Shown piece by piece: positions 1 through 64,000 of a stretch of DNA of 64,000 nt. The DNA is from Hymenobacter sp. BRD128. GTDB taxonomy: Bacteria > Bacteroidota > Bacteroidia > Cytophagales > Hymenobacteraceae. The notes below the pieces were generated by a model. The model was not told the origin of the DNA and did no database searches. It worked only from the letters and a program-made list of their open reading frames with translations. The position numbers and the translations under genes were made by a program. The stretch is taken from NCBI RefSeq assembly GCF_013256625.1, contig NZ_CP053908.1, forward strand, positions 248,001 to 312,000, written 5' to 3'. Numbering within the stretch: the stretch's first letter is position 1; each line of letters begins with the position of its first letter.

Positions 1-23
1 AGATGGTGCGCGTTAATTAGTCG

Positions 24-467
24 TTAGTCAATCGTTTGAAAATGAGAATTGTCGGCGGCTAAATTTCCCGATGATTCTGTGTCCATGCCCAGCTTCTGCC
101 GCATTTCGGCCTCAAAATCGGGCGGAAGCATGAAGTCAATGAACGGAGGGTAAGCGTGCACCGTTTCGCGGCTTAGGGCCGTAACGAAGACGTTGTGGCC
201 TTCGGCATCGAAATGCACGGCGGCTAGCGGCAGCAAAATGCGCTGCTCGGTGTGAGGCAGCGGTGCGGGCACGCCGGGCAAGCCAGCCGCCAGCAGCACA
301 TCAAGGTATTGAATGCGCTGCGCTACCGGGTCGGCCAGTAGCTCATGCACGATGCCGAGGGCCTGGCCGTCGCTGCCGCGCACGGTCCAGCCGCGCGGGT
401 CGGGGTCATCGGCTACCAGCTCAAACGTTGGTAGGTCGCGCAGGCGGCGGAGAATGGGAGCGTTCAT
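24..467 (-). CDS. PRC-barrel-like domain protein
   Basis: 147-aa soluble protein with no signal peptide or membrane segment. The first ~75 residues, with WTVRGSDGQALGIVHELLAD followed by a hydrophobic strand and a second strand ending in ILLPLAAVHF, match the small beta-barrel of PRC-barrel proteins, which bind partner proteins or sit beside photosynthetic and RNA-processing factors. The rest is unlike anything I recognise. The ATG at 467 follows the stop of the upstream gene by 11 bp, so the two minus-strand genes are probably one operon. The family call rests on pattern recognition of the WxVxGxDGxxxGxVxxLLxD repeat. No function can be assigned. Confidence 0.6.
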   Translation of the reverse strand: MNAPILRRLRDLPTFELVADDPDPRGWTVRGSDGQALGIVHELLADPVAQRIQYLDVLLAAGLPGVPAPLPHTEQRILLPLAAVHFDAEGHNVFVTALSRETVHAYPPFIDFMLPPDFEAEMRQKLGMDTESSGNLAADNSHFQTID

Positions 468-478
468 AAGGGAAAGAG

Positions 479-1102
479 TTACAGCACGTCGCGGGCCGGG
501 TAGCTCAGCGTATTGAGCATCGAGTGGACCTGCGCCAGGTAGTCGCGGTTTTGGGTTTGCTCGGCGGGCGTGGCGTCGTGGCCCGAAAGCTGGCTAGCCT
601 GGCGTTGCAGGGCGCTGGCTTCGGCCTCGAGGTTAGGGTAGCCTTTTTGCTGCACGGCCAGCAGCAGGTTGGCGGCGGCTACCAGGCCGGGGCGCAGGCT
701 GGCCTGCGGGTCGCCATCGGCGAGCCGGGCCGTGGCGCTCGTAAAATTGTCGCGCTGCTCCCGAATGGTCGCGTCGTCGCGCAGGTCGGGGCGGTCGGCT
801 AGTTGGGTAAGCTGTGGGCTAAGCTGGAGCAGGCCAGCGCGGGCGCCGCTGGTGGTGCCCGGCGCGGCAGCCGTGGTGTCGGCGGGCATTGGCGAAGTAG
901 GGCTGGCGCCGGTGCTATCCGGGGCCAGGCTATCGGCCGGCACGGGTGCCGGCCCTAGCTCCGTTTTGGGCGGTGCCGGCTCATCGGCTGGGTCGGGGCG
1001 CAGGAAGAAATAAGCGGCTCCGGCCAGCACTAGCAAGGTCAGTGCCACCAGCAGCCAGGGGCTAGGGGCTGATTTTTTAGGTTGAATACGGAGTTCGGCC
1101 AT
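479..1102 (-). CDS. Membrane-anchored protein of unknown function
   Basis: 207 aa. A short basic N-terminus is followed by one membrane segment (about residues 17-33, LLVALTLLVLAGAAYFFL), then a 60-residue Pro/Ala/Thr/Ser-rich linker, then a helical C-terminal domain (about 100-207). This is the plan of a bitopic protein with a periplasmic domain on a flexible stalk. I chose the ATG at 1102 over one 33 bp upstream because the basic residues then directly precede the membrane helix. It lies 11 bp before the PRC-barrel-like gene and is probably co-transcribed with it. I do not recognise the family. Confidence 0.7.
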   Translation of the reverse strand: MAELRIQPKKSAPSPWLLVALTLLVLAGAAYFFLRPDPADEPAPPKTELGPAPVPADSLAPDSTGASPTSPMPADTTAAAPGTTSGARAGLLQLSPQLTQLADRPDLRDDATIREQRDNFTSATARLADGDPQASLRPGLVAAANLLLAVQQKGYPNLEAEASALQRQASQLSGHDATPAEQTQNRDYLAQVHSMLNTLSYPARDVL

Positions 1103-1170
1103 GAAAGAAAAGCAGGAAGGACTTCCTGTACGCAAGGTGACGGAAGGTAGTTAGCAAGACAGTTTAGGGG

Positions 1171-2151
1171 TTAAGCAAACGCAAGGGCTGGTTCCGTTTC
1201 GCGCTTCGAAGTTGGTAGCAGTTTCAGTAATTGCAGCGCATTGGCGATAATACCCTTCGCATCATAGTTGGTGTATAAATAAATTTCTTTACCTTGATAA
1301 GGCAGCTTGTTGAATGACAAGCCTGTTTTAGGCTGCGACCAGTTTAGCAGCGCCGTTTTCTTGCCGGCTTTGTCAAGTAGCGGAATCGGCAGCTTATCGT
1401 TGGTCTGTAAAACCAGCACAGCCGCTTTTAGCAGAATATCCTTCCACGTTTTAAGGGCGTGTTCTGTACCGTCGGGCAGGCGTAGCCACTGCGGTTTGCC
1501 TAGCTTTTTGTCTGGGTTAGTCAGGTCAATAGCGAGGGGGTAGTAATTTTTGGCTTGTACAGCCGCTACGGATTTATCAGTTGGGTGCCGTTGCGGCTTG
1601 GGACTGGCCGGCTCCATAATAGCTTCAGAGATAGCCGGCGTAGCGGGTGCGACAACGAGGCTGTGCCCACCGTGCGCCGCATCCAACAACTGAAGTAGCT
1701 GTAGCGCTGCCGGAAGCAGATTAGTGGTCCGCAATTCAATAATTGAAGTAGGCTCGTAGTGCGAGTGGCCGGGCGAGTAGCAGTGCCAGTTTAGGCCATC
1801 GGTGATGAAAAACGAAACCGGCTTCAGGGAGAAAGCATAGCCAATCAGCGCCCCCACATGGCCGAGCTTATCCAACCTTTCGCCCAGCTTCTTTGCCTCT
1901 ACTACCGACTGAATGACACCGGTCGGGCCTTTCAATACATAGTCCAGCGACTGCTTGTTTTCGACGGTGCGTTCGGGCTCTACCATGCGCACGTCGGCCG
2001 TATCCCAGCCCAGTGCGCGCAGCACAGGGTCGATGAGGGCAGCGCGGGTAGCCGCTTCATTCTTGCTTAAAAGCGCGTGATTTTGCTCAGCTTGGTGGCA
2101 AACGTAGGTGAGCGTGGCAACCAGCGACGCGAGTGGGCTAGGGGCGGGCAT
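1171..2151 (-). CDS. Orphan HsdR_N-type nuclease-domain protein
   Basis: 326 aa. Residues ~1-140 resemble the N-terminal nuclease domain of type I restriction R subunits (HSDR_N). The segment around residues 20-75 has NEAATRAALIDPVLRALGWD, then LDYVLKGPTGVIQSVVEAKK, where the Asp and the E-A-K triplet fit the PD-(D/E)xK metal-nuclease core. A linker follows, then a C-terminal domain (~190-315) with QWLRLPDGTEHALKTWKDIL that I cannot name. There is no helicase motor and no HsdM or HsdS nearby, so this is not a complete restriction system. Small HSDR_N proteins of this size are common orphans of unknown role. The start is set at ATG 2151; reading further upstream would run into the antisense of uvrA. 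It diverges from uvrA. Confidence 0.7.
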   Translation of the reverse strand: MPAPSPLASLVATLTYVCHQAEQNHALLSKNEAATRAALIDPVLRALGWDTADVRMVEPERTVENKQSLDYVLKGPTGVIQSVVEAKKLGERLDKLGHVGALIGYAFSLKPVSFFITDGLNWHCYSPGHSHYEPTSIIELRTTNLLPAALQLLQLLDAAHGGHSLVVAPATPAISEAIMEPASPKPQRHPTDKSVAAVQAKNYYPLAIDLTNPDKKLGKPQWLRLPDGTEHALKTWKDILLKAAVLVLQTNDKLPIPLLDKAGKKTALLNWSQPKTGLSFNKLPYQGKEIYLYTNYDAKGIIANALQLLKLLPTSKRETEPALAFA

Positions 2152-2211
2152 AGAAGAAAAATAGCGAGTCGGCCGCAATGATAGAGCCGGGTGCGGGCAC
2201 GCGCTAGGTCC

Positions 2212-2219
2212 GACCTTTG
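2212..2219 (+). promoter_or_regulatory. Possible uvrA -7 element
   Basis: GACCTTTG matches the Bacteroidota -7 consensus TAnnTTTG at all fixed positions but the first, and lies 48 bp before the uvrA ATG in the divergent gap. No TTG element is visible at the right distance upstream. Confidence 0.3.
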
Positions 2220-2266
2220 TGCCCGCGCCCGAAACCTTCCGCCCCGTTCGCACGGTTAGTCTATTC

Positions 2267-5113
2267 ATGTCCGACAATTCTGCTCTGCAAGTGGCCGCCC
2301 CGGCCACCGACGCCATCGACCAGCTCGACCCGCGCCAGTTTATTGTTATCAAAAATGCGAGAGTCCATAATCTGAAAAACCTGAGCGTGGCACTGCCGCG
2401 CAACAAGTTTATCGTCGTCACGGGCCTGTCGGGCTCGGGCAAGTCCAGCCTGGCCTTTGATACCTTGTACGCTGAAGGCCAGCGCATGTACGTCGAAAGC
2501 CTGAGCAGCTACGCGCGTCAGTTTCTGGGCCGCATGGACAAGCCCGACGTGGACTATATCCGGGGCATTTCGCCGGCCATCGCCATCGAGCAGAAGGTCA
2601 GCATTAAGAACAACCGCTCGACCGTCGGCACCAGCACCGAGATTTACGACTACCTCAAGCTGCTGTTTGCGCGGGTGGGCCGCACGTTTTCGCCCGTGAG
2701 TGGCGAGCAGGTGCGCAAGGATACGGTGGCCGACGTGGTCGATTATTTATTCTCGCTGCCCGCCGCTACGCGCGTCACCATCCTGGCGCCGCTGCTGCGC
2801 ACCGAGCCCGGCCGGCCCATGAGCAAGGAGCTGGACCTCTTGCTGCAAAAAGGCTACGGCCGCGTGGTGCTGGCTAGCGGCGAAAACGCGTTTATCGAAG
2901 ACCTAATTGGTGAGGGCAAGCCTGAGGTGGCGGGCGAAGTCTACATCCTCATCGACCGCTCGGCCATTCAGCCTGACGATGAAGACCTGCAATTCCGCCT
3001 CTCCGACTCGGTGCAAACGGCCTTTTTCGAGGGCCACGGCACCTGCATCGTGAAGCTGGATAACGAGTCGCGCACCTTCTCCGACAAGTTTGAGCTGGAC
3101 GGGCTCACGTTTGAGGAGCCGAGCGTCAACTTTTTCTCCTTCAACAACTCCTATGGCGCCTGCCACACCTGCGAGGGTTTCGGCTCGGTGCTGGGCATTG
3201 ACGAAGACCTCGTCATTCCCGATAAAAGCATGACGGTGTACGAAGGTGCCATCGCGCCCTGGCGCACCGAAAAGCAGGGCGAGTGGCTCAAGCCGCTGCT
3301 TAAGAATGGCATCCGGTTCGACTTCCCTATTCACCGCCCTTATAATGAGCTGAGCGCCGCCGAGCAGCGCCTGCTGTGGACTGGCAATAAGTACTTCGAG
3401 GGGCTCGACGCTTATTTTAAGTGGGTAGCCGAGCAGACCCACAAAATTCAGTACCGCGTGCTGCAGAGCCGCTACCGGGGCCGCACCACCTGCCCCGACT
3501 GCCGGGGCACGCGCCTGCGTAAAGACGCGCAGTACGTCAAAATCGCCGGCCGCAGCATCACCGATATCGTGCTACTGCCCATCTCGGAGGCGCTGACGTT
3601 TTTCGAGAACCTGAGTTTGAGCGAGCACGAGATGGCCGTGGCCGACCGCCTGCTGGCCGAAATCACCAACCGGCTAGGCTACCTCAACCGCGTAGGGCTG
3701 GGTTACCTCACCCTCAACCGCTTGAGTAATACGCTGAGCGGCGGCGAAAGCCAGCGCATCTCGCTGGCCACCTCGCTAGGGTCGGCGCTGGTAGGCTCGA
3801 TGTACGTGCTCGATGAGCCTAGCATCGGCCTGCACCCCAAGGATGCCGAGCAGCTTATTGGGGTGCTGCGTTCGCTGCAAGAGCTGGGAAATACGGTGGT
3901 GGTAGTGGAGCATGAGGAGAAAATGATGGCGGCCGCCGACCAGATTATCGACATCGGCCCTGAGGCCGGCAGCGGCGGCGGCCACCTCATGTTTCAGGGC
4001 ACTTTCCCGGAGCTGATGCAGGATACCGAAACCTACACCGGCAAGTACCTCAGCGGCCAGCTCGACGTGCCGGTGCCCGCCGTGCGCCGCCCCTGGCGCA
4101 ACGCGATGGAGCTGACCGGCGCCCGCGAAAACAACCTCAAAAACGTGAGCGTCAAGATTCCGCTAGGGGTCATGACGGTAGTAACGGGCGTGTCGGGCTC
4201 GGGCAAGTCGACGCTCATCCGGCGCATTCTGACCCCGGCCCTGATGAAGATGCTGGGCGGCGGTGCGGGCGAAACCACCGGCAAGTTTGACCGCCTGCTC
4301 GGCGTCAATGGCCAGGTGACGCACGTCGAGTTCGTGGACCAGAATCCCATCGGCAAGTCGTCGCGCTCGAACCCGGTGACCTACGTGAAGGCCTACGATA
4401 CCATCCGCACGCTGTTTTCAGAGCAGCCGCTGGCCAAGGCGCGCGGCCTCAAGCCGTCGCACTTTTCCTTCAACGTGGAGGGCGGGCGCTGCGAGGTGTG
4501 CCAGGGCGAAGGCCAGGTGAAAATCGAGATGCAGTTCATGGCCGACATCTACCTGACCTGTGAAAGCTGCGGCGGCCACAAATTCAAGCAGGACATTCTG
4601 GAAATCAAATTTCAGGACAAGAACATCTACGAGGTGCTCGACCTGACGGTGGCCGACGCCGTAGAATTCTTCAAAGGCCAGCCCAAAGTGGCCGAGCGCC
4701 TCCAGCCGCTGCTCGATGTGGGGCTAGGGTACATCCGCCTGGGCCAGTCGGCTAATACGCTCAGCGGCGGCGAGGCCCAGCGCGTGAAGCTGGCCAGCTT
4801 CCTTACCAAAGGCGCAACGCTGCAGCAGGATAAAATCCTGTTCATCTTCGACGAGCCCAGCACCGGCCTTCACTTCCACGACATTGCCAAGCTGCTGGGC
4901 GCGCTCAACGCGCTGGTGGAGCAGGGCAACTCGGTGCTCATCATCGAGCACAACGTGGACATCATCAAGTGCGCCGACTGGCTTATCGACCTCGGCCCCG
5001 AGGGTGGCATCAACGGCGGGCACCTGCTCTTCGAGGGCACGCCTGAGCAGCTGGTCAAGCTCAGGGATACCAACCACACGGCGCGTTTCCTGGCCGATAA
5101 AGTGAGGGGCTAG
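2267..5113 (+). CDS. uvrA: UvrABC excinuclease subunit A
   Basis: 948 aa, the usual UvrA length. UvrA is the damage-sensing ATPase that loads UvrB in nucleotide excision repair. Visible in order: Walker A GLSGSGKSS (~residue 52), zinc-finger Cys pairs CHTC (~298) and CPDC (~408), ABC signature LSGGESQR (~490), second Walker A GVSGSGKST (~641), second zinc module CEVC...CESCGG (~742-770), and second signature LSGGEAQR (~832). The start is ATG 2267; a GTG 48 bp upstream is in frame but overlaps the putative promoter. It is transcribed away from the HsdR_N-like gene. No SOS box was recognised in the divergent gap. Confidence 0.97.
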   Translation: MSDNSALQVAAPATDAIDQLDPRQFIVIKNARVHNLKNLSVALPRNKFIVVTGLSGSGKSSLAFDTLYAEGQRMYVESLSSYARQFLGRMDKPDVDYIRGISPAIAIEQKVSIKNNRSTVGTSTEIYDYLKLLFARVGRTFSPVSGEQVRKDTVADVVDYLFSLPAATRVTILAPLLRTEPGRPMSKELDLLLQKGYGRVVLASGENAFIEDLIGEGKPEVAGEVYILIDRSAIQPDDEDLQFRLSDSVQTAFFEGHGTCIVKLDNESRTFSDKFELDGLTFEEPSVNFFSFNNSYGACHTCEGFGSVLGIDEDLVIPDKSMTVYEGAIAPWRTEKQGEWLKPLLKNGIRFDFPIHRPYNELSAAEQRLLWTGNKYFEGLDAYFKWVAEQTHKIQYRVLQSRYRGRTTCPDCRGTRLRKDAQYVKIAGRSITDIVLLPISEALTFFENLSLSEHEMAVADRLLAEITNRLGYLNRVGLGYLTLNRLSNTLSGGESQRISLATSLGSALVGSMYVLDEPSIGLHPKDAEQLIGVLRSLQELGNTVVVVEHEEKMMAAADQIIDIGPEAGSGGGHLMFQGTFPELMQDTETYTGKYLSGQLDVPVPAVRRPWRNAMELTGARENNLKNVSVKIPLGVMTVVTGVSGSGKSTLIRRILTPALMKMLGGGAGETTGKFDRLLGVNGQVTHVEFVDQNPIGKSSRSNPVTYVKAYDTIRTLFSEQPLAKARGLKPSHFSFNVEGGRCEVCQGEGQVKIEMQFMADIYLTCESCGGHKFKQDILEIKFQDKNIYEVLDLTVADAVEFFKGQPKVAERLQPLLDVGLGYIRLGQSANTLSGGEAQRVKLASFLTKGATLQQDKILFIFDEPSTGLHFHDIAKLLGALNALVEQGNSVLIIEHNVDIIKCADWLIDLGPEGGINGGHLLFEGTPEQLVKLRDTNHTARFLADKVRG

Positions 5114-5120
5114 CCCACTA

Positions 5121-5516
5121 ATGAAACCCAAATACTTCGCTCTCGGCGCGCTGGCCCTGCTGCTCGGCTGGTTTGTATTCGACTCGCTGAGCCAGCCGGG
5201 CGTGGGCGACCTGCGGGGCGATTTTCAGCAGGTTGCGATGTATCGCAACGAGAACAATACTGGCCCCATCATCCGGGTATATGCCGTGACGGTGGCCGAT
5301 ACGCTGTGGCGTGAAATGCGGCAGTACGGCGACTTTATGCCCCACACCAAGTATGGCAACACCAAGGTGTATTTTTTTCGGCAGGGCCAGCCCGTGCCAA
5401 AAACAGTGCAGCCGGGTACCGTGAATTTTGCCCCTGCGTTTGCCCGCAATTGCCTGGCCGAATATGAGAAGGAGGTAATGGGTAACGTTACGTTTCAACG
5501 TTATCCACTGCGGTAA
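5121..5516 (+). CDS. Small secreted or membrane-anchored protein
   Basis: 131 aa. An uncleaved signal or anchor lies at residues ~5-20 (FALGALALLLGWFVFDSL), followed by a ~105-residue extracytoplasmic domain with aromatic strands (TKVYFFRQGQPVPKTVQPG). It starts 7 bp after the uvrA stop and may be read through from uvrA, although no functional link is apparent. No recognisable family. Confidence 0.65.
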   Translation: MKPKYFALGALALLLGWFVFDSLSQPGVGDLRGDFQQVAMYRNENNTGPIIRVYAVTVADTLWREMRQYGDFMPHTKYGNTKVYFFRQGQPVPKTVQPGTVNFAPAFARNCLAEYEKEVMGNVTFQRYPLR

Positions 5517-5982
5517 AAAACAATTAGCAGGACGGACTAAAAAAAGATGAAGCCCGACATTAGAGCTGGATTGGCTTCTGTTTTTCAGTACTATAAGTGA
5601 TGAAAATAGTCGTTTGACGGTTGCTTATTTTAAGTCAGGCTGGTTTCATTCATGCTTCTTTAATGTATTCGGTGGCTATTTTGTATCACTCAGCCGCCGT
5701 GAGTGAGCGCTCCCGGTCTTTTCCCTCGATTTTGCCCACCTTGCTTTGAAGTAGCAGGGGCACTTTCGCTGACGTTCACTGACCTTTTGCTAGTTAGGCA
5801 AGGTTAGCTGCGCAGCTTAAAATGGACATGACTTTGGCTATACTTTTTATTTAAGGGCTTTAGTGAGCAGGCTAGCCGCAGGGCTAGCCTGCTCACGCAC
5901 GCGCTACCAGTTGGGGCAGGCGCTTTTTTCGGTACTACACTCCCAGGATTACCAATCACCTAGCATAGTAATTATGGTTTTG
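5517..5982. other. Intergenic region before the RND operon
   Basis: 466 bases with lower GC than its neighbours and no convincing gene. It holds a perfect 15-bp inverted repeat at 5863-5896 (listed separately) and a weak -7-like TACTTTTT at 5841-5848 with no matching -33 element. A reading frame starting at 5863 runs into the efflux gene but lies inside the palindrome and is not a credible start. Confidence 0.6.
5863..5896. repeat. Perfect 15-bp inverted repeat, loop GCAG
   Basis: GTGAGCAGGCTAGCC at 5863-5877 is exactly complementary to 5882-5896. It lies about 87 bp upstream of the membrane fusion protein start and just downstream of the weak -7 candidate. It has no T-run, so it is not a standard terminator. 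It could be an operator for an unlinked regulator or an RNA hairpin in the leader. Confidence 0.8.
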
Positions 5983-7065
5983 ATGAAACGAATGTTCTTC
6001 TTGCTGAGCCTGGGCGGCTTGTTTTTTACGAGCTGCTCAAGTAAGCAGGAGGAAAAAGAAGAACAAATAAAATTGTTGGTTACTAGTCCTTTACAAAAGG
6101 ATACCACTATTACCAAAGAATACGTGGCCCAGATTCACGCCTACCAGCACATCGAGTTGCGGGCGCTGGAGAAGGGTTACCTGCAAAAGATATTCGTGGA
6201 CGAAGGCCAGGAGGTGAAAAAAGGCCAGGCCATGTTCCAGATTATGCCCCTCATCTACAACGCCGACGTGCAGAAGTCGCAGGCGGAGGCCAACTACGTG
6301 GGCATTGAGTACCGCAACACGAAGAATCTGGCTGATAGTAACATCGTGTCGAAGAATGAGTTGGCCCTAGCTAAGGCTAAGTTCGACAAGGCCAAGGCGG
6401 AAGTATCGCTGGCCAAAACCCACTTGCAGTTTACTGCCATCAAGGCGCCGTTCGACGGCATCATGGACCACTTTCAGGGCCGGCTGGGCAGCCTCGTAAA
6501 TGAGGGCGACCTGCTGACGACGCTCTCCGACAACAGCAAGATGTGGGTGTACTTCAACGTGCCTGAGGCGGAATATATCGCCTATAAAGAGCACGCCAAG
6601 GCTAGCGACAACGCGGTGAGCGTGAAGCTGCTGATGGCTAATAATGAGGTATTTCCTTACCCTGGTAAGGTGCAAACCATTGAGGCTGACTTTAATAACG
6701 AAACCGGCAACATCGCTTTCCGGGCCACCTTCCCGAATCCTAACGGCTTGCTGCGCAACGGCGAAACCGGCAGCGTGCTGATGACTGTGCCGCTCAAGCA
6801 CGCCCTCATCATTCCGCAAAAAGCCACTTTCGAGGTGCTCGAAAAGAAGTTTGTGTACGTGGTGGATAAAAACAACGTGGTGCACCAGCGCGAGGTAAAT
6901 GTGGCCTCGGAAATGCCTGACTTGTACGTGCTTAAGGATGGCATTGCGCCTTCCGACAAGATTCTGCTCGAAGGTATCCGCAAGGTGAAGGACGGCGACA
7001 AGATTAGCTACACTTATGAAGCACCGGAGAAAGTGCTGCCCAGGCTGAAAGTGTACTCTGAGTAG
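5983..7065 (+). CDS. RND efflux periplasmic adaptor (MFP)
   Basis: 360 aa. Periplasmic membrane fusion protein that links the inner-membrane RND pump to the outer-membrane channel. The start ATG 5983 gives a lipoprotein signal ending in LFFTSC, with Cys18 as lipidation site; ATG 5974 is an alternative. A biotinyl-lipoyl-like half (RALEKGYLQKIFVDEGQEVKKGQ, in two parts around residues 50-72) precedes the helical hairpin (~85-135), the second lipoyl half (IKAPFDGIMDHFQGRLG) and the beta-barrel and proximal domains. It is followed after 30 bp by the pump gene. The operon order MFP-RND-OMF matches AcrA/MexA-type systems, and substrates cannot be told from sequence. No local TetR-type repressor is encoded. 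Confidence 0.93.
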   Translation: MKRMFFLLSLGGLFFTSCSSKQEEKEEQIKLLVTSPLQKDTTITKEYVAQIHAYQHIELRALEKGYLQKIFVDEGQEVKKGQAMFQIMPLIYNADVQKSQAEANYVGIEYRNTKNLADSNIVSKNELALAKAKFDKAKAEVSLAKTHLQFTAIKAPFDGIMDHFQGRLGSLVNEGDLLTTLSDNSKMWVYFNVPEAEYIAYKEHAKASDNAVSVKLLMANNEVFPYPGKVQTIEADFNNETGNIAFRATFPNPNGLLRNGETGSVLMTVPLKHALIIPQKATFEVLEKKFVYVVDKNNVVHQREVNVASEMPDLYVLKDGIAPSDKILLEGIRKVKDGDKISYTYEAPEKVLPRLKVYSE

Positions 7066-7095
7066 GGTCTGTTTGTCAATTTATTAGCGTGAACT

Positions 7096-10000
7096 ATGTT
7101 CAGTAAATTCATTCGTAGGCCAGTGTTTGCCATCGTGATTTCGGTGGTAATCGTGTTCATGGGCGTGCTGGCCATCAAGACCCTGCCCACCTCGCAGTTT
7201 CCGGAGATTTCGCCGCCCATGGTTATGGTGAGCTGCGCCTACCCGGGGGCTAGCGCCAAGGTGCTCACCGAGTCGGTGCTCATTCCGCTGGAGCAGGCCG
7301 TGAACGGTGTGCCAGGCATGAAGTACATGACCTCCGACGCCGTGAGTGCCGGCGAGGCCAACATTCAGATTGTATTTAACCTGGGCACCGACCCCGAGCA
7401 GGCGGTAGTGAACGTGAATACCCGCATTGCGCAGGTGGTAAACCGCCTGCCGGTGCTGGTGCAGCGAGAAGGTCTCATTGTGAACCGCGTGGTGCCTAAC
7501 ATGCTGATGTACGTGAACTTGTATAGCAAAGACAAGGGCACGGACATGAAATACCTGTTCAACTACGCCGGGGTGAACATGATACCCGAGATTCAGCGCA
7601 TCAACGGTATCGGGCGGGCTAGCATCCTGGGTAGCCGGCAGTATGCCATGCGCATCTGGCTGCGGCCCGACCGCATGCGGGCCTATAATATCTCGGCCGA
7701 CGACGTGATGAAGGCGCTGGGCGACCAGAGCGTGATTGGCTCGCCGGGCCGTATTGGCCGCTCGGACGGGGGCCGCGCCGAAGCCCTCGAATACGTACTG
7801 ACGTACCAGGGCCGCTTCAACGATGTGGACCAGTACAAGAACGTTATTCTGAAAGCGAACCCCAACGGTGAGATGCTGCGCCTGAAGGATGTGGCCGATG
7901 TGTCGCTAGGCTCCGAATTTTACGACATCTACTCCAATCTTGATGGCTACCCCTCGGCGGCTATTATGCTGAAGCAGACCTACGGCAGCAACGCCAGCGA
8001 CGTAATTGCCAGCGTGAAGGAGAAGTTGCAGGAGCTGAAAAAGAGTATGCCGCCCGGCATGGACTACAAAATCAGCTACGACGTGTCGAACTTCCTCGAC
8101 GCCTCGACCGAGAACGTAATTCACACCCTGCGCGACGCCTTTATCCTGGTGGCCATTGTGGTGTTCCTGTTTTTGGGCGACTGGCGCTCGACGCTCATCC
8201 CGATTATCGCCGTGCCGGTTTCGCTCATTGGTGCGTTCACGGCCATGCAGGCATTTGGGCTGACTATCAACATGATTACGCTCTTCGCGCTGGTACTCGC
8301 CATCGGTATCGTGGTCGACGACGCCATTGTGGTGGTAGAAGCCGTGCACGCCAAGATGGAGGAGAAGCACCTCTCGCCGTTTGGCGCGGTGAAGGAAGTA
8401 ATCGGCGAAATCAGCGGGGCCATCATCGCCATCACCATCCTGATGACGGCCGTGTTCGTGCCGGTAGCCTTCATGAGTGGCCCGGTAGGTATTTTCTACC
8501 GCCAGTTCTCGATTACGATGGCTACATCCATTGTGATTTCGGGAGTCGTAGCGCTCACGCTCACGCCGGTGCTGTGCGCCATGATTCTGACCAATACGCA
8601 CGGCCAGCCCCGCAAAAAAACGCCCATTAACCGCTTCATCGACTGGTTTAACCGCGGCTTTGAAAAGCTAACCGGGCGCTACACCAACGTACTGGAGAAG
8701 CTGGTAGACCGCCGCGTGTTCACTTTCGGCGTGTTGATAGTGTTCGCACTGGGCATCTTTGGTATCTCGGCCAAGCTGCCTTCAGGCTTCATCCCGGCCG
8801 AAGACCAGGGCATGCTCTACGCCATCATTCAGACGCCGCCCGGCTCGACGCTGGAGCGCACCAATGATATTTCGCAGCGCCTGCAGCAACTAGCGAAGAA
8901 CGTGCCCGGAATCGAGAGCATTTCGACCCTGGCCGGCTACGAAGTACTGACTGAGGGCCGCGGCTCGAACGCCGGCACCTGTCTCATCAGCCTCAAGCCC
9001 TGGGGCGAACGCAAGGAATCCATCCACGACATTGTGGAAAGCCTGGAAAAAAAGGCCCACGAGATTCCGGGCGCGACCATCGAATTCTTTGAGCCGCCGG
9101 CAGTACCGGGCTACGGCGCGGCGGGTGGCTTCCAGCTTCAGCTGCTCGACAAAACCAACTCGGGCGACTACAAGGCGCTGGAAAAAGTAAACGAAGACTT
9201 CATGGCCCAGCTCAAAAAGCGTAAGGAGCTAGCCGGCTTGTTCACCTTCTTCTCGGCCAACTACCCGCAGTACGAGTTGAAGATTGACAACGACCTGGCC
9301 ATGCAGAAGGGCGTGAGCATCGGCAACGCCATGAACACGCTGAGCATCATGATTGGCTCGACCTACGAGCTGGGCTTTATTAAGTACCAGCGCTTTTTCA
9401 AGGTGTACGTGCAGGCGGAGCCGCAGTACCGGCGCCTGCCCCAGGACATCCTGAACATGTGGGTGAAAAACGACAAGGGCGAAATGGTGCCGTTCTCGGC
9501 TTTTATGCACATCGAGAAGACGCAGGGCGCCAACGAAATCAATCGCTACAACATGTACACCACGGCGAGTATCCGCGGTGATGCGGCCGAGGGCTACAGC
9601 TCGGGCGAGGCCATCAAAGCGGTGCAGGAAGTAGCGGCCAAAACCTTGCCCCGCGGCTACGACATCGACTGGGGCGGCTTGTCGAAGGACGAAGTATCGC
9701 GCGGCAACGAGGCCATCTATATCTTCCTGATTGTGCTGGCGTTCGTGTACATGGTACTCGCCGCCCAGTACGAGAGCTTCCTGCTGCCGCTGGCGGTAAT
9801 CTTCTCGCTGCCGGCCGGTATTTTTGGGGCTTTCCTGCTCATCAAGCTAGCCGGCCTGGCCAACAACATCTACGCCCAGGTGGGCCTCGTGATGCTGGTG
9901 GGCCTGCTGGGTAAAAACGCCGTGCTTATCGTCGAATTTGCCGTGCAGGAGCACGAGCACGGCATGAGCGTGCGCGACGCGGCCATTGCCGGGGCCAAAG

Positions 10001-10290
10001 CTCGTTTTCGCCCCATCCTAATGACGTCGTTTGCTTTCATTGCCGGCCTTATTCCGCTGGTGATTGCGACCGGCGCCGGGGCCATCGGCAACCGCACCAT
10101 TGGCACGGCGGCGCTCGGGGGGATGCTGTTCGGCACCGTGTTCGGGGTGATTATCGTGCCCGGCCTGTACTACGTCTTTGGCACGATGGCCGAAGGACGC
10201 AAGCTGATTGACGATGAAAACGAGTACCCGGTAAGCGAAGGGTTCGAGCCGCGGGTTTTAGTGGAAGAAGAAGTAGAGTCTCATGCTTAA
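7096..10290 (+). CDS. RND multidrug efflux permease (HAE1 family)
   Basis: 1064 aa, full length for AcrB/MexB-type pumps that export hydrophobic compounds using the proton gradient. N-terminal FIRRPVFAIVISVVIVFMGV is the first of twelve membrane helices. Two large periplasmic loops lie at about residues 30-340 and 560-870. The TM4 segment LAIGIVVDDAIVVVEAV (~397-413) carries the paired Asp residues of the proton relay. The C-terminal helices contain GLLGKNAVLIVEFA and the ARFRPILMTS motif typical of HAE1. The gene overlaps the outer-membrane factor by 8 bp, so the two are translationally coupled. Confidence 0.96.
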   Translation: MFSKFIRRPVFAIVISVVIVFMGVLAIKTLPTSQFPEISPPMVMVSCAYPGASAKVLTESVLIPLEQAVNGVPGMKYMTSDAVSAGEANIQIVFNLGTDPEQAVVNVNTRIAQVVNRLPVLVQREGLIVNRVVPNMLMYVNLYSKDKGTDMKYLFNYAGVNMIPEIQRINGIGRASILGSRQYAMRIWLRPDRMRAYNISADDVMKALGDQSVIGSPGRIGRSDGGRAEALEYVLTYQGRFNDVDQYKNVILKANPNGEMLRLKDVADVSLGSEFYDIYSNLDGYPSAAIMLKQTYGSNASDVIASVKEKLQELKKSMPPGMDYKISYDVSNFLDASTENVIHTLRDAFILVAIVVFLFLGDWRSTLIPIIAVPVSLIGAFTAMQAFGLTINMITLFALVLAIGIVVDDAIVVVEAVHAKMEEKHLSPFGAVKEVIGEISGAIIAITILMTAVFVPVAFMSGPVGIFYRQFSITMATSIVISGVVALTLTPVLCAMILTNTHGQPRKKTPINRFIDWFNRGFEKLTGRYTNVLEKLVDRRVFTFGVLIVFALGIFGISAKLPSGFIPAEDQGMLYAIIQTPPGSTLERTNDISQRLQQLAKNVPGIESISTLAGYEVLTEGRGSNAGTCLISLKPWGERKESIHDIVESLEKKAHEIPGATIEFFEPPAVPGYGAAGGFQLQLLDKTNSGDYKALEKVNEDFMAQLKKRKELAGLFTFFSANYPQYELKIDNDLAMQKGVSIGNAMNTLSIMIGSTYELGFIKYQRFFKVYVQAEPQYRRLPQDILNMWVKNDKGEMVPFSAFMHIEKTQGANEINRYNMYTTASIRGDAAEGYSSGEAIKAVQEVAAKTLPRGYDIDWGGLSKDEVSRGNEAIYIFLIVLAFVYMVLAAQYESFLLPLAVIFSLPAGIFGAFLLIKLAGLANNIYAQVGLVMLVGLLGKNAVLIVEFAVQEHEHGMSVRDAAIAGAKARFRPILMTSFAFIAGLIPLVIATGAGAIGNRTIGTAALGGMLFGTVFGVIIVPGLYYVFGTMAEGRKLIDDENEYPVSEGFEPRVLVEEEVESHA

Positions 10291-11719
10291 AAGACGCATC
10301 TATCAAGGCCTGACCGCCGCCGGCCTCGCGCTGGCGGTGGCTGGCTGTAAGCTGCCCGAACTGGCCCAGCGCAACGTGAACCGCGCCGTGCCGGCCACCT
10401 ACAACAACAGTACCCAGGATACAACCAGCACGGCCAGGGTGCGGTGGCAGGAGTTCTTTACCGACCCTAACCTGAAGGCGCTTATCGACACGGCGCTGCA
10501 GCGCAACCAGGAGCTAAATATCACGCTTCAGGAGCTGCAGATTGCCCGTAACGAAATCCAGGTACGCAAGGGCGAGTACCTGCCCTCGGTATCGATAGGC
10601 GTGCGTACCGACGTGGAGAAGCCCGGCCGCTACACGCTGCAAGGGGCCACCGAGGAGGCCATCAATATTCAGCCCGACCGCCGCACGCCCACCCCGCTGG
10701 CCAACTACCAGCTGGGGGCCTTTGCGAGCTGGGAAGTCGATATTTGGCACAAGCTGCGCAACGCCCGCAAGTCGGCCGCCACGCGCTACCTGGCTTCGGT
10801 AGAAGGTAAAAACTTTACCGTAACCAACCTGATTGCCGAGATTGCCAACTCGTACTACGAGCTGCTGGCCTTGGATAATCAGCTGGCCATTATCAAGCAG
10901 AACATTGAGATTCAAGAAAATGCGCTGCGCATTGTGCGCCAGGAAAAGGAAAATGCCAAGGTAACCGAGCTGGCCGTGAAGCGCTTCGAGGCCCAGGTGC
11001 AGAATACCATCAGCCTGCAATACAATACCCAGCAGCGCATTACCGAAACCGAGAACCGGATTAATTTCCTGCTCGGCCGCTACCCGCAGCCGATTACCCG
11101 CGATGACCAGGCATTTAACAGCCTGGTGCCGACGGCGGTGCAGGCGGGCATTCCGGCGCAGCTGCTGAGCAACCGGCCCGACATCCGGCAGGCCGAGCAG
11201 CAGCTAGCGGCGGCCAAGCTCGACGTGCAGGTGGCGCGGGCCAATTTCTATCCGTCGCTAAGTATCTCGGCGGGGGCTGGCTTTGAGGCCTTTAAGCCGG
11301 GCCTGCTGTTCAACTCGCCCGAGTCGATGCTCTATAACCTGGCCGGCGACCTGATGGCGCCGCTCGTCAACCGCATTGGCATTAAAGCCTTGTACGGCAC
11401 GGCCAATGCGTTGCAGATTCAGGCGGTGTACAACTACGAGCGCACCGTGCTGAACGCCTACATCGAAGTGGCCAACCAACTCTCGAACATCAGCAACCTG
11501 CAAAACAGCTACGATGCCAAGCTGAAGGAAGTGCAGGCCCTGAACCAGTCCATTCGTATCTCCAACAGCCTGTTTAAGGCCGTGCGGGCCGACTACACGG
11601 AGGTGCTGATTACCCAGCGCGACGCCCTGGAATCAAAGTTTGACCTGACCGAAACCAAGATGAAGCAGCTCAATGCCACGGTGAACGTGTACCGGGCGCT
11701 GGGCGGCGGCTGGAATTAG
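10283..11719 (+). CDS. TolC-family outer-membrane efflux lipoprotein
   Basis: 478 aa. Third component of the tripartite pump: a trimeric channel through the outer membrane. The signal peptide ends in LAVAGC with Cys22 as lipidation site, as in NodT/CusC/OprM relatives. Two homologous halves of long alpha-helices are visible; the motifs LLSNRPDIRQAEQQL and ANFYPSLSISAGAG mark the second repeat. It overlaps the permease gene by 8 bp and ends the operon, followed 20 bp later by a strong terminator. Confidence 0.95.
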   Translation: MLKRRIYQGLTAAGLALAVAGCKLPELAQRNVNRAVPATYNNSTQDTTSTARVRWQEFFTDPNLKALIDTALQRNQELNITLQELQIARNEIQVRKGEYLPSVSIGVRTDVEKPGRYTLQGATEEAINIQPDRRTPTPLANYQLGAFASWEVDIWHKLRNARKSAATRYLASVEGKNFTVTNLIAEIANSYYELLALDNQLAIIKQNIEIQENALRIVRQEKENAKVTELAVKRFEAQVQNTISLQYNTQQRITETENRINFLLGRYPQPITRDDQAFNSLVPTAVQAGIPAQLLSNRPDIRQAEQQLAAAKLDVQVARANFYPSLSISAGAGFEAFKPGLLFNSPESMLYNLAGDLMAPLVNRIGIKALYGTANALQIQAVYNYERTVLNAYIEVANQLSNISNLQNSYDAKLKEVQALNQSIRISNSLFKAVRADYTEVLITQRDALESKFDLTETKMKQLNATVNVYRALGGGWN

Positions 11720-11739
11720 TGCCGTATTCGCCGGGCACC

Positions 11740-11777
11740 AAAAAGACGGCCTTTGCTTCAGCAAAGGCCGTCTTTTT
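11740..11777. terminator. Bidirectional intrinsic terminator
   Basis: Stem AAAAAGACGGCCTTTGC paired with its complement around a short loop, flanked by A and T runs on both sides. It separates the convergent RND operon and the PepSY gene and can stop both. Confidence 0.9.
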
Positions 11778-11780
11778 GAA

Positions 11781-12914
11781 TTAAACGGAAGCTGGCGTGG
11801 GCTGCCGCTTGGGCTTTTTATGGCGCCGGCCCCACCACAGCAGCGTGCCCGTCACGGGCAGGCTAGCCGACAGCAGGCTTATCAGAAATGCCACGATTTT
11901 GCCCCCTAGCCCGAGCAGCTGGCCAGTGTGCAGGTCGTAATTCATATCGCCGAGCAGCTTGCCGCGGCTTTTGGTGGCGTGGGGCAGGGCGCGCAGTAGC
12001 TGGCCCGACGCGGGGTGGAAGTAGTATTCGTCGCGGTGATAGTAGTGCAGCGCCTTTTGGTAGGTGAGGCAGTAAACGGGTTGGGTAGGGCTAGCCACCG
12101 GGCCGATGAGCACCATCTCGGCCGCGGGCGAAAGCCGGCGCACCTGCTGGTACACCACATCGACGAGCGGGCGGCCAGCAGCTCTGGCCAGCGGCAGCTC
12201 CCGCACGGTGGGCGGGGTTTCTTCGAGCGGGTAGTGCCGGCCGGTATTCGCCACGAGGCTAGCCGCTTGCAGCCACGAGCCGAAGCTCATCAGCAAGCCG
12301 GTGAGGGCGATAAGGAATGCCCCGGCGGCCACGTAGAAACCCAGCACCTGGTGCAGGTCGTAGTTCAAGCGCCGCCATTTAGCTCCCCACTTGATGGTGA
12401 GGCGCTGCCGGCGCTCTTGCTGGCGCCTGGGCCACCACAGCACCAAGCCAGTGCCCAGTAGCAGCAGAAAAGCAGCGCTGGCCCCGCCCACTACCCACTC
12501 GCCCACGGCGGGCGGCAGCAGTAGGTGCATGTGCAGGTCTTGCACGATGGTAAAAAAGTCGATGTGCAGGTTTTGCTCGTGCAGCACCCGGCCCGTGTAG
12601 GGGTTGAGCGAAGCCCCGTAGCTGCCCCCCGCCTTGTCGGTAAAATAGACCATAGCCGAGCGGCCCGGCCCCGAATAGGTCGTCCAGGAGGGGCGGGCGC
12701 CGGGGTGGCTAGCCACGGCCGCCGCCAGCAGCCGCGAAGGCGGAAGCGGCGGCCAACCGGCCGGCGCGGCCACCAGCCGCCAGGGCTCGGTAGCATCCCG
12801 GATTTCGTCCTGAAACGTGAAGAGGGCGCCCGTCAAACTCACGATGAGCACTACCAGCCCCGAGCCGAGGCCTAGCCACAGGTGAAGTGTGCCGATAGCT
12901 TGCTTAACCGTCAT
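11781..12914 (-). CDS. PepSY-associated TM protein (PiuB-like)
   Basis: 377 aa. The N-terminal IGTLHLWLGLGSGLVVLIVSLTG is the hallmark start of PepSY_TM proteins. Four membrane segments are visible (about 11-32, 140-163, 190-212, 340-362), with conserved His residues in LHLWLG and DLHQVLGFY, and a periplasmic PepSY-like domain between helices. Members are often induced with siderophore receptors and are thought to reduce or handle imported ferric siderophore. Here it follows the TonB receptor by 76 bp on the same strand, supporting an iron-uptake operon. The exact reaction is unknown. Confidence 0.9.
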   Translation of the reverse strand: MTVKQAIGTLHLWLGLGSGLVVLIVSLTGALFTFQDEIRDATEPWRLVAAPAGWPPLPPSRLLAAAVASHPGARPSWTTYSGPGRSAMVYFTDKAGGSYGASLNPYTGRVLHEQNLHIDFFTIVQDLHMHLLLPPAVGEWVVGGASAAFLLLLGTGLVLWWPRRQQERRQRLTIKWGAKWRRLNYDLHQVLGFYVAAGAFLIALTGLLMSFGSWLQAASLVANTGRHYPLEETPPTVRELPLARAAGRPLVDVVYQQVRRLSPAAEMVLIGPVASPTQPVYCLTYQKALHYYHRDEYYFHPASGQLLRALPHATKSRGKLLGDMNYDLHTGQLLGLGGKIVAFLISLLSASLPVTGTLLWWGRRHKKPKRQPTPASV

Positions 12915-12990
12915 GCGCAGAAGTGTTTACGGCCACTGCTGCCTTGCTGCATTAAGCAAAGCGCCAGCGGCTGTGAGCTAGCTTGAAAAC

Positions 12991-15414
12991 CTAAAACTTG
13001 AGCGCCACCTGCCCGATAAGGCTGCGCAGCTTCTGCGGGTTGATGGTGCTGTAGCCAATCCAGTAGTGCGTGTTGGTGAGGTTGTCGGCCTTCACGGAGA
13101 GGCGGTAGCGCGGCCGGTCGTAGAAGACACTAGCGTTGAGAACCGTGTAGGCCGGCAGGATAAACACGCTGCTCGTCGTGTTCTGAATGCGGTTGTCGCT
13201 GGCGTAGGTGCCACCCGCGCCCGCGCCCAGGCCGCGCAGCGGACCATTGGCAAAGCGGTAGCTTACCCAGAGGTTGGCGAGCACCGGCGAGCCGGCGGTA
13301 TTGGGCCGGCGGCCCTGCTCGTCGGCCGTCGATGCCACCAGCTCCGAGTGGTTGTAGGCGAAGCCGCCCACGAGGTTGAGGCCCGCTACGGGGTTGGCAA
13401 TAATGTCTACTTCCACGCCGCGGCTAGCCTGCTCGCCGTTCTGGGTCTGGGCGTAGAACGAGCCCACCGATGGGTCGTAGCGCAGCAGGTTTTTAACATA
13501 AATATCGTACACGCTCAGGGTAGCCGTGAAGCGGCCGCCCAGGCGGTCGAATTTCACGCCGGCCTCAACCTGATTGGCCTGCTCCAACCTGGCCGTGACG
13601 GAAATGGGTTGCGTCGGGTGGGCGGCATCGGCCGTGGTGTAAAAGCCGGGGTTGCGGAAGCTGTTCTGGAAGTTGGCAAAGACCGACAACTGCTCCGGCA
13701 CCAGCTGGTACACGGCGCCGAACTTGGGCGAGAACGCCGTTTGGTTGTAGCCGGCCTCGGCGCTGTATAAGACGCCGCCCTTGTTGGCGAAGCGGTCGAC
13801 GCGCACGGCGGCCAGCACGTTCAGCCGGTCGGTGATAGTGAGCACGTTCGATACAAAAGCGCTGTATGTATTGCGCTCGTTAGTAATCGGATAGCTGCCG
13901 GGTGGATTGGTGGGGTAGGTGGCTTGCAGCGCCGCCCCGGTAAAATTGCTGTAGGTGTAGCCCGCCCGAACAGGCACCACGTCAAAGCCGTAGTCTTCAA
14001 ACAGCTGGTTGTTGCGCAGGTGCAGAAAATCCAGGCCCAGCACCACGCGGTTGCGCAGGCTACCCAGCTGAAAATCACCGTTGAACAGCTGCTGCACTTC
14101 CAGCAGGTTGGCGCGGCTGTCGCGGGTGTTCTGGCTGCGGCGCTCCAGCGAATCCTGGCTAGCCAGGCCCCGGCGGTTGCCCCGCAGGTAGAAGTAGGTG
14201 CCTCCACCGTCGGAGTAGCTGTTGCTGCTCGTAAAGTTGGTGGAGGAGCGCCAGGCCGGCGCCAGCTGGTAGTTGACCTGCCCAAACAGATTGACCGAGC
14301 GGCTCTTGGCCCATAGTCCGTCGCCGGTGTATGCCTGGCGGTAGTCGAGCGGCAGCTCATCGGCCCGCGAGGCGCCTAGCGAAGCCGCCGTGCCGGCCGG
14401 AAAAAATGTTTGCTTGATCGTGCCTGTGCCCGTCTGCAGCTCGCCATCGAGGGTAATGCTCAGCCGCTCGCTGGGCCGAATGGTGAGGCTAGGGGCTACG
14501 GCGTAGGTGCGCGCAAAGCCGGCCGTCTGGAAGCTCTGCTCGTAGTTCCAGGCCCCGTTTACCCGAAGCAGGATGGTCTTGGCCGGATTGAGTGGCGTGT
14601 TCAAATCCAGCGCCGCGCGGTTGAAGTGGTAGCTGCCGCCCGCGTAGCTCAGCTCGCCGCCCAGGTGGTCGTAGGCGCGCTTGGTGACGCGGTTGAGCAG
14701 GCCGCCGTAGGAGGTGAGCGAGCTGCCGTAAAGCGTGCCCGACGGCCCTTTGATAACTTCCAACTTCTCCAGGTTGGCCGCGTCGATGGTATTCGTGACG
14801 TTGCCCGCCAGCCCGTTGCGCAGCTGCGACTGCACTACAAAGCCGCGCATGGTGTAGTAGCTGCTGCCGTCGCCGGCCCGGCCGGTAGCCTCCCACATTC
14901 GCTGAATGCCCGGCACGTTGCGCGTGGCATCGTCGGCCGTAAATACCAGCTGCTCAGTAAGCAGCTCCTTGGTAACGGTGCTGTACACCTGCGGGTTTTC
15001 GACGTTTTTGAGCGGCATCTTGGCCACGTCCACGCTGTTGGGGCGGCTGAAGCGGTTGGTACGGTTGCCGCTCACCACCACTTCCTTCAGCTCGGCGGCG
15101 CTCTCGGCCAGCGTCACTTTTATCGTGGCCGTTTGGCCAGCCGTCACGGTCACCTGCTGCTCCTCGGTTTTGAGGCCCACCGCCGACACCACCAGGGTGT
15201 AGGTGCCTGGTGCCACGCGCCGAAGCTGGAAGCGTCCCTGCTCGTCGGTAATGTCGCCTACTGGCTGGCCCTGCAGGCCCACGCTCACGGCCTCCACGGT
15301 GCCGCCGCCGCTGTTGATGACGCGGCCCTGCACGGTGCCAGTGGTTTGGGCCTGGGCCGACGCGGTCATTGCACAGGCAGCTAGTGGAATAAAAAGGGAA
15401 CGGCTACTAAGCAT
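12991..15414 (-). CDS. TonB-dependent siderophore receptor
   Basis: 807 aa. Outer-membrane receptor for energised import, probably of a ferric siderophore. Signal peptide residues 1-22 end in ASAQAQ. A carboxypeptidase-regulatory-like beta-sandwich follows (~25-110, TGTVQGRVINSGGGTVEAVS), then a plug (~120-260, with DDATRNVPGIQRM, YTMRGF and LEKLEVIKGPSGTLYGSS) and a 22-strand barrel that ends in IGQVALKF with C-terminal Phe. The plug motifs match the siderophore-receptor subfamily (FhuE/FpvA-like) and not the SusC type, and no SusD partner is present. Expression is probably controlled by the two palindromes flanking its promoter. It is upstream of the PepSY gene. Confidence 0.95.
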   Translation of the reverse strand: MLSSRSLFIPLAACAMTASAQAQTTGTVQGRVINSGGGTVEAVSVGLQGQPVGDITDEQGRFQLRRVAPGTYTLVVSAVGLKTEEQQVTVTAGQTATIKVTLAESAAELKEVVVSGNRTNRFSRPNSVDVAKMPLKNVENPQVYSTVTKELLTEQLVFTADDATRNVPGIQRMWEATGRAGDGSSYYTMRGFVVQSQLRNGLAGNVTNTIDAANLEKLEVIKGPSGTLYGSSLTSYGGLLNRVTKRAYDHLGGELSYAGGSYHFNRAALDLNTPLNPAKTILLRVNGAWNYEQSFQTAGFARTYAVAPSLTIRPSERLSITLDGELQTGTGTIKQTFFPAGTAASLGASRADELPLDYRQAYTGDGLWAKSRSVNLFGQVNYQLAPAWRSSTNFTSSNSYSDGGGTYFYLRGNRRGLASQDSLERRSQNTRDSRANLLEVQQLFNGDFQLGSLRNRVVLGLDFLHLRNNQLFEDYGFDVVPVRAGYTYSNFTGAALQATYPTNPPGSYPITNERNTYSAFVSNVLTITDRLNVLAAVRVDRFANKGGVLYSAEAGYNQTAFSPKFGAVYQLVPEQLSVFANFQNSFRNPGFYTTADAAHPTQPISVTARLEQANQVEAGVKFDRLGGRFTATLSVYDIYVKNLLRYDPSVGSFYAQTQNGEQASRGVEVDIIANPVAGLNLVGGFAYNHSELVASTADEQGRRPNTAGSPVLANLWVSYRFANGPLRGLGAGAGGTYASDNRIQNTTSSVFILPAYTVLNASVFYDRPRYRLSVKADNLTNTHYWIGYSTINPQKLRSLIGQVALKF

Positions 15415-15427
15415 GGGGCGCGTATTA

Positions 15428-15444
15428 TTTAGACGGAATCTAAA
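15428..15444. promoter_or_regulatory. Operator-like palindrome, box 1 (iron-box candidate)
   Basis: TTTAGACGGAATCTAAA is a perfect 6-5-6 inverted repeat. It lies just downstream of the predicted transcription start of the TonB receptor and 14 bp before its ATG, a repressor position. A second near-copy lies 61 bp away (15489-15505). The AGA/TCT dyad is reminiscent of DtxR/Fur-type sites but the regulator is not encoded nearby. Confidence 0.6.
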
Positions 15445-15451
15445 GATTGCG

Positions 15452-15483
15452 CAAAGTAACCACCCGCAGTAACCAGTTTCAAA
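15452..15483 (-). promoter_or_regulatory. Promoter of the TonB receptor
   Basis: On the minus strand TTTG (15483-15480) is followed after exactly 20 nt by TTACTTTG (15459-15452). The spacing and sequence fit the Bacteroidota -33/-7 promoter, with one mismatch in the -7 element. Operator-like palindromes sit on both sides. Confidence 0.7.
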
Positions 15484-15488
15484 AATTA

Positions 15489-15505
15489 TTTAGAATTAAT
15501 CTACA
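15489..15505. promoter_or_regulatory. Operator-like palindrome, box 2
   Basis: TTTAGAATTAATCTACA is the same 6-5-6 dyad as box 1 with one arm mismatch, and both are preceded by ATTA on the plus strand. It lies immediately upstream of the -33 element of the TonB receptor promoter. Confidence 0.55.
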
Positions 15506-15506
15506 T

Positions 15507-15542
15507 AAAAAAGAGGCTGGTTAGGTTAACCGCCTCTTTTTT
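15507..15542 (-). terminator. Intrinsic terminator after trpA
   Basis: Outer stem AAAAAAGAGGC/GCCTCTTTTTT with an inner stem GGTTA-GGT-TAACC. It ends the trp operon on the minus strand, only ~24 bp before the promoter of the TonB receptor. Confidence 0.88.
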
Positions 15543-15582
15543 AAGGTGCCATTGCCGGCCAGCGCGGGCCTTGTAATTTAGC

Positions 15583-16380
15583 TTAAGACAGGCTAGCCAC
15601 GGGCCGAATGCCCGCCACAAACTTCCGAATGGCCGCCGTGCGCCCTTCGGCTGGCGTGTTTTGCAAGAGCCGGATAAATGCGCTGCCGATGATGGCGCCC
15701 GTAGTGTGCCGGCCAGCCGCCGCAAAGCTCGCCGCGTCGCTGATACCAAAACCCACGAGGGTAGGGTTGCGCAAACCCAGCGCCTTGGTGCGGCTGAGGT
15801 AGGCATCCACGTCGGCGTTCATGTCGGTTTGGGCGCCGGTGGTGCCGGCGGCGGCCACCAGGTAGATGAAGCCATCGGCCAGGGTATCGAGCTGGCGCAC
15901 GCGGGCGGCACTGGTCTGCGGCGTCACGAGGAAGACTACTTGCAGACCATATTTTGCAAACAGCGGCTGGTACTCACGCTCGTACACTTCGAGCGGCAGG
16001 TCGGGCAAAATCAGGCCGTCGACGCCCACGGCCTGGCACTGCTGGCAAAACTTCTCGACCCCAAACTGCACTACCGGGTTGAGGTAGCCCATGAGTAGAA
16101 CCGGCACCGTAATGCCTTGCTGGCGAATGCCTTGCAGCTGTTCGAAGAGCATGGTCACGGTCATGCCGTTTTCGAGGGCCTGCTGGTTGCTGCGCTGAAT
16201 GGTTTCGCCGTCGGCCACGGGGTCGGAGTAGGGCATACCAATCTCGACGAGGTCGGCCCCGGCGTCTTGCAGCGCTTTTAAAATTGGCACGGTGTCATGC
16301 AACTGCGGAAAGCCGGCGGTGAAATAGACGTTGAGTACGTCAGTGGTTTTGCGTTGGAATAGGTGGGTGAGGCGGTTCAT
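15583..16380 (-). CDS. trpA: Tryptophan synthase alpha subunit
   Basis: 265 aa, typical length. It cleaves indole-3-glycerol phosphate to indole and glyceraldehyde-3-phosphate and passes indole to TrpB. TIM barrel with the catalytic pair visible: Glu46 in DLVEIGMPYSDP and Asp57 in VADGETIQRS (Glu49 and Asp60 in E. coli). C-terminal phosphate loops VGFGISDAAS and GAIIGSAFI are present. Last gene of the operon, 109 bp downstream of trpB, with a hairpin-forming repeat between them and a terminator behind. Confidence 0.97.
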   Translation of the reverse strand: MNRLTHLFQRKTTDVLNVYFTAGFPQLHDTVPILKALQDAGADLVEIGMPYSDPVADGETIQRSNQQALENGMTVTMLFEQLQGIRQQGITVPVLLMGYLNPVVQFGVEKFCQQCQAVGVDGLILPDLPLEVYEREYQPLFAKYGLQVVFLVTPQTSAARVRQLDTLADGFIYLVAAAGTTGAQTDMNADVDAYLSRTKALGLRNPTLVGFGISDAASFAAAGRHTTGAIIGSAFIRLLQNTPAEGRTAAIRKFVAGIRPVASLS

Positions 16381-16396
16381 AGGGTGAGTATATTTC

Positions 16397-16480
16397 GCAC
16401 AGAGTTAAAAGAGGAAAAAGAAGTCTCGCCGAGGGAGCACAACTCTGTGGAACTCCTTTTTCCTCTTTTTAACTCTGTGC
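16397..16480. repeat. Imperfect inverted repeat between trpB and trpA
   Basis: The left arm from 16397 (GCACAGAGTTAAAAGAGG, then a short A tract) pairs with the right arm ending at 16480, with a one-base indel in the A tract. A third copy of the ACAGAGTT core lies in the loop as AACTCTGTG. Cores of CACAGAG type are widespread in bacterial intergenic repeats. It may form a strong hairpin in the trp mRNA and reduce trpA expression or protect the 3' end. Confidence 0.75.
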
Positions 16481-16489
16481 TAAAAGACG

Positions 16490-17695
16490 TTAAGAATATT
16501 CTTCCAAGTGCTTGGTGTAGGTAGCCAAGTCCTTATCGCCGCGGCCCGAGAGGCACACCACAACCACATCGTCCTTTTTGGCCCCGATGAGCGGCAGGCA
16601 GGCTAGCGCGTGGGCCGTTTCGAGGGCCGGAATAATGCCTTCGAGGCGGCTGAGCTGGAAGGCTGCATCAAGGGCCGCCTTATCGGTGATGGAAATAAAT
16701 TCGGCGCGCCCGGTAGCAAACAGCTGCGCGTGCTGCGGCCCGATGCCGGGGTAGTCGAGCCCCGCCGAGATGGAGTACGGCTCGGTCACCTGGCCGTCCT
16801 CGGTTTGCATGAGAATGGTGCTGGCGCCGTGCAGAATACCGGGCTTGCCCAGCGCCGTAGTAGCGGCCGAGTGGCCGGTATCGACGCCCTGGCCGGCGGC
16901 CTCGGCGGCAATCAGGCGCACGCCGGGCTCGTCGAGGTAGTGGTAAAAGGCGCCCGCCGCGTTGGAGCCGCCGCCCACGCAGGCCAGCACGAAATCGGGA
17001 GTAGCACGGCCGGTTTGTTGCAGCAGCTGACTAATAGTTTCGGCCGAAATGATGGACTGAAACCGGGCCACCATGTCGGGGTAGGGGTGCGGCCCCACCA
17101 CCGAGCCGATGATGTAGTGCGTGTCGGTGGGGTTCGAAATCCAGTGGCGCATGGCCTCGTTGGTGGCATCTTTCAGCGTCTGGCTGCCGCTGGTGGCGGG
17201 CACTACTTTGGCGCCCAGCATGCGCATGCGGTCCACGTTGGGCTTCTGGCGCTCGATGTCGATGGCGCCCATGTATACGATGCATTCGAGGCCCATGAGG
17301 GCGCACACCGTAGCCGTGGCCACGCCGTGCTGGCCCGCGCCGGTTTCGGCCACGATACGCTTCTTGCCCAGCCGCTGCGCCACCAGTATTTGCCCGATGG
17401 TATTGTTGATTTTGTGCGCGCCGGTGTGGCACAGGTCTTCCCGCTTGAGGTAAATGGTGGTGCCAATGTGCTCGGACAGCCGCTGGGCCAGAAACAGCGG
17501 CGTAGGCCGCCCTACATAGTCAGTCAGCAGCTGCGTAAACTCGCGCTGAAACTCGGGGTCCTCAATGATACGCAGGTAGTTATCGCGCAGCTCCTCCACG
17601 TTGGGATAAAGCATTTCGGGCACGTAGGCGCCGCCAAAGGGGCCGTAGTAGCCGCTGGCATCGACGCGGTAGGGAGAGGGGGCGGTGAGAGTCAT
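16490..17695 (-). CDS. trpB: Tryptophan synthase beta subunit
   Basis: 401 aa. PLP enzyme that joins indole and serine. The N-terminus [15 protein letters not shown] is the family signature. Lys95 in HTGAHKINN is the PLP-binding lysine, GGGSNAAG (~233) binds the PLP phosphate, and Glu in ETGAGQHG is present. TrpB1 type, consistent with partnership with the adjacent trpA. It follows trpF by 25 bp. Confidence 0.97.
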
Positions 17696-17720
17696 TGAAA
17701 TAACGGGTAACAGTGAGTAA

Positions 17721-18359
17721 TTAGTAGTCGGCGCGCTGGTCGTGCAGGCGGGTCAGTACCCGGCCGGTAGCTTCGACGTCTTTGCGGCCGGGCGCTAGCT
17801 CCAGCAGGCTATTGAAGTCGTAGCCCGCCAGCTGCGGGTGGTGGAAGTGCAGTAGCCCGGCCAGGGTATCGGGGCCCAGGCCGCCGCTCAGCAAGAAGGG
17901 GGTGGGGCCGTGATAATGGCGCAAAAGCTCCCAATCGAAGGTCCGGCCATTACCGCCCCGCTGCGGGCCTTTGGTATCAAACAGAAAAAACTCGCAGCTA
18001 GGCCCGTAGTCGGTCAGGTTGGCAAAATCAGCAGGCTCAGCCACCGAAAAGGCCTTGATGATGCGCAGCCCCTGCTCGCGCACGGCGCGGCAGTAGGCCG
18101 GGGTTTCGTGGCCGTGCAGCTGCACGTAGTCGAGGCTGTAGTGGCTGGTGGTAGCCAGCAGCTCGGGCAGCGGCGCATCGACAAACACGCCCACCTTGCA
18201 CACCGAATCGGGCAGGCTGCGCAGTACCTCCGTGCTGAGGCTGGTACCCACGTAGCGGGGCGACTTCTCGTAGAAGATGAAGCCCAGAAAATCGGGGTTG
18301 AAATCGGCCACGGCCAGGATGTTGGCCGCTTCGCGCATACCGCATATTTTGACTTTCAT
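17721..18359 (-). CDS. trpF: Phosphoribosylanthranilate isomerase
   Basis: 212 aa TIM barrel that isomerises PRA to CdRP. KICGMRE (residues 3-9) carries the catalytic Cys, [11 protein letters not shown] (~28-38) matches the family, Asp in [11 protein letters not shown] is the catalytic acid, and LSGGLGPDT binds phosphate. Stand-alone, not fused to TrpC; the two genes are 5 bp apart and translationally linked. Confidence 0.96.
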
Positions 18360-18364
18360 AGGCG

Positions 18365-19171
18365 CTAAGAAGCCGAAACCGGTCCGGATAGTTCGGCCAC
18401 GAGGCTAGCCAGCGCCGCCGCCGGGTCGGGCGTTTTCATAAACGTTTCGCCGATGAGAAAGCCCTGGTAGCCCGCCTGCCGCAGCGCCAAGATGGTGCCG
18501 GCGTGCTGCAAGCCGCTCTCGGCCACCTTCACAAACGTGCTGGGAATGAGGCTAGCCAGCCGCGTCGACGTGTGCACGTCGGTCGCAAACGTGGCCAGGT
18601 TGCGGTTGTTCACGCCCACCAGGTCCACGCTGTTGGCCAGGTGGCGGTGCAGCTCGGCCTCGTCGTGCACCTCCAGCAGCACTTCCAGCCCCAGTTCGTG
18701 CGCGTATTTGCTTAACTGCACCATCTCGGCCGGCGTGAGGCAGGCGGCAATGAGCAGGACGAGGTCGGCCCCTAGGGCCCGCGCCTCAGCAAGCTGATAC
18801 GCGCTGATAATGAAATCCTTGCGCAAAATCGGCGTGTGCGGGCAGGCCGCCCGCGCCGCCCGCAGGTCGTCGGGTGTGCCGCCAAAAAACGGTTCATCGG
18901 TGAGCACCGACAGGCAAGCCGCGCCCGCCGCTACGTAGCCGGCCGTAGTGGCGCCGGCCTCGGCCGTGCCATTAATAACGCCTTTGGATGGCGAGCGGCG
19001 CTTAAACTCAGCAATGATGCCCGACGAGCCGGCGGCGGTGAGCGCCGCCCGCGCCGACAGCACCGGCCGCGTGAACAGCGGCGCTTTTTGCAGCGTGGCC
19101 AGGGGCGTTTCGGCCTCGCGCCGGGCCACTTCCTGGCGCTTTTCAGCAATTATTTTATCGAGGATAGTCAT
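18365..19171 (-). CDS. trpC: Indole-3-glycerol phosphate synthase
   Basis: 268 aa. Converts CdRP to indole-3-glycerol phosphate. N-terminal ILDKIIAEKRQEV is the typical extension helix. Catalytic residues appear in IIAEFKRRSPSKG (Glu, Lys), ILRKDFIISAYQ (Lys), DLVGVNNRNL (Asn) and VAESGL (Glu, Ser). Fourth gene of the operon, 61 bp after trpD. Confidence 0.96.
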   Translation of the reverse strand: MTILDKIIAEKRQEVARREAETPLATLQKAPLFTRPVLSARAALTAAGSSGIIAEFKRRSPSKGVINGTAEAGATTAGYVAAGAACLSVLTDEPFFGGTPDDLRAARAACPHTPILRKDFIISAYQLAEARALGADLVLLIAACLTPAEMVQLSKYAHELGLEVLLEVHDEAELHRHLANSVDLVGVNNRNLATFATDVHTSTRLASLIPSTFVKVAESGLQHAGTILALRQAGYQGFLIGETFMKTPDPAAALASLVAELSGPVSAS

Positions 19172-19232
19172 GGTTTTTTATCGTCTGTCATGCCGGCGAA
19201 GGAAGCAGGACAGGTTTTGTTGATTTTTTGAG

Positions 19233-20228
19233 TTAGCTCAGCGCCAGCAGCTTTTCAAACGCCTGCCGGGCCCGGCCGCTGTCGAGACTCTCGGCAGCCA
19301 GGGCTAGCCCTTCGGCGGCGGTAGCGGCGCGGCCGGCCGTGCGCAGGGCTAGCGCGGCATTGGCGAGCACTGCGTTGCGGTGGGCGGCGGGTGCTTCGTT
19401 GCGCAGTAATTTTTGGAAAATGTGCGCCGCCTCGGCCACCGTGTCGCCGCCAAACAAGGCCTCGGGTGTAGTTTGCGGCAGGTTTAAATCACTAGGCGAC
19501 AGCAACTCCTCGCCCTGGCGGCTGATGAGTTTTACGGGGCCCGTCAGCGACACCTCATCGTAGCCATCGAGGCTGTGCACGATGAGAAACTCGCGGCCCG
19601 CCTCCTGCTGGTGCAGGTAGGCGTAGAGGCGCGCCAGCTCCAGGCTGAACACGCCAACCAGCTGCAGGCGCGGCCTAGCCGGATTTACCAGCGGCCCCAG
19701 CATATTAAAGAAGGTTTTTACGCCCAGCTCTTTGCGCAGCGGCGCCACGTTTTTGAGGGCCGGGTGAAACAGCGGCGCGTGCAGAAAGCAAATATTGGCC
19801 TCGTCGAGCTGGCGCCGCAGGGCATCGTTGTCGGCCGTGAATTTTACGCCCATATACTCCAGCACCGTGCTGCTGCCGCTGATGCTCGACACGCCGTGGT
19901 TGCCGTGCTTAGCCACCGGCTGCCCCGCGCCGGCCACCACAAACGCCGATAAAGTGGAGATATTGAACGTGTTGCGACCGTCGCCGCCGGTACCGCACAC
20001 GTCCATCGCGTCGATGCCGCCCAGGTCTACGGGCCGGCACAGCTCCAGCAAGGCGTTGCGGAAGCCGGCCAGCTCCTCCACTGTCACGCTGCGCATGAGG
20101 TACACGGTGAGGAAAGCCGCAATCTGGGCCGGGTTGTACTGGCCCTGGGCAATGCCCAGCACCACGCGGTGCGCCTCTTCCTGGGGCAGCGTGCGGTAGG
20201 CAAAGAGGTGGTTGAGGGTGTCTTTCAC
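19233..20228 (-). CDS. trpD: Anthranilate phosphoribosyltransferase
   Basis: 331 aa. Transfers phosphoribose from PRPP to anthranilate. The glycine-rich CGTGGDGRNTFNIST (~78-92) is the PRPP/anthranilate signature, KHGNHGVSSISGS (~107-119) follows, and the metal-binding DEVSLTGP is present. Separate from TrpG (no fusion). A perfect 12-bp hairpin lies in the 79-bp gap to trpG. Confidence 0.96.
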   Translation of the reverse strand: MKDTLNHLFAYRTLPQEEAHRVVLGIAQGQYNPAQIAAFLTVYLMRSVTVEELAGFRNALLELCRPVDLGGIDAMDVCGTGGDGRNTFNISTLSAFVVAGAGQPVAKHGNHGVSSISGSSTVLEYMGVKFTADNDALRRQLDEANICFLHAPLFHPALKNVAPLRKELGVKTFFNMLGPLVNPARPRLQLVGVFSLELARLYAYLHQQEAGREFLIVHSLDGYDEVSLTGPVKLISRQGEELLSPSDLNLPQTTPEALFGGDTVAEAAHIFQKLLRNEAPAAHRNAVLANAALALRTAGRAATAAEGLALAAESLDSGRARQAFEKLLALS

Positions 20229-20261
20229 TTAAAATGCTGTTCGTCAGTTGATTTTTGCGCT

Positions 20262-20291
20262 TGTCAGTGCGAGCCTGCGCTCGCACTGACA
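20262..20291. repeat. Perfect 12-bp inverted repeat between trpG and trpD
   Basis: TGTCAGTGCGAG (20262-20273) is exactly complementary to 20280-20291, loop CCTGCG. The adjoining GTCTGTCA core recurs in inverse orientation before trpC (about 19183-19190), suggesting a dispersed intergenic repeat. No T-run follows, so termination is unlikely. Confidence 0.8.
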
Positions 20292-20307
20292 GACGATAGG
20301 GTAAGTG

Positions 20308-20880
20308 CTAGCCGTTCACCCAATTGGCCAGCATGGTTTTGCCGTGCTCCGTCAGCACCGACTCAGGGTGAAACTGCACCCCGAGCACGTCGTAGTCGCG
20401 GTGGGCGAGGGCTAGCACCTGGCCATTCTCATCAAGGGCCGTGATGCGCAGCTCGGCCGGCACGCCCTCGGGCGCGATGGTCCAGGAGTGGTAGCGGCCC
20501 ACGCGCACGGTGTCGGGCACGTCGTTGAAGAGCCGGTTGCCGGCTGCCTCGGGCGTCTGGTGCAGCGTGTGAGCCACGCCGTGGTGCACCTCGCCGAGGT
20601 TGGCGAGCTGGCCGCCAAAGGCCTCGCCAATGGCCTGGTGGCCCAGGCACACGCCCAGAATGTGCTTGGTAGGCGCGTAGCGCTTGATAAGCTCGGGCAT
20701 AATGCCGGCCTCGCTCGGAATGCCGGGACCCGGCGACAGTAAGATGTGCGAGTACTTATCAACCGCATCAAGGCTGATTTTATCGTTGCGAAACACGTCC
20801 ACTTCCTGCCCCAACTCGCGCAGCATATACACGAGGTTGTAGGTGAAGGAGTCGTAGTTGTCGAGAACCAGAATAGCCAT
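20308..20880 (-). CDS. trpG: Anthranilate synthase glutaminase subunit
   Basis: 190 aa from ATG 20880; an in-frame ATG 33 bp upstream lies in the repeat-bearing gap and adds residues that do not fit the family. Class I amidotransferase that supplies ammonia to TrpE. N-terminal ILVLDNYDSFTYNLV, catalytic Cys78 in GVCLGHQAIG, and His171/Glu173 in QFHPES form the triad. The protein could also serve p-aminobenzoate synthase, as no separate PabA is seen here. Confidence 0.96.
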   Translation of the reverse strand: MAILVLDNYDSFTYNLVYMLRELGQEVDVFRNDKISLDAVDKYSHILLSPGPGIPSEAGIMPELIKRYAPTKHILGVCLGHQAIGEAFGGQLANLGEVHHGVAHTLHQTPEAAGNRLFNDVPDTVRVGRYHSWTIAPEGVPAELRITALDENGQVLALAHRDYDVLGVQFHPESVLTEHGKTMLANWVNG

Positions 20881-20911
20881 TTTCTTACTAGAATTTATTT
20901 CTTTGAACGGC

Positions 20912-21003
20912 ATGCTGAACGCAGTGAAGCATCTTGGTCGCTTCTACCGCACCGGTCAGCAATGCGGTAGGGATGCTTCACTATGGTCAGCATAACCTCC
21001 TTT
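20912..21003. repeat. Large nested palindromic repeat (family copy 1)
   Basis: The outer arms at 20912-20933 and 20982-21003 (core ATGCTGA...GAAGCATC) are complementary with a few mismatches; the inner arms CTACCGCA (20944-20951) and TGCGGTAG (20963-20970) pair exactly. It lies between trpE and trpG. The core is shared with the palindrome at 35428-35530. Confidence 0.8.
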
Positions 21004-21016
21004 ATTAAAACCAACC

Positions 21017-22459
21017 TTATACTTTCTCCGCCTGCTGCAGCGCCGCGCGCAGCGCGCCCAGCTTGTTGTGCACCTCCTGCAACTCACTGGCGGGCACTGA
21101 CTTGGCCACCACGCCCGCGCCGGCCTGGTAATACAGCGTGTTATCCTTGCTGAGGAAAGTGCGAATCATGATGGCGTGGTTAAAGTCGCCGCCGAAGTCG
21201 AGCGCCCCGATGCAGCCGCCGTAGAAGCCCCGCTGGGTGCTTTCGTATTCATCGATGAGCTGCACGGCGCGGTACTTGGGCGCGCCCGAAAGCGTGCCGG
21301 CCGGGAAGGTTTCGCCCACCACGTCGAGCGGCTCGGTGTCGGGGCCTAGCTGGCCCACTACCTTGGAAACCAAGTGAATAACGTGCGAGTAGTACTGAAT
21401 TTCCTTGAAGCGCTCCACGGCCACCACGTCGCAGCGGCGGCTAAGGTCATTGCGGGCCAGGTCCACGAGCATTACGTGCTCGGCGGTTTCCTTGGGGTCA
21501 TCGAGCAGCTGCTGGGCTAGCCGGGCATCGGCCGCATCGTCGCCGGTGCGGCGGAAAGTGCCCGCGATGGGGTAGAGCACCGCCTGGCCCTTGCTAACCA
21601 CAATCTGCGACTCGGGCGAGGAGCCAAATAGCTTGTAGCTGCCGTAATCGAAAAAGAAGAGGTAGGGCGACGGATTGAGCGAGCGCAGCGCCCGGTATAC
21701 GTTAAACTCATCGCCCTGAAAGCCTTGCTGAAAGCGCCGCGACAGCACAATCTGAAACACGTCGCCGCGCTGGCAATGGTGCTGCCCCAGCCGGATAAGC
21801 TCCAGAAACTGCTCATCGGTCGCGTTCGAGCTTTCCGGACCCTGAAGGTAAAACGGGTGGGTAGCAAAGTTGCGGTTGTGGATAAGCGTCTCGATGTAGT
21901 CGAGCGTATCGGCGGCCGGCGTTTCGCCCTCGGCCAGGTACTGGTGCTCAAACAGGTAAAGCTCGTCTTTGAAATGGTTGATGGCAATAACGTAGCGAAA
22001 TGCTTGATAAACAATAGCTGGCACCGTGCTCGCGCCGGGCTTGTCGCGCAGCGTCACATCCTCAAAATACTGCACTGCCTCGTAGGCCATGTGCCCAAAC
22101 AGCCCGTTGGTGATAAACGGCAGCCCCGACGGCGCGGCGGGCCGGAACCTCTCCCGAAACGCCCGCAGATGCGCCAGCGCCTGGCGCGGGTCGGCGAGGG
22201 CAGTAGTGCTGGCCGGCCGACCGGGATGCTGCGTGGTTAGCTGATTTTTATCCAGCTCGAAGCGCGCTACCGGGCTGAAGCACAAGTACGAAAAGCTGTT
22301 GCTGTTGCCGTGGTAGTCAGAGCTTTCGAGCAGCAGCGTGCCCACAAACTGGTCGCGCAGACGCAGGTACAGGCTCACCGGCGTGAGCGTATCGGCCAGC
22401 AGGCGCCGGTGGCGGCTGTGCACGATGGTGGCGGAAGAAGTGGCGGTAGCGGCCGGCAT
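21017..22459 (-). CDS. trpE: Anthranilate synthase component I
   Basis: 480 aa. Makes anthranilate from chorismate with TrpG. LLESSDYHG (~43-51) is the tryptophan feedback-binding motif, and the C-terminal chorismate-binding domain shows FQIVLSRRF, LFGSSPESQIV, PIAGTFRRTG, VDLARNDLSR and FPAGTLSGAPK. First structural gene of the trp operon. Its ATG follows an intrinsic terminator by 29 nt and a leader ORF with tandem Trp codons, so it is controlled by transcription attenuation in addition to feedback. Confidence 0.97.
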   Translation of the reverse strand: MPAATATSSATIVHSRHRRLLADTLTPVSLYLRLRDQFVGTLLLESSDYHGNSNSFSYLCFSPVARFELDKNQLTTQHPGRPASTTALADPRQALAHLRAFRERFRPAAPSGLPFITNGLFGHMAYEAVQYFEDVTLRDKPGASTVPAIVYQAFRYVIAINHFKDELYLFEHQYLAEGETPAADTLDYIETLIHNRNFATHPFYLQGPESSNATDEQFLELIRLGQHHCQRGDVFQIVLSRRFQQGFQGDEFNVYRALRSLNPSPYLFFFDYGSYKLFGSSPESQIVVSKGQAVLYPIAGTFRRTGDDAADARLAQQLLDDPKETAEHVMLVDLARNDLSRRCDVVAVERFKEIQYYSHVIHLVSKVVGQLGPDTEPLDVVGETFPAGTLSGAPKYRAVQLIDEYESTQRGFYGGCIGALDFGGDFNHAIMIRTFLSKDNTLYYQAGAGVVAKSVPASELQEVHNKLGALRAALQQAEKV

Positions 22460-22488
22460 GGCAAGGAAAGACGGGGGTAGGGAACAAC

Positions 22489-22519
22489 AAAAAAGCCCGC
22501 TGCGGTGAGCAGCGGGCTT
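22489..22519 (-). terminator. trp attenuator (leader terminator)
   Basis: On the minus strand an exact 11-bp GC-rich stem (AAGCCCGCTGC, loop ggtga in plus orientation) is followed by six Ts. It lies between the leader peptide stop (22556) and the trpE ATG (22459), the position of a classic attenuator. A 6-nt TGAGCA near the end of the leader ORF can pair with TGCTCA in the terminator loop and left arm, a possible but short antiterminator. Confidence 0.88.
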
Positions 22520-22555
22520 GGAGAATCTCAGAGGGGTTCAACCAACGTATAATGC

Positions 22556-22621
22556 CTAATGCTCAGCCTTCGGGAAGGTTGAGTGCCACCAGCTTTGCGA
22601 AACGGTTGCGGAGAAAGACAT
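22556..22621 (-). CDS. trpL: trp operon leader peptide
   Basis: A 21-residue ORF: ATG at 22621, stop TAG at 22558-22556. It begins MSFSATVSQS, then has two consecutive Trp codons (TGGTGG, 22591-22586), then HSTFPKAEH. Position, length and tandem Trp codons are those of a leader peptide sensing charged tRNA-Trp: stalling at WW would favour an antiterminator and allow transcription into trpE. Too short for ordinary ORF prediction. A Bacteroidota-type promoter lies 24-31 nt upstream. The mechanism is inferred from analogy to enterobacterial trpL; the ORF and codons are directly visible. Confidence 0.85.
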   Translation of the reverse strand: MSFSATVSQSWWHSTFPKAEH

Positions 22622-22644
22622 TGAATTGAACTGGTTTCCGGGAG

Positions 22645-22674
22645 CAAAGAAACGACGCTTTTTTGAAAAAGCAA
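22645..22674 (-). promoter_or_regulatory. Promoter of the trp operon
   Basis: Minus strand: TTG (22674-22672), 19-nt spacer, TTTCTTTG (22652-22645), one mismatch to TAnnTTTG. Transcription would start about 20 nt upstream of the trpL ATG. Confidence 0.6.
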
Positions 22675-22737
22675 CTTCGGGAGCTGGAAAAATTTCCCGC
22701 AGAGGCTGCACAGGGTTTCCGCTGAGGTGCGCGGAAA

Positions 22738-23574
22738 TTATTGGGGGCTGGCTAGCCGCGTTTCTTCGGGCCCCAGCTCTACTACGCCCTGCTTGTAGAG
22801 CGCACCCAGAGCCTTTTTAAATACCTTTTTGCTCATGCCCAGGCGGCGGTACACGTCGTCGGCCAGGCTTTTGTCGCCGAGGGGCAAGCGGCCATCGGGG
22901 CGCTGCCGCAGGGCGGCCAGCACGAGGCGCGAAGCCATTTCAACTTCGTCGTAGCCAGCCTGGCCGAGGCGCACGTCGAGCTTGCCGTCGGGCCGAATCT
23001 GGCGCAGGTGGGCCGGTAGCAGCTCGCCCACGCGCAGCGGGCGAAATACTTCGTTGTGATAGAGTAGGCCCAGGTGCGTGCCGTTCACGACGACGGAGTA
23101 GCCGAGCGGCGTCTCTTCGGCAATGAGCACCTGCACGGCCTCGCCCACGGCCCCTGCAAACGGCTCGGGACTGAGAAATTGCTGCCATTTGGCCGAGGCC
23201 ACCAGGCGGTCGCTAGCCTCGTCGAGGTATACGTACACCAGCACGCGCTCGCCCACGCGCACGGCCTGGCGCTGGTTGGCGTGGGGCAGGAGCAGGTCTT
23301 TTTCGAGGCCCCAGTCGAGGAAAGCGCCGGGCGGGCCCACGTCGCGCACGGTGAGTGCGGCAAAGCTATCGACTACCGCCAGCGGCTCCAGGGTGGTGGC
23401 AATGAGGCGGTCCTCAGAATCGCGGTAAACAAACACGCGGATAACGTCGCCGACGCGCGCGCCCACCGGGCGGTACTTTTCGGGCAGCAGCAGGTCGCCG
23501 TCGTCGCTGGTCAGATAAAAGCCAATGCTGACTTCGCGGGCTATTTCGAGGTCGTTAAAATCGCCAAGGCGCAT
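22738..23574 (-). CDS. CvfB-family S1 RNA-binding protein
   Basis: 278 aa. CvfB/YitL proteins have tandem S1-like OB folds and a C-terminal winged helix and bind RNA; in Staphylococcus they influence virulence gene expression. OB-type repeats are visible at ~5-60 (GFYLTSDDGDLLLPEKYRP), ~70-130 (GPPGAFLDWGLEKDLLLPH) and ~150-210 (GYSVVVNGTHLGLLYHNEVF). The C-terminal LADDVYRRLGMSKKVFKKAL is the winged helix. Stand-alone gene upstream of the trp promoter, same strand. Confidence 0.9.
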   Translation of the reverse strand: MRLGDFNDLEIAREVSIGFYLTSDDGDLLLPEKYRPVGARVGDVIRVFVYRDSEDRLIATTLEPLAVVDSFAALTVRDVGPPGAFLDWGLEKDLLLPHANQRQAVRVGERVLVYVYLDEASDRLVASAKWQQFLSPEPFAGAVGEAVQVLIAEETPLGYSVVVNGTHLGLLYHNEVFRPLRVGELLPAHLRQIRPDGKLDVRLGQAGYDEVEMASRLVLAALRQRPDGRLPLGDKSLADDVYRRLGMSKKVFKKALGALYKQGVVELGPEETRLASPQ

Positions 23575-23753
23575 GGGGAGGGAGCGGCAAGCGCACTAAA
23601 AAGGAAGCGACGAAGGTAGGGCTGGAGGCGAAAGCCAAGCGAAGGCAATCCGAAACGGTGATTTTTTAGTATAATCAGAAGAATCGACGGCAATAACGGA
23701 AAAAGAATATTATTGACCCAAGTGTACATCGTAAATTTGAATAATCTGCATTC

Positions 23754-23761
23754 TACTTTTG
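23754..23761 (+). promoter_or_regulatory. -7 element TACTTTTG
   Basis: Exact match to TAnnTTTG in an AT-rich gap, 24 bp before the ATG of the TonB-domain gene. TTTG at 23736-23739 is closer than usual (14 nt), so the -33 element is unsure. Confidence 0.5.
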
Positions 23762-23784
23762 CCACCTATTATACAATATTGTTT

Positions 23785-24270
23785 ATGAGTGTACGCTACG
23801 CATGGAAGTTAATAATAATCGGCTTGGTACTGCCCGGCTGGGCCGCGGCGCAGGGTAGCCGGCCCGGTTTGGCGACGGTTGCTACCGCCAGTACGGGCCC
23901 CGGCGGCGGTAGCAGCACCGTTGCGCCGCCGACTGCTGCGCTGGCATTTAAGCCGGATTCTATATTTATCAATCCCGATGTGCGGCCCCATTTCACGGGT
24001 GGCGACGCCGCCCTGATTAGCTACATGACTAAGAATATGCACTATCCGGACGGCGCGCGGCAGCTGAAAGTGACGGGTAAGGTGTATATACGTTTTATCC
24101 TAAGCGCGGCTGGCCGGATTACCGATGCTTCGGTGGTGCGTGGCCCCGGCGGTGGCCTCAATGAAGAAGCGCTGCGCCTGGTGTGGCTGATGCCGCCCTG
24201 GCAGCCCGGCTACCAGCGCGGGCAGGCTGTGCGCGTGGTGTGCACCATGCCGATTGAGTTTCAGCTGTGA
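23785..24270 (+). CDS. Secreted TonB C-terminal domain protein
   Basis: 161 aa from ATG 23785 (a TTG 72 bp upstream precedes the promoter and is rejected). Signal peptide residues 1-22 (LIIIGLVLPGWAAAQ). Low-complexity Gly/Ser/Thr linker to ~residue 50, then a TonB_C domain (~65-160) with YPDGARQLKVTGKVYIRFILS, GRITDASVVRGPGGGLNEEA and MPPWQPGYQRGQAVRV. It lacks a typical uncleaved N-terminal anchor and long Pro-rich linker, so it may be a periplasmic TonB-like domain and not an energy transducer. Confidence 0.85.
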   Translation: MSVRYAWKLIIIGLVLPGWAAAQGSRPGLATVATASTGPGGGSSTVAPPTAALAFKPDSIFINPDVRPHFTGGDAALISYMTKNMHYPDGARQLKVTGKVYIRFILSAAGRITDASVVRGPGGGLNEEALRLVWLMPPWQPGYQRGQAVRVVCTMPIEFQL

Positions 24271-24337
24271 TGGTTATTTATACTTACTAAAATAGTACAG
24301 CTTTTTACCAACTATCAGCTACCGACCAACCATCAGC

Positions 24338-26317
24338 CTACTGATACCCATATTGCACCACGCTAGGCTGGCCGAAGCTGAAATCGGAGAACTGATACGA
24401 GTCGCGGTTGCTCTCAAACAGGCGCGCACCATTGGGGTTAAGCTGGCCGCGCGGGTAGTAGCCCAGCAGTATCTGAAATGTGCGCAGCACCGTGAGCTCG
24501 TTGCGGAAGCGCAGGCCTAGCCCGAAGCCCGTGTAGGGCGCATCGCCGCCGAAGGGCGAGCCGCCACCAATACGCTCATTTATAATAGCCATATCGGCAA
24601 AGGCGAGCAGAGCTACCCGGAAGCCCAGTAGCGAAAGCGGCGTGTACACGGTGCCCTCGTAGTTGGCCAGCAGGCGGCTGGTGGCCAGAATCTGGCCGGT
24701 AGGCTGGAAGCCGCGCACGCCGTCGGGGTTGCTATTAATACCCGTGAGCAGCACTTCGGCCGGGTAGCGGTTGAAGCCGGCCGTGACGCGCGTGGTGAGC
24801 AGGTGGCGGCTCTGATAGCTACCCATGCGGTAGCGCCGCGTAAAGTACAGAAACTGCCCGCTGAGCAAGCCCTGCTCCCAGCCGCCATCCTGAATGCGCT
24901 GGAAGGTGCCGAAGTCGAGGCTGCCGTAGAGGTAGCCCTGACGCTCGGAGTAGCCGGCCGCCGCAATGCGGGCATCGAGGTAGCGGCGCGGCCCCACGGG
25001 ATTGTTTTCGAGGCCCGTCGTGAGGCTGAGCAGGGTGCCGGCCGGCACGTCTTCGGTGCGGCCGAAGCCGAAGAGGTACTTGTCTTTATAGTAGCGGCGC
25101 ACCGAGTAGCCCACCGTGCCCAGCAGCAGGGTGCGGGTGCGGTCGTCGGGGCTGCCGGCGGGCGTTTCGGGCGTGGCGGTGGGGTTGGTGGTGTGGTTTT
25201 CGTGGGTGAGGCTAGCCGACACGATGAGCCGGCCGGGGTTTTCGTAGCCCAGGTCATACGAGCGCAGCCGGAAGGCGCGGCCCACCCACAAGCTCTGGCT
25301 GGTGAAGGAGCGAATGCGAAAATCGGGCTGCTGGCCCGGCAGCGGCGGGGCGTCGCGCGGCAGCACCACGCGTAGATTATTCACATCGGCCGTGAAGGCG
25401 CCGGCCCAGCGGGCGCTGGGGGAGTAGAAGTCGCGCCGCACCGACACGCCGCCCGAGTGCGACTCAAACTCGTTGAAGTAGTGACCCTCGGCGTACACGA
25501 AGTTGCGAAACGGCACCCGGTAGTTGGCCTCGTAGCCCCAGGTTTGGGGCAGGTCGCGGCCATATTGATAGCGATTATCCAGCCGGTGGCCTAGCCCCAG
25601 AAAGTTTTGGTCGCCGAGCGTGATAATAGCCTGGTTGGGGCTGCCGCGCAGCTCGTAGCCCGCCGTGATGCTGAACACGTCGGTGGTATACACCAGAATA
25701 TCAACGCTGTCGCGGGTAGCGGTGCGCTCGTTCACGAGCACGCGGGCGTCCAGAATCTCGTCGGTCTGGCGCAGCAGGCGCTCGCTCTCGGCCAGGGCCT
25801 GGGGCAGCAGCGGCTGGCCCGGCCGAAACAGCAGCACCTGCCGGATGCGTGAGCGCGCCGTGCGGATGTGCAGGGCATTGCCCGACTTCTCCAGAAACGT
25901 GCGCGGCTGGCGCAAGGAGTCGTTCAGATTATACCCAAAAGCGTCGTAGGGCGTGATGGTGACGCGGCGCACAATCTTGAAGTTGTGCTGGTCAAACTGC
26001 CGGTTGAGCAGCACCGCGTCGAGGCCGTGGTCTTCCTGCTGGGGCTTGGTAAGCCGAAAAAACGCCTGCAATGCCTTGCCCACAATGGTTTTGCGCCGAG
26101 TGTAGCGCTCCAGGCTCAGGCGCACGCGGGCTTCGTCGAAGCGGCGGCCCAGCGAGTCGGTGGGCAGGCTCTCGGCCTCGTCGGCGGCGCGGAGCGAGTC
26201 GGGGGGCACGGCCAGGCGGGGGCTGAAGGCCGGCACTTGCGCCTGCGCACGGGCTAGCCCGCCGAGCAGCAGCCAGCCGAGCAACACCAATAAGCGACGA
26301 GCAGAAAGAGAAAGCAT
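24338..26317 (-). CDS. BamA/TamA-like outer-membrane barrel protein
   Basis: 659 aa from ATG 26317, which starts a clear signal peptide (LLVLLGWLLLGGLARAQA); a TTG 24 bp upstream is less likely. After a linker, residues ~85-210 form a POTRA-like module (IVRRVTITPYDAFGYN, RTARSRIRQVLLFRPGQPL, ARVLVNERTATRDSVDILVYT). The remaining ~440 residues alternate strands typical of an Omp85 barrel, ending in FGQPSVVQYGYQ. A single POTRA-like domain is fewer than the five in BamA, so it is more like a TamA/TpsB relative exporting or inserting unknown substrates. It stands alone, convergent with the TonB-domain gene. Confidence 0.8.
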   Translation of the reverse strand: MLSLSARRLLVLLGWLLLGGLARAQAQVPAFSPRLAVPPDSLRAADEAESLPTDSLGRRFDEARVRLSLERYTRRKTIVGKALQAFFRLTKPQQEDHGLDAVLLNRQFDQHNFKIVRRVTITPYDAFGYNLNDSLRQPRTFLEKSGNALHIRTARSRIRQVLLFRPGQPLLPQALAESERLLRQTDEILDARVLVNERTATRDSVDILVYTTDVFSITAGYELRGSPNQAIITLGDQNFLGLGHRLDNRYQYGRDLPQTWGYEANYRVPFRNFVYAEGHYFNEFESHSGGVSVRRDFYSPSARWAGAFTADVNNLRVVLPRDAPPLPGQQPDFRIRSFTSQSLWVGRAFRLRSYDLGYENPGRLIVSASLTHENHTTNPTATPETPAGSPDDRTRTLLLGTVGYSVRRYYKDKYLFGFGRTEDVPAGTLLSLTTGLENNPVGPRRYLDARIAAAGYSERQGYLYGSLDFGTFQRIQDGGWEQGLLSGQFLYFTRRYRMGSYQSRHLLTTRVTAGFNRYPAEVLLTGINSNPDGVRGFQPTGQILATSRLLANYEGTVYTPLSLLGFRVALLAFADMAIINERIGGGSPFGGDAPYTGFGLGLRFRNELTVLRTFQILLGYYPRGQLNPNGARLFESNRDSYQFSDFSFGQPSVVQYGYQ

Positions 26318-26445
26318 TGGGCACAGCAGCACTACGCGCAAGTTACGGCAGTAGCAGCGGGTTGCGCGCGGCAGGAGACTGGCAATTTAAGAAGAGAAAT
26401 AAGCCGGACAGGAAACCTTTTCTAAAAAAATTAGCTTATCAAAAG

Positions 26446-26477
26446 CTTGCTCATTTCACTAGCAAGTCCTACTTTTA
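26446..26477 (+). promoter_or_regulatory. Promoter of the radical-SAM gene
   Basis: TTG at 26447-26449, exactly 20 nt spacer, TACTTTTA at 26470-26477 (one mismatch to TAnnTTTG). ATG follows 24 bp downstream. Confidence 0.65.
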
Positions 26478-26501
26478 CCCCCGCTAAACTACTCCGCTAC
26501 G

Positions 26502-27770
26502 ATGAACGAGCGCATTCAGGAAAAGCTAAGCATCTTAGCCGACGCCGCTAAGTACGATGTATCGTGCAGCAGCAGCGGCGGCAAGCGCAAAAACGAGCAG
26601 AAAGGCCTCGGCAACGCCGAAGGCATGGGCATCTGCCACAGCTTTACCGAGGATGGCCGCTGCGTGAGTCTGCTAAAAATTCTGCTCACCAACCACTGCA
26701 TTTTTGACTGCGCCTACTGCGTGTCGCGCCGGAGCAACGACGTGAAGCGCGCCGCCTTTACGGTGGAGGAAGTAGTGGACCTGACCATCAATTTCTACCG
26801 CCGCAACTACATCGAGGGCCTGTTTTTAAGCAGCGGAATTTTCTCCTCGCCCGACTACACGATGGAGCGCCTGGTGCGCATCGTGAAGAAGCTGCGCACC
26901 GAGCATAATTTTAACGGCTACATCCACGTCAAGACCATTCCGGGCGCTTCGCCCGAGCTGATTCAGGAAGCCGGCCTCTACGCCGACCGTCTGAGCGTGA
27001 ATATTGAGCTGCCCTCGGAGCTGGCCCTCCAGAACCTGGCGCCGGAGAAAAACTACGCCGAGATTCTGACCCCGATGGGGCAGATTCGCGACGGCATTAT
27101 TCAGAATAAAGAGGAAAAGGCGCTGTTTAAGAAAGTGCCGCAGTTTGCCACCGCCGGGCAGAGCACCCAGCTTATTGTGGGGGCTAGCGACGAGAATGAC
27201 TTGCAGATTATCAAGCTCTCCGACTCGCTCTACCAGGGCTACGGGCTGAAGCGCGTGTACTACTCGGGCTACGTGCCCGTGACCGACGATGCGCGCCTGC
27301 CGCAGGTGACCCAGCCGCCGCTGGTGCGCGAGCACCGCCTGTACCAAACCGACTGGCTGATGCGCTTTTACGGTTTCGAGGCCGACGAGATACTCGACCC
27401 CGCGCATCCCTACCTCGACCTCGAAATCGACCCCAAGCTGGCCTGGGCGCTGCGCAATCGCCACCTGTTTCCGGTAGATGTAAACGTGGCCGACCGGGCC
27501 ATGATACTGCGCATTCCCGGCGTGGGCGCCCGCTCGGCCGAGCGCATTGTGCAGGCCCGGCGCTTTACCAGCCTCACGGCCGAGCACCTCACGCAGTTTG
27601 GCGTAGTGATGAAGCGCGCCAAGCACTTTCTCACGGCCAGGGGCATGGCGCCGGCTAGGTTAGGCGAGCTGAGCGAGCAGCAGGTGCGCCGCCAGATTTT
27701 ATTCGGGGGCAAGGCCACGCGCTCGGCCCTCGTGACGCAGCAATTGGATTTATTTGCCCAGGCCGGCTAG
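26502..27770 (+). CDS. Putative DNA modification/repair radical SAM protein (TIGR03916)
   Basis: 422 aa. The CxxxCxxC cluster-binding motif is Cys66, Cys70, Cys73 in NHCIFDCAYC, preceded by further cysteines (22, 45, 54). The radical-SAM barrel extends to ~300. Residues ~330-360 (ILRIPGVGARSAERIVQARR) form a helix-hairpin-helix, a non-specific DNA-binding element. The family is named for its frequent pairing with a TIGR03915/DUF4130 uracil-glycosylase-like protein. That partner is present here at 28584 but separated by two small genes. The chemistry is unknown; DNA repair or base modification is inferred from the fused HhH and the partner. Confidence 0.93.
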   Translation: MNERIQEKLSILADAAKYDVSCSSSGGKRKNEQKGLGNAEGMGICHSFTEDGRCVSLLKILLTNHCIFDCAYCVSRRSNDVKRAAFTVEEVVDLTINFYRRNYIEGLFLSSGIFSSPDYTMERLVRIVKKLRTEHNFNGYIHVKTIPGASPELIQEAGLYADRLSVNIELPSELALQNLAPEKNYAEILTPMGQIRDGIIQNKEEKALFKKVPQFATAGQSTQLIVGASDENDLQIIKLSDSLYQGYGLKRVYYSGYVPVTDDARLPQVTQPPLVREHRLYQTDWLMRFYGFEADEILDPAHPYLDLEIDPKLAWALRNRHLFPVDVNVADRAMILRIPGVGARSAERIVQARRFTSLTAEHLTQFGVVMKRAKHFLTARGMAPARLGELSEQQVRRQILFGGKATRSALVTQQLDLFAQAG

Positions 27771-27878
27771 GGCATTGGGCGGCGCGGGGCTAGCCTTGCG
27801 TCGAATAAAGTTGATTGGAACAGGTTATTAGTTGGTATTTCGAGTCAACCTTTCCCGTGCCTGTTGGCTCTTTCGCTT

Positions 27879-28259
27879 ATGAGATATTACCTGCTTGCCG
27901 CCCTTGGCCTCAGCGCCACTAGCTGCCTTAGCGTAGGCCCCGACGTATGCAATAACACGCTGCTCACGCCCATCACGGCCGTGAGCGGTCCCAAAACGAT
28001 TGCCATAAATCAACCGGCCGTCTACTCGCTCTCCTACCTGCCCGCCGGCGGCTGCGGCACCTTGGCCAACCTCTCGGAGCAGAGCTCGGGCAACACCCGC
28101 GCGATTGGGGTCAACATCAATTACGCAAGCTGCTCGTGCACCACAACTGCCGTACCGGCTCAGACCACCTATACCTTTCAGCCCACCCAGGCCGGCACGT
28201 ACTACCTAAAATTTTTGGGCAATAACGCCTACATCACCGATACGCTGGTGGTGCAGTAG
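27879..28259 (+). CDS. Small secreted lipoprotein
   Basis: 126 aa. ATG 27879 gives MRYYLLAALGLSATSC, a lipoprotein signal with lipidation Cys16. The mature part has six more cysteines (two in a CSC pair) and reads as a small Ig-like or C2-like beta-sandwich (AINQPAVYSLSYLPAGGCG, TYTFQPTQAGTYYLKFLGN). No known function. It lies between the two members of the radical-SAM/DUF4130 pair. Confidence 0.75.
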   Translation: MRYYLLAALGLSATSCLSVGPDVCNNTLLTPITAVSGPKTIAINQPAVYSLSYLPAGGCGTLANLSEQSSGNTRAIGVNINYASCSCTTTAVPAQTTYTFQPTQAGTYYLKFLGNNAYITDTLVVQ

Positions 28260-28322
28260 CCGCCCGCGCCAAGCTGCCTGTCGCGGTTGCGACAGGATTT
28301 TACAACTGGTTCATTTTCACGC

Positions 28323-28544
28323 ATGAAAATTACCCATCGCGCACCTGCCGACGCGTCGGCCTCTCTTTCTACCGCTGCCGAGCCCACCCTGGGCCTGCGT
28401 ACCGGAGCCGGTAGCCTCGACAAAGCGCCGCGCCTTTCGTGCTGCTGCCGCCTCTCCGAGCTGCTGCCCTTGGTGCGCCAGGTGCACGACGCGGCCCGCG
28501 CCGCCCGGCTGGCCAGCGCGTCACAGCCCGGCGTAGCGGCCTAG
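28323..28544 (+). CDS. Possible small protein with CCC motif
   Basis: 73 aa, ATG 28323. Ser/Ala-rich N-terminal half followed by LSCCCRLSELLPLVRQVHDA, an amphipathic helix after three consecutive cysteines. The stop codon is followed after 3 bp by an intrinsic terminator, which supports expression of a real transcript here. Composition is otherwise close to what a GC-rich random frame would give, so coding status is uncertain. Confidence 0.4.
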   Translation: MKITHRAPADASASLSTAAEPTLGLRTGAGSLDKAPRLSCCCRLSELLPLVRQVHDAARAARLASASQPGVAA

Positions 28545-28547
28545 CCG

Positions 28548-28577
28548 CCGCGCCGCCGTGCGGCGGCGCGGTTTTTT
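28548..28577 (+). terminator. GC-rich intrinsic terminator
   Basis: CCGCGCCGCCG and its exact complement separated by TG, then TTTTTT. It lies directly before the DUF4130 gene, so that gene needs readthrough or its own start signal. Confidence 0.85.
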
Positions 28578-28583
28578 AACCTG

Positions 28584-29513
28584 TTGAGCGTGAGCCGACT
28601 TACTTCCTTTCGCCGCCCCGAGGCCAGTGCGGCCGTCGGCCCGGTGGCAGCGCGGCCGCCGGCCCCCCCGCTGCACAACCCGCCCACCGATTACACCTAC
28701 GACGGTAGCTTTGAGGGCCTACTCACGGTGCTGTTTCGGGTGTATGACCGCCGCTCGGCGCCCGGCAGCATTCAGGTAGAGGGCGCCGCGCAGGGCGGGC
28801 TTTTTGCCCAGGCCGTAGCCATTGCCACCGACGAAACCCTAGCCACCCGCACCTGGGAGGGCCTGCTGCGCTTCATGCCCGAGCCGGCGCGGGCGCGGCT
28901 CTACCACGTTTTTCTGAGCGAAGACCCGGAGCGCGAATTGCTCATTTTCCGCTACGCCGACATGGCCCTGCGTGCCGGGCGCGACATCTCGGAAAACTAC
29001 GCCGATGCCACCGTGCGCCGCTGCCAGCGGCTAGCCCAACAGCTCTTCCGCGAAAAGCACCGCATGGAGGCGTTCGTGCGCTTCGAGAAGGCGCAGGACG
29101 GCCTGTTTCACGCCACCATCGAGCCCGATTTTGATACGCTGCCGCTCATTGCCAGCCACTTTACCAAGCGCTACGCCGACCAGCGCTGGCTGATTTTTGA
29201 CCGCAGGCGCCGCTACGGGCTCTACTATGACCTCACCCGGACGACCATCGTGGAGTTTGAAACCGGTGGGGCCAGCCCGCGCCGGGGCGAGGTTTCGGCC
29301 ACGGTGCTCGACGAGCGCGAGCCGCTGTTTAAAATCCTGTGGCAGGCGTATTTCGACCATGTGAACATCCCGGAGCGCAAAAACCTGAAACTGCACCAGC
29401 GCCACATTCCGAAGCGCTACTGGAAGTACCTGAGCGAGAAGCAGCCCTGCGAGCGCCGCTTCGAACCCATCAAAAACAAGCGCCCGCCGGAGCTCCCCGC
29501 GCTCCCCGGCTAG
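28584..29513 (+). CDS. TIGR03915/DUF4130 DNA-metabolism protein
   Basis: 309 aa from TTG 28584; GTG 28590 is equally possible and no ATG lies near the conserved N-terminus. The family start YTYDGSFEGLLTVLFRVYD is at residues ~38-56. Later motifs include the segment RFEKAQDGLFHATIEPDFD and, at the C-terminus, KNLKLHQRHIPKRYWKYL. Members are distant uracil-DNA-glycosylase-like proteins and usually sit directly beside the TIGR03916 radical SAM gene. Here the partner lies 0.8 kb upstream with two small genes and a terminator between. Confidence 0.88.
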   Translation: MSVSRLTSFRRPEASAAVGPVAARPPAPPLHNPPTDYTYDGSFEGLLTVLFRVYDRRSAPGSIQVEGAAQGGLFAQAVAIATDETLATRTWEGLLRFMPEPARARLYHVFLSEDPERELLIFRYADMALRAGRDISENYADATVRRCQRLAQQLFREKHRMEAFVRFEKAQDGLFHATIEPDFDTLPLIASHFTKRYADQRWLIFDRRRRYGLYYDLTRTTIVEFETGGASPRRGEVSATVLDEREPLFKILWQAYFDHVNIPERKNLKLHQRHIPKRYWKYLSEKQPCERRFEPIKNKRPPELPALPG

Positions 29514-29562
29514 CCTTAACTTGCGGCCCAAACAACGCTACCGCTCGCTAGGGCCGATTTTT

Positions 29563-30417
29563 ATGCAGACAACGCTGGTTTTTGGGGCCTCGGGCCAACT
29601 TGGGCAGTGCCTGGCGCACGTGGCGCAGGCGCAAAATATGAGGGGCCTGGTTTTTCCGCCCGAGGCGCAGGCCAACATCTTAGATATCAATAGCCTGCGC
29701 GCCTTATTCGAGCACCACCACCCGGCCTACGTTATCAACTGCGCCGCCTACACGGCCGTCGATAAAGCCGAGGATGAGGTAGACCTGGCCCGCCGCGTGA
29801 ACCGCGATGGCGTGGAAAACCTGGCTAGGCTCTGCGGCGAATTCAACGCCACGCTCATCCAGATTTCGACCGATTTTGTATTTGCCGGCACCGGCAACCA
29901 GCCGCTCGTTGAAACCGACGAAGCCGCGCCTCTCAGCGTCTACGGCCTCACCAAGCTGGAGGGCGAGCAGGTTATTCCGGGGCTAGCCAGCCGATATTTC
30001 ATCCTGCGCACCAGCTGGCTGTACTCCGAGTTTGCGGGCAACTTCGTGAAAACCATGCTCAAGCTGGGCCGCGAGCGCGACGAGCTGCGCATCATCTGGG
30101 ACCAGGTAGGCACGCCCTGCTACGCCATCGACCTGGCCGGCTGCATCCTGCACATCATTGATAGTCAGAGCCAAGCCTATGGTATTTATCACTACAGCAA
30201 CGAGGGCGTGACCTCGTGGTATGATTTCGCCACGGCTATTTTCGAGCTGAGCAACGTGCTGGTGAAAACGGTGCCCATCCGCACCGCTGAGTACCCGACC
30301 AAAGCTACGCGACCAGCCTACTCGGTAATGGATAAGAGCAAGGTGAAAAGAGAGTTAGGGGTAACTATCCCGCACTGGCGCGCGAGCTTGCGCACCTGCC
30401 TGGAGCGGCTAGGGTAG
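29563..30417 (+). CDS. rmlD: dTDP-4-dehydrorhamnose reductase
   Basis: 284 aa from ATG 29563. Last step of dTDP-L-rhamnose synthesis. Rossmann motif VFGASGQLGQC at residues 5-15, NCAAYTAVDKAEDE (~62-75), STDFVFAG, and the YGLTK catalytic Tyr/Lys pair. Extended SDR fold and normal length. The rmlA, B and C genes are not adjacent, so the cluster is dispersed, and a related sugar reductase function cannot be excluded. Confidence 0.9.
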   Translation: MQTTLVFGASGQLGQCLAHVAQAQNMRGLVFPPEAQANILDINSLRALFEHHHPAYVINCAAYTAVDKAEDEVDLARRVNRDGVENLARLCGEFNATLIQISTDFVFAGTGNQPLVETDEAAPLSVYGLTKLEGEQVIPGLASRYFILRTSWLYSEFAGNFVKTMLKLGRERDELRIIWDQVGTPCYAIDLAGCILHIIDSQSQAYGIYHYSNEGVTSWYDFATAIFELSNVLVKTVPIRTAEYPTKATRPAYSVMDKSKVKRELGVTIPHWRASLRTCLERLG

Positions 30418-30494
30418 GAGCCAGGCAGCGAAGCACGCCTACGAAAACAGCCGCGCGGCGCACTATCTTGGGCAGCAATTTCGCTCCTTACCCA

Positions 30495-30959
30495 ATGCCC
30501 TTATACCACCTCATTTACGAAAGCCGCGCTAGTCAGCCATTTACCGATGCTGACCTGCTGGAATTATTACGAAATTCACGAGACTACAACGCGCAGCACG
30601 AGCTGACTGGTTTACTGCTTTACTCTGCCGAAGGGCGTTTTTTGCAAGTACTTGAAGGGCGGCAGGCTGCTGTGCTGGCCTTGTACCAGCGCATCAGCCA
30701 GGATGTGCGCCACACGGCCTGCATGCTGCTATTGAGCGGGCCACTGGCCGAGCGGCGCTTTGGCGAGTGGCGGATGGGCTACCGGGCCACCCGGCACCAT
30801 ACCGACCTGCCGGCGCTGCTAGGCCATGTCGATACATCATCGCCCGACTTTTTGCTGCCGTTGCTGCCAAAGCTGTCTACGTCGCTGCTTGACCGGCTTT
30901 TCGACTACGTGCACCATACCCCCGCGCACGCTAGCTTAGATGAGTTAGTGGCTGGGTAA
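30495..30959 (+). CDS. BLUF-domain blue-light sensor
   Basis: 154 aa from ATG 30495. Residues 1-95 are a BLUF domain that binds FAD and senses blue light through a Tyr-Gln hydrogen-bond switch. Visible key residues: Tyr8 (LIYESRA), Asn32 (DYNAQHELTGLLLY), Gln51 (GRFLQVLEG), His in the DVRHTA turn, and RRFGEWRMGY at the end of the domain. The last ~55 residues are a short helical cap with no output enzyme, so signalling must be through a protein partner. Upstream TATCTTGG (30464-30471) is a near -7 element. Confidence 0.93.
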   Translation: MPLYHLIYESRASQPFTDADLLELLRNSRDYNAQHELTGLLLYSAEGRFLQVLEGRQAAVLALYQRISQDVRHTACMLLLSGPLAERRFGEWRMGYRATRHHTDLPALLGHVDTSSPDFLLPLLPKLSTSLLDRLFDYVHHTPAHASLDELVAG

Positions 30960-31002
30960 TGCTGTGCATTGGCTATTGCTGGCCAACTGGTTAGGAAGAA
31001 GC

Positions 31003-32205
31003 TTATGGCCGACCATAGCTGCGATGAATTGCTAGCGCGAGCGCCACAAATGCCCCGCCCACGATGCACACGCCGGGCCAGCCAAAGTGCATCCAGGCCA
31101 GCCCGCCCACGACTGAGCCCAGCGAGCCGCCCGTGAAATAGCCGGTCATGTACACGGTATTAAGGCGGCTGCGGGCCTCGGGGCGCAGCGAAAACACGAG
31201 CGTCTGGTTGGAAATATGGGCCGACTGCACGCCCACGTCGAGCAGAATGACGCCCACTACCAGCCCGGCCAGCCAGCCACCGGCCAGGCCCAGCAGCAGG
31301 TAGGCAGCCAGCGCTAATAAGATGCCCGCCGTGATGGCGTAGCGCGCCCCGCGCCGGTCGGCCAGGCCGCCGGCCAGCGGCGCGGCCAGCGCGCCCACGG
31401 CCCCTACTAGTCCAAAAAAGCCCGCCACATCGCTGCCGTAGCCATACGCCGGGCTTTCGAGGTAAAAGGCCAGGGTGGTCCAAAAAACGCTGAAAGCCGC
31501 AAAAATGCTGGCGCCCACCAGTGCCGAGCGCCGCAGCGGCGGCAGCTCGCGCACCAGCGTACCGAGCGACTGCATCAGCGAGGCGTAGGTGCCTTGAAAA
31601 TTAGGCTGGTCCCGGGGGAGGCGCCAGGCCAGCAGGCTAGCCAGCGCCAGCATCAGGCCGGCCGCGCCTTCAAATACGGTGCGCCAGCCCAGGTGCGCGC
31701 CCACGTAGCCGCTCACGGTGCGCGAAAGCAGAATACCGATAAGCAAGCCACTCATAATGCGCCCCACAATGCGGCCCCGGTCGGCCTCGGGCGCCAGGTG
31801 GGCCGCCATGGGCAGCAGCAGCTGCGGCACCGCTGAGCAAATACCCAGGAGAATGCTAGCCACCGCCAGCAGCGCAAACGTAGGTGCCAAGGCCGCGCCG
31901 CCCAGGCACGCGGCCGCGCCCAGCAGCATCCAGAGCATGAGGCGCTTGCGTTCCAGCATATCGCCCAGCGGCACTACCAGCAGCATCCCCAGCGTGTAGC
32001 CCACCTGCGTGGCCGTGGCAATGAGGCTGGCGCGGCTGTCGGACACGTGGAACGCGCGGCCGATGGCGGCCAGCAGCGGTTGGTTGTAGTAAATATTAGC
32101 CACCACCAGCCCGCAGGTGAGGGCCATCAGCCACACCAGCGCATTATCGAGCCGGGGCTTAGTGGCTTGGGCAGGAGCTAAATCGGAGGGCAGGACGTCG
32201 GGCAT
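31003..32205 (-). CDS. MFS transporter (NepI/YgaY-like)
   Basis: 400 aa from ATG 32205. Twelve membrane helices. GLVVANIYYNQPLLAAIG in helix 1 is the marker of this exporter subfamily, and the cytoplasmic loop 2-3 motif is VPLGDMLERKRLML. Members export purine nucleosides, sugars or drugs; the substrate cannot be told here. Its start region lies close to the divergently placed Gre factor. Confidence 0.88.
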   Translation of the reverse strand: MPDVLPSDLAPAQATKPRLDNALVWLMALTCGLVVANIYYNQPLLAAIGRAFHVSDSRASLIATATQVGYTLGMLLVVPLGDMLERKRLMLWMLLGAAACLGGAALAPTFALLAVASILLGICSAVPQLLLPMAAHLAPEADRGRIVGRIMSGLLIGILLSRTVSGYVGAHLGWRTVFEGAAGLMLALASLLAWRLPRDQPNFQGTYASLMQSLGTLVRELPPLRRSALVGASIFAAFSVFWTTLAFYLESPAYGYGSDVAGFFGLVGAVGALAAPLAGGLADRRGARYAITAGILLALAAYLLLGLAGGWLAGLVVGVILLDVGVQSAHISNQTLVFSLRPEARSRLNTVYMTGYFTGGSLGSVVGGLAWMHFGWPGVCIVGGAFVALALAIHRSYGRP

Positions 32206-32280
32206 GGCCGTTAAAACCCGGCGCAACCGCGAAAGTTGCGGCGTGGGCAACCCCACCGGCTAGCCCGCGTTCAGCCAGCC

Positions 32281-32802
32281 ATGAGCCGTGGATTTGTAAA
32301 AGAAGACGATGCCCAGGCGCCGCCCATTGTGCCGCCGCGCGCCGCGCTGCCGCCCGGCTCGCCCAACTACGTCACGCCCAATGGCCTGGCGCAGCTCCGC
32401 GCCGAGCTGGCCGACCTGGAAGCTGAGCGCGGCGCTGCCGAGGTAAACCGCGCCGGCAACGACACCGACCGCAGTCACCAGCTTTCCTTATTGCACGGCC
32501 GGCTAGCCTTGCTCACCGAGCGCATTGCCAGCGCCAAAGTCATCGACCCCGCCACCCAGCCACCCGGCGAAGTGCGCTTCGGGGCCACCGTCACGTTGCG
32601 CACCCGCCGCGGCGGCAAAGTGGGTTTTGAGCGCACCTTCACCATTGTCGGGGTTGATGAAGCGTCGATAAAAGAAGGCAAGGTGGCCTTTGTGGCGCCC
32701 ATCGCGCGGGCCGTGCAGGGCGCCCGGCTAGGGCAGACGCTCACCCTCGCGCTAGGGGCGCAGCCCGAGGAAGTGGCAGTAGTAGCGTTGAGCTACGCTT
32801 AA
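32281..32802 (+). CDS. GreA/GreB-family elongation factor
   Basis: 173 aa from ATG 32281. A ~25-residue Pro-rich N-terminus precedes NYVTPNGLAQLRAELADLEA, the start of the Gre coiled-coil finger (~28-95). The C-terminal FKBP-like domain shows VRFGATVTLRTR, IVGVDEASIKEGKVAFVAPIA and GARLGQTLTL. Gre factors rescue backtracked RNA polymerase. Closer to GreB-type proteins linked to nucleotide-metabolism loci than to canonical GreA. Divergent from the MFS gene. Confidence 0.87.
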   Translation: MSRGFVKEDDAQAPPIVPPRAALPPGSPNYVTPNGLAQLRAELADLEAERGAAEVNRAGNDTDRSHQLSLLHGRLALLTERIASAKVIDPATQPPGEVRFGATVTLRTRRGGKVGFERTFTIVGVDEASIKEGKVAFVAPIARAVQGARLGQTLTLALGAQPEEVAVVALSYA

Positions 32803-32811
32803 CTGGCTAGG

Positions 32812-33735
32812 TTATAGCTGCTTTTTGTAAGCTCCCGGTGTAAAGCCCTCGTGCTTTTTGAATAAAGCTTGGAAATAGGATAGGTTATTAAAGCCCGCCC
32901 GCAGGCACACCTCGGCCACGCTCACCAGCGGCTGCCGCAGCAGCCGCTTAGCCTCGGCCAGCCGCTCGCGCACAATGTACTCGACCGGTGTGAGGCCAAA
33001 CTCGCGCTTGAACATGCGAAAAAAGGTGGCCTTGCTCATGCAGGCCAGCGCGCTTAGTTTATCTACCGACAGGTTTTCGGCCAGATGCTCCTTGATGTAG
33101 TGCACCACCGCTGCGAAGCGGTGCGTGGTAAGGTGCCGGGCGTAGTCGTGAAAAATTAATTCTCGCGCCTGAGTTTGCATCAGGCGCACCAGCAGCTCTT
33201 GCAGAGTAAAGCCGGCTAGCACGTCCTTGGCCGCGTCGGTGGTGCGCGACACGGCCACCAGGCGCTCCAGAGTGCCCGTTAGCTCGGGCGTATTGGTGAG
33301 GTGGGCGTACTCGGGCCCGGCCAGCGCCCAGGGCGCGTGCGATTCGGTGCGCGGGTAGCGTTCGTTCAGTAAATCAACGGTTTGGCGAATGGTGTCGGGC
33401 GCGATAGCCACCGCCAGGCACTGCGTAGGCTGGCACAGGCAGGCCTCCGGAAAGTCAATTTCCATTAGCTCATCTTCGCCCACAACCACCGTTTCGCCGG
33501 GCAGGTAGTCGAAGGCTGGGCGGTCGGGCAGGTGCATCACTTTTTTGCCCCGCAGCATGGTAGTGAGGGCTAGCCCATCGAGGCGCAGCGGCACGCGCAG
33601 GGCCGCTTGGTGCGTCTCAAAAATATTCAGCTCAAAAGCGTCGAGGGCGAACACCGTGCGGTTTTCGACCAAAGAATGCAGCCGGTTTAGCGCCAGCGGA
33701 GGCACGGCGGCGGGCAAGTGGACGCGGGTGGGCAT
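32812..33735 (-). CDS. AraC-family transcriptional regulator
   Basis: 307 aa. The N-terminal ~190 residues match the AraC_N ligand/dimerisation type, and the C-terminal ~100 hold two helix-turn-helix motifs (ENLSVDKLSALACMSKATFF and VSVAEVCLRAGFNNLSYFQA, both partly shown). It is divergent from an aldehyde dehydrogenase, and the gap contains two identical 10-bp half-sites 21 bp apart, so it probably activates that gene in response to an aldehyde or alcohol. The effector is unknown. Confidence 0.93.
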   Translation of the reverse strand: MPTRVHLPAAVPPLALNRLHSLVENRTVFALDAFELNIFETHQAALRVPLRLDGLALTTMLRGKKVMHLPDRPAFDYLPGETVVVGEDELMEIDFPEACLCQPTQCLAVAIAPDTIRQTVDLLNERYPRTESHAPWALAGPEYAHLTNTPELTGTLERLVAVSRTTDAAKDVLAGFTLQELLVRLMQTQARELIFHDYARHLTTHRFAAVVHYIKEHLAENLSVDKLSALACMSKATFFRMFKREFGLTPVEYIVRERLAEAKRLLRQPLVSVAEVCLRAGFNNLSYFQALFKKHEGFTPGAYKKQL

Positions 33736-33766
33736 GAGTAGCTGAGTGAGGACTTACTAACGCAAG

Positions 33767-33797
33767 TTGCGACAATTTCGGCATTTTTTGCGACAAT
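33767..33797 (+). promoter_or_regulatory. AraC-type operator: two direct half-sites
   Basis: TTGCGACAAT at 33767-33776 is repeated exactly at 33788-33797. The 21-bp period equals two helical turns, the spacing used by AraC dimers (as at araI1-I2). It is located 32 bp from the regulator start and ~30 bp upstream of the aldehyde dehydrogenase -7 element. Confidence 0.75.
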
Positions 33798-33826
33798 ACC
33801 ACAACCCGAGATGCTACTTGCAAAAC

Positions 33827-33834
33827 CACCTTTG
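33827..33834 (+). promoter_or_regulatory. Aldehyde dehydrogenase -7 element
   Basis: CACCTTTG, one mismatch to TAnnTTTG, 37 bp before the ATG. No -33 TTG at proper spacing, as expected for an activator-dependent promoter. Confidence 0.5.
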
Positions 33835-33871
33835 TTCTATTCTCCCACCTAGCTAAATTTTCTCTTCCGTC

Positions 33872-35401
33872 ATGGCAGAAACCCTCGAAGCACCTACCAC
33901 CCTGGTGGCCCGGCCCCAGTTTAAATCGCACTACGACAATTTCATCGGTGGCAAATGGGTAGCCCCGGTCAAGGGTCAGTATTTTGACAACCCGTCGCCC
34001 ATCGACGGCAAGAACTTTACCAAAGTAGCCCGCTCCAGCAAGGAAGACATCGACCTCGCGCTCGATGCGGCCCAAGAAGCCTTCAAAACGTGGAGCAAGA
34101 CTTCGGCCACCGAGCGCAGCAACGTGCTCAACAAGATTGCTAATCGCATCGAAGAAAACCTGCCGATGCTAGCCGCTGTGGAATGCGTCGAAAACGGCAA
34201 GCCCATTCGCGAAACAACTTATGCCGACCTGCCGCTGGTGGTCGACCACTTTCGCTACTTCGCCAGCGTCATTCGGGCCGAAGAAGGCAGCGCTACGGAG
34301 CTGAATGCCACTACGCTGTCGCTCAATATTGACGAGCCGCTAGGGGTTATTGGCCAAATTATTCCCTGGAATTTCCCCTTGCTGATGGCTACCTGGAAGC
34401 TGGCCCCCGCGATGGCTGCCGGCTGCTGCGTGGTGATGAAGCCCGCCGAGCAAACTCCGGCTAGCATCATGGTGCTGATGGAATTGCTCGAAGACCTCAT
34501 TCCGGCCGGCGTAGTAAACGTGGTAAACGGCTTCGGCCTCGAAGCTGGCAAGCCGCTGGCCTCGTCGCCGCGCATCAACAAGGCCAGCTTCACGGGCGAG
34601 ACGACCACCGGCCGCCTCATCATGCAGTACGCCGCCGAAAACCTCATTCCGGTGACGATGGAACTGGGCGGTAAGTCGCCCAACATTTTCTTTAAGAGTG
34701 TACTGGATGCCGACGATGACTTCCTCGACAAGGCCATTGAGGGCGCGGTGATGTTTGCCCTGAACCAGGGCGAAATCTGCACCTGCCCCTCGCGGATGCT
34801 CATTCAGGAAGACATCTACGACGAGTTTATTGCCCGTGTCATTGCCCGCGTGAAAGCCATCAAGCTCGGCAACCCGCTCGACATGGAAACCATGATGGGT
34901 GCCCAGGCCTCGAACGACCAGTACGAGAAAATTCTGAGCTACCTCGAAATCGGCAAGGCCGAAGGCGCCGAAGTATTGACGGGTGGCGAGGCTCACGCAC
35001 CGGCCGACGGGGCGCTGGCCGAGGGCTACTACATCCAGCCCACGATGTTCCGGGGGCACAACAAGATGCGCATCTTCCAGGAGGAGATTTTCGGGCCGGT
35101 AGTGTCCGTCACGACCTTCAAAACTGTGGCAGAAGCCATCGAAATCGCCAACGATACGCTCTACGGCCTCGGCGCCGGCGTGTGGACCCGCGACGCGCAC
35201 GAGCTGTACCAGGTGCCGCGCGCCATTCAGGCCGGCCGCGTGTGGGTGAACTGCTACCACGACTACCCGGCCGGCGCGCCCTTCGGCGGCTACAAGGCCT
35301 CGGGCTTCGGGCGCGAAAACCACAAGATGATGCTGGCTCACTACCGCCAGAATAAGAACATGCTGATTTCTTACAGCGAGAAGGCGCTGGGCTTTTTTTA
35401 G
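33872..35401 (+). CDS. NAD-dependent aldehyde dehydrogenase
   Basis: 509 aa, normal length. Oxidises an aldehyde to the acid; similar proteins act on acetaldehyde (ExaC/AldA type). Visible: [20 protein letters not shown] (~residue 168), GlyxxxxGly in [10 protein letters not shown], general base Glu in [10 protein letters not shown], catalytic Cys303 in [11 protein letters not shown], and [10 protein letters not shown] (~405). The two Cys in CTC are typical of the subgroup that travels with DUF779. Followed by a palindromic repeat and then the DUF779 gene. Confidence 0.94.
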
Positions 35402-35427
35402 CAGCCCGCAGTAGCGTGCAGCTACCC

Positions 35428-35530
35428 AGAACGTCATGCTGAGCTTACCGAAGCATCTTGCTCGCGCCGCTAGAGTCACTAACTCTAATGATGCGCCCAA
35501 GATGCTTCGGCAAGCTCAGCATGACGTTCT
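35428..35530. repeat. Large nested palindromic repeat (family copy 2)
   Basis: 33-nt arms at 35428-35460 and 35498-35530 (ACGTCATGCTGAGC... and its complement) pair with few mismatches. An inner hairpin TAGAGT-CACTA-ACTCTA lies at 35471-35487. T residues follow the right arm, so it may also terminate the dehydrogenase transcript. The core CATGCTGA...GAAGCATC is shared with 20912-21003. Confidence 0.85.
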
Positions 35531-35568
35531 TTTAGATATTGTAAATTATTCCTATCCAAAATTTCTTC

Positions 35569-35961
35569 ATGCCCACTGCCCGCGTTCTTAGCACCCTAGC
35601 CGCTGATGCCACCATCGACCTGCTCCGCGACGAGCACGGCCCGCTCATGTTTCACCAAAGCGGCGGCTGCTGCGATGGCTCCTCGCCCATGTGCTTTGCC
35701 AAGGGCGAATTTCGGGTGGGGGCCAACGACGTGTGGCTAGGCCAGATTCACGGCTGCGACTTCTTTATGAGCGCCAGCCAGTTTGCCTACTGGCAGCACA
35801 CCCAGCTCACGGTAGACGTAGTGAAGGGCCGGGGCGCCAGCTTCTCGCTCGAAATTCCGCTGGGCGTGCGGTTTCTCATTCGCTCGCGGCTCTTTACCGA
35901 AGCCGAGGAGCAAGCCATGACCCCGGTGCTCGATGGCGAGGAATACCTGACGCGAGCCTGA
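35569..35961 (+). CDS. DUF779 family protein
   Basis: 130 aa cytosolic protein. The conserved core HQSGGCCDGSSPMCF (~28-42) has three cysteines, and ANDVWLGQIHGCDFFMS (~50-66) adds a fourth with His; these could bind metal. DUF779 proteins are commonly encoded beside acetaldehyde-type aldehyde dehydrogenases, as here, and are assumed to be an accessory factor, though the biochemical role is not established. The stop is 14 bp from the left end of an insertion sequence. Confidence 0.92.
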   Translation: MPTARVLSTLAADATIDLLRDEHGPLMFHQSGGCCDGSSPMCFAKGEFRVGANDVWLGQIHGCDFFMSASQFAYWQHTQLTVDVVKGRGASFSLEIPLGVRFLIRSRLFTEAEEQAMTPVLDGEEYLTRA

Positions 35962-35989
35962 CACCCTTTAGCTTAGGTTGCACGGACAA

Positions 35990-36750
35990 TTAGCGAAGCC
36001 ACAAGAGTGCTGAGATGAAATGCACCATTCCTAAGAAGCTGCTGGCCGTTTTATCATAGCGCGTGGCCAGCCGGCGAAACTGCTTGAGGCGACTAAAAAA
36101 GCGCTCGACTTTGTTGCGGTCGCGGTACAGATTTCGGTCAATCACGCGTTGGACGAGGCGGTTCTTTTTGCTGGGAATCACCGCTTGGGCACCGAGGGCG
36201 GCCACGCTGGCGAGTACGGCGTCCGTATCGTAGGCTTTGTCTGCCAGCACGTTGCTGGTACCCTCAGCGGCCGGCAGCAGTTCCGCTACGCGTCGACAAT
36301 CGGCTTGCTGGCCGGGACCGAGCACCACGCGCAACGGGTTACCCAGCGCGTCGACGAGGGCGTGGATTTTGGTCGTCAGCCCGCCGCGGCTGCGGCCGAG
36401 GGCTTCGTCGCCGACGCGGCTTTTTTTCGGCTGCCCGCCGCCTGCGCGTGGGCCCGCACCACGGTCGAATCAAGCATCACCCAATCCAGGTCTGGTTCCT
36501 GCACGGCTTCGAACAAGCGTTGCCAAATGCCTTTTTGGGCCCAGCGCCGGCTGCGTTTGCGCAACGTGTCGTGTTTGCCAAAGCGGGCCGGCAGTGCACG
36601 CCAGGCGCAGCCGTGGCGCGCCACCCAGAACACGGCGTTGAGAAAGAGTCGGTTATCGACGCCTGTTCGGCCCACGTCGCCCGCTTTGCCCGATAAATGT
36701 GGGGCCAAAGCGGTCCAAGCACGGTCACTGATTTCATCCAGATTGCTCAC
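35990..36750 (-). CDS. IS427-like transposase, two frames
   Basis: Frame A (36750-36376) encodes the N-terminal DUF4096-like part (DEISDRAWTALAPHLSGKAG) and the first catalytic Asp in LDSTVVRAHAQ. Frame B (to 35990) encodes the second Asp in LADKAYDTD and the Glu in RNKVERFFSRLKQFRRLATR. They join through a -1 shift at seven A residues (minus strand, 36427-36421), giving a ~253-aa DDE transposase. All three acidic residues are present, so the element may be active. The A7 run suits programmed slippage, but a missing base in the assembly would look the same. Confidence 0.88.
36421..36427 (-). other. Putative -1 frameshift slippery site
   Basis: Minus strand CGA AAA AAA GCC: an A-AAA-AAA heptamer in the zero frame at the junction of the two transposase frames. 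Slipping by -1 puts the ribosome in the frame encoding the rest of the DDE domain. Confidence 0.6.
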
Positions 36751-36782
36751 GAACGCAAAGATAATTGTCCGTACAACCTAGC

Positions 36783-37298
36783 TTACTTTTTCTCCTGCAC
36801 GGGCAGGTCTTCGAGGTGCGCCATACTGATTTTCCAACTGCCGTCATTGGCTTTCTTCCAGGCAAACACGTAGTTGCCGGTGCCGGTGCCAACGGTTTTT
36901 TCGGTGGGCGTGGGCAGCACATCTACCGAAAAGGTGCCGGCCTCGTAGGCCAGGTTCGCATCGGAGCCCGAGCTGACGCTGTACGTTTTCAGGTTAGCAA
37001 TTGTGCCGATGGTGGGGGTAATCCACTTATTGGTCACCTCAGCCTTTCCCACAAAGTGCGTGGCGCCTTGTAAGAACTGCACGTCGTCGGCCAGCATGGC
37101 CGTCACCTTGGTCGCGTCCTTGTTGTTCCAGGCGCTCACAAATTGCTGGTCGAGGTCCGACACGTTGGCGGCCCCACTGGTAGTAGTGGCCGTAGTGGTA
37201 GTAGCCGCCGCCGTAGAGCCGGCCGCGGGCGACTGGCCGTTGCCGGAGCAGGCCGTCAGCAGAGCCGCTGCGCCGCACGAGAGTAAGTAAAATTTCAT
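36783..37298 (-). CDS. SnoaL/DUF4440-like lipoprotein
   Basis: 171 aa. Lipoprotein signal MKFYLLSCGAAALLTAC (lipidation Cys17), a Ser/Thr/Ala linker to ~45, then an NTF2/SnoaL-like domain (DLDQQFVSAWNNKDATKVTA, MLADDVQFLQG, YVFAWKKANDGSWKIS MAHLED near the end). Members of this fold are either enzymes or ligand-binding proteins; no catalytic residues can be assigned. Its stop lies 5 bp from the insertion sequence, which therefore removed its original downstream region. Confidence 0.82.
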   Translation of the reverse strand: MKFYLLSCGAAALLTACSGNGQSPAAGSTAAATTTTATTTSGAANVSDLDQQFVSAWNNKDATKVTAMLADDVQFLQGATHFVGKAEVTNKWITPTIGTIANLKTYSVSSGSDANLAYEAGTFSVDVLPTPTEKTVGTGTGNYVFAWKKANDGSWKISMAHLEDLPVQEKK

Positions 37299-37326
37299 AA
37301 GGGTTTTTGGGCAAGAAGAAATGGCG

Positions 37327-37368
37327 AAAAAAAGCCAGCCCCCGGACCCTGGCCCGGTGGGCTGGCTT
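37327..37368 (-). terminator. Intrinsic terminator
   Basis: On the minus strand an AAGCCAGCCC-type stem with a long loop is followed by seven Ts. It ends the glycine-zipper gene. Confidence 0.85.
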
Positions 37369-37386
37369 GGCTAAGCGATGGGCCGC

Positions 37387-38010
37387 TTACCAGCTTTTGC
37401 GCAGCACGGCCGAGTCGGGATAAGGCGTGCCGGGCTGGTCGAAGCCGGGATTAGAAAAAAAGCCGGCGGCCACGGCCACGTCGGCCACGGCCGGAGCTGC
37501 GCCCTTGGCCTGGCTAGCCTCGGCCCGACGCTCGGCCGCGAGGCGGCGCTCGGCCGAGGTGCGAATGGCCGCCGTGCGGGCGGCGTGGGCGCGCGCCACG
37601 GTGGCGCGCTCGGTAGCGGTTTTAGCGGCAGTTTGGGCGGCCGGCGTCGGCTTGCTGGCCACCGCGCGCTGGGCTTCGGCGGCCTGGGCCTCGGCAGCAG
37701 CCTGTTCCTGGGCAGCCTGCTGCTGCTGGGCAGCGGCTTCGGCGGCCTTGCGCTTGTTATCCGTGTATTTGCCGAGCGCAAAGCCGGCACCGGCGCCGGC
37801 TAGCCCCCCCAGTAGGCCACCTACCTTGCGGTTGCGCCCGTTGATGAGAATGCCACCCAGCACGCCAGCCGCCCCGCCAATGGCCGCGTCTTTGGCTTCG
37901 GGGCTCCAGCCCGTGCGGGGCGGGGGCTGGGTTTGCGCCTGGGCCGGGCGGCCCGGAAAACTACCCAGCAGCAGCACGGGCAGCATAAATAACCAACTGA
38001 TGCGTTTCAT
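37387..38010 (-). CDS. Glycine-zipper secreted protein
   Basis: 207 aa from ATG 38010. Signal peptide ending GRPAQAQ (~24). Residues ~36-75 (AAIGGAAGVLGGILINGRN and VGGLLGGLAGAGAGFALG) are a YMGG-type double glycine zipper, usually membrane-associated. An Ala/Gln/Glu-rich helical region (~80-170, coiled-coil-like, low complexity) and a short C-terminal tail follow. Function unknown. Confidence 0.78.
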   Translation of the reverse strand: MKRISWLFMLPVLLLGSFPGRPAQAQTQPPPRTGWSPEAKDAAIGGAAGVLGGILINGRNRKVGGLLGGLAGAGAGFALGKYTDNKRKAAEAAAQQQQAAQEQAAAEAQAAEAQRAVASKPTPAAQTAAKTATERATVARAHAARTAAIRTSAERRLAAERRAEASQAKGAAPAVADVAVAAGFFSNPGFDQPGTPYPDSAVLRKSW

Positions 38011-38149
38011 GAAAGTAAAAGAATAAAGATGACCACCAGGCGGTGGCAAAAAGAATTGGCAAGCAGTGTGCCAGGTACGCAGCCGGCGGGCCGGCGGTTG
38101 GCCCGCAGCAGTACCTGCTTATCCACCGTTTAGCCTGGTTAATAAAAAC

Positions 38150-38642
38150 TCATAATTCCTTCACCAGCACCCGAATATCCGCAGTACGGCTGTGGTCATC
38201 GGCGCAGGATATTTTGACCCCGCCCGGCGGCAGAAATATGCGGGTAGGGGCGGGCAGCACTTTTAAAAACAGGTTGTTTGCCACTGTGCCTGGCGCACCT
38301 CGCCGCCGCTGTTCGCCAGCGGTGAGCACCTACTCGGCATGAGCGGCGGGCGAAGTAATAGCAAGCAGCGGCGCGGCATCGACTCCGCTGGGGCCGGTAG
38401 CGGCGGCCGCACGCGGCAGGCGGCGCGCGGGTGGCCCCTGGCTTTCGCGGAGAGGCCAGCACGTGGGCTTCAGAGTGCGCCGGGCTGCCCTGGCCGTTGA
38501 AATTGCCCCCTCATACTCCGGTGGGGCACTCATCCAAACCCAGCCCGCCCGGTTCGGGATGATGGCCGGGGGCACCGCTTGGACCAGCGCCGGATACCGG
38601 CAACAAATAATCGGGTAGCGGCTGGAAATACGGCAGCGTCAA
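38150..38642 (-). pseudogene. Decayed gene fragment downstream of birA
   Basis: The minus strand reads as protein-like sequence but in changing frames. From TTG 38642: MTLPYFQPLPDYLLPVSG..., blocked by a stop; another frame carries GGNFNGQGSPAHSEAHV; and the final 59 codons (38329-38150) end in LPPGGVKISCADDHSRTADI then RVLVKEL and a stop. At least one in-frame stop (38332-38330) and one or more frameshifts separate the pieces. No family recognised. The codon texture resembles the neighbours, so this is a recently broken gene or a region with several sequence errors. Confidence 0.4.
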
Positions 38643-38643
38643 T

Positions 38644-39402
38644 TTATAGGTATTTAATTTCCTGCAAGCCAAAGTGCTGCACTTCATCGCCGATTTGCAG
38701 GGCTAGCCGGCCATCGGGCTCCACCCCCACAATCTGGCCGTGCATGCGGCGACCGCTTACTTCATAGTCATGCCATTCGTGGTAGCAATAGAGGGCGGCC
38801 AGGTAGCTTTGGCGCAGCTCCCGGATGCGCCCGGCGCGCAGTTGGAGATAGCGCGCTTCCAGGCATTCGAGCAGATGCGCAGCCAGCACCTCGCGCTGAA
38901 AGTAGCGGCCCGTGAGGGCTCCCAGCGACGTAGCGGTGGGCACGGCAAAGTGCCGCTGGTTTACATTAAGCCCAATGCCGACGATGCTGGACTGAATTTT
39001 TGGCCCGCTCAGACTGTTCTCAATAAGAACTCCCCCAAACTTCTGCGTGCCGAAATACAAGTCGTTGGGCCACTTTAGGCGCAGCAGGGCCGAGGCCCCG
39101 AGCAGGGCCTCGGCCCAGTCGTAGATGCCCAGCGCCACGGCCTGGCTCAGCAAAAACTGCTGGCTGGCCTCTAAAAACGTGGGTAGCCAGACGATGGAAA
39201 GCGTCAGGTTTTCGCCGGGCGCGGCTAGCCAGATGTTGCCCCGCTGGCCCCGCCCGGCAAACTGGTCGTCCGTTATGACGGTACAGCCCTCGCTGGCCCG
39301 GTTTTCGCGCAACAGTTGCTGGGCTTCTGAGTTAGTAGAAGCGCAGGCGGGCAGCCAAATGAGCTGCCGGCCGGTAAATAAGGTAGTTGGGCTGATGACC
39401 AC
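38644..39402 (-). CDS. birA: Biotin-[acetyl-CoA-carboxylase] ligase
   Basis: ~252 aa from GTG 39402 (TTG 39432 is an alternative; no ATG fits). Attaches biotin to the carboxyl carrier protein. STNSEAQQLL (~20), the biotinyl-AMP loop AGRGQRGNIW (~46, GRGRRG class), KWPNDLYFGTQKFGGVLIE with the catalytic Lys, and VGIGLNVNQ are all visible; the C-terminal SH3-like cap ends the protein. No N-terminal DNA-binding domain, so it is a monofunctional ligase. Divergent from rsfS; the starts are separated by only 48 bp. Confidence 0.93.
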   Translation of the reverse strand: MVISPTTLFTGRQLIWLPACASTNSEAQQLLRENRASEGCTVITDDQFAGRGQRGNIWLAAPGENLTLSIVWLPTFLEASQQFLLSQAVALGIYDWAEALLGASALLRLKWPNDLYFGTQKFGGVLIENSLSGPKIQSSIVGIGLNVNQRHFAVPTATSLGALTGRYFQREVLAAHLLECLEARYLQLRAGRIRELRQSYLAALYCYHEWHDYEVSGRRMHGQIVGVEPDGRLALQIGDEVQHFGLQEIKYL

Positions 39403-39450
39403 AGGGGTTGGCAGTCGTATATTAGCTAGCAAACAACGTAAACTTACTCT

Positions 39451-39843
39451 ATGAAGAGCACCTTGGTTCGACAGGATTCGGACACATTGGCAGACGTAGC
39501 CGTGCGCGGCCTCCAAGACCGCAAAGGACAGGACATTGTGGTGATGAACTTGAAAGAGTTGAAAAACGCGGTGGCCGATTATTTTATCATCTGCTCGGCC
39601 TCGTCCGATACCCAGCTCGACGCCCTGGCTCGCTCGGTAGAAGAAGAAGTGGAAAAAGTGACTGGCCAGGCGCCTTGGCAGAGCGAAGGCCGCACCAATC
39701 GCGAGTGGATATTGTTGGATTACGTCGATGTGGTCGTGCACGTTTTTTTGCGCGACCGTCGGCAGTTTTATGCGTTGGAGGAATTGTGGGGCGATGCCGA
39801 AATCACCTACATCGAAGATACCGCTGACGTAGCCCGGCACTAA
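39451..39843 (+). CDS. rsfS: Ribosomal silencing factor RsfS
   Basis: 130 aa. Binds L14 of the large subunit and blocks subunit joining in starvation. The core GQDIVVMNLKELKNAVADYF (~28-47) and ICSASSDTQLDALARSVEEE are the RsfS/Iojap signature; REWILLDYVDVVVHVFL (~95-111) is the conserved C-terminal strand. Next to ftsH on the same strand, 97 bp apart. Confidence 0.96.
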   Translation: MKSTLVRQDSDTLADVAVRGLQDRKGQDIVVMNLKELKNAVADYFIICSASSDTQLDALARSVEEEVEKVTGQAPWQSEGRTNREWILLDYVDVVVHVFLRDRRQFYALEELWGDAEITYIEDTADVARH

Positions 39844-39940
39844 AGTATCGGGCCGCCGCCTGCGTCTTCGCTAGGGCATCGCCAACAACCCCCTAGCGGC
39901 GCGGTTGCACAGGAGTCCATTACAACTAAGTTAATTTTTT

Positions 39941-42013
39941 ATGTCTGATACGACGCCCACCAAACGCCGCAAGCCGACGCTGCCCAATCCTACGCCCCGG
40001 CCGGGTGTGCAGCTGTGGGTGATGGCGGGGCTGCTGGTACTATTTCTAGGTATGTTCTGGTTCAACAACCAGAACGCCGCTATCAAAATCAATCAGCAGA
40101 AGTTTGAACAAATGCTGGCGGCTGGCGACGTGCACGACGTGTCGCTGGTCAACTCGCGCACCGTAGAAGTGGGCCTGACCCAGGCTGCCCTGCAAAAACC
40201 CGAGTACGCCCGCGACCTGGCCGCCCACCGCGGCCCGTTTGCCGACCACGGCGCGCAGTACTACTTTCCCATTTTCGACGCCAAGTATTTTCAGGAGCAG
40301 CTCGACAAACTCCAGGCCAACAAGCCGGGCGAGCAGCGCCTGCGCCTCGACCCGGTTGACCGCGTGGGGATTGCCGATATCATCAGCAGCTACGGCCTGA
40401 TTATTCTGAGCATCATCCTGTTCGTGTTCCTCATGCGCCGCATGAGCAGCGCGGGCGGCCCCGGGGGCCAGATTTTCAACATCGGCAAGAGCCGCGCCGC
40501 CCTCTTTGAAGGCGGCGACAAGGTGAAAATCACGTTCAAGGACGTGGCCGGCCTGGAAGAAGCCAAGGAGGAGGTACAGGAAATTGTGGAGTTCCTCAAA
40601 AACCCCAGCAAATTCACCATCTTGGGTGGTAAAATTCCGAAAGGTGCCCTGCTGGTAGGCCCTCCCGGTACCGGCAAAACCCTGCTGGCCAAGGCCGTGG
40701 CCGGTGAAGCCGACGTGCCGTTCTTCTCACTCTCGGGTTCCGACTTCGTGGAGATGTTTGTGGGCGTGGGCGCGGCCCGCGTGCGCGACCTGTTTAAGCA
40801 AGCCAAAGCTAAGGCGCCCTGCATCATTTTTATTGACGAGATTGATGCCGTGGGCCGCTCGCGCAGCAAGGGCTCGATGCCCGGCGGCAACGACGAGCGC
40901 GAAAACACCCTGAACTCGCTGCTGGTGGAGATGGACGGCTTCGGCACCGACTCGGGCGTCATTATTCTGGCCGCTACCAACCGGCCCGATACCCTCGACT
41001 CGGCCCTGCTGCGTCCCGGCCGCTTCGACCGCCAGATTAGCATCGATAAGCCCGATATCAACGGCCGCACGGAGATTTTTAATGTGCACCTGAAGCCCCT
41101 CACGCTGGGCCCCGATGTGGACGCCAAGCGGCTGTCGGCCCAAACGCCGGGCTTTGCTGGCGCCGAAATTGCCAACGTCTGCAACGAGGCCGCCCTTATT
41201 GCCGCCCGCCGCGATAAGAAGTTCATCACTAACCAAGATTTTACCGACGCTATCGACCGCGTAATTGGTGGCCTGGAGAAGAAAAACAAAATTATCAGCC
41301 CTAGCGAGAAGCGTATTGTGGCCTATCACGAAGCGGGCCACGCCATCGTGGGCTGGTTCTTGGAGCATGCCGACCCGCTGGTGAAGGTGAGCATTGTGCC
41401 GCGTGGCGTGGCCGCGCTAGGCTACGCGCAGTACCTGCCCCGCGAGCAGTTCCTCTACAACGTGGAGCAAATGACCGACGAGATGTGCATGACGCTGGGC
41501 GGGCGCGCCGCCGAGGAAATCGTATTTGGTAAAATCTCGACCGGCGCACTCAGCGACCTCGAGCGCATTACCAAAACGGCGCAGTCGATGGTGGCCATCT
41601 ACGGCATGAACGCGAAGCTCGGCAACGTGTCGTACTACGACTCGAAGGGTCAGAATGAGTACGGCTTCTCAAAACCCTACTCGGAAGCTACGGCCCAATT
41701 GATGGACGAAGAAATTCGTCATATTATCGAGCAGGCCTACGCTCGCACCAAAGAGCTGCTGATAGAGCGCCGCCACGAACTGGAAGTGGTAGCTAAAGAG
41801 CTGCTTGAAAAAGAAGTGCTATTGCAAGACGACCTGGAGCGCTTGGTCGGCAAGCGTCCCTTTGCTGAGCAAACCACCTACCAGGCCCATATGGCTGGCA
41901 CCGACCGCTCCGAAACGCTGAGCGAGCTGAAGCAGGAGCACTCTGGCCTGCCGCTCGGCCAAGACACCCCCGAGCCGCACCTGCCCGGCCTCAATGAGCC
42001 GGAGGCAGTCTAA
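39941..42013 (+). CDS. ftsH: ATP-dependent zinc metalloprotease FtsH
   Basis: 690 aa. Membrane AAA+ protease that degrades membrane and short-lived cytosolic proteins. TM1 ~23-41, a ~100-residue periplasmic domain, TM2 ~145-167, Walker A GPPGTGKT (~239), Walker [11 protein letters not shown] (~295), second region of homology [17 protein letters not shown] (~347), zinc motif HEAGH (~463) and a C-terminal Asp ligand region. All catalytic elements are intact. A strong terminator follows. Confidence 0.98.
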
Positions 42014-42040
42014 TTTCAGCAGCACGAATCCATGCCACGA

Positions 42041-42068
42041 AAGGCCAGCCGCAGGGCTGGCCTTTTTT
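42041..42068 (+). terminator. Intrinsic terminator after ftsH
   Basis: AAGGCCAGCC, loop GCAG, GGCTGGCCTT, then a run of seven T (overlapping the stem). It directly precedes the promoter of the LutC-like gene. Confidence 0.92.
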
Positions 42069-42076
42069 GTGGCCGT

Positions 42077-42084
42077 TACCTTTG
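42077..42084 (+). promoter_or_regulatory. -7 element TACCTTTG
   Basis: Exact match to TAnnTTTG ending 4 bp before the ATG at 42089. Transcription would start at or inside the start codon, implying a leaderless mRNA. No -33 element is visible. Confidence 0.6.
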
Positions 42085-42088
42085 CCCC

Positions 42089-42751
42089 ATGCTTTCTCCC
42101 CGCGAACAACTGCTCGGCCGCATCCGCTCGGCGCTGGCGGCCGGGCCGGCGCCCGCGCCACCCGTGCCCGACTGGGCCGCGCCGGTGCACCCGCCGCTGC
42201 CCGCCGCTGACCTGGCCGTGGTCTTTGCCGAAAACTTCCGGCGCATCGGGGGCGAGTTTTTTTACTGCGAAACTTCGGCCCAGCTAGGTGCTGCGCTGCG
42301 CGACTGGCTAGCTGAGCGCCTGCCGGCCGGCCAGCAGTTTTACGTGTGGGAGCCGGCTATGCAGACACTGCTAGCCTCGGCTAAGGTGCCTTTGCAGGCC
42401 ACGGCAGCTGATTTTCGCACGCAGGCCGCCGTAGGGCTGACCTCGTGCGAAGCTCTGGTGGCGCGCACCGGCAGCATCGTGGTAGCGCCGGCCACGGCCA
42501 GCGGCCGGCGGCTCAGCATATACCCCGACCAGCACTTGGTGCTGGCGAGGCCTAGCCAGGTGGTAGCCGAAATCGGCGATGCCCTGCGCGTGGTGCAGGC
42601 CCGCTACAGCGACCACTTGCCTTCTATGCTTTCGCTCACCACCGGCCCCAGCCGCACGGCCGATATTGAGAAAACCCTCGTGCTGGGTGCCCACGGCCCG
42701 CGCCGGCTCAGCTTGTTTTTATTGGAAGATGACGCCGAAACTGCTGCCTGA
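42089..42751 (+). CDS. LutC/YkgG-family LUD-domain protein
   Basis: 220 aa from ATG 42089; an upstream ATG at 42032 would overlap the ftsH terminator. The LUD domain core LTSCEALVARTGSIVV and the end motif TTGPSRTADIEKTLVLGAHG define the family. LutC is a subunit of the LutABC L-lactate oxidation complex; lutA and lutB are not adjacent, so the role here is uncertain. Overlaps lpxH by 23 bp. Confidence 0.9.
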   Translation: MLSPREQLLGRIRSALAAGPAPAPPVPDWAAPVHPPLPAADLAVVFAENFRRIGGEFFYCETSAQLGAALRDWLAERLPAGQQFYVWEPAMQTLLASAKVPLQATAADFRTQAAVGLTSCEALVARTGSIVVAPATASGRRLSIYPDQHLVLARPSQVVAEIGDALRVVQARYSDHLPSMLSLTTGPSRTADIEKTLVLGAHGPRRLSLFLLEDDAETAA

Positions 42752-43520
42752 GCTGCCGCCGCTAGCCCTGGCGTCGGGCCAGCGCGTGTATTTTGCTTCC
42801 GATTTTCACCTCGGCGCGCCCGATGCCGCTACCTCGCGCGAGCGGGAGCGCCGCATCGTGCGCTGGCTCGACATGGCCGCTAAAGATGCCGCCGCCATCT
42901 ATTTGCTCGGCGACGTGTTCGACTTCTGGTTTGAGTACAAGCATGCTATTCCGCGCGGATTCAGCCGCTTGCAGGGCAAGCTGGCCGAGCTGACCGATGC
43001 CGGCCTGCCCATTACGCTCTTCACCGGCAACCACGATATGTGGATGTTTGGCTACTTCACCCAGGAAATGGGCATCCCCATCCTGCGCGAGCCCGTGAGC
43101 CAGCGCATGGGCGACAAATTCCTGCACATCGGTCACGGCGATGGGCTGGGCCCCGGCGACTTTGCTTACAAGCGCCTGATGAAGCCGGTATTTGGCTCGC
43201 GCTTCACGCAGTGGCTTTTCGCGCGCCTGCACCCCAACCTCGGCATCGGCATTGCCAACCGCTGGAGCCGCCACTCGCGCTTGCAAAACGGCGAAGCCGA
43301 TGCCCGATATTTTGGCGAGGATGAGTGGCTGCTGGTCTACTGCCGTGAGCTGGAGCAGCGCCAGCACCACGACTATTACGTATTCGGCCACCGCCACCTG
43401 CCGCTCGATGTGGCCGTGGCACCCGGCAGCCGCTATATTAACCTGGGCGAATGGGTCAATTATTGCTCCTACGGCGTGTATGATGGCAATGAGCTGGTTT
43501 TGCGCGAGTTTAAGAAGTAG
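42729..43520 (+). CDS. lpxH: UDP-2,3-diacylglucosamine diphosphatase (LpxH-type)
   Basis: 263 aa from ATG 42729. Calcineurin-like metallophosphoesterase of lipid A synthesis. Metal ligands visible as FASDFHLG (~22), GDVFDFWFEY (~57), GNHDMW (~98), IGHGDGLG (~134) and FGHRHLPLD (~219). The FWFEYKHAIPRG stretch and the helical cap are typical for LpxH of Bacteroidota. Overlaps the LutC-like gene by 23 bp and the next gene by 32 bp, so translation is coupled. Confidence 0.94.
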   Translation: MTPKLLPELPPLALASGQRVYFASDFHLGAPDAATSRERERRIVRWLDMAAKDAAAIYLLGDVFDFWFEYKHAIPRGFSRLQGKLAELTDAGLPITLFTGNHDMWMFGYFTQEMGIPILREPVSQRMGDKFLHIGHGDGLGPGDFAYKRLMKPVFGSRFTQWLFARLHPNLGIGIANRWSRHSRLQNGEADARYFGEDEWLLVYCRELEQRQHHDYYVFGHRHLPLDVAVAPGSRYINLGEWVNYCSYGVYDGNELVLREFKK

Positions 43521-44427
43521 TCTAAGGCTGGCGGTGGCTAGCCTACTGCCGCTGGCTAGCCTGGCCCAGGGCACCGTGCCTAGCGCAGCCTCGGTGGCGC
43601 CCGCCGCCCGCGTGGCCCCGGTCGAAACGGCGCCCGCGCTCAATACTGCTAATCCCAATGCCCCGGCCCCGGCCGCCGGGACCTGGACGCTCGTCAAGAC
43701 CCTGGCCCTGCCCACCACCGGCGCGGTCTCGCTCGACCGGCGCGGCACGCTTTACCTCGCCGACCAGGACAACAACCTGCGCCAGCTGGCCCGCGATGGC
43801 CAGCCGCTCAATACCTACTCGCCCACCCAGCCCGGCCACGTGGCCGTGATTGAAGCCTGGAACCAGAACAGTCTGCTCGTCTTCTACGACGACCGGCAGC
43901 AGGTGCTGCTGCTCGACCGCTTTCTGGCGCCGCTGAGCGAAATCCGGCTCGCCGATTATATCGCTGGCACCGTGCGCACGGCCACGCTCGCCCCCGATGG
44001 CCTGCTCTGGCTGCTCGATGAGAGCGCCCTCACGCTGCGCGAATTTGACCCCCAGGCCCTGCGCGTGGTGCAAAGCACGCCGCTCGACCTCATCATCGGC
44101 CATAGTCGGCCCGACTTCCGCTTTATGCGCCAGTACCAGAACAATGTGTACCTGGTGGACCATACCAGCGGCATTTTCGTGTTTGACAACCTGGGCAACT
44201 ATCGCAAGAAGCTGCCGTTTACCGGGCTGGATTTCATTACGTTCCGGGGTGATGAGCTGGCGTACATCAGCGGCGGGCAGCTGCATTTCTTTCATCTCTA
44301 CAACCTCACCGAGCGCACCCAGCCGCTACCCGCCGGCCTCGATGCAACGACCGTGCGCCAGGTGCTACTCGGCGACCAGCTAGCCTACTTTGTTACGGCC
44401 AAAGGCGTGAGTATCTACCAGCTTTGA
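43489..44427 (+). CDS. Secreted beta-propeller-like protein
   Basis: 312 aa from ATG 43489, inside the end of lpxH; ATGs at 43480 and 43483 are alternatives. Signal peptide (~residues 8-27, LRSSLRLAVASLLPLASLAQ). After a Pro/Ala linker, six or so short repeats such as GAVSLDRRGTLYLADQDNNL and RTATLAPDGLLWLLDESAL look like NHL/YVTN-type propeller blades. No catalytic residues evident. Overlap with lpxH is common for this gene pair type in envelope operons, but its role is unknown. Confidence 0.8.
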   Translation: MSWFCASLRSSLRLAVASLLPLASLAQGTVPSAASVAPAARVAPVETAPALNTANPNAPAPAAGTWTLVKTLALPTTGAVSLDRRGTLYLADQDNNLRQLARDGQPLNTYSPTQPGHVAVIEAWNQNSLLVFYDDRQQVLLLDRFLAPLSEIRLADYIAGTVRTATLAPDGLLWLLDESALTLREFDPQALRVVQSTPLDLIIGHSRPDFRFMRQYQNNVYLVDHTSGIFVFDNLGNYRKKLPFTGLDFITFRGDELAYISGGQLHFFHLYNLTERTQPLPAGLDATTVRQVLLGDQLAYFVTAKGVSIYQL

Positions 44428-44619
44428 GTTGGGCATTGAGGGCTTGAGAGAGAGGTGCGTAGCGGATAAGTGCCGTGCAGGTTGGCCCGCCACAAGCTGA
44501 GCCAGGGCAACAATATGTAACACGGTTGCGGGAAGAAAGAAAGATTTTGCCGAACGTAACCGCCTGCCCTAGCGGCCGTTAGGTTGGGCAAGTTCTTCCA
44601 CCCCTTTTCTTCCTTTTCC

Positions 44620-45783
44620 ATGAAAGCATTAGTGTTTCACGGCCCGCGCAACGTCAGCGTCGATACCGTTGACGACCCCACGCTGAAAGACTCGCGCGAT
44701 GCCATCATTCGCGTGACGAGCACGGCCATCTGCGGCTCCGACCTGCACATCTACAACGGCTCGCTGCCGACTACGCCCATGGTGCTCGGCCACGAGTTTA
44801 TGGGCATTGTGGAGGAAGTGGGTAAGGGCGTGGGCAACCTTAAGCGCGGTGACCGCGTGGTGGTGCCCTTCCCGATTGCCTGCGGCCACTGCTTTATGTG
44901 CAACCACGAACTGCCCGGCCACTGCGAAAACTCCAACCCCGAGCACTACGGCCCCGAGGGCGGCCTGCTGACCCAGAAAGGTGGTGCGCTCTTTGGCTAC
45001 ACCGACCTCTACGGCGGCTACGACGGTGGCCAGGCCGAATACGTGCGCGTACCCTACGCCGATTTTGGTCCGCGCAAAGTGCCTGATTTTCTGACCGATG
45101 AGCAGGTGCTGTTCCTGACCGATATTTTTCCCACCGGCTATTCAGGTATCGACTGGGCCGAAGTGAAGGGCGGCGAATTTGTGGCCATCTTTGGCGCGGG
45201 CCCGGTAGGTATTATGTGCGCCAAGAGCGCCTGGCTGCGCGGCGCGGCTAGGGTTGTTATTATTGATACCCAGCAATATCGACTCGATAAGGCCAAGGAA
45301 ACAACCCGTTGTGAAACCATCCTGTGGGAGAGCCACGACCAGGTAGTAGCGCAAATCCGCGATATGAGCCAGGGCCGTGGTGCCGACGTGTGCGTCGATT
45401 GCGTGGGCTTCGAGCCCGACCGTAACCTGCTCGACCGTGCCAAGGCCGTTATCAACCTCGAAAAAGGCTCGCCCAAAATTATCGAAACCTGTATGAGCGC
45501 CGTGCGGCGCGGCGGCGTGGTGTCGGTACTGGGGGTGTACGCTACCACCAATGACAATTTCCCGGTCGGCCAGTTTTTCGATAAAGGCATTAAGTTGGTG
45601 GGCGGCCAGGCCCCGGCGCACCGCCACATCGACAAGCTGTTGCAGCACATTATCAAGGGCGAAGTGGTGTTGGATGATATAATCTCGCACCGCCTGCCCC
45701 TCAGCCAGGCGGCGCACGGCTACGATATCTTCCGCCACAAAAAAGATAACTGCCTGAAAGTGGTGCTCAAGCCCGGCGAATAG
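44620..45783 (+). CDS. Zinc-dependent alcohol/formaldehyde dehydrogenase
   Basis: 387 aa from ATG 44620. Medium-chain dehydrogenase. Catalytic zinc ligands: Cys38 in AICGSDLHIYNG and the GHEFMG His-Glu pair (~59). Structural zinc: four Cys in CGHCFMCNHELPGHC (~88-102). NAD-binding FGAGPVGIMCAKSAW (~190). The sequence matches the glutathione-independent formaldehyde dehydrogenase-like group; the substrate is not certain. Single gene, terminator behind it. Confidence 0.93.
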   Translation: MKALVFHGPRNVSVDTVDDPTLKDSRDAIIRVTSTAICGSDLHIYNGSLPTTPMVLGHEFMGIVEEVGKGVGNLKRGDRVVVPFPIACGHCFMCNHELPGHCENSNPEHYGPEGGLLTQKGGALFGYTDLYGGYDGGQAEYVRVPYADFGPRKVPDFLTDEQVLFLTDIFPTGYSGIDWAEVKGGEFVAIFGAGPVGIMCAKSAWLRGAARVVIIDTQQYRLDKAKETTRCETILWESHDQVVAQIRDMSQGRGADVCVDCVGFEPDRNLLDRAKAVINLEKGSPKIIETCMSAVRRGGVVSVLGVYATTNDNFPVGQFFDKGIKLVGGQAPAHRHIDKLLQHIIKGEVVLDDIISHRLPLSQAAHGYDIFRHKKDNCLKVVLKPGE

Positions 45784-45807
45784 CGCTGGCCCACTACCGC
45801 TCATTTT

Positions 45808-45851
45808 AACCCGGTTGCTCGTCCCAAAAAGGAAGGAGCAACCGGGTTTTT
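45808..45851 (+). terminator. Intrinsic terminator
   Basis: AACCCGGTTGCTC pairs exactly with 45836-45848, 15-nt loop, followed by T residues. It ends the alcohol dehydrogenase transcript. Confidence 0.92.
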
Positions 45852-45918
45852 CGTCTCTTGCGTACCTTGTTGCCCGGAAAAATAAAGCGATTAACTACTG
45901 GTTATTTTACGTGGACTG

Positions 45919-48564
45919 ATGCTGAAAACTGCTAGCTGGCTACTACCTGCCCGGCTGCTGGGGCTGCTGGCCAGCCTCGGGCTGCTGGCCCTGCCACTGC
46001 GGGCGCAGGTGGCCGGCAGCCCAAAATTGGCGCCCGGCGTGGCACTGGCTGCCCGGACTGCTACCAGCCGCCAGACCGTGCGGGTGCGGGTGCGCGAGGT
46101 CGCGGCGTTTCGCCAGTGGGCTAGCCAGGCATTTCCTGCGCTGCCAGTGCCACTTGCTGGTTCTGGCCAGCTGGTAACTATCAAGCTGGCTAGCCCGACC
46201 CAGCTGAGCACTCTGGCCGCTTCGCCGCTGGTCGAGTTTGTGGATGTGCCCGACCGCCCGGCCCACGACGAGCGCCTGCTCAATAGCGCCGACCTGACGG
46301 TGAACAGTATCCGGGCCGTGCAGCGGCGCTATCCCGCGCTCACCGGGCAGGGGCTGGCCGTCAGCATCAAGGAAAATCCGCTCGACCCGACCGACCTCGA
46401 CTTTCGGGGGCGGCTGCTGAACACGCCGGCCGGCACGGTTATCGAGTCGGCTCACGCCAGTATTATGGCCACGCTCATTGCGGGCGGCGGCAACTCGGGG
46501 CCGGCCGGTGAAGGCGCGGCGCGGCAGGCGGGCATCGCCTCATCCTCCTACGCCAACCTGCTGCCCGACGCCAACGCCGACCTGACCCGACTCGGGGTGA
46601 GCGTGCAAAATCACTCCTACGGCACTGGCGTGGAAAATTATTACGGCCTCGAAGCCCTGGGTTACGACCAGCAGACGCGGCAGCTGCCCACGCTGCTGCA
46701 CGTGTTTTCGAGCGGTAATTCGGGTAATCTGGCTAGCCCCGCTGGCCCCTACAAAGGCTTAGCGGGCGTGGCCAACCTCACCGGTCAGTTTAAAATGTCG
46801 AAAAACTCGCTGGCCGTGGGCGCCACCGACGCGCTAGGGCAGGTGGCGCCGCTCAGCTCGCGCGGGCCGGCCTACGACGGCCGCGTGAAGCCCGAGCTGG
46901 TGGCCTACGGCGACGCCGGCTCATCCGATGCCTCGGCGCTGGGCTCGGGCGCAGCGCTGCTGGTGCAGCAGGCCTACCGCGACCAAGCCGGCGCGCTGCC
47001 GCCCGCCGCACTGGTGAAGGCGGCGCTCATCAACAGCGCCCGCGACGTGGGCCGGCCGGAAGTGGATTTTGTGGCCGGCTTCGGCCAGCTCGATGCGCTA
47101 GGGGCCGTGCGCACGGTGCTGGAAAAACGCTACCAAAGTGGTACGCTGGCCCAGGGCCAGGAGCAGCTTTTTGCGCTGGCCGTGCCGGCCGGTACGCAGC
47201 AAGTGAAAATCACCCTCGCCTGGACCGACCCCGAAGCCGCTGCCAACGCCCCGCTAGCCCTCGTCAACGACCTCGACCTGGAGGTGCTCGGCCCCGGCGG
47301 GGCCAGCCGCTGGCTGCCCTGGACGCTCAGCCCCTACCCGAGCCTCGACTCGCTGGCCCTGCCCGCCCGCCGCCGCGCCGACCACCTCAACAATGTGGAG
47401 CAAGTCACCATCAGCCTGCCCGCCGCGGGCACCTACCAGCTGCGAGTGCGCGGCTACGCGGTGCCGAGCGGCCCGCAGGCGTTCAGCCTGGCTTATGAAG
47501 TGGGGGCGCCGGGCTTCGAGTGGCTCGTGCCGAGCGCCATCCGCAACGTGCGGCCGGCGCAGACTGCGCTGCTGCGCTGGAATTACGCCGGGCCGGCCAC
47601 CACGGCCCGGCTCGACTATCGCCCGGTGGGCCGCGCCGCCTGGCGTCCCATCGCGGCTAGCCTCGACCCGGCGCAGCGCACGTATTCCTGGGCGGCGCCC
47701 GATACTACTACGCTAGCTCAGGTACGCTGCCTTATCGGTGGCCAGGCCTATGTGTCTGATACCTTCGCGCTGGCCCGGCCGCTGCCGGTGCACGTCGGCT
47801 ACGTGTGCCCCAGCGAAACCCTGATTTCCTGGCCCGCCACGCCGGGTGCCGCGCAGTACCAGGTGTACCGGCTAGGCCCCACCGCTCCCGAGCCGTTTAA
47901 GCTGGTGGCCGATACGCTGGTGCAAATCACGCCGGCCCAGAACGCCGGGCCATACTTTGCCGTAGCGCCGGTACTGAGTGGCAAGCTAGCCGAGCGCGGC
48001 GCCACCGCCAACCTGGCCGAGGCCGGGGTGCGCTGCTACATTCGGTCTTTTCTGCCCCGTTTCCCCATTGCCGATACGGCGCAGCTGGTGCTGTCCTTGG
48101 GCACGCTCTACCAGCTGCAAGCTATTCAGCTTCAGCGTTTGGGAGCCGGCGGCTTTCAAACTATTCAGACGCTAAACCCCGTAACTCGGCTAACCACGCT
48201 TTTTGCCGACCTCACGGCTACGATTGGGCTCAACCGTTACCGGGTACTGGGTCAGGATGTAACCGGCCACCGCTTCATCAGCGATACGGTAGGCGTGCAG
48301 CTCGTGCGTCGCGGCGAGCTATTAGTATTTCCGATACCCGTGGTCGTCGGGCAAGATTTGCAAGTAGCCGGCGAGCCGGGGGTGTCGCTGCAAATCAGTC
48401 TCTATGATGCGCTAGGCCGCCTCGTGCGCAGCAGCCTAGTGAATGGCGCGCTTAATCTATTCGAGACGACTAGCCTGCAGCCCGGCGTGTACGTGCTGCG
48501 GGCCATTCCAACCACTGGCGGTGGCCCGGCGCGCGCCCGGCGCATCGTGCTGACCAGCCCTTGA
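45919..48564 (+). CDS. S8-family peptidase with T9SS C-terminal domain
   Basis: 881 aa. Signal peptide ~1-31 (LLGLLASLGLLALPLRAQ). Subtilase-like domain ~110-410: His179 in ESAHASIMATLIAGGG and Ser336 in AGSSDASALGSG (GTSxA position), oxyanion Asn in FSSGNSGN. The Asp site is unusual: where DTG is expected the sequence is IKENPLDPTD. Beta-sandwich domains follow (~410-560), then Ig-like repeats, then a type A sorting domain at ~800-881 (ISLYDALGRLVRSS, LQPGVYVLRA) that directs export by the type IX system and surface attachment. Probably a cell-surface or secreted protease; activity depends on the atypical Asp. Confidence 0.88.
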   Translation: MLKTASWLLPARLLGLLASLGLLALPLRAQVAGSPKLAPGVALAARTATSRQTVRVRVREVAAFRQWASQAFPALPVPLAGSGQLVTIKLASPTQLSTLAASPLVEFVDVPDRPAHDERLLNSADLTVNSIRAVQRRYPALTGQGLAVSIKENPLDPTDLDFRGRLLNTPAGTVIESAHASIMATLIAGGGNSGPAGEGAARQAGIASSSYANLLPDANADLTRLGVSVQNHSYGTGVENYYGLEALGYDQQTRQLPTLLHVFSSGNSGNLASPAGPYKGLAGVANLTGQFKMSKNSLAVGATDALGQVAPLSSRGPAYDGRVKPELVAYGDAGSSDASALGSGAALLVQQAYRDQAGALPPAALVKAALINSARDVGRPEVDFVAGFGQLDALGAVRTVLEKRYQSGTLAQGQEQLFALAVPAGTQQVKITLAWTDPEAAANAPLALVNDLDLEVLGPGGASRWLPWTLSPYPSLDSLALPARRRADHLNNVEQVTISLPAAGTYQLRVRGYAVPSGPQAFSLAYEVGAPGFEWLVPSAIRNVRPAQTALLRWNYAGPATTARLDYRPVGRAAWRPIAASLDPAQRTYSWAAPDTTTLAQVRCLIGGQAYVSDTFALARPLPVHVGYVCPSETLISWPATPGAAQYQVYRLGPTAPEPFKLVADTLVQITPAQNAGPYFAVAPVLSGKLAERGATANLAEAGVRCYIRSFLPRFPIADTAQLVLSLGTLYQLQAIQLQRLGAGGFQTIQTLNPVTRLTTLFADLTATIGLNRYRVLGQDVTGHRFISDTVGVQLVRRGELLVFPIPVVVGQDLQVAGEPGVSLQISLYDALGRLVRSSLVNGALNLFETTSLQPGVYVLRAIPTTGGGPARARRIVLTSP

Positions 48565-48567
48565 CTT

Positions 48568-48614
48568 AAAATTAAAAGCCCCCGGCCTGCGGCAGACCGG
48601 GGGCTTTTAATTTT
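48568..48614. terminator. Bidirectional intrinsic terminator
   Basis: A long perfect stem (AAAATTAAAAGCCCCCGG and complement, loop CCTGCGGCAGA) between convergent peptidase genes, with A- and T-runs on either side. Confidence 0.95.
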
Positions 48615-48624
48615 ACTTGGCAGC

Positions 48625-49431
48625 TTAATACAGGTAGTTGAGCGCCGTTACATCGTTGGTGTTAAACGGCCGGTTCACGCCGTTGCCCACGCAGGCCAGC
48701 ATCCACGAGTTGGGGTCGGGGGCCGAAGGCGTACCCGGAATCAAAATAGCGCCCACCGTGCTGGCACCCTCATTTGAGGCACTGCCGCCGCAGCTATACG
48801 CACGGTTCATGTAGTCGGTGTGGCGAAAGCCGATGCAGTGGCCCATCTCATGCGCCATGATGGTGGCGATGTAGTTGGTATTCGTGCTGTTAATCACGCT
48901 GGGCACCAGCGTAAAGCCGGGTGCAGGATTGCCGCCGCTAGGAAAGCCGCCCGACTGACCCAACACACCAGGCCCGAGATTAGAAGAATACTTTACGGGC
49001 AGGTCGGCCGTGCCCGACGTAATGCGGGTAAAGTGCAGTTGCAGGTTGGCGGCGTTGTAGCGGCGGATGGCCTCGTCAATGGCCGTTACGTACGCCGCCG
49101 GGAACCGGGTCGAGAGGCTTACGGTGAGTGTGCGGGGCAGGCCGGTTACGAGGTTCGTGGTGCGGTACTGCTCGTCGGCACCCACGCGCAGCATCTTGTA
49201 GTCGGTTTTGCTGGCCAGCAGCTCGGGCGACAGAAAAATGTCGCCTTCCACAACGTAGCCGCCATCCACGGCTTTCAGGTCGCCGGTGCCGAAGCCCAGC
49301 GCCTTAACTTGCGCCTTTACGTCGTTGGAAATGGCGGTGGGCTGGGTGGCGGTATCCTGCGCTTTCTGGCAGCCAGCCAGCGAGATAGCCGCAACGGCTC
49401 CCAGGGCCAATAAGGAAGAGAACTTGAACAT
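48625..49431 (-). CDS. HEIGH-type zinc metallopeptidase lipoprotein
   Basis: 268 aa from ATG 49431. Lipoprotein signal ending SLAGC (Cys20). The metzincin-type zinc site MAHEMGHCIGFRHTD (~187-201) contains HExxHxxGxxH. The mature N-terminal region (DVKAQVKALGFGTGDLKAVD, DIFLSPELL) matches the M57 'dual-action HEIGH' family known from Bacteroidota and myxobacteria. Predicted to act at the cell surface. Convergent with the S8 peptidase and separated by a bidirectional terminator. Confidence 0.93.
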   Translation of the reverse strand: MFKFSSLLALGAVAAISLAGCQKAQDTATQPTAISNDVKAQVKALGFGTGDLKAVDGGYVVEGDIFLSPELLASKTDYKMLRVGADEQYRTTNLVTGLPRTLTVSLSTRFPAAYVTAIDEAIRRYNAANLQLHFTRITSGTADLPVKYSSNLGPGVLGQSGGFPSGGNPAPGFTLVPSVINSTNTNYIATIMAHEMGHCIGFRHTDYMNRAYSCGGSASNEGASTVGAILIPGTPSAPDPNSWMLACVGNGVNRPFNTNDVTALNYLY

Positions 49432-49815
49432 TGGTTTGGTTTGGAAAAGAATGAAAGGGAGGTAAAAATTGTGAGCCAAATGTGAAGATAAAAATTTGAC
49501 TAATGACTGGCAATAGTATAAATGACTAAATTTTACACATTTGTGTGATTGTAATTATATTATCAGGTAATTATTTATATTTTAAACATAAATACAAACT
49601 GGCTTACTACCAGTTCTGCTTTGTCAGAAGTCTGCACAGCTACTTGAGTATATTAATTTTTTAAGAAAAAATAAGGCTGATACCCGTTTACGGCCCGGCC
49701 CCGGCTACTTTTTTGGCCCCAAGCCTTTCCGCTTGCGCAATCGGTTATCTTTGCTAGCTTCCCACTTTCGTGCGGCCGTTGCGTGCGGCCGCTTCATCTA
49801 TAGATTCTCAGCCTC
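49432..49815. other. AT-rich intergenic region
   Basis: 384 bases with no gene. About 49480-49680 is strikingly AT-rich compared with the rest of the window. It separates two divergent genes and contains a small inverted repeat AACTGG-CTTACTA-CCAGTT at 49597-49615 and the -7 element for the PSP1 gene. It is a likely protein-binding or dual promoter region; nothing else recognised. Confidence 0.7.
49746..49753 (+). promoter_or_regulatory. -7 element TATCTTTG
   Basis: Exact match to TAnnTTTG, 63 bp before the ATG of the PSP1 gene. No -33 at the usual spacing. Confidence 0.5.
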
Positions 49816-51457
49816 ATGGCTTGTGCTACTTGTTCATCCGGCGGCGGCTGCTCGACTTCGAAAGTCGGCGGCTGCGGCTCCAAGGGGGGCTGCTCTTCGG
49901 GCGGCTGCACCCGGCTTAATGTATTCGACTGGCTCGCCGACGTCGACATGCCCTCCGATTTTCGGGGCTTCGACTGCGTCGAAATCCGCTTTAAGGGCGG
50001 CCGTAAGGAGTTTTTTCGCAACGATAAAAACCTGCCCCTCGTCACCGGCGACGCTGTGGTGGTGGAGGCCGCCGGCTCGGGCTGGCACCTGGGCCACGTA
50101 AGCCTCAAGGGCGAGCTGGTGCGCCTGCAAATGCGCAAGAAAAAAGTGCCCACCGACTCGCGCGATATCCGCCCCATTCTGCGCGTGGCCACCCCCGATG
50201 ATGAGGAGCGCTGGCAGGCCGTGCGCGACCTCGAAAACGGCACCATGTTCCGGGCTAGGGCCGTAGTCGACGAGCTGCGCCTCAAAATGAAGCTCTCCGA
50301 CGTCGAGTACCAGGCCGACCGCACGCGGGCGCTTTTCTACTATTCGGCCGAGGACCGCGTCGATTTCCGGGAGTTGATTCGACGGCTGGCCGACGAGTTT
50401 CGGGTGCGCGTCGAGATGCGTCAAATCTCCTTGCGACAGGAGGCGGGCCGCATCGGCGGCATCGGCGTGTGCGGCCGCGAGCTGTGCTGCTCTACCTGGC
50501 TCACCGACTTCAAAGCCGTGAGCACTACCGCCGCCCGCTACCAGAACCTTAGTCTCAACCCGCAGAAGCTAGCCGGCCAGTGCGGCCGCCTCAAGTGCTG
50601 CCTCAACTACGAGCTCGACGCCTACCTCGACGCGCTCAAAGACATTCCGCAGGTGCAGCGCCCGCTGCAAGTAGCTACGGGCGAGGCGTTTTTGCAGAAA
50701 ACTGACATCTTCCGCAAGCGCATGTGGTTTGCCTTTAAAGGCGATAATAACTGGGTGATGCTGAGCGCTGAGCGCGTGCGCGAAGTAGTGGAAATGAATA
50801 AGAAAGGCGAAAAGCCTGACACCCTGCTAGCCCCCGCCAAGAGCAAGAGGTGGCCCCCGCCGTTTCGACCCTGATGGAGGGCGACCTCGACCGCCTCGAC
50901 GACCAGATAAAAGCCGGTAGCAAGCGCGGCAAGCGCAAGCGCAAGGAGCGCGACCGCCCCGAGCGCCCCGCCGCCGCCAGCCCCGAAGCCGCCAGTCCTA
51001 CCCCCCCGAAACCAAAGAAGCACGCGAGCCCCGCGAAGGCCGCGAGCCCCGCCGCCGCGAGCGCCCCGAAGGCGGCCGCGCCCCGCGCGCCGAGGGTGGC
51101 CCGCGCCCACCCCGCGCCGAAGCCGCCGCTAGCCCCAGTGTGCCGCCTACCGAAGGCCAGCCCGAGCAGCGGGGCCGGCGCGGCGCCGCCGCGCGGCCTC
51201 TTAACCGCCGTAGCGGCCGGGGCCACCGCGAAGGCGGCGATGGTGCCACACCGCGCCCCGACCAGGAAGTCCGCCCGCGCCGTAACGAGCCCACTGCCGG
51301 CTCGCAGAGCCCGCGCCCGCCCCGCGAGGGTGGCGACCAGCCCCGCCCCGAGGGCGGCCAGAGCAGCCGTAACCGAGGCCGGCGCGGCGGCAGCGGCCGC
51401 CGCAGCGGGGAGGGTGGGGCTGGCCCGGCTGCTTCTATTCCTCCTAGCGCCTCGTAA
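49816..51457 (+). CDS. PSP1/RicT-like protein, frameshifted tail
   Basis: The PSP1 part is intact (352 codons to 50874). Cys-rich N-terminus (Cys 3, 6, 12, 20, 26, 31), then the PSP1 domain with ALFYYSAEDRVDFRELIRRL, GGIGVCGRELCCSTWLTDF and GQCGRLKCCLNYE. RicT/YaaT proteins carry an Fe-S cluster and affect RNA maturation in Bacillus. The Lys/Arg/Pro/Glu-rich tail continues in two other frames: a missing C in the C5 tract at 50831-50835 and another in the C7 tract at 51001-51007 would restore one ORF of 547 aa ending at 51457. The tail reads EVAPAVSTLMEGDLDRLDDQ in the second frame and EGQPEQRGRRG in the third. gldH follows after 3 bp, the usual neighbour in Bacteroidota. Confidence 0.88.
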
Positions 51458-51460
51458 GCT

Positions 51461-51982
51461 ATGCGTTGCTCTTTGTCTTTTGCCCGGCCGCTAGGGCTAG
51501 CCCTGCTGCCGTTGCTGGGGGCGGCGGCCCTCAGTGCCTGCGACCCCAACCGGGTGTATGAAGAAAATGTGGACCTAAAATCGCCCTCCGGCGATGCCTA
51601 CGTGTGGGACGTGCAGCAGCGCCCCGCATTTACTTTTTCCATTGCCGATACTACGGCTCGCTACGACGTATATTTCAACGTGCGCAATGCCGCAGGCTAT
51701 GGGTTTTACAATCTGTACCTGAAGCACACGCTCACCGGTCCCGGTGGCCGCCCGGCTGGCCCGGCGCTGCTGCACCAGTTGGTGCTAATGAACCCCAAAA
51801 CCGGCGAGCCGCTGGGAGCCGGCGCGGGCGATATCTTCGACCACCAGTTCCTGGCGCTGCCGCACCAGCATTTTGCCAAAGCCGGCACCTATAAGCTGAC
51901 CCTGGAGCAGTACATGCGCCAAAACCAACTACCCGGCATCATGGCCGTGGGCGTGCGCGTAGCCAAAGAAGGGAAGAAATAG
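51461..51982 (+). CDS. gldH: Gliding motility lipoprotein GldH
   Basis: 173 aa. Lipoprotein signal ending LSAC (Cys27). YEENVDLKSPSGDAYVWDV and FNVRNAAGYGFYNLYLKHTL are characteristic of GldH, which is needed for gliding and type IX secretion function in Flavobacterium. It is 3 bp downstream of the PSP1 gene. Its presence here marks the Bacteroidota origin of the window; actual gliding is not implied. Confidence 0.92.
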   Translation: MRCSLSFARPLGLALLPLLGAAALSACDPNRVYEENVDLKSPSGDAYVWDVQQRPAFTFSIADTTARYDVYFNVRNAAGYGFYNLYLKHTLTGPGGRPAGPALLHQLVLMNPKTGEPLGAGAGDIFDHQFLALPHQHFAKAGTYKLTLEQYMRQNQLPGIMAVGVRVAKEGKK

Positions 51983-51985
51983 CCG

Positions 51986-52050
51986 GTAGCAGAAAGCTCG
52001 TCATACTCAACAACGCGGACGCCGGCTGAGCACGACGGGCTTTCTGCTAC
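51986..52050. repeat. Palindrome between gldH and reductase
   Basis: 17-nt arms 51986-52002 and 52034-52050 (GTAGCAGAAAGC... and complement) pair with one mismatch. The inner segment TCGTCATACTCAAC / GCTGAGCACGACG resembles the CGTCATGCTGAGC core of the larger palindromes. It may end both convergent transcripts. Confidence 0.75.
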
Positions 52051-52052
52051 TG

Positions 52053-53447
52053 CTACTTCGCTAGCTCTTTCCAGACCACGTTCAGGCCTTCGGCCCAAAT
52101 AGGATGGGCGATAACCATATTCTGGAGCTGCTGGTAGCGCAGCCGCCCGGTCATGGCTACTTGCAGAATAGTCATGATGTCGCCGGCCTCGGGACCCACG
52201 ATGGCGGCGCCCAGAATACGGTCGTCGGGGCCCACGAGTACCTTCCAGAAACCCGTTTGCTGGCCCGTTTGCTGGGCGCGGCCAATGCTGCGCACGGGTA
52301 GCTTCGACACGCGGTAGTCGATTTTTTGCTCTTCGGCCTGGCTTTCGCTCAGGCCGATGCGGCCGAGCTGCGGGTCGGTAAATACGCAGTAGGGCAGGGG
52401 CCGCTGCTTGGCCGAGCGGCGGCCGCGGTGCAGCAGGTTGTCGCGGACTACCCGAAAGTCATCGTAGCTGATGTGCGTAAACTGCGGCCCGCCGTGCACG
52501 TCGCCCAGCGCGTAGATGTGGCGCGCGCTGGTCTGCAAGCGGCTGTTTACCTGAATGTAGCCTTTTTCATCGGTCTGGATGCCGGTGGCTTCCAGGTTCA
52601 GCGAGTCCGAATTGGGCCGGCGGCCCACGGCTACCAGCAAGTGGCTACCGTGCAGGCGGCGCTCGCCGTGGGGCGTGTCGAGGGTGGTAGTCAGTTCGCC
52701 GGCCGCGTTGCGCGATACGCGCCGCGCCTGGGCTTCGAGTAGCAGTTCGATACCATCTTGGGTGAGGGCTTTTTGGAGGCACTCGCACACGTCGTCGTCT
52801 TCGCGCTCCAGCAGCTGGTGGCCGGTTTCAATAATAGTGACGCGGCTGCCGAAGCGCCGGAACATCTGCCCAAACTCCAGCCCGATATAGCCGCCGCCCA
52901 GGATAAGCAGGTGCTCGGGCACCTCCTGAATATCGAGCAGGCTAGTAGTAGTGAGGTAACCCGCATCGGCCAGGCCCGGTACATCGGGCACGGCCGGCCG
53001 GGTGCCGGTATTGATAAAAATCTGCTTGGCCCGAACGTCGCTGGCCTCGCGTTGGGTTTCCTGCACCCGCACCGTATGCTTGCCTGTGAAGGCGGCGTGG
53101 CCGTGCAGCACCGTGAGGTTGGGATGCTGGCGCACCAGCGCCTCGTGCAGGTTGTGGCGCGAGTGGGCCAGCAGGGCATCTTTGCGGGCAATAACAGCGG
53201 GCATATCCACGGTGGCCTCGCCGCCCAGCCGGATGCCCAGCGCGGCGGCTGTGCGCACCTGGTGCAGGCGCTCGGCCGAAGCCAGAATAGTCTTGGTGGG
53301 CACGCAGCCGTAGTTAACGCACGAGCCGCCCAAGTGAGCTTCTTCAACCAGAATAACGGTGCGGCCGGCTTCAGCTAGGGCTGTGGCGAGGGGGTTGCCG
53401 GCCTGGCCGGAGCCAATGATGAGGGCATCGCAGGAATAATCAGACAT
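52053..53447 (-). CDS. FAD-dependent disulfide reductase (mercuric-reductase-like)
   Basis: 464 aa. Two-domain pyridine-nucleotide disulfide oxidoreductase. FAD motif IIGSGQAGNPLATALAEAG (~10-28), redox pair Cys43/Cys48 in SCVNYGCVPTK, NAD(P) motif ILGGGYIGLEFGQMF (~173), ALGDVHGGPQF, and a C-terminal interface domain with PVRSIGRAQQTGQQTGFWK. No N-terminal heavy-metal domain and no C-terminal Cys pair, so true mercuric reductase activity is doubtful; it fits the broad YkgC/MerA-like group. Confidence 0.9.
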   Translation of the reverse strand: MSDYSCDALIIGSGQAGNPLATALAEAGRTVILVEEAHLGGSCVNYGCVPTKTILASAERLHQVRTAAALGIRLGGEATVDMPAVIARKDALLAHSRHNLHEALVRQHPNLTVLHGHAAFTGKHTVRVQETQREASDVRAKQIFINTGTRPAVPDVPGLADAGYLTTTSLLDIQEVPEHLLILGGGYIGLEFGQMFRRFGSRVTIIETGHQLLEREDDDVCECLQKALTQDGIELLLEAQARRVSRNAAGELTTTLDTPHGERRLHGSHLLVAVGRRPNSDSLNLEATGIQTDEKGYIQVNSRLQTSARHIYALGDVHGGPQFTHISYDDFRVVRDNLLHRGRRSAKQRPLPYCVFTDPQLGRIGLSESQAEEQKIDYRVSKLPVRSIGRAQQTGQQTGFWKVLVGPDDRILGAAIVGPEAGDIMTILQVAMTGRLRYQQLQNMVIAHPIWAEGLNVVWKELAK

Positions 53448-53593
53448 AGATACGGGCTAGGGCCGCGCGCAGTGGTGGCTGGGTGGCATACGCAAAAAGC
53501 CGGCTGGCGACCGGCTCCCCTGCAACGCTTTGGCCAGGGCCAGCCTCCACGCTATAGCCGTATTTTGCCCGGTGCGGGCGGGGCTGGCTGCTT

Positions 53594-54379
53594 ATGGAGA
53601 CATTCTTACGCTATTGCTTATTAAGTGGGCTGGGCGCGCTGCTCGGTGGCTGCTCGGTGTACGTACCCATGCTGGGCGCCGCGCCTGAGATTCGGCAAAA
53701 AGGCGAGCTGGAAGTAACGGGCGCCTGGTCGCTGACCAACCGCGTCGATGCCAGCGCCACCTACTCGCCCCTCCGCCACCTGCTGGTGCGCGCCGCCGTG
53801 AGCAGCAAAGGCGGTGGCCACCAGGAGGCTAACGACAGTGCTAGCTTCGCGCAAAATAATCAGTATGAGCTGAATGTAGGTACCTACTGGCCGCTGGGCA
53901 AGCAGTGGCTGCTAGGAGGGCTAGCGGGTTTTGGCCAGGCCCACAGCCAGGCCCGCTATACCGACGACGGCGACGTGAGTTTTAATATATTCGGCTACCG
54001 CCAGCCCATCCGGCACCAGTTCGACGCCATCTATGCCAAATACTCGGCCGAAATCTATGGTACCTGGCAGGCGAGCGAGTGGGTGAGCCTGGGCCTGGCC
54101 TGCCGGCTGGTGCAGCTGCGCCTCACCGACGTGACCGACCGCTACGTGCCGGTGCAGGCCGGCCCCATTGTGCGCTACGAGCCCATGCTCTACCTGCGGG
54201 TGCGGCCCAATGGCGGCCCGGTGCAGTGCCAGGCCGCGCTGGGCACTTCTGCCACTTTCGGCTACGATGGGCGCCGGGCGCTCGACCAGGCCGACCCAGC
54301 CCGCCAGTTCAGGCTGGGCTACGGTTACGCGTCGCTGGGCATTGCGTTTTACCCGCACTTGCTGTGGCAGGGGAAATAA
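53594..54379 (+). CDS. Outer-membrane-type lipoprotein, unknown function
   Basis: 261 aa. Lipoprotein signal ending LLGGC (Cys20, close to the N-terminus METFLRYCLLSGLGALLGG). Alternating strands such as YELNVGTYWPLGKQWLLGGL and FRLGYGYASLGIAFYPHLLW suggest an 8-12-strand barrel or lipocalin-like fold. No family recognised. The stop is 1 bp from the stop of the convergent neighbour. Confidence 0.7.
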   Translation: METFLRYCLLSGLGALLGGCSVYVPMLGAAPEIRQKGELEVTGAWSLTNRVDASATYSPLRHLLVRAAVSSKGGGHQEANDSASFAQNNQYELNVGTYWPLGKQWLLGGLAGFGQAHSQARYTDDGDVSFNIFGYRQPIRHQFDAIYAKYSAEIYGTWQASEWVSLGLACRLVQLRLTDVTDRYVPVQAGPIVRYEPMLYLRVRPNGGPVQCQAALGTSATFGYDGRRALDQADPARQFRLGYGYASLGIAFYPHLLWQGK

Positions 54380-54380
54380 G

Positions 54381-55535
54381 TTATTTGGGTTTGCTCTCGA
54401 AAAAATTACTAAGTGGGCGCTTAAACAAACCGTTGGTAGTGCCTAGGTACACGGTGTCGCCGAGTTGCGCCAGGTCGGTAAAATCGGCTTGCCCCAGGCC
54501 GTCATTTTTAAGCTCGCGCACCCGGTAGCTATTGCCCTGCCAGCGCAGCGAGTACAGCGAATTGGTAATAATAGTGTGGGTGATGCCCACCAAACTGTCT
54601 CCGACCGGCCGAAACGTACTAACTCCAAAATAATTGGGCACGCCAGTAAAGCGCTGCCAGGTTTCGCCGTTATCAGCCGACGTTATCACCGCCCTGGAGC
54701 CATTGCCTTCTACCGCGTACACTGTACCCTGCCACTTGTAGTAGTTAACCACGGCGGCCGGGCCAAAAACCTGCCTGGCCGTGCCATCGGGCTTTATCTT
54801 ATAAATACCTTGGTTAAAAGCGTTTACCAGAAAATATTCGTCGATAACCGCCACCGTGCAAAAACCGGCATACGTGCCAGTAGCCGATAGTGGTACCTGC
54901 ACCACCTGCGTTTGGGCCGTTACCTGACCAAAGTAAGTGGTAATTTTAGAAAGCGTAAAGTGAAGGTTAGGGTCAGGGTATTTGGTAGTCAAATAGTTAA
55001 CCAATAGTTGATTATTGTTATTGATGGCGCCAAATTGCAACGGCACGTACCCGCGGTTATTAACAAAAACAGTGGCAGTAGGGTCGAGTCGGTGTAAGTG
55101 AATTTCGGCCCCCAAATTAGCAGCGAATGGCGGCGCGGTAGGAAACGCCAACAATACAGAGTCGCTGTGGTAAGGATAAGCAAAGAAATTTGGCCCTAGC
55201 GGAATACGCGTTTGCACATCGGCTGGCAGTACTACCGTGCTTAAGGGGCCTGTTACCGACTCATAATAGCCATAGGTGCGGCGGGCAGTAGCGGTAGGCG
55301 AAGGTGTAAGGACTCCAAACCAGCTAGGCTGCTGCAAGTAGATAGAGTTGGCATCTTTCGACATGCCTATAATAAATTTTTGTAAACCATACAGTTGCTT
55401 TACTTCCGACCAACTGTACTGCTTGTCTACCTCCTGCACTACAATTTTTTCTACTTCTTTTTTGCAGGCCGTGACCAGCACCAGGGTAACCAAAATGCAA
55501 AAAAGCTTGAGAAGTATCTGTATAAGAAAAATCAA
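54381..55535 (-). CDS. Secreted lipoprotein with propeller-like repeats
   Basis: 384 aa. Signal LFCILVTLVLVTAC (lipidation Cys24). Repeats of ~45 residues, such as YAVEGNGSRAVITSADNGETWQ (partly an Asp-box/BNR-type strand), suggest a sialidase-like or VPS10-like propeller. Base composition is clearly AT-richer than its neighbours, so horizontal origin is possible. No known function. Confidence 0.7.
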   Translation of the reverse strand: MIFLIQILLKLFCILVTLVLVTACKKEVEKIVVQEVDKQYSWSEVKQLYGLQKFIIGMSKDANSIYLQQPSWFGVLTPSPTATARRTYGYYESVTGPLSTVVLPADVQTRIPLGPNFFAYPYHSDSVLLAFPTAPPFAANLGAEIHLHRLDPTATVFVNNRGYVPLQFGAINNNNQLLVNYLTTKYPDPNLHFTLSKITTYFGQVTAQTQVVQVPLSATGTYAGFCTVAVIDEYFLVNAFNQGIYKIKPDGTARQVFGPAAVVNYYKWQGTVYAVEGNGSRAVITSADNGETWQRFTGVPNYFGVSTFRPVGDSLVGITHTIITNSLYSLRWQGNSYRVRELKNDGLGQADFTDLAQLGDTVYLGTTNGLFKRPLSNFFESKPK

Positions 55536-55565
55536 GTAAGTAGGTTACTGGATATAAAAGTAGCC

Positions 55566-55595
55566 AAAAAAAGCCCCGGCAAGTACCGGGGCTTT
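55566..55595 (-). terminator. Intrinsic terminator after sucD
   Basis: On the minus strand a 10-bp stem AAAGCCCCGG with 6-nt loop followed by a run of T. Confidence 0.88.
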
Positions 55596-55622
55596 GACTG
55601 TGTTCTTAATGAAGGGCTAGCC

Positions 55623-56504
55623 CTACTTGCCGCCCAGCACCCGCAGCATCGTATCGCCAATCTCGGCGGGCGAATCCACGACGTGGATGCCGCACTCGCG
55701 CATGATGGCCATTTTGGCGGCGGCCGTGTCGTCGGCCCCGCCTACGATGGCGCCGGCGTGGCCCATGCGGCGGCCGGGAGGCGCGGTTTGGCCGGCAATA
55801 AAGCCTACTACGGGCTTCTTGTTACCGGTTTCCTTAATCCAGCGGGCGGCTTCGGCTTCCATGCCGCCGCCAATTTCGCCAATCATTACGATGCCCTCGG
55901 TTTCGGGGTCATTCATCAAAAGCTCCACCGCCTGCTTGGTGGTGGTGCCGATGATGGGGTCGCCGCCGATGCCGATGGCCGTGGTCTGGCCCAGGCCGGC
56001 CTTGGTGAGCTGGTCAACGGCTTCGTAGGTCAGCGTGCCCGACTTCGATACGATGCCAATCTTGCCTTTCGAGAAGATAAAGCCGGGCATGATACCCACC
56101 TTGCACTCGCCGGCCGTAATCACGCCGGGGCAGTTGGGACCCACCATCGTGATGCCCGGGCGGTCCTTGAGGTAGTGCTTCACGGCAATCATGTCCTTGG
56201 TAGGAATGCCTTCCGTGATGGTCACAATCACCTTAATACCCGCCTGGGCAGCTTCCAGAATCGCGTCGGCGGCGAAAGCCGGGGGCACGAAAATGATGCT
56301 GGTATCGGCCTGGGTAGCGGCCACGGCATCGGCCACGGTGTTGAACACGGGCCGGCCGAGGTGCTCGGTGCCGCCCTTGCCGGGCGTCACGCCGCCCACT
56401 ACCTGGGTGCCGTAATCCATCATTTGCTGCGCGTGGAACGAGCCTTCGGAGCCGGTGAAGCCCTGCACGATGACCTTGGAATCTTTATTGACGAGAACGC
56501 TCAT
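55623..56504 (-). CDS. sucD: Succinyl-CoA synthetase alpha subunit
   Basis: 293 aa. TCA-cycle enzyme coupling succinyl-CoA to ATP/GTP formation with Suc[20 protein letters not shown] (~9-27), GPNCPGVI and, at ~residue 249, the phosphorylated His in [11 protein letters not shown]. Full length. sucC is not next to it, as is usual in Bacteroidota. Strong terminator follows. Confidence 0.97.
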
Positions 56505-56597
56505 GGGCGGCTAACTTGTTGAGGAGAGTTGAGTGGGGCAAAAGTAGGGCCGGGGCGGGCAATGCGCGCACGCCCGGCCCCCGCCCGGTAGCCTGCC

Positions 56598-56605
56598 TAC
56601 CTTTG
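56598..56605 (+). promoter_or_regulatory. -7 element TACCTTTG
   Basis: Exact TAnnTTTG match, 39 bp before the ATG at 56644. The upstream region is GC-rich with no TTG at the expected distance. Confidence 0.55.
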
Positions 56606-56643
56606 TGGTCCCACTGGCTCTTTATTGTTCCCCACCTGGCAGC

Positions 56644-57621
56644 ATGTATTTCAACCATATTATCGACACGCTCGGCAACACGCCGCTCGTGAAGCTCAAC
56701 CGCGTTACCGAAAGCATTAAAGGTACCATTCTGGCTAAGGTAGAATACTTTAACCCCGGCAATTCGGTGAAGGACCGCATGGCCCTGCGCATGATTGAGG
56801 ATGCCGAACAGGCCGGCCTTATTAAGCCGGGCGGCACCATCATCGAGGGCACCAGCGGCAACACCGGCATGGGGCTAGCCCTGGCCGCCATCGCCAAAGG
56901 CTACAAAACGGTGTTCGTGATGAGCGACAAGCAAAGCAAGGAAAAGCAGGACATCCTGCGCGCCGTGGGCGCCGAGGTGGTGGTGTGCCCCGTCGACGTG
57001 GCCCCCGACGACCCGCGCAGCTACTACTCGGTGGCCCGCCGCCTCAACCAGGAAACCCCTAACTCGTTCTACCCCAATCAGTACGACAACCTCTCGAACA
57101 CGGCGGCGCACTACGAAACCACCGGCCCCGAAATCTGGCAGGGCACCGAGGGCCGCATCACGCACCTGGCGGCCGGCGTGGGCACGGGCGGCACCATCTG
57201 CGGCAGCAGCAAGTACCTGAAAGAGCAGAATAGCCAGGTTTTTACGCTCGGTATCGACACCTACGGCTCCGTGTTTAAGAAGTATAAGGAAACCGGTATT
57301 TTCGACCCAAACGAAATATATCCCTACAAAACGGAAGGCATCGGCGAGGATATTCTGCCAAAGAATGTAGACTTCGACGTCATCGACCAGTTTATTAAAG
57401 TGGGCGATAAGGATGCCGCGCTCATGACGCGCCGGCTAGCCAAGGAGGAGGGCCTGTTTGTGGGCTGGAGCTGCGGCTCGGCTGTATTCGGCGCCTTGGA
57501 GTATGCGCGCGAGCATCTTACGGAGAGCGACACGATGGTGATTATCCTGCCCGACCACGGCACGCGCTACCTGGGCAAGATTTATAACGACGACTGGATG
57601 CGGGCGCAGGGCTGGCTGTAG
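56644..57621 (+). CDS. Cystathionine beta-synthase/cysteine synthase family enzyme
   Basis: 325 aa from ATG 56644; the frame is open to 56605 but that GTG lies inside the promoter. PLP enzyme with Lys43 in NPGNSVKDRMA, substrate loop TSGNTGMGLA (~78) and phosphate loop GVGTGGTICG (~180). DDPRSYYSVARRLNQE and TEGIGEDILP are closer to CBS than to CysK. It lacks the regulatory Bateman (CBS) domain. It either makes cystathionine from serine and homocysteine or cysteine from O-acetylserine; the first is favoured. Confidence 0.9.
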   Translation: MYFNHIIDTLGNTPLVKLNRVTESIKGTILAKVEYFNPGNSVKDRMALRMIEDAEQAGLIKPGGTIIEGTSGNTGMGLALAAIAKGYKTVFVMSDKQSKEKQDILRAVGAEVVVCPVDVAPDDPRSYYSVARRLNQETPNSFYPNQYDNLSNTAAHYETTGPEIWQGTEGRITHLAAGVGTGGTICGSSKYLKEQNSQVFTLGIDTYGSVFKKYKETGIFDPNEIYPYKTEGIGEDILPKNVDFDVIDQFIKVGDKDAALMTRRLAKEEGLFVGWSCGSAVFGALEYAREHLTESDTMVIILPDHGTRYLGKIYNDDWMRAQGWL

Positions 57622-57634
57622 CCTCCCGTTGAGC

Positions 57635-57665
57635 TTGCTAAAGCGAAAGGCCAGAAGTATCTTCG
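57635..57665 (+). promoter_or_regulatory. Promoter of the response-regulator gene
   Basis: TTG at 57635-57637, 20-nt spacer, TATCTTCG at 57658-57665 (one mismatch to TAnnTTTG). ATG is 24 bp further. Confidence 0.6.
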
Positions 57666-57688
57666 TTATCCCATTCAGGCTGCTTATT

Positions 57689-58117
57689 ATGACGGACGCG
57701 CTCAACCATATCGTGTTGATAGAGGACAACGAGACGACCAGCTTTCTCAACAACCGTTTGCTAAGCCGCTTGGGCGTGGCCCGGCAGGTGAGCTCGTTTG
57801 CGAAAGCTGAGGAAGCGCTCGATTTTCTGTGGGGTGGCGCCCAGGCTAGCCCCGCCGACGCGCAGGCCGTGCCCGACTTGGTATTCGTGGACCTGAAAAT
57901 GCCCGGCATGAGCGGCTTCGATTTTCTGGAGCGCTACAGCCAGCTGCCCGCCGATACCCAGGAGCGCACCGTGGTGGCCGTGCTCACTACCTCGATGCAC
58001 GGCGCCGACACGGCCCGCGTAGCGCAGTATCCCAACGTAGAGTACCTCACCAAGCCGCTTACCGAAGAGAAAATGCAGCGCCTGCTGGCCAAGCGCTTTT
58101 CGGGCGTGAGCTGGTAA
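57689..58117 (+). CDS. Single-domain response regulator
   Basis: 142 aa from ATG 57689. Receiver domain only. Acidic pair Glu12/Asp13 (IEDNETT), phosphorylation Asp68 (FVDLKMPGMSG), Thr100/Thr101 and Lys122 (YLTKPL) are all conserved. No output domain, so it acts in phosphotransfer or by protein contact, in the style of the many REC-only proteins of Bacteroidota. No histidine kinase adjacent. Confidence 0.94.
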   Translation: MTDALNHIVLIEDNETTSFLNNRLLSRLGVARQVSSFAKAEEALDFLWGGAQASPADAQAVPDLVFVDLKMPGMSGFDFLERYSQLPADTQERTVVAVLTTSMHGADTARVAQYPNVEYLTKPLTEEKMQRLLAKRFSGVSW

Positions 58118-58130
58118 AGCAACTATCCGC

Positions 58131-58163
58131 AAAGGCCGTCTTACCCGCTAAGACGGCCTTTTG
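58131..58163. terminator. Bidirectional intrinsic terminator
   Basis: AAAGGCCGTCTTA, loop CCCGC, complement, then TTTT. Its stem shares AAGACGGCCTTT with the terminator at 11740-11777. Separates the receiver gene from convergent ade. Confidence 0.88.
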
Positions 58164-58188
58164 TCTTGATACCTTGCCTCAGGAAAGG

Positions 58189-59847
58189 CTAGCGAACAAA
58201 TTCAAACTTTTCGCCGTCAAATAGCCCCTTATCGCTGAGCTTGAGGCTGGGAATAACCAGCAAAGCCATGAAGGAGAGCGTCATAAATGGCGCCTGCAGG
58301 CCCGAGCCGAGCTGGGTTTTGGCAAAAGCATCGAGGGCCGCATAAGCTGCCGCCACCTCGGGGCCGGGGCGGTCCGACATGAGGCCGGCCACGGGCAGCG
58401 GTAGCAGGCGCTCTTCGCCGGCGGCACCCACGGCGGCTAGCCCGCCCTGGGCCTGCACCACGAGGTTGATGGCGCGGGTCAGGCTCTCGTCGTCGTGGCC
58501 CACGGCCGTGATGTTGTGCGAATCGTGGCCCACGCTGCTGGCCAGCGCGCCCCGCTTCAAGCCAAATCCTTTAATAAAAGCCACTGCCGGCGGCGCGCCG
58601 GGCGTGTAGCGGTTGAGCACTACCAGCTTGAGTACGTCCTGGCTAGGGTCGGGCTGGAGCTGGCCGTTGGCCACGGGCAGCTGCAAATCGCGCCGCGCCG
58701 TAATGAGCTGGCCATCGAAGCATTCCATGACGGGGTAGGTGGCGGTGGCCTGGCCCGCGCTGGCGGGCAGGGCTAGCGCGGCGGCCTCGATGGGCTGGGC
58801 GCGGAAGTTATTAACCAAGGCCACCGGCGTGGCCGGCAGCAGGCACTGGCCATTTTCGGCCACCAGCTCGCCGTCGAGGTAGGTTTTGAGAACGTTAAAA
58901 TCGGTCAGGTTATCGACCAGAATAAAGTCGGCCGGGTCGCCCACCCGCAGCTGGCCCACGGGCAGGCTGTAGTGCGCCACGGGGTTGAGGCAGGCCATTT
59001 GCAGCACGTCGAACACGCTGTAGCCCAGCGCCACGGCGCGCTGCACCAGCTGGTTGATGTGGCCCAGCAGCAGCGTGTCGGGGTGCTTGTCATCCGAGCA
59101 AAACATGAGCTGCTCGTAGTGCTGGGGCAGCAGCTCGATGAGAGCGTCGAAGTTGCGCGCCGCCGAGCCTTCCCGAATGAGCACCTTCATGCCCGCCGCC
59201 AGCTTGTCGCGCGCCTCGGTGGCCGTGAAGCACTCGTGGTCGGTGCTGATGCCGGCGCTGGCGTAGCACTCGGCCTCCTCGCCTTGCAGGCCGGGGGCGT
59301 GGCCGTCCACGGGGCGGCCGTAGCGATGGGCCAGCTCAATTTTTTCGAGCACGCCGGGGTCGCGGTGGAGCACGCCGGGCCAGTTCATCATCTCGGCCAG
59401 GTAGCCGATTTTCGGATTCTGGAATAATTGCTCGATGTCGGCGGCCGTGATTTCGGCCCCGGCCGTCTCAAACGGCGTGGCGGGCACGCAGCTCGGCGCG
59501 CCAAAGCAAAACTTGAACGGCCCGGCCGCCGCGTTGTCCAGCATGTACTGCACGCCGCTCACGCCCAGTACGTTGCCGATTTCGTGCGGGTCGCTCACGG
59601 TGGCCACCGTGCCGTGGGTGAGGGCTAGCCGGGCAAATTCGCTGGGCACCAGCAGCGAGCTTTCGACGTGCACGTGGGCGTCGACGAAGCCCGGCAGGGC
59701 GTAGGGCCGGGCCGGGTCGGGGCCGGGGGCGCCCGCCACGGGCTCGATGGCTGCCACGCGGCCCGCCGCCACGCGCAGCGCCACCGGGCACACAGTGCGC
59801 GCCGAAATATCAACCAGATTAACAGAAAGCACGAATTCAGCCGCCAT
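58189..59847 (-). CDS. ade: Adenine deaminase
   Basis: 552 aa from ATG 59847; longer frames would start inside the neighbouring promoter. Amidohydrolase converting adenine to hypoxanthine. ALPGFVDAHVHVESSLL (~55) holds the HxH metal site, TVATVSDPHEIGNVLG (~85) follows, GHAPGLQGEEAECYASAG (~195) and FCSDDKHPD (~265) carry later metal ligands. C-terminal beta-sandwich with GLKRGALASSVGHDSHN (~440). Length and motifs fit the bacterial Ade family. Confidence 0.96.
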   Translation of the reverse strand: MAAEFVLSVNLVDISARTVCPVALRVAAGRVAAIEPVAGAPGPDPARPYALPGFVDAHVHVESSLLVPSEFARLALTHGTVATVSDPHEIGNVLGVSGVQYMLDNAAAGPFKFCFGAPSCVPATPFETAGAEITAADIEQLFQNPKIGYLAEMMNWPGVLHRDPGVLEKIELAHRYGRPVDGHAPGLQGEEAECYASAGISTDHECFTATEARDKLAAGMKVLIREGSAARNFDALIELLPQHYEQLMFCSDDKHPDTLLLGHINQLVQRAVALGYSVFDVLQMACLNPVAHYSLPVGQLRVGDPADFILVDNLTDFNVLKTYLDGELVAENGQCLLPATPVALVNNFRAQPIEAAALALPASAGQATATYPVMECFDGQLITARRDLQLPVANGQLQPDPSQDVLKLVVLNRYTPGAPPAVAFIKGFGLKRGALASSVGHDSHNITAVGHDDESLTRAINLVVQAQGGLAAVGAAGEERLLPLPVAGLMSDRPGPEVAAAYAALDAFAKTQLGSGLQAPFMTLSFMALLVIPSLKLSDKGLFDGEKFEFVR

Positions 59848-59902
59848 GTCGTTGTGCGAAAGATGACCCCCCGGCCGGGTGGCCGATTGGGTCTGCGTTG
59901 AG

Positions 59903-59910
59903 TAAATTTG
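59903..59910 (+). promoter_or_regulatory. -7 element TAAATTTG
   Basis: Exact TAnnTTTG match, 14 bp before GTG 59925 of the small lipoprotein. It supports that start over TTG 59898. Confidence 0.5.
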
Positions 59911-59924
59911 AAAAAAAACGCGCC

Positions 59925-60095
59925 GTGAAGCTATCGACAAATGCCCGTTTGCTGGCCCGGCCGGCGCTCCTGCTAGCCCTGGCGGCCCTGCTAGCCACCA
60001 GCGGCTGCGCCACGCACGGCTCGCTGTCGCAAAAAACCAAGTGGTATCGGCACCACAGCGGCGGCAAGTCGGTGCCCTGCCCGTGCGGGCATTAG
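59925..60095 (+). CDS. Small lipoprotein
   Basis: 56 aa from GTG 59925. Signal LLLALAALLATSGC then a short mature peptide ATHGSLSQKTKWYRHH with Cys-Pro-Cys near the end. Tiny lipoproteins of this kind are common in Hymenobacter-like genomes; role unknown. Start chosen because a -7 element lies 14 bp upstream. Confidence 0.55.
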   Translation: MKLSTNARLLARPALLLALAALLATSGCATHGSLSQKTKWYRHHSGGKSVPCPCGH

Positions 60096-60158
60096 TTTGG
60101 GATAGAGGCAGTTTTATGGTATGTTAGCGGTTGCTTTCTTTCTGCAACCCGCTCTCTT

Positions 60159-60764
60159 ATGCTAAAACGCTACAAAGTAGGATTATTTATACTAATGGCT
60201 GGCCCGGGCGCTGCCCAAACGCCCGCGCCGACGGTGCACCTGCCGCCCACCAGCTTTCGGGGCGGCGCCTACCAGCTAAAGGCGCATCCCGACTGGAAGC
60301 GCGCCAAGCTGCTCTACGACGACCACAACCTGAGCGTGAGCGACGCCGACCATAAGCAGGCGTATGCCTTGGTGTATCCGGCCGACAGCGTGCGAGCGTT
60401 TACCATCGGGCGCGATACGTTTTCGGTGGTGCACGACGTGGATATGCCGCGGTCGAGCCAGCGGCTGCGCAATCTGTTTGTGCGCAACCTGTACCACCGG
60501 GGAGGGTTTCAAGTGGCGGAATACGTAGCCGTTATGCCCTCGCCCCAGCCGCCGCTGGTGTATACGCTGCTGGCGGAGGCCGGCCAGGTGCGGGCCGTGC
60601 TGCCGCCCAATAATGTGCAGTTCCGGCTAGCCCTGGCCAAGGCGCTGCTCGACTACACGGCCCTGTCGCAGCAGCTGGAGCTCGACCCCAAGATTATTCC
60701 TGAGCAGCTGCCCGAGCTGCTGGCGGCCTATGGCCGCTGGAAAGCCACCAGCGGCTCGAAGTAA
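60159..60764 (+). CDS. Secreted protein of unknown function, paralogue A
   Basis: 201 aa. Weak signal peptide (residues ~5-19, YKVGLFILMAGPGAAQ). Mature domain has GGAYQLKAHPDWKRAKLLYD, DSVRAFTIGRDTFSVVHDVD and a helical C-terminus (LELDPKIIPEQLPELLAAYG). The next gene has the same layout (GAGSYQLPDGTWQPAQIMTF and LEILRDTFLVVNKL), so the two are tandem paralogues. No family recognised. Confidence 0.7.
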   Translation: MLKRYKVGLFILMAGPGAAQTPAPTVHLPPTSFRGGAYQLKAHPDWKRAKLLYDDHNLSVSDADHKQAYALVYPADSVRAFTIGRDTFSVVHDVDMPRSSQRLRNLFVRNLYHRGGFQVAEYVAVMPSPQPPLVYTLLAEAGQVRAVLPPNNVQFRLALAKALLDYTALSQQLELDPKIIPEQLPELLAAYGRWKATSGSK

Positions 60765-60788
60765 TTAGGTTTTAGTAAGGTATTACTC

Positions 60789-61441
60789 GTGAGAAAAATT
60801 ATACTGCTCAGCTATTTGCTTATTCTAGGTAGTCGCTGGTCGGTGCTGGGGCAAGCTTTCCCGACTTACCATTATACCCCCACTGTTAAGCCGCCCCGAT
60901 GAACATGCCTTATGGCAACTACGGGGGCAGTCCGCAAAATCTGGCTTATCGGCAAGGAGCGGGCAGCTACCAGTTGCCCGATGGCACCTGGCAACCGGCC
61001 CAGATTATGACGTTCGACGGCAACCGGCTCGTGGTGAAGGATGACCCAGCTGCCAAGCGTAAGCTAACCGCCAGCGGTGTGCGCCAATTGGAAATCCTGC
61101 GGGATACTTTTCTGGTAGTCAATAAGCTGCCGGGCAAGCTGGTAGCTACCAACGAGCCAGATTTTGTTCAATCACTATTCAACCGGCAGGGGGTGCGCCT
61201 GCTGGTGCGCTACCCCAATGGCTACGGCCACCCCAGTTATTTCCTGAGCCGTCCCAATGTGCCGCTGGCTTTGCTGCCTAGCAGTAAGGCGGGCTTCAAA
61301 AAAGAGCTGCTCACTATTGTGCAGGGCTGCCCGGCACTGGTTGCCCAGCTTGAAAATGATACCCTGGGGCAAGAAGACCTTGTGCAGATACTCCAGGAAT
61401 ACGTGGAATGCCAGCGCCGGGCCAAGGCTGCCACCAAGTAG
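60789..61441 (+). CDS. Secreted protein, paralogue B, frameshifted
   Basis: As sequenced, GTG 60789 opens a 37-codon ORF with a clean signal peptide (MRKIILLSYLLILG then SRWSVLGQ) that stops at 60900-60902; the rest continues in another frame from ATG 60899. Adding one C to the C4 tract at 60894-60897 gives a single 217-aa secreted protein. The ATGA overlap could also mean coupled translation, but the second part would then lack an export signal. The body is a paralogue of the preceding gene. Confidence 0.65.
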
Positions 61442-61474
61442 CCGTCCCCGTCTTTGTACTTACCTTCCCGGTTG

Positions 61475-61881
61475 ATGACCGATAATGCCCCGAAGTAACG
61501 GCCCTGCAAGCTGCCGCCGAGCAGGTGCGCCAGCAGCTAGGCCTAGCCGCCTACAACGAAGCCGCCGTGCGCGAGCTCGACCATTTTATCGAAGCCCAGC
61601 GCCTTGAGCTGACGCCCGACTCGCCCGACCGGGAGGGCATCGTGACGGCGCTCGGCTGCTTTTTGGGGCAGTGCCTGGTGAGTACCTACCACGCCGAGTG
61701 GGCGGCCGGCCCCGATGGCACCACCGGCATCGGGCTAGCCAATCAACTTTTTTTTAACCCGTTTTATTTAGTCCATCAGCAGCTAAATAACGGGGCGGCA
61801 GCGTCGGTAGCAGCTTTTTTTCGGTCGGTGCCGCAGCGGCTGGTGCAGGCAGCCGGGGCAAAAAAGCGTTGGATTTCGTAA
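61475..61881 (+). CDS. Small cytosolic protein, frameshifted
   Basis: The frame from ATG 61475 reads MTDNAP then meets a stop; adding one C to the C4 tract at 61488-61491 joins it to the long frame (EVTALQAAAEQVRQQLGLAA... to 61881), giving 135 aa. The C-terminal part NQLFFNPFYLVHQQLNNG resembles DUF-type small globular proteins but I cannot name it. No signal peptide. Confidence 0.65.
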
Positions 61882-61914
61882 TCTTGCCGGGCCAATGGCC
61901 GTTTTCGCGCGTTT

Positions 61915-62625
61915 ATGAAAGACCTCGTCATCGCCATTGATGGCTATTCCTCCTGTGGCAAAAGCACTACGGCTAAGGCAGTTGCCGCCGCGCTGCACTA
62001 CGCCTACCTCGATACCGGGGCTATGTACCGGGGCGTTACGCTTTTCCTGCTGGAAAACGGGATTGCCTTCGATGATATGCCCCGCGTGGAGCAGGCCCTG
62101 CGCGATGATATTCACCTCAGCTTCAAGCGCAACCGCCGCACCGGCCGCAATGAGCTGTGCCTGAACGATAGAATCCGGGAAGACGATATCCGCCAGATGC
62201 GCATTTCCAACTCCGTGAGCGAGGTATCGGTGATAGCTCAGGTGCGCCACGCCATGGTGGCCCAGCAGCAGCGCATGGGCCGCAAGCGCGGCGTGGTGAT
62301 GGACGGCCGCGACATCGGCACTACGGTTTTTCCCGATGCCGAGGTCAAGATTTTTATGACTGCCGAGGTCGAAGTCCGGGCCCGCCGCCGCCAGGAGGAG
62401 CTAGCCGCCAAGGGCGAGCACGTGGAGCTGGCCGATATTATCGAAAACCTGCGCAAGCGCGACCACATCGACTCGACCCGCGTCGAAAGCCCCCTGCGCC
62501 GCGCCGCCGATGCCGTGCTACTCGATACTACGCACATCACTATTACCGAACAGGTTGATTTTGTGCTCGATAAAGTATCGTCGGCATTGTTTGCCGCCTA
62601 CGCTCACAAAGTGAGTGCCCGCTGA
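61915..62625 (+). CDS. cmk: Cytidylate kinase
   Basis: 236 aa. Phosphorylates CMP and dCMP. P-loop AIDGYSSCGKSTTAKAVA (~7-24), DTGAMYRGVTL (~34), MDGRDIGTTVFPDA (~128) and lid ARRRQEELAAKG. Typical length with the insert of bacterial Cmk. Standalone, 33 bp after the previous gene. Confidence 0.97.
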   Translation: MKDLVIAIDGYSSCGKSTTAKAVAAALHYAYLDTGAMYRGVTLFLLENGIAFDDMPRVEQALRDDIHLSFKRNRRTGRNELCLNDRIREDDIRQMRISNSVSEVSVIAQVRHAMVAQQQRMGRKRGVVMDGRDIGTTVFPDAEVKIFMTAEVEVRARRRQEELAAKGEHVELADIIENLRKRDHIDSTRVESPLRRAADAVLLDTTHITITEQVDFVLDKVSSALFAAYAHKVSAR

Positions 62626-62687
62626 GTAGTTTGAGTAATATTATTCAAATCAGCAGAACGACATTACGCAGCCCACGCTCGGTACTC

Positions 62688-63658
62688 TCATTGGAGCCGG
62701 GCAATATCGGCGGCCAGGCGCCGGCTGAATTGCTCGGCCGCGCCGCGCGTGATGTGGTTGCCGTCGTTGGTAGGATAAGGCTGGTCGAGGTAGTTGAGGT
62801 AAGGCACGCCTAGCGAACGGGCAAGGCTGCTCAAGGAGCGGTCGAATGCAGGTTGATATTCTTTTTCGAGCGCGGCCATCTCGGGGCCGGTGGGCAGCCG
62901 CACCAGCACTACCTGGCCGTGTTTTTTCAAAAACGCGATAGTCTGCACCAAGCTACCCTCGCGGGCGGCTGCCACCGTGCTGGTAGCCGCCAAAGAACGG
63001 TAGGTAGCCAGTTTTTCGGCGGTGCGGCGGCGCAGCAGCGCCGGGTTGGCAGTGGGGGGGGCAGGGCTATTTCGAGCCAGCCGTCGGGGTGCAGGCGCTC
63101 CACTACCCGGGCGGTGTCGGTGGCGAGTAGCAGCTGGTAGAATGGCTTGTGCAGGTAGTGCGCCAGGTAGTCGAGGTTGGGGTTTTGACTTACGCTGGCT
63201 AGCCGGCTCACCATGGAGTTAGTTTCGGGAAAAACGATGGCTTTAGTCCGGCTGGCTGATTTTGCGAAGCCTACCGTATCGCGGGGCTGCCCTTCTTTCG
63301 GTAAAGACAAGGACCACGGGTCAACGGCCAGCACAAATAAGCCGTGCCGCGTGCCAGGCGCCAGCTTGCGCTCGATACTGCGCAAGTAGCCCGGCCCGTA
63401 GGGCGACTCGGCCAGCGTGAAAGCGTAATTGAGCCACGGCCCGGTAAAGCGTGCGTTCAGCCGCACGGCCAGCACGCCGGGCTTGATGGCCTGCGCGGCC
63501 CGCGAGGTGCCCAGTACCAGCGAGCCCGCCGCCGGGCACGTGAAGCGCGCATAAAAGGCATCGACGTAGCCGCGCCGCAGGCCTGCCGCCAGGCCCAGCC
63601 CGCCCACTAGCCCCACTATGCCTAGCAACAGCCCCAGGCGCAGCACCAGCTTCAGCAT
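62688..63658 (-). CDS. SGNH/GDSL-like hydrolase, frameshifted
   Basis: N-terminal anchor (residues 1-26, LVLRLGLLLGIVGLVGGLGL), then LVLGTSRAAQAIKPGVL, the Ser block of SGNH proteins, and near the C-terminus PTNDGNHITRGAAEQF with the Asp-x-x-His pair. The reading frame breaks at a run of eight G on the plus strand (63054-63061); one more base restores a 323-aa protein. The neighbour is an MBOAT acyltransferase, so it is likely the periplasmic acetyl-transfer partner for an envelope glycan, like AlgX/AlgJ or PatB types. Confidence 0.75.
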
Positions 63659-63679
63659 AGCGAGGAGTCTTTGGTTAAG

Positions 63680-64000
63680 TTAGAATTGGAAATAAATGAA
63701 TTGGCTGCTACCAAAAATACCGAAATACAGGATGGCCAGCAGCAGCCCGGCGTAGCTGGCCCAGCGCCCGGCGGCTGGCCACCGGGCTAGCCAGGCCGCC
63801 ACCGAGTCGCGCTCGGCGCGGTAGTCTACGGCCGCCAATATCCCCACGGCCCCCGCCGCCGCCAGCAGCTCGGCGGCAAAGTGCCGGCCCAACCCAGCTA
63901 GTGCCGCGGGCAGCTGGGTGGCAGGAGCCTGGCCCCAACCTCGCAGCACATGCGTGCTGATGTAGCAGGCATCGGCTAGGGTGTTGGCCCGAAAAAAAAT
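63680..64000 (-). CDS. MBOAT O-acyltransferase, C-terminal part
   Basis: Partial: runs off the window. The visible end FFRANTLADACYISTHVLRG, two membrane helices and the C-terminus LYFGIFGSSQFIYFQF are typical of DltB/AlgI-like MBOAT proteins, which move acetyl groups across the membrane. It lies 21 bp upstream of the SGNH-type gene on the same strand, forming an O-acetylation pair. Confidence 0.82.
   Translation of the reverse strand: MFFRANTLADACYISTHVLRGWGQAPATQLPAALAGLGRHFAAELLAAAGAVGILAAVDYRAERDSVAAWLARWPAAGRWASYAGLLLAILYFGIFGSSQFIYFQF

Follow-up and report, generated by a model that had tools for sequence, protein, structure and literature searches.

How is the tryptophan operon of Hymenobacter sp. 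BRD128 controlled? In the stretch of DNA analysed here (64,000 nt, hereafter the window), trpE is separated by a leader region of 278 bases from a cvfB-like ORF on the same strand, which ends at 22738. The first-pass annotation had read this region as a complete trp leader peptide and attenuator, composed of a promoter-like site, a 21-codon ORF with two consecutive Trp codons and an intrinsic terminator 29 nt before trpE. Rereading of the sequence shows that all of these coordinates are exact (Table 1), with the 29 nt counted from the end of the terminator T-run to the trpE ATG. The promoter-like site has the form of Bacteroidota promoters. The names trpG, trpD, trpC, trpF, trpB and trpA, and that of the cvfB-like gene, were assigned by reading the proteins, without a family search. 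From the arrangement of these parts and their conservation in relatives, the locus very probably controls the trp operon by ribosome-mediated transcription attenuation.

Table 1. Features of the trp leader locus and the operon behind it, in positions of the window
Feature	Position	Strand	Details
Promoter-like site, TTG-N19-TTTCTTTG	22674-22645	minus	TTG 22674-22672; 19-nt spacing; TTTCTTTG 22652-22645
trp leader peptide ORF, MSFSATVSQSWWHSTFPKAEH	22621-22556	minus	21 codons; ATG 22621, TAG 22558-22556; predicted translation
Tandem Trp codons	22591-22586	minus	Proposed stall site; codons 22591-22589 and 22588-22586
Strand 1, CUCA-A-CCUU	22583-22575	minus	Partner of strand 2 in the proposed 1:2 protector hairpin
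Strand 2, AGGCUGAGCAUUAGGC	22569-22554	minus	Predicted antiterminator 5' strand; overlaps the stop codon
Strand 3, GCCCGCUGCUCACC	22517-22504	minus	Predicted antiterminator 3' strand; shared with part of the terminator 5' arm and its loop
Intrinsic terminator	22519-22489	minus	11-bp stem 22519-22509/22503-22493; 5-nt loop 22508-22504; T-run to 22489
trpE	22459-21017	minus	First gene of the controlled operon; ORF, ATG at 22459
trpG, trpD, trpC, trpF, trpB, trpA	20913-15583	minus	ORFs behind trpE on the same strand

In the proposed mechanism, transcription would begin behind 22645 and the leader ORF would be translated at once. When charged tRNA-Trp is scarce, the ribosome would stall on the two Trp codons and cover strand 1; strand 2 would then be free to pair with strand 3 once the latter is made, and this antiterminator would hold back the terminator until the polymerase has moved on into trpE. 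When tryptophan is plentiful, the ribosome would read on to the stop codon, in or beside strand 2, and would cover that strand; the terminator would then form and transcription would end before trpE. We infer the use of the promoter, the translation of the ORF, the stalling of the ribosome, the persistence of the antiterminator and the end of the transcript at 22489; the analysis itself shows the parts, their conservation and predicted folds of the growing RNA that go the required way.

The predicted antiterminator is a part that the first-pass annotation did not name. The duplex of strands 2 and 3 has a calculated energy of -15.4 kcal/mol (p 0.025 in a comparison with 200 dinucleotide shuffles) and begins 19 nt downstream of the first base of the last Trp codon. 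The earlier proposal to fold the leader with and without a ribosome at the Trp codons was followed in 16 of the 17 leaders of the window's close clade (L094 was left out of the alignment, which also serves for the pairing counts below), with a modelled ribosome that covers 13 nt, counted from the first base of the last Trp codon. With the ribosome there and an RNA that ends before the terminator 3' arm, the antiterminator is predicted in 16/16 leaders; when the ribosome is placed at the stop codon instead, it is the terminator that is predicted, again in 16/16. The growing RNA is thus predicted to fold as the mechanism demands, but the finished RNA is not: on the complete leader RNA, with the ribosome still on the Trp codons, the terminator is predicted in 16/16 and the antiterminator in 0/16, and the complete-RNA fold is lower by about 6.6 to 14 kcal/mol than the fold without the 3' arm. 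Because the terminator wins on the whole RNA in every case, the switch must be kinetic; by these models, it must be that the antiterminator forms first and outlasts the passage of the polymerase, as the switch works only then. Other attenuators are believed to rely on the same kinetic precedence of the antiterminator.

Within the clade, the pairing of strands 2 and 3 is kept in 139/139 pair cells. No compensatory change was found in the antiterminator among these leaders, in which only one pair varies, from U-A to U-G; covariation is uninformative here because the sequences are too similar, and the support that the clade lends to the predicted antiterminator is thus conservation rather than covariation. 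In the terminator, one pair is changed on both sides in 1/16 clade sequences. The 1:2 hairpin of strands 1 and 2 keeps 96.9% of its pair cells; it is predicted in the full leader of the window and in the leader cut after UGCUCA, and with a cut a few bases later in only 1/16 clade sequences. A second candidate pairing, of TCAACC with GGTTGA, was dropped, being lost in both clade members with three Trp codons (alignment judged by eye).

Conservation in the clade is limited to the promoter, the leader, the switch strands and the terminator. Averaged over 14 close relatives, identity to the window is 99.8% in the terminator, 99.2% in leader codons 5-16 and 87.4% in the promoter, and falls to 43.5% upstream of the promoter, 57.4% in the 5' UTR and 64.3% in the spacer before trpE; the strand 2 core, UGAGCAUUAGGC, is 100% identical in all 14. 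The promoter form TTG-N19-TnnnTTTG is found in 15/17 clade genomes and in 1/340 letter-shuffled controls, which were allowed N18-20; outside the clade it is found in only 65/98 other Hymenobacter leaders and 23/52 leaders of other members of the order or class. The Trp run is WW in 15 clade genomes and WWW in two. Fifteen clade genomes end the ORF with TGA and two (the window and L095) with TAG, always in or beside strand 2; the position of this stop is not conserved, because of single-base variation in the stretch after the Trp codons. Of the features whose conservation the first-pass annotation had put up for checking or as a refuting condition (WW codons, start and stop), the Trp codons and the start stand (WW or WxW in an ATG-started ORF in 115/115 Hymenobacter) but the position of the stop does not.

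The near-invariance of codons 5-16 would also be expected if the peptide itself acted in trans, with attenuation a side function or absent, a mode of action reported for peTrpL of Sinorhizobium (PMC7298713). The third positions of these codons are, however, nearly as invariant as the codons themselves (98.2% in the 14 relatives, versus 70.9% in trpE), which points to a constraint on the RNA rather than on the peptide. Moreover, the C-terminus varies among relatives with the reading frame, and outside the clade the peptide differs apart from the Trp run. A peptide that acts in trans is thus very unlikely to be the main function of the ORF, and attenuation by the translating ribosome is the reading retained here. 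A separate observation concerns codons 5-10 (22609-22592), upstream of the Trp codons: in 13/15 other clade leaders they match those of the window at every base, the third positions among them. Classic attenuation makes no such demand, and there may be an extra RNA element in this stretch.

Could such an arrangement arise by chance? Both strands of the 64-kb window together hold 12 short ORFs that start with ATG and contain WW or WxW, and only one of the 12, the trp leader ORF, has a terminator that starts within 170 nt of the last Trp codon. In a Markov control (2300 resamplings, first-order, of 115 Hymenobacter trpE upstream regions), 41 WW/WxW ORFs appeared, none with a terminator and none with WWW; a chance ORF is rejected on this count. 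The same control bears on the suggestion that the terminator merely serves the cvfB-like gene constitutively and that the short ORF is accidental. That gene does lie on the same strand, and its end is 63 nt ahead of the promoter-like site, but a conserved promoter-like site and a Trp-rich ORF intervene between it and the terminator. In six Hymenobacter from outside the clade that were checked, the cvfB-like gene is elsewhere or on another contig, yet leaders precede trpE in 115/115 genomes. Together with the 0/2300 random sequences that carry both ORF and terminator, this makes a constitutive cvfB terminator a scarcely credible account of the locus. Two further candidates were rejected. A multi-copy element is at odds with the matches of the clade model R1, which finds a single strong match per genome (at least 91 bits), beside trpE, in 17/120 genomes, most of which had gone into the model; beyond these, the best score is 33 bits, and another 66 genomes have weak matches (E up to 0.01). 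A plasmid-borne element is at odds with the lack of a match among plasmids.

Tryptophan could in principle be sensed at this leader by another device. TRAP, T-boxes and the Trp repressor are used for trp operons in other bacteria, and one of them, or a Trp repressor operator, might act here. On the other hand, there is no TRAP match in 41/41 genus genomes and no Trp repressor above the cut-off in the same 41/41 (G031 has one weak match below it), and both are rejected on these grounds. All Rfam families stay below their cut-offs in the window; there is thus no recognisable T-box, and this sensor was likewise rejected. Control by any of these sensors is highly improbable, and the ribosome-mediated attenuator is retained.

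Of the two closest known families, neither reaches its cut-off on the leader of the window. Its best match is Rfam RF00513 (Trp_leader, as in E. coli trpL), over the full length, with 35.6 bits against a cut-off of 41 (E 5.9e-6 for 251 bases searched). The Trp codons, the hairpin and the terminator align with those of the window's leader, which differs in having a Bacteroidota-type promoter and in its score below the cut-off; the family is above its cut-off in 0/120 Hymenobacter genomes. RF01692 (Bacteroid-trp) has no match on the window's leader up to E 10. It is above its cut-off (49 bits) in 0/120 Hymenobacter genomes and in at least 8/198 genomes of the class, a lower bound, since the filters were strict and 16 candidates were scored per genome. 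Among 20 loci of relatives, three exceed this cut-off (L127 with 88.5, L140 with 79.2 and L115 with 69.1 bits). These three belong to the same phylum, have the match in the same place before trpE and also carry a WWW leader and a terminator recognised by our detector; their switch sequences, on the other hand, are unlike those of the window's leader. Since leaders are present in 115/115 Hymenobacter and 0/120 genomes are above either cut-off, both family models miss the Hymenobacter trp leader.

The first-pass annotation had held that such leaders are seldom annotated in the phylum. This is true of the genus, as the counts for Bacteroid-trp show, but in Bacteroidetes the kind was already known from a motif table of 2010, which includes Bacteroid-trp, a "Bacteroidete tryptophan peptide leader RNA" (PMC2864571). 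Among the literature matches listed, none was a paper on trp attenuation in Bacteroidota, but these listings also lacked PMC2864571 and so prove no absence. The authors of PMC2965389 state that, to their knowledge, leader peptide systems had been demonstrated in no phylum but Proteobacteria and Actinobacteria until they described one in Firmicutes, PMC7366714 describes short ORFs in Bacteroides 5' UTRs as reminiscent of leader peptides, and PMC1173090 mentions a database-predicted attenuator ahead of a Bacteroides aromatic operon. A 2010 survey by Lopatovskaya et al., cited in PMC4833913, may cover trp attenuation in the phylum. The trp attenuator is thus a kind already known, also in Bacteroidota, and the window's member lies outside the cut-offs of both Rfam models.

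To what extent is the leader shared? Among 120 Hymenobacter genomes searched, the trpE upstream regions of 115 were put through the detector; an ATG-started WW/WxW leader precedes trpE in 115/115, with a terminator as well in 114 (the exception is L228). Three further genomes with partial TrpE matches (G018, G062, G096) have a WWW leader in 3/3 and an obvious terminator in 2/3; of the last two, G006 has no TrpE match of comparable strength and G090 has a TrpE fragment only. The near-universality of the leader in the genus and a predicted antiterminator with the expected spacing from the Trp codons uphold the reading of the locus as ribosome-mediated trp attenuation.

In a sample of the phylum, TrpE is matched at E 1e-90 in 118/247 genomes, three of them from the genus, 53 from the same order or class and 62 others, and the phylum-wide leader counts rest on these genomes chosen by TrpE similarity. 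In the same order or class, the leader is found in 52/53 (the exception is L164) and the leader with terminator in 48/53. From the rest, 14 of 62 were inspected, and 12/14 have a leader and 6/14 also a terminator by the strict detector. Among contigs that carry a name, 78/80 have a leader and 77/80 a terminator too; these contigs partly duplicate genomes of the unnamed sets, and one of the 78 (L022) has a distant ORF only and is not trusted. The L164 locus (genome G355) has no leader directly ahead of trpE and has a Bacteroid-trp match of 78.1 bits about 1.3 kb upstream; this leader may head an operon with another gene ahead of trpE. Unusual Trp runs also occur, namely WLW in L145 and L146, WYW in L080 and WWWW in L178.

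The leaders of other Hymenobacter resemble that of the window in having a leader peptide and a terminator before trpE, and mostly the same promoter form. They differ in having three Trp codons (e.g., MTQQAWWWPYGNSGRDNLCVR) and in another antiterminator pairing, such as CCGGACGGGA with the terminator arm. In the energy-shuffle test, run on distinct leader/terminator pairs only (15 from the clade), p was 0.05 or less in 12/15 clade leaders, 35/46 named Cytophagales, 16/48 leaders of the other order/class set and 0/91 other Hymenobacter. The distance from the first base of the last Trp codon to the candidate 5' strand is 14-23 nt in 15/15 clade leaders, 86/91 other Hymenobacter, 43/48 of the other order/class set and 40/46 named Cytophagales (distinct leaders), compared with 25.9%, 20.5%, 25.0% and 24.6% of letter shuffles, respectively. 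In only 41/91 other Hymenobacter does the paired strand come as close as 13 nt to the stop codon. Across lineages, the predicted antiterminator is thus of constant geometry and is built from different pairing letters.

A side observation concerns loci with more than one leader ORF. Two WW ORFs are present in 7/262 upstream sets, of which L028 and L189 were set aside as chance. In the other five, two WW/WWW leader ORFs stand in series within about 420 nt of trpE: L044 (Fulvivirga marina, leaders MKNNSLNNAWWWHYTKTW and MRTLIYINKVWWWHFSHIGE), L047 and L057 (Rufibacter), and L049 and L079 (Flammeovirgaceae assemblies). The detector finds a terminator in both units of L044, L049 and L079 and only in the second unit of L047 and L057. 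A candidate antiterminator is present in both units of L044 and L047 and in the second of L079, and is weak for the first of L079. These double leaders look like tandem trp attenuators.

The difference between the window's leader and those of most Hymenobacter has a counterpart in the operon itself. By its TrpE, the window falls into a group of 17/120 genus genomes with 89-100% identity, to which G090 adds a fragment with 98%, and the best TrpE matches of the other Hymenobacter, G006 excepted, have 61-64% identity to the window. In a TrpE tree (48 of 49 hand-picked proteins; L035 was lost to the length filter), the window's group joins Spirosoma, Fibrella and Larkinella (99/98). The remaining Hymenobacter group with Rufibacter, which is of the same family as they are (100/99). 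TrpE of G307 is placed in the Spirosomataceae part of this tree, and the window's TrpC has 62% identity to that of G307 versus 53-55% to those of six other Hymenobacter. The cvfB-like neighbour behaves in the opposite way, with 68-74% identity to the six other Hymenobacter and 42% to G307, and this gene, just upstream of the trp operon, looks native. These contrasts are most simply explained if this lineage had its trp operon (15583-22459) replaced from a Spirosomataceae-like donor, the donor and the direction being our inference from sequence comparison. Perhaps the attenuator was transferred along with the operon.

Taken as a single proposal, attenuation would be ancestral to Bacteroidota and near-universal before trpE. 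The leader would have been kept while each lineage rebuilt the letters of antiterminator and terminator, with an unchanged spacing from the Trp codons, and most members would for this reason escape the family models; some lineages would have two attenuators in series, and the device would travel with the operon in horizontal transfer. We regard this joint claim as evenly poised between right and wrong. For the locus itself, a trp attenuator of the ordinary kind is well supported.

Bacteroidota ribosomes mostly start without a Shine-Dalgarno sequence, and, to our knowledge, the coupling of transcription and translation has been little studied in this phylum. The present analysis indicates a textbook control device in bacteria that mostly start translation in this way. 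Its interest lies in the near-universality of the leader before trpE, the blindness of the family models to it, a fixed geometry with changing letters and the occurrence of tandem copies. Lineage-aware models would allow the annotation of trp control across the phylum.
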